The translations under genes and the position numbers were made by a program. Positions 1 to 37,787 of a stretch of DNA of 37,787 nt are shown here, one piece after another. Position 1 is the first letter of the stretch, and each line of letters opens with the position of its first letter. Below the pieces are notes generated by a model. It had not been told where the DNA came from. It was given only the letters and a program-made list of their open reading frames with translations, and did no database searches. The DNA is from Candidatus Zixiibacteriota bacterium (GTDB lineage Bacteria; Zixibacteria; MSB-5A5; GN15; FEB-12). The DNA lies in the NCBI GenBank assembly GCA_024278515.1, contig JAJRTA010000194.1, forward strand, positions 1-37,787, in the 5' to 3' direction.

Positions 1-1959
1 GGCAACACTGAGGGTCAGACCATCAGCGTTAACGTCGGTAGCAGCGATCTGGCCCTGCATGTTGACATTAAATACGGCCAGACCCTTGACGAAGTAGTTG
101 CTGAACAGTACGGCGTCAGCAATTTCGTTGGAGTTGCCGTTGAGGTTAATGTCGCCGCGGGCGTCGATCGAGTCGGCGCAGACGATGTCGATTCCGCCGT
201 TGAGGAAGTCAACGAACTGAATCGGGGCCGGTTTGCCCTGGCCGCCGCCGACCAGACATTCTTCCTGGACACCGGTGTAGGTCGGGAAACCGGTGGTAGC
301 GTCTTCGATATGACCGATCATGTCAAAGTCGATGACGTAACGGGACACACCCTGAATCGAAGCCAGCGGATCGTCAGCCGGATGGTAGGCGATGCTGTTG
401 TCGGTACAGTTGGTCCAGTAGAAACGGATCGGAGCGTACTGGCACTCGAGAGTACGGTCATTGCTGACCAGGAAGTCGAGCGAGAACAGTACGGCCGGAA
501 GCGGGCTCGGGGTCAGGCAGGTCGGATGGTTGGGACCATTGTTGGTCTCGGCAATACCGACTACTTCAAGCATGCCGCTGGGGCAGGCGTTACCGCAGTT
601 GCCGTTCGGGCCAAAGCGATAGTTGAAGTATTCCCAGCCGCAATCGGTGAACGGAGCACCGGGGATAGCGGTCTGGAACTGCAGGGCGGAAGCGTCATAA
701 GCGATCATGAAATCAAAACCGCCCATGTCTTCGGAACCCTTGTTCAGAGTCACGTCAACGATCTCGTGCATACCCTGAAGAGTATTGTGGGTCTTCTCGA
801 TCTGGACCTCGTAAGGCTCAGTCGTCAGAACGTCGAACTCAACCGAGCAGGTGCTGGAAGCGTTGCCGTCGGTGGCTTCGAGAGTCACCGTGTAGAGCAC
901 GCCGCCGTCACCGGCCGGAGCAGCCGCGCCGACAGTCTCAAAGCAGACCTGTCCGCCGACCAGGGTAACGTTGCCGACCGGAGCCGGGGTAACGCTCAGA
1001 ATCGAGACGGAGGCAGGATCGCAGTCAACATCATCAACCGTGAAATCGGCACAGGCAGTGTTGCCCATTCCAACCGGAATGGTGCCGCCACAGGCGATGA
1101 CCGGAGCTTCGTTGGTGAAGTTCATGTTCAGAACAACCTGCGGGCAGTCGCCCGGGTTGTGCAGACCGTCGTTGACTTCGATTGTGGCAGTTACGGAAGC
1201 GCCGACATCAGCCAGCGTCGGAGCGTAAGAGTAAGTGCCACTGCCGTCGATCGAACCAACACCAGCAACAACGGCGAAGCTGATCGGATCGCCTTCCGGA
1301 TCTGTAGCAGCGTACTGCAATACAACGGTGTTACAGTGATCACCGGTGTAACTGGTCGGGGCAGTAGTGAATTCCGGACACTGGTTCAGGATTTCCTCGG
1401 TCAGGTAGCAGTACGGACCAGCCCAGTTCGGGGGAGTGGAACCCGGGGCGCCGAACGCCCACATCCAGGCGCCTGACGGCCGGTAGAAAGCAGAGTCGAT
1501 ACAGATCTCTTCACCATAAGGAGCGCCGGTAGCATCGATGCTGAGGTTTACAACCGGACCGTCAAAGGACGGCGGCAGACCGGGACCGGTGATAACGGAA
1601 CCACCAAAACCGATCGTGTCGGCTCCGGTACCATCCCAGTCGAACGGGTTCTCTGCCCAAATGAGGTCAAAGTTGCCCGACGGGAAAGTCGGATCGGTAG
1701 CGTAAGTGCCAACCCAGGTAAGACCGGTATTATTATAGATAACGAAACCGTTGGTCATACCTTTGACCTTATTGACAGCATCATTATTCGTGTAGTTGAA
1801 CACGAATTCAACAACAGTACCGGTATTGGCCGGAAGACCTCCGTTAGGTCCGAGACCTGTTACACTGCTGAGATAAATATCACCAGCAGGGGGTTGAGCG
1901 AAGGCCATGCCAAATGAAAGGGTCAAGAACAATGCAAGCATCAAGGAAATGCGTTTCAT
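1..1959 (-). CDS. Secreted cohesin-like/dockerin-like repeat protein, 3' end beyond window (partial)
   Basis: Frame is open from ATG at 1959 (MKRISLMLALFLTLSFGMAFAQPPAGDIYLSS..., signal peptide) to base 1, 653 codons without a stop; cohesin-like stretch (VDVTLNKGSEDMGGFDFMIAYDASALQF) and dockerin-like tail (ARGDINLNGNSNEIADAVLFSNYF...ATDVNADGLTLSVA). Missing from the supplied ORF track because there is no stop in the window. Confidence 0.88.
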   Translation of the reverse strand, partial: MKRISLMLALFLTLSFGMAFAQPPAGDIYLSSVTGLGPNGGLPANTGTVVEFVFNYTNNDAVNKVKGMTNGFVIYNNTGLTWVGTYATDPTFPSGNFDLIWAENPFDWDGTGADTIGFGGSVITGPGLPPSFDGPVVNLSIDATGAPYGEEICIDSAFYRPSGAWMWAFGAPGSTPPNWAGPYCYLTEEILNQCPEFTTAPTSYTGDHCNTVVLQYAATDPEGDPISFAVVAGVGSIDGSGTYSYAPTLADVGASVTATIEVNDGLHNPGDCPQVVLNMNFTNEAPVIACGGTIPVGMGNTACADFTVDDVDCDPASVSILSVTPAPVGNVTLVGGQVCFETVGAAAPAGDGGVLYTVTLEATDGNASSTCSVEFDVLTTEPYEVQIEKTHNTLQGMHEIVDVTLNKGSEDMGGFDFMIAYDASALQFQTAIPGAPFTDCGWEYFNYRFGPNGNCGNACPSGMLEVVGIAETNNGPNHPTCLTPSPLPAVLFSLDFLVSNDRTLECQYAPIRFYWTNCTDNSIAYHPADDPLASIQGVSRYVIDFDMIGHIEDATTGFPTYTGVQEECLVGGGQGKPAPIQFVDFLNGGIDIVCADSIDARGDINLNGNSNEIADAVLFSNYFVKGLAVFNVNMQGQIAATDVNADGLTLSVA

Positions 1960-2265
1960 TTTGTTCTCCTAATTACTTCGTTAGCAAATAACATGAGTTG
2001 TACGTTTATCGGATTCAAACTCCCCCCTCGCGTCACCACGAAACAGTCAGCGGACGAGAGCCACCTAGTCCTGAAACCGTCATTAGCGACCTGGGATAGA
2101 ATCTGATAACGTCCTTTCATTTGAGCGTGTGTCATAAAATAGTACCTCTTTTAAGAGTCCTCCTTTCTCATCTTTACTTTAATAGGTTAAGGGTTATGAC
2201 CGTCCCGCCCGAGAGCGGGAGCGGCCTGTTTCTTGTATCTGTTTTCTTTTTTTCATCAAGTCAAA

Positions 2266-3582
2266 CTACGGACATGTTGCGCACGGTTCCGGACCGCCCA
2301 GGAACATGAAATCAACCAGATAGACCAGGTCCGAAATATCTATATCCCCGTTACAATCTGCCATATCGGCCAGCCAGAACGGATCGGGCGGGGGGCCGCC
2401 GACAAACATATAATCAACCATATAAACCATATCAGAAATATCAGGCGGCCAGTCGCCGGAATTGTTTACATCACCGCAAATACCAAGAGGACAGGGGTCG
2501 GGTGCGGTGCAATCGGAACCTACGGTCCACTTGCTGTTTGGCAAAGTGTCACAGGCCCACTGGATGTTCAAGGCACATGCAACCGGGTCCGGGTCGCCAT
2601 AGCAACAGCGGCCTTCCGGAGGCGGTTCGATACTTAAAGATCCGTTAACCAGCCAGACATTGGCCGTGTCAATATACGAGACGGTATCCACGCCTATCTC
2701 CATCGAGTCGGCAGGCGGTGTCGATACCCGTTTCCAGGTCAGACAGGTATTACCGGCCCACAGTTCGCAGAGCCAGTAGTTGGTGTCGGGCACTTCCGCC
2801 TGAAGAATCCCGATCGAGGAGCCGTCCGGCCGCGCAAAGTTGAAGTGAGCGAGGAAATTCGACTGGATCATCATGTTTACGGAGCGATCGGACAAAGTAT
2901 CGGGGATATCAAGGACATCGGCCAGAAGCTTGATCAGCAAACCGCCCTGCTGCGGGGCAATTCCGGGAGTTGTAGGAGGTTCCGGCAATTCGGCGATACC
3001 GGCGACATTAAGATCATAGCCGTAACCGGAAAGCGATCGGGCGTCAACCCATTCCCAGTTTTCGATCAGAGTCCCGGAGACATCGAAACTGCCGACCAGA
3101 GCTTCGTTGGTATCGACATGAAACCAGTCCCACTCGGCCGGATGCGCCCAATCGTGAGTCGAGTCGGCCGGCACCATGGTGGAATCGGTACAAACCGACC
3201 CCTGCCAGACATCACAACGCCAGTAGATGGAATCACCGGTGACGTGAATAGAGTCAACACAGGAGTCGACAACGACCGGATCATACCCGAGACAGAGCCA
3301 GCGAGTAGTGTCGATCGTGGTGTCAACATTAGTCTGGAAAATGAGAATATCCGGTCGGTCCAGTTGCAACCAGATATTGAAACCGGCAACCGTGTCATGG
3401 TAATTGGACAGGTACACTGATATCACCGTATTCTGGGCTCCGGATACGGCGGTAGTGTCACCAACCTGCACAATGAGGTCGGGCAACTGGCCGTAAACCG
3501 TCCCGGCGGTTATCAGAACCACCATAACCACAACTTTGAGCGTCACACTGAAGATTCCGGTAAAGGTCCTTCCGAGAGTCAT
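2266..3582 (-). CDS. Secreted protein with C-terminal duplicated dockerin-like Ca-binding repeats
   Basis: N-terminal hydrophobic signal (VVVMVVLITAGTVYG); C-terminus CGDVNNSGDWPPDISDMVYMVDYMF...ADCNGDIDISDLVYLVDFMFLGG is a duplicated dockerin type I-like motif. Confidence 0.88.
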   Translation of the reverse strand: MTLGRTFTGIFSVTLKVVVMVVLITAGTVYGQLPDLIVQVGDTTAVSGAQNTVISVYLSNYHDTVAGFNIWLQLDRPDILIFQTNVDTTIDTTRWLCLGYDPVVVDSCVDSIHVTGDSIYWRCDVWQGSVCTDSTMVPADSTHDWAHPAEWDWFHVDTNEALVGSFDVSGTLIENWEWVDARSLSGYGYDLNVAGIAELPEPPTTPGIAPQQGGLLIKLLADVLDIPDTLSDRSVNMMIQSNFLAHFNFARPDGSSIGILQAEVPDTNYWLCELWAGNTCLTWKRVSTPPADSMEIGVDTVSYIDTANVWLVNGSLSIEPPPEGRCCYGDPDPVACALNIQWACDTLPNSKWTVGSDCTAPDPCPLGICGDVNNSGDWPPDISDMVYMVDYMFVGGPPPDPFWLADMADCNGDIDISDLVYLVDFMFLGGPEPCATCP

Positions 3583-3888
3583 TCAATCCTCCTAATCGAG
3601 ATTCGGTCTACCTACGTCTGCTAAACCCTTAACCAAGGTTCAATAGGAGCACTCCCGTAAACAGCGTTGCCGGAGCCACCGGTACTGAACACACCCGTTC
3701 AAGAGTGACTCGCCTTCTTGATTTTGACATTCTTCGAAGCAGTTAATTCCGTTAAGTAAGTCTGCTTGTATACCACGTACTGAAAAAAGTTTCAGTACAT
3801 TCTTTGAAGTACTTGAACAGCTATTACTCGGAAAGAGATTGGACCCCTAAGGAGTCATTCTGTGCATGTCGTCCATCGTCCGAGGCCT

Positions 3889-3917
3889 AATATAGGCACA
3901 GTCGCTCGATATGTCAA
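3889..3917 (-). promoter_or_regulatory. Sigma70-like promoter for the 2266..3582 gene
   Basis: On minus strand TTGACA - 17 nt - TATATT (-35 at 3912-3917, -10 at 3889-3894); implies a ~300 nt 5' leader. Confidence 0.6.
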
Positions 3918-4219
3918 GGGCAAAAAGGCAAGTTTTTCAGTACTTTTTCTGTTTCGCAAATGCTCCTTTTTCGGCAAGAGGTTTTGATCCAAAATTACAT
4001 ATAACATAACGGGCGGTTTCACCCGCTTCGACAAGCGGTATAAACCGTTTCACCCCTTACAATTTGTATCGGAATTTTCGTGAATTCCTTGCCCGTATAT
4101 GAGTTAAGAAGATCGTGCCGGTTTCGGAACGGGCACAGACGGCAAAAGTTCGGCCTGTTCCGTTATTATTACTGAAGTTATCACAAGGCTTTAACGGCTC
4201 TTTGACAAAGCAGGCAAAA

Positions 4220-4251
4220 AACCGGCCGCAGGCTTATAGCCGCGGCCGGTT
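4220..4251 (-). terminator. Rho-independent terminator of the lipoprotein gene
   Basis: Minus strand AACCGGCCGC-loop-GCGGCCGGTT (10 bp stem) followed by a T-run. Confidence 0.8.
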
Positions 4252-4271
4252 CGCTATATAAAAACAGCCGT

Positions 4272-5225
4272 CTATTTCCTGGTCCAGCCGGAGGCGGCCA
4301 TCGTTCCCCCGTCTGAGCATGGTTCGGTTGCCGTCCAGGAAACGGCGCCGCTGGTAAAAGTAAACGTGACCGTTCCCTGGCCTTCGTTGACGGTCGCGGT
4401 CACGGTCCAGCTGCTGTTGATATTAAGCGTAGCATCGGCATTGGACCCCATGCCGGTGCATGTGGCGGCAATGGTGCTGGTTGATGTGATAGTCCCGGAC
4501 TCCGGGCAACCGGTGTTGCTGTTTGTGCTGAATACGACATCGGTTACTGTCAGATTCTGACTAACAGATACGTCACAGGCATTCCACTCCCGGTTTTCTC
4601 CAGAGTGAAGCGTATCCTGCGTGTCGCCGTTTACGGTAAGAATGGTGTCGGCTCCCACGTACTCCAGTCCCATGCCTATATCCTGGTGGGTCATACCGTA
4701 AATGCTGTCACGGTTCAGTTCCCAGTTTACATGAGCGCGTTCATAAAGATATTCAATCACTGTTTGATCGGTGGGATACTGCACCGGCAGTCCACCCGAG
4801 ATAATCTTGATCGAATCCCATCCGTTGACTAAGACGGTGTCGAAATACTCCGTCTGACCTTCGAAATAATGTTCGGTCGCTTTGGCGTAAAAGTTGAAAA
4901 TATGCCAGCCTTCGCTGTACCCCACGTAACCTGCGCTGTCAATCACAATCACCTCATCATCGGCGCCAAGAGCCAGCGAAGTTTCGGAGAACTTCGGAGC
5001 GGCCGCGCCCGGAATGGAATCCATCAACTTCCACGACAAAGTGATACCGCTCATCGGCGTAGACAAAATGTCCTCGGTCAGCATCTGTTGAACGAAGGAT
5101 GAATCTTCCTCATTCAGGGTCGACTGGTTGTTGCCGGTCACTTTCGAATCCTCTTCGCAGCCGAACATGAATGCGGCCGCGAAGGCCATAAAAACGGCAA
5201 GCGACAGAATGATCAGCTTTTTCAT
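4272..5225 (-). CDS. Predicted lipoprotein of unknown function
   Basis: MKKLIILSLAVFMAFAAAFMFGCEED: signal peptide with lipobox Cys; start moved to the MKK codon (5225). Confidence 0.85.
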   Translation of the reverse strand: MKKLIILSLAVFMAFAAAFMFGCEEDSKVTGNNQSTLNEEDSSFVQQMLTEDILSTPMSGITLSWKLMDSIPGAAAPKFSETSLALGADDEVIVIDSAGYVGYSEGWHIFNFYAKATEHYFEGQTEYFDTVLVNGWDSIKIISGGLPVQYPTDQTVIEYLYERAHVNWELNRDSIYGMTHQDIGMGLEYVGADTILTVNGDTQDTLHSGENREWNACDVSVSQNLTVTDVVFSTNSNTGCPESGTITSTSTIAATCTGMGSNADATLNINSSWTVTATVNEGQGTVTFTFTSGAVSWTATEPCSDGGTMAASGWTRK

Positions 5226-5342
5226 TACGATCACCTCACGATTTACTGTTTATAGTCTCGTTTAGTTAATTAGGTCGGTTTATAAATCACATCTATTAAT
5301 GATTAATGCTTTATATCAAGCGGTCCCGGAGACATCAAGCGC

Positions 5343-6548
5343 TCAGGTACTTGCCTGCGGGCCGCCGTAAAGTCCGATATGGGAACGGGAACCATCGATG
5401 TTATAGATAGTGGAATCCCCGCCATGGACAGCCGGTGAGCTGTCCTGAACATGAAAATCACCCGGGCCGATGAAAAGCGGATCGATATTGAGATTGCCGT
5501 TGATGTCGGTCTGGTCCCAGATATCCCGGTATTCTCCTTCTTTGTTATTGAAGACGATATTGTTGGAGAACTGCCATTTGGCCCAGTCGCCGTAGTTCCA
5601 CACCCCGACACATGGACAGACCCATTGATCCCGCCAGCCGTTCTCGGTAATGATATTGTTAACGATCCGCCCCCGGCTCTCCGTCGACCACGGGGCCACT
5701 CCGCAATTGCCGTTGTAATGCACGACATTGTTGGTGATATCCATGAATGCCTGCCCGGTGGCGATAATTCCCCAGCCGAGATTATCATGCACCAGATTGT
5801 TGCGGGCAATAACCCAGGAGGTCCCGAACGCTCCGATCCCTTTCCAGTAGCCGGTGACCTCGTTGCGGTAAGCCACACAAGTGGCGTCCCATGTCACGCC
5901 GATCCCGGCCCCGCGCCCGCCCTTGATCAGGCAGTCCATCACGGTTGCGCAGGCTCCGCGGTAAAGGGCGACACCGTCCCAGCCGTTGTTGACAAGATTG
6001 CAGTTGGTGATGGTCAGGTTCGCTCCCTCTCGTCCGAAAACCCCGCCGATGCCTACCACTACGGAATCGATGCGATGGTCGTTGTCGATGATTTCCAGGT
6101 TTTCAAGAAACACGTTAGAGCGCCGCACGACTATCGCCGCGTCGGTGGCGTTACCGTCGGGATCACGTCGTCCGCCGCTGACAGTCAGGTTGATCAGACT
6201 GGTCACCGGGGAGTCTTCGATATAGATGCCGTAACCGGCGTTGGTCATCAGGCGGGTGCGATGTCTATCCTCCCCGATAATAATCAGCGATTTTCCTTTG
6301 ATCACAAACCCGGTAGTGGCCTCTACCGGAGTATGAGGATCGGGGCAGTTGCCGCAGAGCGGATCCTCGAAATCCGACGGGCGGGCCTCGAACGTTTTCG
6401 CTCCCAGAACAAGCGTGTCGCCATCGGAAGCGTAGTCGATCACCGACTGGAGATTGTCGCCTCGAACGACGGTCAACGTGGCCGCCTTCAGACCGCCGAC
6501 ACTAAACAACAACACAATAAAACAAAAAACTGTCAGCTTTACTCTCAT
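5343..6548 (-). CDS. Secreted right-handed parallel beta-helix repeat protein
   Basis: Signal peptide MRVKLTVFCFIVLLFSVGGLKA then PbH1-like N-rich repeats (NNLVHDNLGWGIIATGQAFMDITNNVVHYNGNCGV, NIITENG, NNIVFNN). Confidence 0.85.
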   Translation of the reverse strand: MRVKLTVFCFIVLLFSVGGLKAATLTVVRGDNLQSVIDYASDGDTLVLGAKTFEARPSDFEDPLCGNCPDPHTPVEATTGFVIKGKSLIIIGEDRHRTRLMTNAGYGIYIEDSPVTSLINLTVSGGRRDPDGNATDAAIVVRRSNVFLENLEIIDNDHRIDSVVVGIGGVFGREGANLTITNCNLVNNGWDGVALYRGACATVMDCLIKGGRGAGIGVTWDATCVAYRNEVTGYWKGIGAFGTSWVIARNNLVHDNLGWGIIATGQAFMDITNNVVHYNGNCGVAPWSTESRGRIVNNIITENGWRDQWVCPCVGVWNYGDWAKWQFSNNIVFNNKEGEYRDIWDQTDINGNLNIDPLFIGPGDFHVQDSSPAVHGGDSTIYNIDGSRSHIGLYGGPQAST

Positions 6549-6598
6549 GATGAGAAATGAATCCAAATCGTCAGGTGCAGGCAACAACAATATCATCC

Positions 6599-6627
6599 TT
6601 GCCTCGTCTGCTGACCTGTTTTATAAT
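6599..6627 (+). promoter_or_regulatory. Sigma70-like promoter for the 6654..7766 ORF
   Basis: TTGCCT - 17 nt - TATAAT ending ~27 nt before the start codon. Confidence 0.5.
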
Positions 6628-6653
6628 CAGCCGTCACCAAACGATCAGGGTCA

Positions 6654-7766
6654 ATGATGCAGATTCAGCGAACCGCCGCCATTCTTCTGTCACAACAGCC
6701 GATGCGTCCCTGCGGTCGGGATGAATGGGTGCGCGGGACTCGTAACGCCGTAATGTGGGTCAAGGCAAACTCGATGATCCTGCGTAGCTCAGCGGGTATG
6801 CAAACCTGGGACCTGATAACGGCTCTGGCCTCACATGAAAAACTACCCATGGAGCTTTTGATTCCGGCATCTTCCGAAGACGATTACTATCGAATCCGGC
6901 GCGATACGGTTGAACAGTTCGGTCTTGATGTATCCGTCACGACATTCCGTCCCCTCATTCCTGATCCCGATGAAGAATATGACAAAGCTAAATTCATGCG
7001 GGAGCGGGACCGCTTGATCGGGCTGAACTCGGATGTGATCATCCCGATTTCAATTCGTAAAGACGGCGTTATGGCCGGGATAATACAAAACGCCGAACAA
7101 AGCGGCAAACCGATCATCAACAGCTGGCGGGTGAAATACCGAAGACGGGAGGAATCACTCGGTTATACTATTAATGAAGGGGAATTGACCGACCAGGCGC
7201 TTTCTTTCGATGAGGATTACATTATCCACTGGACCCGAGCCGCCAACGGACCCTGGCCGACCGAGCGGGCGACAGACTACTACCGGGATATCATACGCTC
7301 TCAGAGCTTCCCCCGAAGCGGGTTTGACACCCTCATTAATATAGTCAGACGAAAGAAGATCATCGCTTCAACCGGTCACATGCCGGATAATAAACCATGC
7401 GTCTGCTTCTCCGCACTGACCCCGCGGCAACTTCTTCCCTTAATCCGCTGGCGTCAAAGATACCGCCGGATGTCTTTCGAACCTTACGGTATCGGCATCA
7501 AACGGAACACGGCACTTCAGGTGGGCGTCAAGCCGGTCATCTATTATGAGAACAGCGAAGGACGACCGTCCGGCGTGGAACCCTGGCGGACCCAATCAAG
7601 CGGCGTGAAATCCGACTGGCGGCAGGAAAAGGAATACCGGCATCTTAACGATCTGGACCTGGCTGAGATAGCAAAGGAGGAGCTCATCTGTTTTTGTCGG
7701 ACCGGCGAGGAAGCCAACAACCTGCAAAACGCTTTCGGAATAAGAACTGTCGGCTTGACCGACTGA
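6654..7766 (+). CDS. Orphan protein; N-terminal half resembles a Rossmann/SLOG-like nucleotide-sensing fold, C-terminal half unassigned
   Basis: 370 aa ORF. N-half has DprA/SLOG-like texture (NAVMWVKANSMILRSSAGMQTWDLITALASHEKLPMELLIPAS...RDRLIGLNSDVIIPISIRKDGVMAGIIQ); C-half FSALTPRQLLPLIRW...FEPYGIGIKR...DWRQEKEYRHLNDLDL. Coding nature is well supported, family assignment is not. Confidence 0.7.
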   Translation: MMQIQRTAAILLSQQPMRPCGRDEWVRGTRNAVMWVKANSMILRSSAGMQTWDLITALASHEKLPMELLIPASSEDDYYRIRRDTVEQFGLDVSVTTFRPLIPDPDEEYDKAKFMRERDRLIGLNSDVIIPISIRKDGVMAGIIQNAEQSGKPIINSWRVKYRRREESLGYTINEGELTDQALSFDEDYIIHWTRAANGPWPTERATDYYRDIIRSQSFPRSGFDTLINIVRRKKIIASTGHMPDNKPCVCFSALTPRQLLPLIRWRQRYRRMSFEPYGIGIKRNTALQVGVKPVIYYENSEGRPSGVEPWRTQSSGVKSDWRQEKEYRHLNDLDLAEIAKEELICFCRTGEEANNLQNAFGIRTVGLTD

Positions 7767-8008
7767 AGGGGTGTGATCGAACCCAGCAACACCGTGAAAA
7801 GACCATTCGTTACCGTCACCGCCGGGTGGGTTTCACTCCAGAACGGGACGCCGCCGGTTGCAACATCATAAAGAGAAAACGTCAGCGAATAGCCGCTATC
7901 TGCCACCGGACTGTCGTCGGCATTGGTCAGCCGTTCCTGATAAGAGATTGTGATCGGAACGGCAATAAGATAACAAATGATAACGATCCTCCCGGTATTA
8001 TTTGACAT
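7767..8008 (-). pseudogene. 5' fragment of a secreted-protein gene, truncated
   Basis: Minus-strand MSNNTGRIVIICYLIAVPITISYQERLTNADDSPVADSGYSLTFSLYDVATGGVPFWSETHPAVTVTNGLFTVLLGSITPL resembles the N-terminus of large secreted proteins (ISYQGRLTD..G.P..DG.YS.TFSLYD..TGG..LW.E); protein-like text stops at ~7766 where the convergent ORF ends and continues only as antisense of it. Confidence 0.7.
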
Positions 8009-8084
8009 CCCCTATCTCTTTTCACAGGCATTATCAAGGGAACAAAAGGGGCTCTGAATTGTCTATGTAACAAAGGATTAAGTT

Positions 8085-9083
8085 ATGAAAAAAAACAATA
8101 AGTCGTATGTTCTTCGGACGGTGAGGAGCAGAAGAATTGCAGATTACCTGTACCTGGCCGGTCTGGTTGGCCTGCTGGTACTTCTGCCTTTCGGTGTCCG
8201 GGTCAAATCTGAAAGCAACGATGGTCATAAAATGAAATTCAATAAGCTCACCGAAGAAGAAGAGCGGGTGATTGTCAACAAGGGGACCGAAGCGCCGTTC
8301 ACCGGCAAATACTATAAACACAAAGAGGCAGGCGTTTACACATGCAAGCGTTGTGACTCTCCGCTGTTTCGTTCCGATGACAAATTCGATTCCGGCTGCG
8401 GCTGGCCCGGCTTCGACGACGCTATCAAGGGAGCCGTGAAACAGGTCCCTGACGCCGACGGCCGCCGAACCGAAATTATTTGCGCCGCCTGCGGCGGACA
8501 TCTGGGGCATGTCTTTCTCGATGAAGGGTTTACCGACAAGAACACCCGCCATTGTGTCAACTCGATCTCGCTCAATTTCAAACCTGCCGATAATGGCACC
8601 GAGACAGCTAAAGCCTATTTCGCCGGAGGATGTTTCTGGGGAGTGGAACATCTGCTGCAACAGACCGAGGGAGTCCTGTCTGTTCGTTCAGGCTATATGG
8701 GGGGAAGTGTTGACAACCCGACTTACGAACAAGTCTGTACCGGACGGACCGGCCATGCCGAGACAGTCGAAGTCGAGTTCGACCTGTCAAAAACAGATTT
8801 TGAAACGCTGGCCAAACTGTTTTTCGAAATACATGATCCGACCCAGATGAACCGCCAGGGTCCCGATGTCGGCGACCAGTACCGCTCGGCGATTTTTTAT
8901 GTCAACGAGGAACAGCGCCGGATCACCGAGAAGCTAATCGATCTGTTAAAAACCAACGGCTACCAGGTCGTGACCGAAATTGTGCAGGCGGACAAGTTCT
9001 GGCCGGCTGAGGAATATCATCAGAACTACTATCAGCGCACCGGCAAACAGCCCTACTGCCACGTGTACACCAAACGGTTTTAG
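8085..9083 (+). CDS. msrBA: Bifunctional peptide methionine sulfoxide reductase, MsrB-MsrA fusion with N-terminal membrane anchor/signal
   Basis: MsrB: CKRCDSPLF, SGCGWPGF, CAACGGHLGHVF, RHCVNSISLNF; MsrA: AYFAGGCFWGVEHLLQQTEGV, EIHDPTQMNRQGPDVGDQYRSAIF. Confidence 0.95.
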   Translation: MKKNNKSYVLRTVRSRRIADYLYLAGLVGLLVLLPFGVRVKSESNDGHKMKFNKLTEEEERVIVNKGTEAPFTGKYYKHKEAGVYTCKRCDSPLFRSDDKFDSGCGWPGFDDAIKGAVKQVPDADGRRTEIICAACGGHLGHVFLDEGFTDKNTRHCVNSISLNFKPADNGTETAKAYFAGGCFWGVEHLLQQTEGVLSVRSGYMGGSVDNPTYEQVCTGRTGHAETVEVEFDLSKTDFETLAKLFFEIHDPTQMNRQGPDVGDQYRSAIFYVNEEQRRITEKLIDLLKTNGYQVVTEIVQADKFWPAEEYHQNYYQRTGKQPYCHVYTKRF

Positions 9084-9158
9084 CGTAACCCGAACTCAGG
9101 TGAATAGCCGGTTCGAAAACAGCCCCGCCTGACCGATAGCATTCCTTTTCACAATGTC

Positions 9159-9728
9159 CTAAAGTCCCACGCGGCCAAGCATGGTCAGAGCTTCAATACG
9201 GGTGGCGGTGCGACGCATCTGACCGCGGATGGCGCTGGTGATAATCCGGCTGCCCGGTTTCTTGATCCCCCGCATGGTCAGACAAAGATGCTCCGCCTCG
9301 ACAACCACCAGCACGCCTTTGCAGTCGATAGCTTCAACGATGGAATCGGCTATCTGGGTGGTCATTCGTTCCTGCACCTGAAGTCGGTGCGAGAGGATTT
9401 CCACCACGCGCACCATGTTGGAGAATCCGGCAACTTTGTCATGTTGCGGGATATAGGCCATGTGGACCTTGCCGAAAAACGGCAGCATGTGATGTTCGCA
9501 CAGAGAATAGAACGAGATATCCTTGAGAGAGATCATCTCATCTTTATTTGAAGTGGTATATTTGCGAAGTTCGGTAGTGGGATCTTCCGTGTAGCCGCTG
9601 AGTACTTCATCGAAATACTCGAACATCCGTTCCGGGGTTCGTTCCAGCCCCTCCCGGTCGGGGTCCTCGCCGATCCCTTCCAGAATCAACCGGACACCCT
9701 GCATGATCTTGTCACGATCTAACGACAC
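9159..9728 (-). CDS. folE: GTP cyclohydrolase I
   Basis: REGLERTPERM, CEHHMLPFFGKVHMAYIP, LCLTMRGIKKPGS; GTG start, 3 nt after ftsH. Confidence 0.97.
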   Translation of the reverse strand: MSLDRDKIMQGVRLILEGIGEDPDREGLERTPERMFEYFDEVLSGYTEDPTTELRKYTTSNKDEMISLKDISFYSLCEHHMLPFFGKVHMAYIPQHDKVAGFSNMVRVVEILSHRLQVQERMTTQIADSIVEAIDCKGVLVVVEAEHLCLTMRGIKKPGSRIITSAIRGQMRRTATRIEALTMLGRVGL

Positions 9729-9731
9729 CGG

Positions 9732-11696
9732 CTATTTCTCCGGTGACGGGACCGGTTGTTCGACCGGCTCGGCATGGTCGGCGCCGCCGCCGATAATCCG
9801 GTCGACCTCTTCACCGTCGATGATTTCCTTCTCGAGCAACGCCCTGGCCAGTTTGTGCAGGTTGTCGATATTGTCACGAAGCAGTTTCCGCGCTTTGTCC
9901 TCGGCGTTTTCGATAAAAGCACGAATCTCGTGATCGATGACCTCGGCCGATGCCTCGGAGAAATCTTTGGCGTGAGCCATTTCACGTCCGAGGAAAATAT
10001 GCTCTTCCGTTTTGCCGAAAGTTACCGGGCCGACTTTGTCGGACATCCCCCAGTTGCAGACCATCTTACGGGCCAGCTTGGTGGAGCGTTCGAGATCATT
10101 GGCCGCACCGGTAGCGATCTGGTTGAACACCAGCATCTCAGCCACCCGTCCGCCCATGAGGACGGCAAGAGTGGTCTCGAGGTATTCACGCGAAAGAGTA
10201 TGGCGTTCATCGACCGGCAATGACTGAGTAAGACCGAGAGCCAACCCACGTGGGATGATGGTCACCTTGTGAATCGGGTCGGCCTTTGGCATAAGCTTGG
10301 CCACCAGCGTATGACCGCTCTCGTGGTAGGCGATGATTTTCTTCTCCTCGTCGGCAATCACCAGAGACTTGCGCGCCGAACCCATCATCACCTTGTCCTT
10401 GGCCTCTTCGAATTCGTCCATGCTGACTTCGGATTTGCCGCGCCGGGCAGCCAGCAGAGCCGCTTCATTGACCAGATTGGCCAGGTCGGCCCCGGACATA
10501 CCGGGCGTACCACGGGCCACCACCGACATATCTATTCCTTCGGCCATCTTGATCTTGCGCACGTGAACATTGAGGATCCCCTCACGTCCCTTGACATCGG
10601 GGGTGGGTACGACAATCTGACGGTCGAACCGTCCGGGTCTCAAAAGAGCGGGATCGAGAACATCGGGACGGTTGGTCGCTGCCACGAGAATGACGCCGTC
10701 GTTGGACTCAAAACCATCCATCTCGACCAGCAACTGGTTCAGGGTTTGTTCGCGTTCATCGTGACCGCCGCCCAGACCGGCGCCGCGATGACGACCCACG
10801 GCGTCGATCTCATCGATGAAAATAATACAAGGCGCGTTCTTTTTACCCTGTTCAAACAGGTCACGCACCCGGCTGGCTCCAACCCCGACGAACATCTCGA
10901 CAAAATCGGAACCGGACATCGAAAAGAACGGCACTCCGGCCTCCCCGGCGACAGCACGGGCCAGAAGCGTTTTGCCGGTCCCGGGAGGACCGAGCAAAAG
11001 CGCGCCCTTGGGAATCTTGCCGCCCAGTTTTTGAAACTTGGAGGGGTCCTTGAGGAACTCGATTATTTCTTCCAGCTCCTCCTTGGCTTCGTCGGCTCCG
11101 GCTACGTCGGAGAAAGTTACCCGCGGACGTTCATCGGTAAGCAGTTTGGCCTTGCTTTTGCCGAATGAAAACAGCCCTTTGGGACCGCCCGAACCCTGCA
11201 TCTGGCGGATGAAAAACAACCAGATCAATACCAGGATCACCCACGGGGCCGCGGCTACCAGAATCGAGAAAATATCGGGGCCCTGAACCCTGGCGACAAT
11301 TTTCGCGCCGTTTTCCTCGAGCCGGGAAACAAGCGTGTAGTTTATGTCCGGAAAGGGTATTCGTGTTTTGAATTTGCTGAAAGACTGAGGATTGTTTGAG
11401 GATGCGAATACGCGCGGCTCAACAAGGCGGCCTTCAATTTCGCGGTCGGTAAATGATACTTCCGAGATGTTCTGATTGTCGATCTCGTTCACAAACTCGG
11501 TGTAGGTTATCTCCACGAAGTCCCGGCTGAAGCTGGAATAGTAACTGTAGGCTACAAAGACGATCAAAAAGAGCGCCAGCCAGAATATCAATGAACGTCC
11601 CGTCCCGCGCCAGCCCGACGGCGGCGGCTTATCGGAAGAATCTCTGTTTTTGCCCGGTATATTGAACCGGCCTTTTCCTTGTTTGTCGTCAGTCAC
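9732..11696 (-). CDS. ftsH: ATP-dependent zinc metalloprotease FtsH
   Basis: Walker [17 protein letters not shown] zinc site, N-terminal TM segments. Confidence 0.98.
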
Positions 11697-11789
11697 CTAT
11701 TTACACCAGTTTTAATGTTCACAACTACCCGTTATACTCAAAAAGGGTCCTGCTATTCTATCATTTATCTGATCGGCTGGGGCAGAAAA

Positions 11790-12311
11790 TTACTGATCAA
11801 CCATCTTGCCGATAAACGGGAGGTTGCGATAGAGCTGCGTATTGTCAAGACCATACCCGATTACGAACTCGTTGCCGACTGAAAACCCCTTGTACTTTAT
11901 GTCCAGACCCACCCGGTGGCTGCCTGGTTTATCCAACAGTGCAACAATCTCCACCGAAGCTGGTTCCTGAGCGGCCAGCTGTTTCTTTATCAGTGAAACG
12001 GTCCGGCCGGTATCGACAATACCTTCGATGATCAGAATATGTCGCCCTTTCAGCTCAGTCGGAACCGCCCCGCCGAACTGTACCCGGTCGTCCCGATCGT
12101 GACCGTTGCGGTACGAAGCGGCCGAGACGAACTCAACCTCCATCGGCAGTTTGATAGTACGCATCAGATCGGCCAGAAAGACAACACAGCCTTTCAGAAC
12201 GCCGAGAAGTACAGGGGCTTCACCTGCGTAATCATTATTAATCTGCCGGCCTATCTCGGCAATCCGTTTGTCGATCTTCTCCCGGGTGAGCAGAATCTCA
12301 AACGGCTGCAT
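11790..12311 (-). CDS. hpt: Hypoxanthine phosphoribosyltransferase
   Basis: MQPFEILLTREKIDKRIAEIGRQINNDY...HILIIEGIVDTGRTVSLI PRPP-binding motif; start set to internal ATG (12311), 14 nt overlap with tilS. Confidence 0.95.
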   Translation of the reverse strand: MQPFEILLTREKIDKRIAEIGRQINNDYAGEAPVLLGVLKGCVVFLADLMRTIKLPMEVEFVSAASYRNGHDRDDRVQFGGAVPTELKGRHILIIEGIVDTGRTVSLIKKQLAAQEPASVEIVALLDKPGSHRVGLDIKYKGFSVGNEFVIGYGLDNTQLYRNLPFIGKMVDQ

Positions 12312-13692
12312 ACGCTTTTTTTCCGGGGCGGACGGATTCAATTTTCAATACCTCGCTTGTTGAGCTGTCTATCTTTACGCGATCTGCTATCTCATACCCG
12401 ACCAACCAGATAATGCCTGCCTCGTCACACACTACCGGGATTTCATCACGATAAACCGGGGCGACTTTGCGGTCGGTCAGATAGTCTCCTGCTTTCTTCG
12501 TGCCTTTCGATCCAAGCGGTCGAAACCGATCACCGGGCTGAAGATTCCTTACGGTCAACGGCGTCTTTAGTTTCTTATAATCGACCAGCACTTTCAGGGC
12601 GCGACGCTTACGTTCGATCCGGCCGGAGAACCTCATCCGACGACACCGCAGGATCATCCTGAGCGGCCCCGGATGACAATCCTCACCGGGACTTAAACGA
12701 ACACGAAAGCTGATCTTACCGCGGCGACCGATGACCAGTCTGTCATCAACAATCCGCGCGTCCAGCCTGCCGGCCAGCGAGAGCGCCTTACCGCCGCTCG
12801 TGACCAGTTTATCCAGACGGTCGATCAGGCTTTTCCCGGGTGCGGCGCTGTCTCGCAAACATTTTGTGATACAATACCTTAGCACCCGACGCCGTAACCA
12901 TATATCATAAGTACGGAACCGTTTCAAATCAAGTTCAATTTTGCCGCCGACCGTCTCGGAAAGGATCTTTTTGACTTTTCCGGCGGTTATTTTATCAAGA
13001 AACTGTTCTTCCTCCCGGCTTGTCTCGGCCAGATTCAAAAGAGCGCGATCGACTGCGGGGTTCAGTTCCTTTCGAATCAAAGGGAGCAGTTCATTGCGGA
13101 TATAATTGCGAGTGTAATCGAACGAACAGTTCGACAGATCAATACAGTAACGCAGCTTCTCTTTTTTAAGATAAGCCAGGATCTCCTGTTTGGTGACATA
13201 CAGCAGGGGACGGATGATCTTATCACGTCGGATCGGTATTCCGCCCAGGCCTCGTTTGCCGGTGCCGCGGATAATACGAAACAGGATCGTTTCAACATTG
13301 TCATCGGCATGGTGCCCGAGCGCAATCCTGTCGCATTGGTGCTCACCGGCGAGACGGTCGAAAAGCCTGTAACGCAGGTCGCGGGCTGTTTCTTCGGTCG
13401 ATTTTCTGGCGCGTCCGGCCAGCACGGGGACATCTTCGCGCACTATATCCAGCTCCACTTTCAGCTTTTTACACAGGCGAGCGCAAAACCGCTCTTCGCG
13501 GGCGGCGGCTTCCGGGCGCAGTCCATGATTGATATAAACGGCACGCAGACTGAGTTTCATCGAGCGGCGCAGTCGCGAAAGAATATGCAACAGCGCTACC
13601 GAGTCCGGCCCGCCGGAGAGGGCGACAAGAACCGAGTCACCTGTTTCAAGCAGGGAATGCTCGGTGATACCATCTTTGACTCTGGTCAGCAT
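12298..13692 (-). CDS. tilS: tRNA(Ile)-lysidine synthase
   Basis: VALSGGPDSVALLHIL PP-loop, ALGHHADDNVETILFRIIRGTGKRGLGGI, TilS C-terminal domain (LQPGDRFRPLGSKGTKKAGDYLTDRKV). Confidence 0.96.
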   Translation of the reverse strand: MLTRVKDGITEHSLLETGDSVLVALSGGPDSVALLHILSRLRRSMKLSLRAVYINHGLRPEAAAREERFCARLCKKLKVELDIVREDVPVLAGRARKSTEETARDLRYRLFDRLAGEHQCDRIALGHHADDNVETILFRIIRGTGKRGLGGIPIRRDKIIRPLLYVTKQEILAYLKKEKLRYCIDLSNCSFDYTRNYIRNELLPLIRKELNPAVDRALLNLAETSREEEQFLDKITAGKVKKILSETVGGKIELDLKRFRTYDIWLRRRVLRYCITKCLRDSAAPGKSLIDRLDKLVTSGGKALSLAGRLDARIVDDRLVIGRRGKISFRVRLSPGEDCHPGPLRMILRCRRMRFSGRIERKRRALKVLVDYKKLKTPLTVRNLQPGDRFRPLGSKGTKKAGDYLTDRKVAPVYRDEIPVVCDEAGIIWLVGYEIADRVKIDSSTSEVLKIESVRPGKKAYAAV

Positions 13693-13886
13693 GGTCCTTA
13701 AAAGATAGCATCTTTGGCCGAAGGTGCGAGATAAAACAGGTAATAAACCGAGTTTTCACGGAGCGAAAAAACGATGACAGGGGAAACAGGCTTTCTTAAC
13801 CGTTGAATCCTGTGCGACGGGATCACCCAACGACCCTGAAGAAATGCGCCTGTTGGCGTGACGGCACCTGTCTGCTCATCCGACAA

Positions 13887-14858
13887 CTAAAGCAGTGTCC
13901 TGATCCGATCCCAGCCGTCATCCGGAATGACCGCCCCCACCACCCGGCAGACTTCGTAACCGCAGGCGGAAGCGAGCTCACCGCATTTTTCAGTCGGCAA
14001 ACCGCGGACCAGTCCGTACAGAAATCCGGAGGCCCATAAATCGCCGGCTCCGGTCGTGTCGACAATCGGACTGCCGCCGAACGGGGCCACGCTGACCAGC
14101 TTGCGGCCGTGCGAGATCACACTGCCCCGCGCCCCCAGTTTGAGCGCGGCGGTTTCGACTTTATCGGAAAGTATCTGCAATGACCGGGATTCATCCGTTT
14201 CGCCGGTGAACACACGCGCTTCATCCTCATTGGCCAGAAGGATATCGACATATTCATCAACGAGATTTTCAAGAAACGACCCTGCCTGTTCGACCACCGT
14301 ATAGCTGGCCAGGTCGAGCGAGACTTTGGCTCCGGCTTGTCTGGCGGCTCTCATAACGGATGTTATCAGGTCCCGGTTGAAAAGAAGGTATCCCTCGACA
14401 TGAACAATCGCCGCCTCGGCGAAAGAGTCCGGTTGGATTTCATCTCCGGTCAGCTCGGACGACGCTCCCAGAAAAGTCAACATCGAGCGCTGAGCATCGG
14501 GAGTGATGATCGACAGCACGCGACCGGTCGGCTGATCGGATGTAAACAAAAGCGGTTGCACCCGGCTTTTGATCAGACCTTCCTCAAGCAGATCACCGAG
14601 CGCATCATCGCCACGCTTACCGATAAAACCGGCCTCGCCTCCAAGTTTGCCGATTCCCACAATCGTGTTGCAGGCGGATCCGCCCGGCACCATGGTCGGT
14701 TGATCGGAAAGTCTGACGACAGCGCTCTGGATGCGCTGGTCATCGACCAATACCATGCCGCCTTTGGCCGCGTCTATAACCGTCAGAAAAGCATCGTCTT
14801 CACGCGCCAGCAAATCCATCAGGGCAGAACCGACGCCGACTATTTTAGTCCTGGTCAA
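13887..14858 (-). CDS. PfkB-family sugar/nucleoside kinase (adenosine kinase-like)
   Basis: VPGGSACNTIVGIGKLGG and DTTGAGDLWASGFLYGL PfkB signatures. Confidence 0.92.
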   Translation of the reverse strand: MTRTKIVGVGSALMDLLAREDDAFLTVIDAAKGGMVLVDDQRIQSAVVRLSDQPTMVPGGSACNTIVGIGKLGGEAGFIGKRGDDALGDLLEEGLIKSRVQPLLFTSDQPTGRVLSIITPDAQRSMLTFLGASSELTGDEIQPDSFAEAAIVHVEGYLLFNRDLITSVMRAARQAGAKVSLDLASYTVVEQAGSFLENLVDEYVDILLANEDEARVFTGETDESRSLQILSDKVETAALKLGARGSVISHGRKLVSVAPFGGSPIVDTTGAGDLWASGFLYGLVRGLPTEKCGELASACGYEVCRVVGAVIPDDGWDRIRTLL

Positions 14859-14966
14859 TCGTACCTCCGTAAATAATCATTTATCAACCAAACCATCAGA
14901 CCTGACACGAAGTCAACAACAATCAACAGCGGCGGCAAACCAACTGCTAATATCAGCACCACAAGA

Positions 14967-15000
14967 AAGACCGATCGCAGAGGATAGCGCGACCGGTCTT
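14967..15000 (-). terminator. Terminator downstream of divIVA
   Basis: Minus strand AAGACCGgtCGC...GCGatCGGTCTT hairpin followed by TTTCTTG. Confidence 0.5.
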
Positions 15001-15024
15001 ATCTTCGGGCGGGTAATTGTCTTT

Positions 15025-16119
15025 TTATGAATGAGCAGCCTTATCCATTTCTTCTTCGAACTTAGCCACTACTTTATCAAGCTCTCTGGCCAGCTCCTCC
15101 GGGCTGGCGGGTGGTCCGGACGGAGTCGGCTGGTCGGAATCCGATTTGTTTTCCGGGGTATCGCCTACCTCTAATTTATCGGTGGCTGCCTCTTCATCCG
15201 GGCTGGAGCCGGATGTGTCGGTATTCGGAGCAACTATGAACTCGGGGGGGATATCCTCAGCCAGAGAGGAAGTTTCCCTGATTTCACCCGGCGCCGGCGA
15301 CGCAACCTCGGTTGGGGGCGGTTCCATTGAATCATGCTTCTCGTCATCCTCGCCGCCGTCGGCCTGGTAATTTTCCAGCGCCTCAGCCAGCTCCGGATCA
15401 ACCGGCCCGGAGGTTTCGTCTTCCTCCGTATCCGTTTTTACCTCGGAAGTTTCATCAGGCGGCTGTCCGTCTCGCGAGACTTCGATAATCTTACCGGCTT
15501 CGTTGGCTTCCTCGGTACGAATAGGCTCCGCGCTTTGCGACGGAGTACCGATTGTCTCCATCGTCCTGCGCTCGACTTCATCTGAAGAAGTTACCTGTAT
15601 CCTATCGGAATCATCCATCGGACCGTATTCGGTTTCGCTCTCTTCTTCATGAGATTGTTGCATCAACGGTTCGTTTTTGATCAGATGGTCGATGATTTCG
15701 AGATGGGAGGTAATCACCCCGCGCATCTTGTTCAGGTAGGATTTCTTGGCCATCTCGGCGGATGAAATCCTGGCTTCAAGTTCGGCCAGTTTTTCGGTTC
15801 GGGAGCCGATCATACGGTCGGCTTCCTCGCGCGCCTTGGACAATATCAGATCGGCTTCCTTTTTGGCGTTGTTGAGTGTCATATCGGCGTTCCGTCGAGC
15901 GTCGATGGCCGCACTCTTGATGGTATCCTCAAACTGGCGCAGGCCGGACAACTGGCTCTTGAGCGAATCGACTTCCATCGACAATTTCAGATTTTCCTGT
16001 TTGACCGCATCCAGCGCAGCCGCTACCTGGTCCAGGAGATTGTCAACTTCATCTTTTGAGTAGCCCCTCATCTGAGTCGCAAACTCATAGTTGCGGATAT
16101 CATTTGACGATAGATCCAT
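15025..16119 (-). CDS. divIVA: DivIVA-domain coiled-coil protein with long acidic, low-complexity C-terminus
   Basis: N-terminus NDIRNYEFATQMRGYSKDEVDNLLDQVAAALD typical of DivIVA; central coiled coil; acidic P/S/E-rich tail. Confidence 0.88.
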   Translation of the reverse strand: MDLSSNDIRNYEFATQMRGYSKDEVDNLLDQVAAALDAVKQENLKLSMEVDSLKSQLSGLRQFEDTIKSAAIDARRNADMTLNNAKKEADLILSKAREEADRMIGSRTEKLAELEARISSAEMAKKSYLNKMRGVITSHLEIIDHLIKNEPLMQQSHEEESETEYGPMDDSDRIQVTSSDEVERRTMETIGTPSQSAEPIRTEEANEAGKIIEVSRDGQPPDETSEVKTDTEEDETSGPVDPELAEALENYQADGGEDDEKHDSMEPPPTEVASPAPGEIRETSSLAEDIPPEFIVAPNTDTSGSSPDEEAATDKLEVGDTPENKSDSDQPTPSGPPASPEELARELDKVVAKFEEEMDKAAHS

Positions 16120-16309
16120 GAATTACTCGCTTATCTAACAGGTTTTATTTTTCATCCTCAGTTAAAATGAGATATCAGGCTGTGCAAAAATCGAGCAGTC
16201 ACACAAGTCCGACTCTCTACATTAATTATCGAACCTTTAGCGGAAAAATTAAGCAATTTGAGAAAATGTTTCTAAATGAAACCGGGAGCTGTTTCAACCT
16301 GATAACGGG

Positions 16310-16990
16310 CTACGAACGGCGGGGCCCGAACAGGGAACTGCCGATACGGATCATGGTCGATCCCTCGGCTATGGCCAGCGGGAAATCATCGGACATCCCC
16401 ATCGAAAGAGTATCAAACCGATCACCCACAATATCACGACCACGTTTGAAAAGCTGATTACATTTGGCGAAGGCCCGGCGGATCTGCTCCTCGTCATCGA
16501 CATACGGTCCGATCGTCATCAGGCCGATCAGCTCGATATTGTCCATATCGGCCACTGTTCTGACCAGCCCGAGGCAGTCATCGGGCGACACGCCGAACTT
16601 CTGGCTTTCACCGGAGCAGTTGACCTCTATCAGACATTCAATGCGGCGTTCGATCGCGCCGGCCTGACGGTTGATTTCCTCGGCCAGCTTGAGACTGTCG
16701 ACCGACTGGATGACATCGAACAGTTCGACTGCCTTTTTGACCTTGTTGCTCTGAAGATGGCCGACCAGATGATAACGGGCAATTGGGCCGGCTTCGCGTA
16801 TCTTTGGTTCCGCCTCCTGAATTCGGCTTTCACCGATATCATGTAATCCCGCGGCCACCGCGGTCTGGATCACCATCGTTGGATGGTTCTTGGTGACGGC
16901 GACAACGGTTATATCGTCGGCGTCGCGATCGTATTCGCCGCAGGCCTCGGCAATCCGGCCGTAAACCTGCTGGATATTCTGTCCTATCAT
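16310..16990 (-). CDS. yggS: YggS/PROSC-family PLP homeostasis protein
   Basis: VVAVTKNHPTMVIQTAVAAGLHDIGESRIQEAEPKI, HLVGHLQSNKVKKAVELFDVIQSVDSLKLA, SMGMSDDFPLAIAEGSTMIRIGSSLFG. Start trimmed to 16990. Confidence 0.95.
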   Translation of the reverse strand: MIGQNIQQVYGRIAEACGEYDRDADDITVVAVTKNHPTMVIQTAVAAGLHDIGESRIQEAEPKIREAGPIARYHLVGHLQSNKVKKAVELFDVIQSVDSLKLAEEINRQAGAIERRIECLIEVNCSGESQKFGVSPDDCLGLVRTVADMDNIELIGLMTIGPYVDDEEQIRRAFAKCNQLFKRGRDIVGDRFDTLSMGMSDDFPLAIAEGSTMIRIGSSLFGPRRS

Positions 16991-17209
16991 ATCTTTCACA
17001 ACGCTCAAATATCCGCGCCGAAGGTTAGTTAAGCAAGAGAAATTGCATAATCGAAAAACTAAAGAGCGCATCCGATTGTTACTCAAATACCCGACGACGA
17101 CATCCCCAACAGAATCCTTGAGCATTCGGTGTCGGCGCATTATCTTCCCGGACACGGCGCAACAGCCGGTCGATTTAATAAAGCGACAATGATATGAAAG
17201 GACAGCCCG

Positions 17210-18037
17210 ATGAGTAATACCCTGCTCAAGCAAAAGATAGATGAAGCGGTTGATGTCATAAAAAAACAGGTGGATTTCGAACCCGTAATCGGAATCATCC
17301 TGGGCACCGGACTGGGTTCGCTGGTTGACGGCATCGAGATGGTTGGTCATGTGGAATACGAGAAGATTCCGCATTTCGCCGTTTCCACCGTTGAATCACA
17401 CGCCGGCCGTCTTTTGTTCGGAAATCTCAGGGGGAAACCGGTTGTATGTATGCAGGGGCGGTTTCATTATTACGAAGGGTATTCATTCGAACAGATAACT
17501 TTTCCTATTCGAGTCATGAAGGCGCTCGGTATTGAGACACTAATCGTCTCCAACGCCTGCGGCGGGCTTAACCCACAGTTCAAAGCCGGTGATATCATGA
17601 TGATTACCGACCATATCAATTTTTTCGGCGGTAATCCGCTGATCGGCCCCAACCATGAAGAGCTTGGCCCTCGTTTCCCCGATATGTACGAAACATACAA
17701 TTTCGAATACCGGAAAATAGCCCGCGAGGTGGCCCTCAGCCAGGGCATCCACCTGCAGGAGGGTGTCTATATCGGGCTGAGCGGACCGATGCTGGAAACA
17801 GCCGCCGAGTACCGGATGTTGCGCGGGTTTGGCGGGGACGCAGTCGGTATGTCGACTGTTCCGGAGGTGATCGTCGCCCGCCATCAGGGGACAAAAGTGC
17901 TGGGCTTCTCGATAGTCACCGACATGGGTTTGCCGGATAATATGCACCCGTTGAAAATCGAGGAAGTAATCGCGATTGCCGGTGAAGCGGAACCGAAGCT
18001 TCGTGATATCATCGCCGGGTGCGTGGAACGAATGTAG
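17210..18037 (+). CDS. Purine nucleoside phosphorylase (class I, PunA-type)
   Basis: IGIILGTGLGSLVD, GRFHYYEGYSFEQITFPIRVM, VSNACGGLNPQFKAGDIMMITDHIN, VGMSTVPEVIVARHQG. Confidence 0.96.
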   Translation: MSNTLLKQKIDEAVDVIKKQVDFEPVIGIILGTGLGSLVDGIEMVGHVEYEKIPHFAVSTVESHAGRLLFGNLRGKPVVCMQGRFHYYEGYSFEQITFPIRVMKALGIETLIVSNACGGLNPQFKAGDIMMITDHINFFGGNPLIGPNHEELGPRFPDMYETYNFEYRKIAREVALSQGIHLQEGVYIGLSGPMLETAAEYRMLRGFGGDAVGMSTVPEVIVARHQGTKVLGFSIVTDMGLPDNMHPLKIEEVIAIAGEAEPKLRDIIAGCVERM

Positions 18038-18212
18038 GGGGGATTCTGACTGCACCGGATCATCATGTTCACAGCGTGTGGACGCATGGGAATCGCAACG
18101 TCTACTTCGGCCACCCTTAGGCAGGGCAAGGTTTGAACGTTACGCCATAGCTCTTTTCTGGCTCCACTTTCTTTGATGTTTTCCTGAATCATTTTTCCTA
18201 TATTATTATCAA

Positions 18213-18815
18213 ATGGATGAGAAACAGTTGGTAGCTCTGGCCCGATCAGGCGATTTCGATGCTTTCGCCCGGTTGATCGAGGCCAACAAGCAGAAAATGT
18301 ACGGCCTGGTCAGAAGACTGGCCGGTAACGAACAGGATGCCGAAGATATCATGCAGGAAAGTTTCCTTAAAGCGATCGACAAGATCGACCAGTTCCGCGG
18401 CGAAGCGGCGTTCGGCACCTGGCTGTCATCCATCGCCCTGAACGAAGCCCGCGCCCTGTACTCCAAAAAGCGGCAGTCCGACCTGAAACCAATCGAGGAA
18501 TATCTGCCCGGCTCCGGATCGCACGGCGACGATCACCAGGACAGCCTTCGTCTGTTCGACTGGCAGTACCCGCACAAAATGATGGAATCGGCTGAACTCA
18601 AAAGCGCGGTCGATGAAGCGATAGCGGAACTGCCTTATATGTACCGCGAAGCGTTCCTTCTGCGCTACATCGAAGAACTGCCGGTCAGGGAAGTGGCTGA
18701 GCTGACTAATCAGTCGGTCGCCTCGGCCAAGTCAAGAATCCTGCGCGCGCGGCTGGCTCTGCGTGATCGCTTGTCCCAGGTTTTCGAAGATCGTTATGGC
18801 AAAAAAGTGTCCTGA
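18213..18815 (+). CDS. ECF-type RNA polymerase sigma factor
   Basis: AGNEQDAEDIMQESFLKA (region 2) and LPYMYREAFLLRYIEELPVREVAELTNQSVASAKSRILRAR (region 4). Confidence 0.95.
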   Translation: MDEKQLVALARSGDFDAFARLIEANKQKMYGLVRRLAGNEQDAEDIMQESFLKAIDKIDQFRGEAAFGTWLSSIALNEARALYSKKRQSDLKPIEEYLPGSGSHGDDHQDSLRLFDWQYPHKMMESAELKSAVDEAIAELPYMYREAFLLRYIEELPVREVAELTNQSVASAKSRILRARLALRDRLSQVFEDRYGKKVS

Positions 18816-19062
18816 TTATATACAAGATCTTAATGACTATCTCGACGGCGGTATGAACCCGGAACTTTGCGCCGAGATAGAATCTCATATCGGCGAATGT
18901 GAAAACTGCCGGATCATGATCGACAGCCTCAGGCAAACGGTCACGCTCTGCCGTGACGGCAGCGAAGAACCTCTCCCCGAAGCGCTCGATAAAAGACTCT
19001 CAGGACTTCTCCGCGACCGCTGGAAAAAGAAGTTCGGGAAGCAGCGCGGGCAGGATTGTTGA
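18796..19062 (+). CDS. Small soluble zinc-finger anti-sigma factor (zf-HC2 type)
   Basis: MAKKCPDYIQDLNDYLDGGMNPELCAEIESHIGECENCR: HxxxCxxC ZAS motif; overlaps sigma factor by 20 nt; no TM segment. Confidence 0.85.
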   Translation: MAKKCPDYIQDLNDYLDGGMNPELCAEIESHIGECENCRIMIDSLRQTVTLCRDGSEEPLPEALDKRLSGLLRDRWKKKFGKQRGQDC

Positions 19063-19236
19063 ACCCCCGGCAAGTGTAGCCTGAAGGGGGCGTTCTGATC
19101 TCTGATAACAAAGCCGTTCACCACAAACGTTGTATCTATCTCATGGCTTTCCCCCAAAATGGCAGGTGATTTCGGTTAATATGAAGTGGAACAAGAGGTT
19201 GGTATTTTCAACAAGCGGCCACAGTTGTCTTCAGAA

Positions 19237-19357
19237 ATTGCGGAAACCTGCCATTGATTTGCCAGGTTCCGCAATCAGAAAGAATAGCTTGTCCTGCCGG
19301 ACTCGGTCCGGCATCCAGCCTTGCACCCAAAGAGTGAATGCCGCCCTTTGCCGGCAT
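19237..19357. repeat. Cluster of intergenic palindromic units
   Basis: 19237-19275 ATTGCGGAaACCTG...CAGGTTCCGCAAT; 19295-19313 TGCCGGA-CTCGG-TCCGGCA; 19338-19357 ATGCCG...CGGCAT. Confidence 0.7.
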
Positions 19358-19495
19358 GACCAGATAACTGCGGTCAGGCCGCTCCTGTCAGGTATTGTGA
19401 CTCAACGGCTTACGCCTGCCCACTTTTCCTGAATCATTTCGAACCAAATCCTATCTAAAGGGCTAAACAAGAGAATAATCACAAAAGGACACGAA

Positions 19496-21829
19496 ATGAA
19501 AAAAGGAATAATCAATTTTGCAATCGGACACCCCTGGTGGGTGATCGGAATCACGGTGGTGATTACTGCCTTCTTCGCCGCCCAGTTCCCCAAGATAAAA
19601 ATCGACACCGATCCTGAGAATATGCTCGACGCCGATGAACCGGTCCGGGTGTTCGAGCATGAAATGAAGGAGACGTTCGGCCTGTCCGATTTCCTGGCCG
19701 TGGGTATTGTCAATGAGCCGACCGCGTTCACGGCGGATATTCTGAACCGGGTGTACGAAATCACAGCCGAGATCGAAGAAATCGATGGTGTGATCGCCAA
19801 CGACATCATGGCGCCTTCCACGGTTGATGATATCCGTCAGGGGAGTGACGGTACATTAATAATCGAGCCGCTGATGTCCGACCGGATCGAAACCGAGGCC
19901 GAGGCGAAGTATATCTTCGGGCGGATCCAGAACAACCCGATCCTGCGCGGCAAGCTGGCCGGTGAGGACGGCAAGGCGATCGCTATCATGGTGCCGCTCG
20001 AATCAAAAGATATGTCGCATCGTATAGCGGGCGAGATTAAAGCTATTGCCGATAAACATGCCGCCGGTTTCGAGGTCCATATCGCCGGACTGCCGATGGC
20101 CGAAGACTCGTTCGGATCCGAAATGTTTGCCCAGATGGCCTACTCGGCCCCGGCGGCGATGGCGATTATTTTCCTTTTGCTGCTGATGTTCTTCCGCAAG
20201 GTCAAAGTCATCCTGGCGCCGATGGTGGTGGCCATAATGGCGGTGATCTGGTCGATGGGGCTGTTGATACTGACCGGCAACACGGTACACATCATGGCCT
20301 CGATGATACCGATCTTTCTGATACCGATCGCGGTACTCAACTCGATTCATATTATATCCGAGTTTCACGATCACTACAAAAAATACAAGCACAAAGACGC
20401 CACCATCAGGCATTCGATCAATGAGCTGTTCGTCCCGATGCTGTTCACATCGCTGACCACAATTGCGGGCTTTATTTCGCTGGCCCTGACACCGATACCG
20501 CCGGTGCGGGTGTTCGGTATCTTTGTGGCTTTCGGTATCCTGGTAGCCTGGTTCCTTTCGCTCACCCTGAATCCGGCGATCGGGATGCTGATTTCCGACA
20601 AGACCCTGCGGAATTTCGGGCAGGAGGACGACAGTCGCGGCCCGCTTTCCAGTGTCATGCGCGCTTTCCGCAACCTGTCGTACCGCCGCGGCAAAACGAT
20701 CATTTTCGGCGCGCTGGCTCTAATGGTAGTTTCGGCGGTTGGTTTGTCGATGATTGTCGTCAACGACAACCCGGTGAAGTGGTTCAAAAAGTCGCATCCG
20801 ATTCGTATCGCCGACACCGCCATGAACAAACATCTGGCCGGTACTTATATGAATTACCTGGTGGTCGAAGGGGATGAAGACAACATTATGAAACGGCCCG
20901 AAGTGCAGCGCTATCTCGAATCGCTGCAAAAGGAACTGGTCAAAAACGAGGTGGTCGGAGCCGTGACCGGTCTGCCGGATGTGATAAAGAAAGTTCGCTA
21001 CGAACTGTATGGCGGAGATTCCACAAAACTGGCCCTGCCGGATAATGCCGACGAGATCGGTCAGATGTTGTTCCTTTACGAAATGTCGGGCGGTGATCCG
21101 GACGATCTGTTCAAATTCACTACGCCTGAATACGATCAGGTCAATATGTGGGTGCAACTCAAAAACGGGGATAATATGGCGGTTGCTTCGGTGGTTGATC
21201 AGGGGAACGCCTTTATCGAAAAAAATATACCCCCGGGCGGTATCAGTTTCAGGTGGGCGGGGTTGCCGTATATCAATATAGAATGGCAGAATCAGATGGT
21301 TTCCGGAATGCGTTCGTCGTTGCTGGGATCATACATTGTCGTGTTTATCATGATGATTTTCCTGTTCCGTTCGCTTCGCTGGGGACTGGCTTCGATGTTG
21401 CCGCTGACCATAACCATCATGGCCATCTATGCCTTTATCGGGTATATCGGCAAGCCTTACGATATGCCGGTAGCGGTGTTGTCTTCGCTGACCCTGGGCT
21501 TGTCTATCGACTTCGCCATTCATTTCATCCAGCGTCTGCGTATGATTCACAAACGAACCAACAACTTCCGCGAATCATTCAACGAGATATTCGAGGGAGC
21601 GGGTCGGGCGATCTCGCGGAACGTCCTGGTGATCGCAATCGGTTTTATTCCGATGCTGTTCTCCAGCCTGGTGCCGTACATTACCGTCGGGTCGTTTTTC
21701 CTGGCCATTATGGTGGTATCCGGACTGGTGACGATGCTGTTGCTGCCGGCCATTGTGCGCACTTTCAACAAAGCTCTGTTGCCGGTTAAAACCACTAAAC
21801 ATCCCACTACATCGACACCGGTCGAGTAG
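19496..21829 (+). CDS. RND-superfamily (MMPL/HAE3-like) exporter
   Basis: 777 aa, duplicated periplasmic loop + TM cluster architecture; ENMLDADEPVRVFEHEMKETFG, LTTIAGFISLALTPIPPVRVFGIFVAFGI. Confidence 0.92.
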   Translation: MKKGIINFAIGHPWWVIGITVVITAFFAAQFPKIKIDTDPENMLDADEPVRVFEHEMKETFGLSDFLAVGIVNEPTAFTADILNRVYEITAEIEEIDGVIANDIMAPSTVDDIRQGSDGTLIIEPLMSDRIETEAEAKYIFGRIQNNPILRGKLAGEDGKAIAIMVPLESKDMSHRIAGEIKAIADKHAAGFEVHIAGLPMAEDSFGSEMFAQMAYSAPAAMAIIFLLLLMFFRKVKVILAPMVVAIMAVIWSMGLLILTGNTVHIMASMIPIFLIPIAVLNSIHIISEFHDHYKKYKHKDATIRHSINELFVPMLFTSLTTIAGFISLALTPIPPVRVFGIFVAFGILVAWFLSLTLNPAIGMLISDKTLRNFGQEDDSRGPLSSVMRAFRNLSYRRGKTIIFGALALMVVSAVGLSMIVVNDNPVKWFKKSHPIRIADTAMNKHLAGTYMNYLVVEGDEDNIMKRPEVQRYLESLQKELVKNEVVGAVTGLPDVIKKVRYELYGGDSTKLALPDNADEIGQMLFLYEMSGGDPDDLFKFTTPEYDQVNMWVQLKNGDNMAVASVVDQGNAFIEKNIPPGGISFRWAGLPYINIEWQNQMVSGMRSSLLGSYIVVFIMMIFLFRSLRWGLASMLPLTITIMAIYAFIGYIGKPYDMPVAVLSSLTLGLSIDFAIHFIQRLRMIHKRTNNFRESFNEIFEGAGRAISRNVLVIAIGFIPMLFSSLVPYITVGSFFLAIMVVSGLVTMLLLPAIVRTFNKALLPVKTTKHPTTSTPVE

Positions 21830-21876
21830 TACAAATATAGAAAAATCGAGAACAAAAAATATTCAGGAGAAATGCC

Positions 21877-22671
21877 ATGAGAAACCTGACACTGATTACA
21901 ATGATGCTTGCTCTGTTGCTTGCGACGGGAGCCGTGTTCGGACAGAACGCCAACGAGATTATGAAAAAGTCGCACATGGCGTATTATTACGCCGGTGATG
22001 ACGGTATCGCCGAAGTAACGATGCGTATCACCGACAAGCGCGGCAAGGAACGTATCAAGGAATTCACCATGTTGCGGATGGATGAATCCGACGGCGGCAG
22101 TCAGAAATACTATACCTATTTCAGAAAACCGTCCGATGTGTCCCGGTTGACTTTCATGGTGCACAAATCGCCCGATGGAAACGACCAGCGCTGGATTTAT
22201 ATCCCCTCGATCGATCTGGTGAAACCGATCTCGGCCGACGACAAGAACTCAAGTTTTGTCGGGTCGCATTTCAGCTACGAGGATGTCTCCGGCCGTCACT
22301 GGACCGAAGACAAACACACGATGCTTTCGGATTCCACAATCGACGGGCGGGGTGTGTTTGTGATCGAATCGGTGCCGATCGAAGACGACAAAAGTTTGGC
22401 CCGCAAGGTCTCCTATATTGACAAGGAAAATTATCTGCCGTTGCTCGAGGAGTACTATAACAAAAAGGGGAAACTGGAACGCCTGTTCAAGGCCGGCAAG
22501 ATTGAAGAAATAGATGGTTTTACGACCATGACCACTCGTTCGATGGAGAATCTCAAGAAAAAGGGGAAGACCATAATCGAGTTCTCTTCAATCAGGTACA
22601 ATGTCGGACTGAAGTCTGACTTTTTCACCGAACGTTACCTGAAAAATCCGCCGCGTCAGTTTATCAAATAA
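21877..22671 (+). CDS. Outer membrane lipoprotein-sorting-like (LolA/LolB-fold) protein
   Basis: Signal peptide; KKGKERIKEF-type core, RWIYIPSIDLVKPISADDKNSSFVGSHFSYEDVSGR typical of RND-associated LolA-like proteins. Confidence 0.88.
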   Translation: MRNLTLITMMLALLLATGAVFGQNANEIMKKSHMAYYYAGDDGIAEVTMRITDKRGKERIKEFTMLRMDESDGGSQKYYTYFRKPSDVSRLTFMVHKSPDGNDQRWIYIPSIDLVKPISADDKNSSFVGSHFSYEDVSGRHWTEDKHTMLSDSTIDGRGVFVIESVPIEDDKSLARKVSYIDKENYLPLLEEYYNKKGKLERLFKAGKIEEIDGFTTMTTRSMENLKKKGKTIIEFSSIRYNVGLKSDFFTERYLKNPPRQFIK

Positions 22672-22686
22672 AGGAGGGATTACGCT

Positions 22687-23934
22687 ATGAAGAGAATAAG
22701 CATCATCATATTGGCCGCCCTCTCGCTGACCGCCGGTCCGGCCATGGCGGAAGTCACGATAGACGGTTTCCTTCAGACGCTCTACGGCGGACGCATAGAT
22801 GAGTCCAACCCGACGGCCACTGAACAAACGGCGTCGGAGACCCGGATGCAGTTGCGCGCGGAACATTACGGCGACGGAGTGGAATTTTTCGGACGGCTTG
22901 ACTTTGTTTATGACGGCGCCGACAGCAGCCGGTACGACTGGGAGCTTCGGGAAGGCTACATGAAGTTTCGGCTCGGTCGGCGTTTTGATTTCAAAGTCGG
23001 CCGCCAGATTCTCACCTGGGGGACCGGGGACCTGATATTCATCAACGATGTGTTCGCCAAGGATTACCGTTCGTTTTTCATCGGCCGTGACGATCAGTAT
23101 CTCAAGGCTCCGCAGAACGCCATACGGGCCGATTTTTACTCGGGTCTGGGGGCGCTGTCGCTGGTATGGACCCCCCGGTTCGAGCCGAACCGCCTGCCGA
23201 CCGGTCGACGTTTGAGTTATTTCAACGGTGTCGAGATTGTCGGTGAAGGGAGCTTCTTCAATCCGCCGACCCCGGAAGCGAAGTTTGAAAACAGCGAACT
23301 GGCCATGCGGCTCAACCGTCGAATCGGATCATTCGCCACATCCCTGTATTTCTACAAAGGATTCTACAAGAACCCACTGGGCGTGGTAATGGTTGATGAA
23401 ACGATGATGCCGGTCTATCCGAAACTTAACGTTTACGGGGCTTCGATTCGCGGCCCGATAGCCGGAGGAATAATCTGGATTGAAGGCGGTTATTTCGATT
23501 CGCGAGAAGATCTCAACGGAGATGATCCGATGATGCCGAACTCGTCACTCACCGGGCTGGCCGGGTTTGAACGTCAGATAGCTACCAATCTCACGGCCAA
23601 TCTGCAGTGGCAGGTGGACATGATATCCGACTGGGATACCTACAAAGCCCAACGTGAAGCGGCAGGCAGTTTTGTGCGTGATGAAATCCGACATCTGCTG
23701 ACTTCACGTGTTACCCGGTTGATGTATGACGAGCTGGTGAATCTTTCACTGTTCGTGTTCTATTCACCGACCGACGAGGATGGTTATTTCCGCGGTTCGG
23801 TGAGTTATAAATATACTGATGAACTCGAGCTGGCGCTTGGTGTTAATATATTTGAAGGAAAAAATCAGGCGACCGAGTTTGGTCAGTTTGAAAAAAATGA
23901 CAATGTTTACCTGAAACTGACATACGGCTTTTGA
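22687..23934 (+). CDS. Outer-membrane beta-barrel protein (DUF1302-like)
   Basis: Signal peptide ending AMAEV, alternating amphipathic strands, terminal aromatic (YLKLTYGF). Confidence 0.85.
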   Translation: MKRISIIILAALSLTAGPAMAEVTIDGFLQTLYGGRIDESNPTATEQTASETRMQLRAEHYGDGVEFFGRLDFVYDGADSSRYDWELREGYMKFRLGRRFDFKVGRQILTWGTGDLIFINDVFAKDYRSFFIGRDDQYLKAPQNAIRADFYSGLGALSLVWTPRFEPNRLPTGRRLSYFNGVEIVGEGSFFNPPTPEAKFENSELAMRLNRRIGSFATSLYFYKGFYKNPLGVVMVDETMMPVYPKLNVYGASIRGPIAGGIIWIEGGYFDSREDLNGDDPMMPNSSLTGLAGFERQIATNLTANLQWQVDMISDWDTYKAQREAAGSFVRDEIRHLLTSRVTRLMYDELVNLSLFVFYSPTDEDGYFRGSVSYKYTDELELALGVNIFEGKNQATEFGQFEKNDNVYLKLTYGF

Positions 23935-23984
23935 TCATGACATGGTCGGCCTGCAATATGCAAAAATAAATGAAAGGCAATATT

Positions 23985-24179
23985 ATGAGTCTGGAAAACA
24001 TGGTAAGAATGCTGGCCGGATCGATGGTATTACTGTCGTTGCTTCTGTACTATCTGGTGTCGCCGTACTTTCTAATTCTTACGGCGTTCGTCGGCCTGAA
24101 CCTGCTGCAGTCCTCAGTAACAAAGTTCTGTCCGGCTGAAATAGCTTTTAAGAAGCTGTTCTTCAGCGGCGGGAAATAA
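23985..24179 (+). CDS. Small DUF2892/YgaP-TM-like inner membrane protein
   Basis: MSLENMVRMLAGSMVLLSLLLYYLVSPYFLILTAFVGLNLLQSSVTKFCPAEIAFKKL: two TM helices plus FCPAE motif. Confidence 0.85.
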   Translation: MSLENMVRMLAGSMVLLSLLLYYLVSPYFLILTAFVGLNLLQSSVTKFCPAEIAFKKLFFSGGK

Positions 24180-24185
24180 GAAAAA

Positions 24186-24217
24186 AGTGCGCGGAAAGTC
24201 CGGTGTTTCCGCGCACT
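24186..24217 (+). terminator. Strong hairpin, probable operon terminator
   Basis: AGTGCGCGGAAA-GTCCGGTG-TTTCCGCGCACT, perfect 12 bp stem 9 nt after the stop codon; no clean T-run. Confidence 0.55.
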
Positions 24218-24355
24218 GTGCAGCAAGAGGATCGGAATCAAGAAGCCTGATTCCTGCAAAGAAGTTTTTTTACGGTTCTGGTTGTCTTGCTTTTTTTCTC
24301 CCCCGTTAAGCGGGAGGCCGGGAGGTCATAGACCTCCCGCCTCTTGTCCGGTTTA

Positions 24356-25035
24356 CTGACGAACGAAACTCTGGTCGTTCAGCCCCCATTCGACACGTAT
24401 CAAGCCTGTCCCCAACAACACCCCCGCTTGACACAACCTGTTGCGCAGCTCCTGCATCTGAAGAACCGGTTTCCGTTTTGACGCCCCTTTTGGCAGCCCC
24501 CTTAACCGTGCTCTTTCGTCAAACCTCTCGTTCTTTCCCTATCGCACCTTAAAGCTGCTGTCTGTCATCAACCCGGACTGCTTAATTTGCGGCCAAAGCG
24601 GCAGATGAAAGGACCCGGGTGCAGTGCGGCAGCCGCTTTGAGCCATATTTGAAATACTCGCTGCACTGCATCTTCCGCTTCGGTTTGAAACTCGCACCGT
24701 TTGTGCAGAAAAAAAGAGGTGGGAGAGAGGGTTGCGGATAATTTTACTGAAGCCGGCCTCGCGGCTGCCCTCAGCATGGTACCCACAGACCCTGTACTCC
24801 CCCCTTCGCTTGACCGCCTGGCTCCCTTTCACCCCCTCACGGTCTAAACCTCGAAATCGCCGTCCCTGGCGCCCGGTGTTAATCCTGTTTCCGGTGCGGC
24901 TGGTTTTCCGCGATCCCCCTGATACAGGATTACCTCTGCCATACGCAACTTTGGCCCCCGTGATCTCACAACCGGAAACAGCCCCCTTAAACGGATTTGT
25001 AAACAGGTCTGTCAGCCCCCGCGAACAGCCTGACA
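24356..25035 (-). other. Candidate large structured RNA or decayed ORF (unassigned island)
   Basis: No recognisable protein; several perfect 7-11 bp inverted repeats, some interlocking; G5 tracts confined to the minus strand. Confidence 0.35.
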
Positions 25036-25433
25036 AATCTATTCCTTTCTGATGCTCAGAGTTGGCAAGTCGATATGTCTTCACTATTTCCGGCATCCTC
25101 TCTCCGGTTGCACGATACGGCGATTAGTTTTCTGGTCTTTTGACACCAGTCTCTAATCTCTTTTTTCGACAGAAGCCCGCCATACTGAACAAGGAAATAC
25201 CAGTGACAGAATGGCTATAGAACATAGCCATTTATTGAACCGCCCGTTGAAAGATATGAAGAAAGAACAGCCGGTTGAAAAACCTGTCAAACTCTATAAT
25301 ATCAGTATCTGTACCCACAAATATGATTTATTCTTTTTTCCCCTCTTGAGCGGGGCGGCTTCCCGAAAGGGGAGACGGGGTGTGTTGAGGTGCTGCGCAC
25401 GTGGACATACGTAACGCACTAACAACTGTCTGG

Positions 25434-25628
25434 ATTCCGGGTCAAGGCCCGGAATGACGACAATGAGGATGCTGCTGGTATCATTACAGGATTACAGGTA
25501 GCGATACTCCGTCTTGCCGGACCTGATCCGGCATCCGGTTCTATTTCGTGTTATGCAGAACCTGATTCAGCATCCGGAAAACAAATGTACATGGATTCCG
25601 GTGCAGACCTGGAACGACATTTATTGGA
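25434..25628. repeat. Mosaic palindromic intergenic repeat, copy A
   Basis: ATTCCGGG-tcaagg-CCCGGAAT (25434-25455), TGCCGGA-cctga-TCCGGCA (25515-25533), then 62 nt block 25535-25596 matching 32638-32699 at 56/62. Confidence 0.85.
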
Positions 25629-25703
25629 AGGACTCTCATAAAACAAAATATGGTTTTATTAACAAGTCCTGAAGGGTGAGGTCTATGGTGCACATACACA
25701 AAA

Positions 25704-25733
25704 GGCGTCACCCGGGGTTAGCCGAGTGACGCC
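25704..25733 (-). terminator. Terminator of the ribonucleotide reductase gene
   Basis: GGCGTCAC...GTGACGCC stem followed by TTTT on the minus strand. Confidence 0.7.
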
Positions 25734-25827
25734 GTGCTCATCCCTAAGCAGGGTCGTCATCCAATGACCCTACCAAAGATCTCGTGTCGCGCTCAGATAA
25801 ACTTTTGTGCCGGACGCATCGCCGACT

Positions 25828-29499
<3,672 letters not shown>

Positions 29500-29657
29500 G
29501 CCGTACCTCCTGTACAAGAGCAACAAAATACCAGGACGGGCCGTTCCCTGGCCGGATAGTAATCCTGATAATCCGTTGCTGCTTGATAAATTACATGAAA
29601 TCCAGTGTATTTCTCGAGCAAACTACCCGCAATTCATTACTTTATTTAATCTGCGGG

Positions 29658-29704
29658 GTACAATATGTAGTAGCTGTTGGATCGTACCCCACTAAAAATA
29701 GTGT
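29658..29704 (-). promoter_or_regulatory. Two NrdR-box-like sites upstream of nrdJ
   Basis: CAATATGTAG (29661-29670) and CTAAAAATAG (29692-29701), compared with consensus CwAtATaTwG; start-to-start distance 31 bp. Confidence 0.6.
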
Positions 29705-29876
29705 TTTTTTCAAGAAAATTCTATTTTACTGATATATAGGCTTGTATCAAAAAAAAGAGCATTTCAAAAAATCACGGTTTTGCCAACCATCCCCCAATTA
29801 ATAAATCCAACACACATAATATGCAGTACGGCAATAGGTTACAACGCCTCTATTATTTATCGGTGTTCGCCTGATC

Positions 29877-29973
29877 TTTTCCACAGATTAAAATTCGTCA
29901 ATTGATTGATATTTAAGTAATTATCAAACATTCAACAGTAAATAAACAGCTTTTCCACAAATATTGTGGATAA
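29877..29973. promoter_or_regulatory. Cluster of DnaA-box-like sequences in AT-rich DNA
   Basis: TTTTCCACA at 29877-29885 and 29951-29959, TGTGGATAA (perfect inverse of TTATCCACA) at 29965-29973; last two form TCCACAA-ata-TTGTGGA. Confidence 0.5.
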
Positions 29974-30145
29974 CAACCAGTTCCGTCGTCAAGCATAATT
30001 ACGGAAGTATATCCTCTGTTCAAGGCTGATCACATTTTCGTTTGAGTACTAATTGCGTACTGCCATAAATACGAAAAGACCGCCTGGGGACTGGATTTTC
30101 AGAGGTCTTAATAGAGATTTTTTTGATAAAAACCGTATTTTTCTC

Positions 30146-30173
30146 TTGACAAGATTTGGAAGTTTGTTATGTT
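30146..30173 (+). promoter_or_regulatory. Sigma70-like promoter of small RNA candidate
   Basis: TTGACA - 16 nt - TATGTT. Confidence 0.5.
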
Positions 30174-30176
30174 GTT

Positions 30177-30256
30177 GGTGCAATCGGAAAGTGTTACTCT
30201 TTCTGTGGATTACCTAATATCGTCCGCCCAGGCAGGCTCCACCTGTCTGGGTTTTT
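30177..30256 (+). ncRNA. Candidate small RNA (~80 nt) ending in intrinsic terminator
   Basis: Stem 1: GGT-gc-AATC-g-GAAAG-tgttact-CTTTC-tgtg-GATT-ACC (30177-30214); stem 2: CCCAGGCAGG-ctcca-CCTGTCTGGG then TTTTT (30227-30256). Confidence 0.5.
30227..30256 (+). terminator. Intrinsic terminator with no upstream CDS
   Basis: 10 bp stem (one G-U) with 5 nt loop followed by TTTTT. Confidence 0.8.
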
Positions 30257-30509
30257 CATTGGTGTAAACTGCATCTCCCACATATCCGAACAAATCACGA
30301 TTCATTGCTACATTAGTTGAGTTTTATATGTTTGTGTCGCCTGATTCTGTCGGCAATTTTATCTGGTTGCAGGCTCCGGTCAGGTATGACTTTTGTTAGT
30401 CCATTTTCACGGTCTGGACAATCACCTCCCTACGGCACTGCAATGCTCGAGCTTTCCACCGGTGGGGTATCAGCTTGACTTCACTTTCCGATTCCTGCAT
30501 CATGGCCGG

Positions 30510-32564
30510 ATGAAAAAACCTCGTGATAGTCTTTTCGGGTTGCGCCCCGGTTATATCTCGCTACCGGCTCTTTACGCTCTGGCCATGGCCGGAGTACTGA
30601 CATTGTTTTTCGAGCTGTGGCGGTTTATCCTGATGGTAAGGTTATGGGACCGGGCATCGGAACTGCCGGGATGGGTCTTGTTTAAGTCTTTTCTGGTCGG
30701 TGCGCGATTTGATCTGGTAATTGCCTGTTACCTGACAGTTTTTCTGTATGTTCTCTCGATCATTCCCGGTCTGGAGATAACGCGTCGAAAGTGGACGCTT
30801 AGTTTTCATACCGGGCTGTTGTCGGTTGTGGCGGCGGTTATTTTTCTCATGCATATGGTCGATCTGGAGTTCTATTCGTTTTTCAACTCCCGCCTGAACG
30901 GGGTGGCTCTCACCTGGCGTGAAACTCCGGGGATGGCTCTGTCGATGATCTGGGACATGTTCCCGGTGGTTTGGTACCTGCTTATGACGGCTGTCATTCT
31001 GATCGGGTTCATTTTGATCATGGGTCGAATCAGGCGATGGTTGTTCGACGGACGAGCCGGCTCATCGATCCGGGTAAACCTGATCTATCTGCCGGTGGTT
31101 ACTGCGATCCTGTTTGTCGGAGCGCGGGGACGGCTGGCCGACAAGTCGCCCATCCGCAGCGGCGTAGCCTATTTTTCCGAATATGATCTGGCCAACCAGA
31201 TGGCGCTGAATCCCGCCTTTACTTTCTGGCGCGATGCGATCTATGACGCCCGCGACAAGGAGCAGCTTGCTAAGATGATGGCCACGGTGCAATCGACCGG
31301 CGGGGAGCCTTTGGTGCGGCGTCTTCTCGGAATGCCGGACAGCCTGATTAACCGGACCGATCAGAAAATCTGCCGCCCGGTGAGATTTGAAAAACAGAAT
31401 GAAGACCCGCCCAACGTGATGATCGTGATGATGGAGTCATTCGGCAGTACGAAACTGGGCGCGCTGGACAACCGTTTTCCCTGGGACCTCTCTCCCTGTT
31501 TTGATTCGCTGGTTGAGGAAGGTATTCTTTTCACCAATTTCTATTCAGCCGGGATGCACACATACAGTGGTGTCTTCAGCACTCTTACCGGCAGTCCCCA
31601 CCAGTTCACCGAACTGGTGATGAAGCAGGTACCGGGGCAGACACATTTTCGTTCGCTGGCCGCCGTGCTAAAGGATTACGGTTACAACACCTGGTTTTTT
31701 ACCACTCACGACCCGCATTTTGACAATATGCAGGGGTTCGCCATGTCCAACGGCATCAACCGGGTGGTTTCCTCGCTCGATTTCGACCCTGATGAATGGA
31801 TAGGGACCTGGGGTGTTCCGGATCATGTGCTGTTTGATCGTGTCGTCGAGGTGCTTGGGAACGAAAACCATGACCGGTGGTTCGCGATGCTGCTTTCCAC
31901 CTCCAACCATGGCCCCTGGAAAGTTCCCGATGTGCCGTTTGCCAGGATAGCTGATACCGCCGACAAAGCCGACGAGCTGAACGCTTTCAAATACTCGGAC
32001 TGGTCGCTGGGCCGCCTGGTCAGACGGATGCAGAACGATCCGGCTTTCTCCAACACACTGATTTTCATAACCGCCGACAACGGCACTCCGTACGGCCAGA
32101 CACTGGATTTGGATCTTACCTATTTCCAGATTCCGCTTTTGATACTTGATACCGATAATCGTATCCCGGCCGGTCTGCGAGTCGACCGGCTGGGGGGTCA
32201 GCTTGATATTCTCGCTACCGTGATGGGGCAGGTGCGTCTCGATTACGACAACTACAGTTTCGGACATGATCTGCTGGACAGCAGTCTTGAAATCACCGAC
32301 TACGCCCAGTTTTCTGAGTGGTACCGGGTTGGTTATATCGAAGGCGACTACTATGCCATCTATCGATTACGGGGTCAGCAAGGCTCCTGTTACCGTCTCG
32401 ATGATTTAACCGATGATCTGGTCGTTTCAAATCCGGCCGTAGCAACTCCTCTGATAGACAAGGCGGCCGCTATATTCCGTACCGGGTGGGAAAACATGAG
32501 ACGCCCTGTTCCGGATCATTCACTTGTTGATGGTCACACGGTTAATGTTCTGTCGGGTCCTTAA
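30510..32564 (+). CDS. LTA synthase-like membrane sulfatase (phosphoglycerol transferase family)
   Basis: Five N-terminal TM helices then sulfatase domain: NVMIVMMESFGSTKLGALD, FYSAGMHTYSGVFSTLTG, LIFITADNGTPYG. Start trimmed to MKKPRD. Confidence 0.9.
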   Translation: MKKPRDSLFGLRPGYISLPALYALAMAGVLTLFFELWRFILMVRLWDRASELPGWVLFKSFLVGARFDLVIACYLTVFLYVLSIIPGLEITRRKWTLSFHTGLLSVVAAVIFLMHMVDLEFYSFFNSRLNGVALTWRETPGMALSMIWDMFPVVWYLLMTAVILIGFILIMGRIRRWLFDGRAGSSIRVNLIYLPVVTAILFVGARGRLADKSPIRSGVAYFSEYDLANQMALNPAFTFWRDAIYDARDKEQLAKMMATVQSTGGEPLVRRLLGMPDSLINRTDQKICRPVRFEKQNEDPPNVMIVMMESFGSTKLGALDNRFPWDLSPCFDSLVEEGILFTNFYSAGMHTYSGVFSTLTGSPHQFTELVMKQVPGQTHFRSLAAVLKDYGYNTWFFTTHDPHFDNMQGFAMSNGINRVVSSLDFDPDEWIGTWGVPDHVLFDRVVEVLGNENHDRWFAMLLSTSNHGPWKVPDVPFARIADTADKADELNAFKYSDWSLGRLVRRMQNDPAFSNTLIFITADNGTPYGQTLDLDLTYFQIPLLILDTDNRIPAGLRVDRLGGQLDILATVMGQVRLDYDNYSFGHDLLDSSLEITDYAQFSEWYRVGYIEGDYYAIYRLRGQQGSCYRLDDLTDDLVVSNPAVATPLIDKAAAIFRTGWENMRRPVPDHSLVDGHTVNVLSGP

Positions 32565-32614
32565 CACAACACACCTCAGGCGTGACGGGACGGGATGTGT
32601 TGGATCGGTTGTAT

Positions 32615-32718
32615 GGCTTCCGGGTCAGACCCGGAAGCCGGTTCTATTTCGCGTCATGCTGAACTTGATTCAGCATCCAGAAAACAAATGTGCATGGATC
32701 GGAATGATATTCATTGGA
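32615..32718. repeat. Mosaic palindromic intergenic repeat, copy B
   Basis: GGCTTCCGGG-tcaga-CCCGGAAGCC (32615-32639), ATGCTGAA-cttga-TTCAGCAT (32656-32676); block 32638-32699 matches copy A. Confidence 0.85.
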
Positions 32719-32967
32719 TGCCCCCGTCCGCTATGCTTCGGGATACAAGACACAGGCCTGCACAAAAAAATAAAGCTTCGTCAAACCATTTTTCGGGGAA
32801 AGTCCATTTACGGATAAAGATTGACTTTCAAATCATCTTTCGCTTATTATTGACTCTGATACAATGTTTGTATTCCCTGTGCCGGCCTTTTGTGCCGAGG
32901 GCCTGTCCGTTCAGTTCAGAAATTAAAAAGATCTTGGTTCAAAATAATAATATCAGGATGACCCCGC

Positions 32968-35900
32968 ATGAAAAAAGATACCCGGATACTTTTATTATCA
33001 ATCATGTTCGGACTGCTCTTCTGGTTGACGGATTCGTTGATTGATTACACAACCGTTTCAGGAGCTGATTTTTGGGGCTTGCTGTTTACCTCTGTCCCTG
33101 CTCATGAAATCTATATGCGCAGTGCCGCATTCGGCTTTTTTGTGCTATTCGGTATCGTACTTTCGATTTTGCTCCGGCGCCCCGGATACGCTGAGGCGAT
33201 AGTTGAAAAAGGTGCGGAAAATTTTACCACAGCGTTGAAGAGCATCGGTGACGGAGTTATTGTCACCGATAATAAAGGTATCGTGACATTCATAAACCCG
33301 ATGGCGGAACAGTTGACCGGCTGGCTCTCCGGGGAGGCGTTGGGAAGTCCAATCGAAGAAGTTTTTAATATTACCAATGAGTTCACCAACGAGAAAGCCA
33401 AGAATCCGATCACGCGGGTGTTGAATGAAGGGGTCGTGGTAGGTTTGGCCAATCATACGCAACTGACCTCGCGGGACGGTACGGTCTGTCCGATTGATGA
33501 CAGCGGCGCTCCTGTTTTGAATGCGTCCGGGGATATTGTAGGGGCGGTTCTGGTATTTCGTGATATAAGCGAACGCCGCTCGGCTGAGAAACGGATCAGC
33601 CATTTGAATTCGGTATTGCTGGCTGTCCGTAACGTAAACCAACTGATTACTCGTGAGAAGGATCCGGTAAAGCTGATTCAGGAATCGTGTAACTGCCTGG
33701 TTGAAACCAGGGGGTACGACTGCGCCTGGATCGCTCTGACCGATGATCATGGTAAAGTTATAAATGTGGTATATGCAGGCTCCAATGTTGGTTTTAAGAG
33801 TCTGGACCGGAGGATGAAAGAAGGAGACTTCCCGACCTGTTGTCGATTGGCCGCTCAGCAGCTTGGTGTTGTAACAATTAAAGGTCCGTCGGAGGAATGT
33901 CCGGAATGTCCGCTTGTTGATCATTTCCCCCGTTCCGGCACTTTTGTCACGCAACTGCATTATGACGGTCATTACTACGGTTTCCTTGCGGCATACCTTC
34001 CGATCCATCTGGTGGACGACCCGGAAGAGAAAGCGCTGTTTGAGGAAGTGGCCGGAGATATCGCCTTTGCGCTTTTTGCTATCGAGCAGCAGGAGATTAT
34101 TCAGGAAGCTGTCCGCAGGGAAAAGTTGGTAACAGACAGGCTGAAGCTTTCCATAGAAAACATGATGGATGCTTACGCTTTGCATGAGGCGATCTTCGAT
34201 GAAAACGGCCGCATGAAAGACTATCGTTTTCTTCAATGGAACACGGCCGCTGAACAGATAACCGGACGTAAAAGCGAAGAAGTAATCGGGCGTACAGCTC
34301 TGGAACTGTTCCCCGGTGTAGCTGAGCGCGGTCTTTTGGACCGCTACGCCGATGTCGTGGCCACGGGAAAACCCGCTTACATTGAAGATTTCTATTACGA
34401 AGGAGATAATCTCAATATCGCCTTTGATATTGCCTGTTTTCGTGTCGATGAAAAGCATTTCGTTTGCGTTTTTCGCAACATAACCGATCGAAAGCAGATA
34501 GAAGAGGCTCTTGCCCGCGAACGGGAAAGGCTGGCTGTGACGCTCAGTTCGATCGGCGATGCTGTCATCGCGACCGATACGCAGGGAGAGATCGTACTGT
34601 TCAATAAGATGGCCGAACGGTTGACCGGGTACAATGAGCAGGAAGCCATAGGGCGACCTTTACACGAGGCGTTCAGGATTATCGATGCGGAAACACGCGA
34701 GGAGCTGCCCAATCCGGTTGAAAAACTGGTTGATTCCGGACGGGTGTCGGGTTTTTCCAGGGAGACACTGCTTATTTCCAAAAACGGTACGGAGCTTGTG
34801 ATAGATGATTCCGGCGCGCCGATACGTGAGCCAAGCGGGAAGATAATCGGGGTTGTTCTGGTTTTCAGGGATGTTACCGAAACCCGGCGATTGCGGGATA
34901 TGGCGATGCGCGCCCAGCGACTGGAAACAGCCGGCCGGATAGCCGGTCAGGTGGCGCATGATTTCAATAATCTGCTGGCCCCGCTGATGGCCTACCCGGA
35001 GTTTATCAGGGAAGCGCTTCCGGAAGGTGACGAGGCGCGTGGATTTGTTGACAAAATCGAAAGCGCCGCCGAGCAGATTGCCGACATCAATCAGCAACTG
35101 CTTACTCTCGGCCGTCGCGGACATTATACGGTGGCGCCGTTCTCATTGAATGACACTGTCCGCGAAGTTGTAAAACAGCTCAGCCCGGTCCCTTCCAATC
35201 TGGCTTTGGATATCGAACTGGCCGAAGATCTGATGCCTGTCAGGGGCGGCTCTGCCCAGGTTTTCAGAGCGGTTTCCAATCTTGTTTCCAACGCCCGCGA
35301 CGCCATGCAGGATATCGGACGACTGCATATTAGAACAGAGAACTTCTATCTCGAAAACATGGTTGGAGTTCACGGTCCCATACCGGTCGGCGAATATGTC
35401 AAACTTACCGTTACCGATACCGGCCCGGGGCTTCCCGACGGTATGATCACCAGGATTTTCGAACCGTTTTTCACGACCAAGACGGTCGATCGGCGACGCG
35501 GCTCCGGGCTTGGTCTGAGCATTGTCCATGCCGTGATGGAAGATCATAACGGCTACATAGATGTGAAGAGCTGGCCGGGGCATGGAACCTCGTTCTTTTT
35601 ATATTTCCCCGCCGTACGTGATTCTGTGGTCGGAGATCAGGAAGATGATGACAGTATTGTCGGCGGCAACGAGAAAATAGTGGTAGTCGATGATGACCCC
35701 TTCCAGCGCGAGGTTACCATTACCCTGTTGGAAAAACTGGGCTATGAGGCTGTCGCTGTTGAAGGCGGCGAGAAGGCGGTGGATCTCCTGAAGTCCGATT
35801 CGTGCGATCTGCTGATTCTCGATATGATAATGCCGGGCGGAATAGACGGCGCCGAGACATACGAACAGATTCTCGCATTCCATCCCGGCCAGAAAGCTGT

Positions 35901-36042
35901 CATCGTGTCCGGGTATGCTGAAAGTGAAAGAGTTCAGCATGCGATCGGACTGGGAGCCGGAGCCTTTGTACGCAAACCGCTGACGATGAAATCTCTTGCC
36001 CTGGCTGTTCGCAGGGAACTGGACCGGGTCACGATGGAATAG
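32968..36042 (+). CDS. Hybrid sensor histidine kinase (TM, PAS, GAF, PAS, PAS, HisKA/HATPase, C-terminal receiver)
   Basis: ALKSIGDGVIVTDNKGIVTFINPMAEQLTGW, QVAHDFNNLLAPLM, DTGPGLPDGMITRIFEPFFTTK, VVVDDDPFQREV...LLILDMIMPGGIDG...KPL. Confidence 0.96.
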   Translation: MKKDTRILLLSIMFGLLFWLTDSLIDYTTVSGADFWGLLFTSVPAHEIYMRSAAFGFFVLFGIVLSILLRRPGYAEAIVEKGAENFTTALKSIGDGVIVTDNKGIVTFINPMAEQLTGWLSGEALGSPIEEVFNITNEFTNEKAKNPITRVLNEGVVVGLANHTQLTSRDGTVCPIDDSGAPVLNASGDIVGAVLVFRDISERRSAEKRISHLNSVLLAVRNVNQLITREKDPVKLIQESCNCLVETRGYDCAWIALTDDHGKVINVVYAGSNVGFKSLDRRMKEGDFPTCCRLAAQQLGVVTIKGPSEECPECPLVDHFPRSGTFVTQLHYDGHYYGFLAAYLPIHLVDDPEEKALFEEVAGDIAFALFAIEQQEIIQEAVRREKLVTDRLKLSIENMMDAYALHEAIFDENGRMKDYRFLQWNTAAEQITGRKSEEVIGRTALELFPGVAERGLLDRYADVVATGKPAYIEDFYYEGDNLNIAFDIACFRVDEKHFVCVFRNITDRKQIEEALARERERLAVTLSSIGDAVIATDTQGEIVLFNKMAERLTGYNEQEAIGRPLHEAFRIIDAETREELPNPVEKLVDSGRVSGFSRETLLISKNGTELVIDDSGAPIREPSGKIIGVVLVFRDVTETRRLRDMAMRAQRLETAGRIAGQVAHDFNNLLAPLMAYPEFIREALPEGDEARGFVDKIESAAEQIADINQQLLTLGRRGHYTVAPFSLNDTVREVVKQLSPVPSNLALDIELAEDLMPVRGGSAQVFRAVSNLVSNARDAMQDIGRLHIRTENFYLENMVGVHGPIPVGEYVKLTVTDTGPGLPDGMITRIFEPFFTTKTVDRRRGSGLGLSIVHAVMEDHNGYIDVKSWPGHGTSFFLYFPAVRDSVVGDQEDDDSIVGGNEKIVVVDDDPFQREVTITLLEKLGYEAVAVEGGEKAVDLLKSDSCDLLILDMIMPGGIDGAETYEQILAFHPGQKAVIVSGYAESERVQHAIGLGAGAFVRKPLTMKSLALAVRRELDRVTME

Positions 36043-36080
36043 ACAGCCGGACGTTACTATTGTAGTCCTGATATCCTGTA

Positions 36081-37787
36081 CTAAAGCCCGAGCTGCGGGT
36101 AGTCCTGACGAAGACGCGCGACATATTGAGTATCGAGGCCGCGCTCGACGGCCCGTTTGAACAAAGGAGCGGCCAGTTCGTAGCGGCGATGATTAAGATG
36201 ATACTGTCCGAGTTCGGTCAGTGAAATGAGCGGGGCGTCGTCGCGGGCGGTCAATTCATTTATGGCCCCAAGCCAGCCGTCGAGGTCGTTGCGTTTTTTG
36301 TGGATCTGCACCAGGCCGACCAACGGTTCCAGTTCGGTCGGAGCGTACCTGCGGGCTTTCAGGATAGTCTCAAACGCCCGATCGTAGTCTCCTTTGGCAA
36401 ACCACATCGTTGACAGGCTGTTCCAGACCCGCCAGTTGTACGGATTCATTCCGGCCGCGATTTCCAGATAAGCAATTGCGCTGTCCGGCTGCCGGAGGTT
36501 CCCGAAACACATTCCTATATTCGCATACGGGGCCACGAAAGTTGGATGCAGGCCGACCGCTTCGCGGAACTTTGCGATCGCCTCGGTATATTTCCCCTCC
36601 TGACGGAGAGCTATGCCGTCACGGTTCAATACAAACTGGGGATAGTCGGCGACATATTCACGATAAGCCTCCTCCGCGGCGGCGCTGTCTCCATGTTGAT
36701 CGTAGTATTTTTTCAGCAGGGTCCGGCCGTACATGTTCTTGAGTTTATCAAGCGCGGCGTAATTGTTGAACCATTGGATCGACCGGTCCGGGTCGGTCTG
36801 GCTGACGGCTCGTGGTAATAATACGAGCAAACCCAGCAGTGAGATCATGCCGATGATGGGAATATAACTTCGCGGCCTGGTTTTCCTGTCCAGAAGAGAA
36901 TAGAAAACGAACAAAGCCGGCGGGACACTGCCGAAAGAAAACAGATCCCAGTCGCGAGCCATCCCCAACTTGGGATCGAAAATGAACAGGGCTGCCCAGC
37001 ATGATACGATAAGCAGAGCCAGAAAACGATACTCACGCAACCGGAACATTCCATGAACCGGTTGCATAATTGTCGCCACCAGCATCAGCGGCAGACCGGG
37101 GATCATCAACAGAAGCAGATTGCCGAAATCGGCCAGATGCGAAGCGGAGAAAAGATGGTATCCTTCAACCGTGAACCGATCGGGTATCAACGGTACGAGC
37201 GAGAATCGAAACATGTAATAATTAAAATAAAAGTGCAAAAACACGGCAACGGTCACTGCGACAGCCACCCCGCCTGCAATCAGCTTGATCCCTTTCGACA
37301 GGGCCGCCACCCGGCTGCCGAACGATGTGCCGGATATCAGCAGGTAGAGAGCGCTCGGGATCAGGGTCACCCCGAAGATATGACTTAAGATCGCCAGCCC
37401 CAGGACGGGTAACAATATCCAGCGGGGAGCGCGTCCCAGCGCGACCATCAAACCTACCACGCTGTAAATCAGAGTGGTCAGTATGAACAGCGAATAGTTT
37501 TCTACATACCCGAAGAAATGATACATGAACCCGCATGATACCATGCCTGAGATGAAAAGCAGACGGTCGCGATTGTTGTCGAAAAGTTTCCTTGCGGCCC
37601 AGGCCAATGCGATAATGAACAGACTACCGGACCCGATCGAAATAATACGAAAACTGGCCAGGGCGGCCGGTTTGCCTTCGCCTATCAGATTCTTTACCCA
37701 GATATGAAGCATCGCCGCGCCTATCTCGCGAGTTTTGACAAGGGGTTCCGGGTCGGACAAAAGCGACAGCACGGTGTAACCGTCGCC
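36081..37787 (-). CDS. Multi-spanning membrane protein (GT-C-like) with C-terminal TPR repeats, 5' end beyond window
   Basis: Frame stays open to the window end (GDGYTVLSLLSDPEPLV...); many TM helices, then TPRs (YTEAIAKFREAVGLHPTFVAPYANIGMCFGNLRQPDSAIAYLEIAAGMNP). Confidence 0.85.
   Translation of the reverse strand, partial: GDGYTVLSLLSDPEPLVKTREIGAAMLHIWVKNLIGEGKPAALASFRIISIGSGSLFIIALAWAARKLFDNNRDRLLFISGMVSCGFMYHFFGYVENYSLFILTTLIYSVVGLMVALGRAPRWILLPVLGLAILSHIFGVTLIPSALYLLISGTSFGSRVAALSKGIKLIAGGVAVAVTVAVFLHFYFNYYMFRFSLVPLIPDRFTVEGYHLFSASHLADFGNLLLLMIPGLPLMLVATIMQPVHGMFRLREYRFLALLIVSCWAALFIFDPKLGMARDWDLFSFGSVPPALFVFYSLLDRKTRPRSYIPIIGMISLLGLLVLLPRAVSQTDPDRSIQWFNNYAALDKLKNMYGRTLLKKYYDQHGDSAAAEEAYREYVADYPQFVLNRDGIALRQEGKYTEAIAKFREAVGLHPTFVAPYANIGMCFGNLRQPDSAIAYLEIAAGMNPYNWRVWNSLSTMWFAKGDYDRAFETILKARRYAPTELEPLVGLVQIHKKRNDLDGWLGAINELTARDDAPLISLTELGQYHLNHRRYELAAPLFKRAVERGLDTQYVARLRQDYPQLGL

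Follow-up and report, generated by a model that had tools for sequence, protein, structure and literature searches.

A probable kilobase-sized structured noncoding RNA known so far from a single genus of Candidatus Zixiibacteriota

Several large, ornate RNAs of unsettled function have been described in bacteria. Many GOLLD RNAs exceed 800 nt, and these untranslated, multi-helix molecules have no known function (PMC12286853); they are carried by phages and prophages, frequently close to tRNA islands. ROOL is likewise a large, standalone, ornate RNA whose function is unknown (PMC12286853), with a length of ~600 nt. OLE is a large chromosomal RNA with long conserved unpaired stretches and an intricate secondary structure (PMC12286853, PMC9723947), and all three, OLE, ROOL, and GOLLD, form homo-oligomers (PMC12286853). 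The untranslated RNAs of the CsrB/RsmZ sort, of which CsrB is about one third as long as the element described here, are sponges for the protein CsrA.

The locus considered here lies in a stretch of 37,787 nt from a Candidatus Zixiibacteriota genome, hereafter called the window. Its conserved noncoding unit occupies positions 24179-25236 on the minus strand, ~1,058 nt (about 1.06 kb). In the absence of transcript data, this interval is likely to be the gene of a genuine, functional, structured noncoding RNA, a level of confidence that does not extend to its mechanism, and the product is probably a free-standing, untranslated RNA of ~1.06 kb. Comparison among genomes supports this reading by showing full-length homology in six genomes, an absence of coding constraint, slow evolution with very few indels, conservation of a fold that has many helices and carries compensatory changes, conservation of the terminator, a single copy per genome, and neighborhoods that differ between sub-clades.

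Like GOLLD, the element is large, untranslated, and multi-helix, and its function is unknown. However, GOLLD's phage or prophage setting near tRNAs is not met: the neighbors are ordinary chromosomal genes, no tRNA or tmRNA was found in the window, and the pattern of the element is absent from viral contigs. It shares with ROOL a large size, a standalone and ornate character, and an unknown function, but it is chromosomal and longer. Like OLE, it is chromosomal and combines long conserved unpaired stretches with an intricate structure, yet no partner gene is common to all of its copies. It differs from each of the three in lacking an Rfam match: a search across the window with Rfam 15 (including GOLLD, ROOL, OLE, and raiA) gave none at gathering thresholds, and relaxing the limit to E values up to 5 gave just weak chance matches to unrelated families. 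A missing RNase P RNA (RF00010, one per genome) was also considered and ruled out, since rnpB is present elsewhere in the genomes designated G000, G001, and G002. The likeness to CsrB/RsmZ consists of an untranslated RNA, a repeated G-containing motif in loops, and a CsrA gene in the genome; in contrast to those RNAs, the repeated motif is GGGGGCUG, and GGA is not enriched. By analogy, then, the element most resembles OLE, ROOL, and GOLLD in being large, ornately structured, and free-standing and in having invariant unpaired motifs, while by Rfam it is a member of none. It does satisfy the loose description of a large ornate bacterial noncoding RNA (long, untranslated, with a conserved complex secondary structure). 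A literature search on noncoding RNA in Zixibacteria found nothing relevant.

A sequence-only reading of the window had proposed that a gene-free island at 24356-25035 encodes, on its G-rich minus strand, a large structured RNA not recognizable as GOLLD, ROOL, or OLE. The proposal of such an RNA has held, as has its failure to match these families; the extent was too short, the conserved unit being ~180 nt longer at one end and ~200 nt longer at the other. Two mechanical ORFs cross the island, 24539-25096 on the minus strand (185 aa) and 24732-25052 on the plus strand (106 aa). Pfam gave no match for either, and coding tests described below speak against the minus-strand frame as a gene. The reported strand bias is real: the plus strand of 24356-25035 has nine runs of five or more C and no such run of G (two of the reported run positions were off by one and fall at 24383 and 24799). 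In dinucleotide shuffles, C5 runs number 2.9 +/- 1.4, and one of 500 shuffles reaches nine. Perfect 8-mer inverted repeats within 100 nt also number nine, versus 1.2 +/- 1.4 in shuffles, none of 200 of which reaches that count. Three outcomes that would have refuted the proposal, namely protein-like conservation, an absence of homologues, and stems without covariation, were tested, and none was borne out; compensatory changes were seen in stems.

The region was first recovered by a DNA search of 61 related genomes, with matches in the same genus, and a search of genome contigs gave matches limited to the same five members of that genus. Homologues of about 1.05-1.09 kb (1,063-1,091 nt) are present in one copy each in six of the seven genomes of the genus (G000, G001, G002, G003, G005, and G006), the seventh being G004. 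With a covariance model built on the 3' domain, each of the seven genomes yields one copy, and 75 further genomes of the order yield no convincing match, a single one in G047 (E 0.095) being taken as chance. A model of the core recovers the element in six of these seven genomes and in none of the 128 others of the phylum that it was run on. Within the genomes searched, the element is therefore known so far from a single genus. The evidence base amounts to only about three effective lineages, drawn from MAG assemblies, with no RNA data.

Among four close relatives, the element has diverged by 0.033-0.095 changes per site, compared with a dS of 0.18-0.25 for the adjacent luxR gene, and no more than 5 of ~1,160 alignment columns contain gaps. 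Given this low divergence and scarcity of indels relative to luxR dS, together with the failed coding tests, the element is under constraint without coding.

Folding of an alignment of G000, G002, G001, and G005 against conservation-preserving column shuffles gives a minus-strand consensus energy of -471 versus -373 +/- 11 (z -8.8). The plus strand likewise folds well (z -6.4), whereas luxR coding DNA, aligned as a control at comparable length and divergence, gives z -1.5 whichever strand is folded. Pairs with P above 0.8 number 158; 95.6% of their cells are paired, and both sides have changed in 38 of them, as compared with 13.3 +/- 2.8 when the 3' letters are dealt anew and 5-11 when partners are slid. 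These last controls are lenient because the fold was chosen on the same alignment. When the column shuffles are themselves refolded, they give 25.5 +/- 8.5 doubly changed pairs, so that the observed 38 is only mildly above chance; with all rows required to pair, the figures are 27 versus 14.9 +/- 5.4. In an independent test, structures predicted from single genomes (P above 0.9) keep pairing in 45-73% of the doubly changed pairs in other genomes, versus 29-44% for slid partners. The conserved structure as a whole is firm, and individual helices are firm solely where they are given as parts below.

The strand and 3' end of the RNA are very likely fixed, even without RNA data, by a rho-independent terminator (24181-24217, minus strand) in which a 12-bp stem (24217-24186) is followed by a U tract and four outer pairs have changed on both sides over the seven genomes. 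Minus-strand transcription is supported by this stem and U tract, by the compensatory changes in the stem, and by the lower folding energy and larger z of that strand. No sigma-70-like promoter was recognized on the minus strand; consequently, the 5' end, placed at the first conserved hairpin (25209-25233), which covaries, is inferred. That the RNA is transcribed as its own unit is also an inference, made without a recognized promoter or RNA data.

From 5' to 3' on the minus strand, the RNA would begin with this hairpin, AAAUGGCUAU/AUAGCCAUUC (in the G001 clade, GAUUGGCUAU/GUAGCCAAUC), in which 2 pairs have changed on both sides and which is present in G004 too. Two stacked helices (24996-25038), 25031-25038/24996-25003 and 25025-25030/25007-25012, have 5 doubly changed pairs and close an invariant loop, CGGGGGCUG, with a G5 tract at 25016-25020. 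A further helix, 24933-24937/24874-24878, has 3 pairs changed on both sides; it covaries in all, and in G000 and G002 it is the outer part of a longer helix that is extended by 24924-24931/24881-24888. Within its span (24874-24937) lies a conserved small GCGG/CCGC hairpin (24896-24911), and beyond it are an invariant block, GCCAGGGACGGC (24861-24873), evident from the alignments and recognizable in G004, and a GACCGU/GCGGUC hairpin (24812-24844) in which all cells are paired. The longest helix (24717-24805), AGGGGGGAG.../...CUCUCUCCCACCU, comprises 22 pairs in the filtered structure and is capped by a hairpin at 24750-24771; 10 pairs of this region have changed on both sides in all, and covariance model R2 is among the evidence for it. 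The helix 24632-24644/24590-24602 (24590-24644) has 2 such pairs. It is followed by a conserved, mostly unpaired segment, RAAWRGGGGGYUGARC (24380-24396), whose G5 tract at 24383-24387 is kept in all six homologues, and by a G/C-rich hairpin (24316-24342), AGGCGGGAGG/CCUCCCGGCC (in relatives, GGUGGGGAGG/CCUCCCCACC). Before the terminator lie a 3' hairpin, GAAUCAG/UUGAUUC (24235-24253), and the unpaired AUCCUCUUGCUGCAC (24218-24232), which is identical in six genomes, shares its final 12 nt with G004, and is unique in the genome.

The sequence-only reading had listed six perfect inverted repeats as candidate stems. All six repeats are present at the positions it gave, and their fates as helices differ. 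The pairing 24881-24888/24924-24931 held, being kept in G000 and G002 within the longer helix 24874-24888/24924-24937, and 24595-24602/24632-24639 held, with compensatory changes, as part of the helix 24590-24602/24632-24644. TTTGACG/CGTCAAA (24477-24483/24517-24523) is partly kept, and 25010-25015/25030-25035 is displaced, the real pairing being 25007-25012/25025-25030 inside 24996-25003/25031-25038. The remaining two, 24885-24895/24971-24981 and 24620-24627/24663-24670, failed, as they are unpaired in relatives. Thus, two further suggestions are unsupported: that the first of these and 24881-24888/24924-24931 are mutually exclusive, as in a switch, and that the second interlocks with 24595-24602/24632-24639 as a pseudoknot or alternative fold.

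In the window, the island is flanked by a small ORF at ~23986-24179 (plus strand), which we take by eye to be DUF2892-like without confirmation by Pfam, and by the class II ribonucleotide reductase gene (25828-29526, minus strand). The small ORF adjoins the 3' end of the RNA in convergent orientation, and similar DNA is found in many family members without the RNA. A terminator-like hairpin of 12 pairs followed by TTTTGTG (25704-25733, minus strand) lies between the reductase gene and the RNA, and therefore read-through from that gene is unlikely. Also adjoining the RNA, and no part of it, is a dispersed repeat, CTGGATTCCGGGTCAAGGCCCGGAATGACG..., at 25421-25640, which recurs at 32620-32699 and in dozens more copies elsewhere in that genome, which are 72-94% identical and in some cases arranged in tandem.

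The setting in G002 is the same as that in the window, with the element downstream of MMPL, LolA-like, and DUF1302-like genes and the small ORF. In G001, G003, G005, and G006, a PAS/GAF-LuxR regulator gene of the same strand lies ~60-70 nt upstream of the element instead. The neighbors differ by sub-clade: luxR is upstream in the latter four, and the DUF1302-like gene and small ORF are next to the element in G000 and G002, whose luxR orthologue is located elsewhere without an element beside it. In G005, a gene on the same strand (L045 3078-4484, minus), which we take by eye to be HDOD-like, starts ~60 nt past the RNA terminator. In a tree of the LuxR protein, G004 falls outside the rest, G000 groups with G002, and the other four form a group (moderate support). 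Given this grouping and the luxR genes of G000 and G002 that lack an element, it is likely that the slot behind luxR is the older position and that the locus changed in the G000/G002 line, where the element was nevertheless retained at full length. Because no neighbor gene is common to all copies, a cis role is unlikely, and the RNA probably acts in trans, an inference from its differing neighbors.

G004, the earliest-branching relative, retains in the same order the 5' hairpin, a recognizable GCCAGGGACGGC block, a G-tract segment, and the 3' domain. The remainder has diverged, a few hundred additional nt precede the 3' domain, and at the expected place the core model scores merely 9.8 bits. 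The slot from luxR to the conserved terminator is occupied by a CheW-like reading frame (Pfam E 1.9e-5; L056 1294-2483 on contig G004:C203); it is split across two frames with a 4-nt overlap, and its GC by codon position is unusually flat for that genome, which may point to an unusual origin or to decay. This single sequence does not discriminate between a CheW gene ancestral to the RNA and one inserted in G004. Directly downstream of the slot in G004 is a sulfatase-like gene (L056 2704-4704), and a sulfatase-family protein gene (30393-32564, plus strand) lies ~5 kb from the RNA in the window; this could be a trace of older synteny.

As to what the RNA does, the mechanism we favor, by analogy and with the balance still tilted slightly against it, is a structural role like that of OLE, GOLLD, or ROOL, either as an RNA alone or as the scaffold of an RNP. 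In this model, the RNA would form a large and stable particle, which may or may not include protein and may be oligomeric, as known for OLE, ROOL, and GOLLD, and the CGGGGGCUG loop, the GGGGGYUGARC segment, and AUCCUCUUGCUGCAC beside the terminator would be displayed unpaired as binding surfaces. Both the oligomeric or RNP state and the binding are inferred.

The alternative that survives best, although it is unlikely, holds that the 3' domain is the functional part, a processed sRNA of ~90 nt in which the unpaired AUCCUCUUGCUGCAC serves as seed, and that the remainder is a precursor or carrier. The 3' domain is indeed the best conserved part and the one most clearly common to G004. A hairpin, an unpaired C/U-rich stretch, and a terminator are the usual layout of an sRNA, and the domain has this layout. 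However, sites complementary to AUCCUCUUGCUGCAC (no more than 1 mismatch in 13) are no commoner in the seven genomes than those of a reversed control pattern, and the conservation of the other 950 nt would be unexplained.

Very unlikely is a second alternative, that the element is the remnant of the 3' part of a former luxR-cheW operon, which has degenerated into noncoding DNA and in which the terminator alone is still under selection. In its favor, the genome outside the other six in the LuxR tree has a CheW-like ORF filling the luxR-terminator slot, and four other genomes also carry the element behind luxR. Against it, the whole 1.06 kb evolves at ~1/5 to 1/2 of the luxR synonymous rate with almost no indels, the full length survived the locus change, and structure is conserved along the entire length. 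A decayed gene may suit the origin of the RNA, but not its present state.

Also very unlikely is that the minus-strand ORF (185-289 codons) is a fast-evolving protein gene whose RNA structure is incidental. This frame is open for 194-289 codons in all six homologues, longer than in nearly all shuffles, and coding tests were therefore applied; in addition, G001 and G002 keep the same phase along the frame. However, substitutions fall 1:1:1 over codon positions (e.g., 26/20/22 and 35/24/27), ~25% of changed codons are synonymous, a share no different from that of the other five frames, GC shows no variation by codon position of the kind seen in neighboring genes, and the frame is shifted in parts of G000. 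With neither a synonymous excess nor a Pfam match, the frame was rejected as a gene, which in any case would leave a folding z of -8.8, versus -1.5 for a real gene, unexplained. Finally, a CsrA sponge of the CsrB/RsmZ sort is all but excluded, for although each of the five genus genomes tested has a CsrA gene and G-rich motifs are placed in loops, CsrA binding needs GGA or AnGGA, both of which are at or below shuffled counts, and the repeated motif is GGGGGCUG.

A bolder reading is no more than possible: the element would belong to a new class of giant structured RNAs (over 1 kb) in bacteria, restricted to a single genus of Zixiibacteriota. It would act as a catalyst or assemble into a large particle, either an oligomer or an RNP, both inferred, and it would have arisen recently in the slot following a PAS-LuxR regulator gene, with what was left of a CheW-like gene as its possible source, prior to the change of locus in one sub-clade. 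Besides rRNA and self-splicing introns, few bacterial structured RNAs are near 1 kb, and the function of several is unsettled. The element is longer than OLE, ROOL, and most GOLLD RNAs, and it sits among ordinary chromosomal genes. With its defined 3' end, secondary-structure model, and conserved unpaired motifs, it is open to direct testing. Moreover, an RNA of one genus, with a basal relative that has a CheW-related frame in the same slot, is young enough for its origin to be traced.
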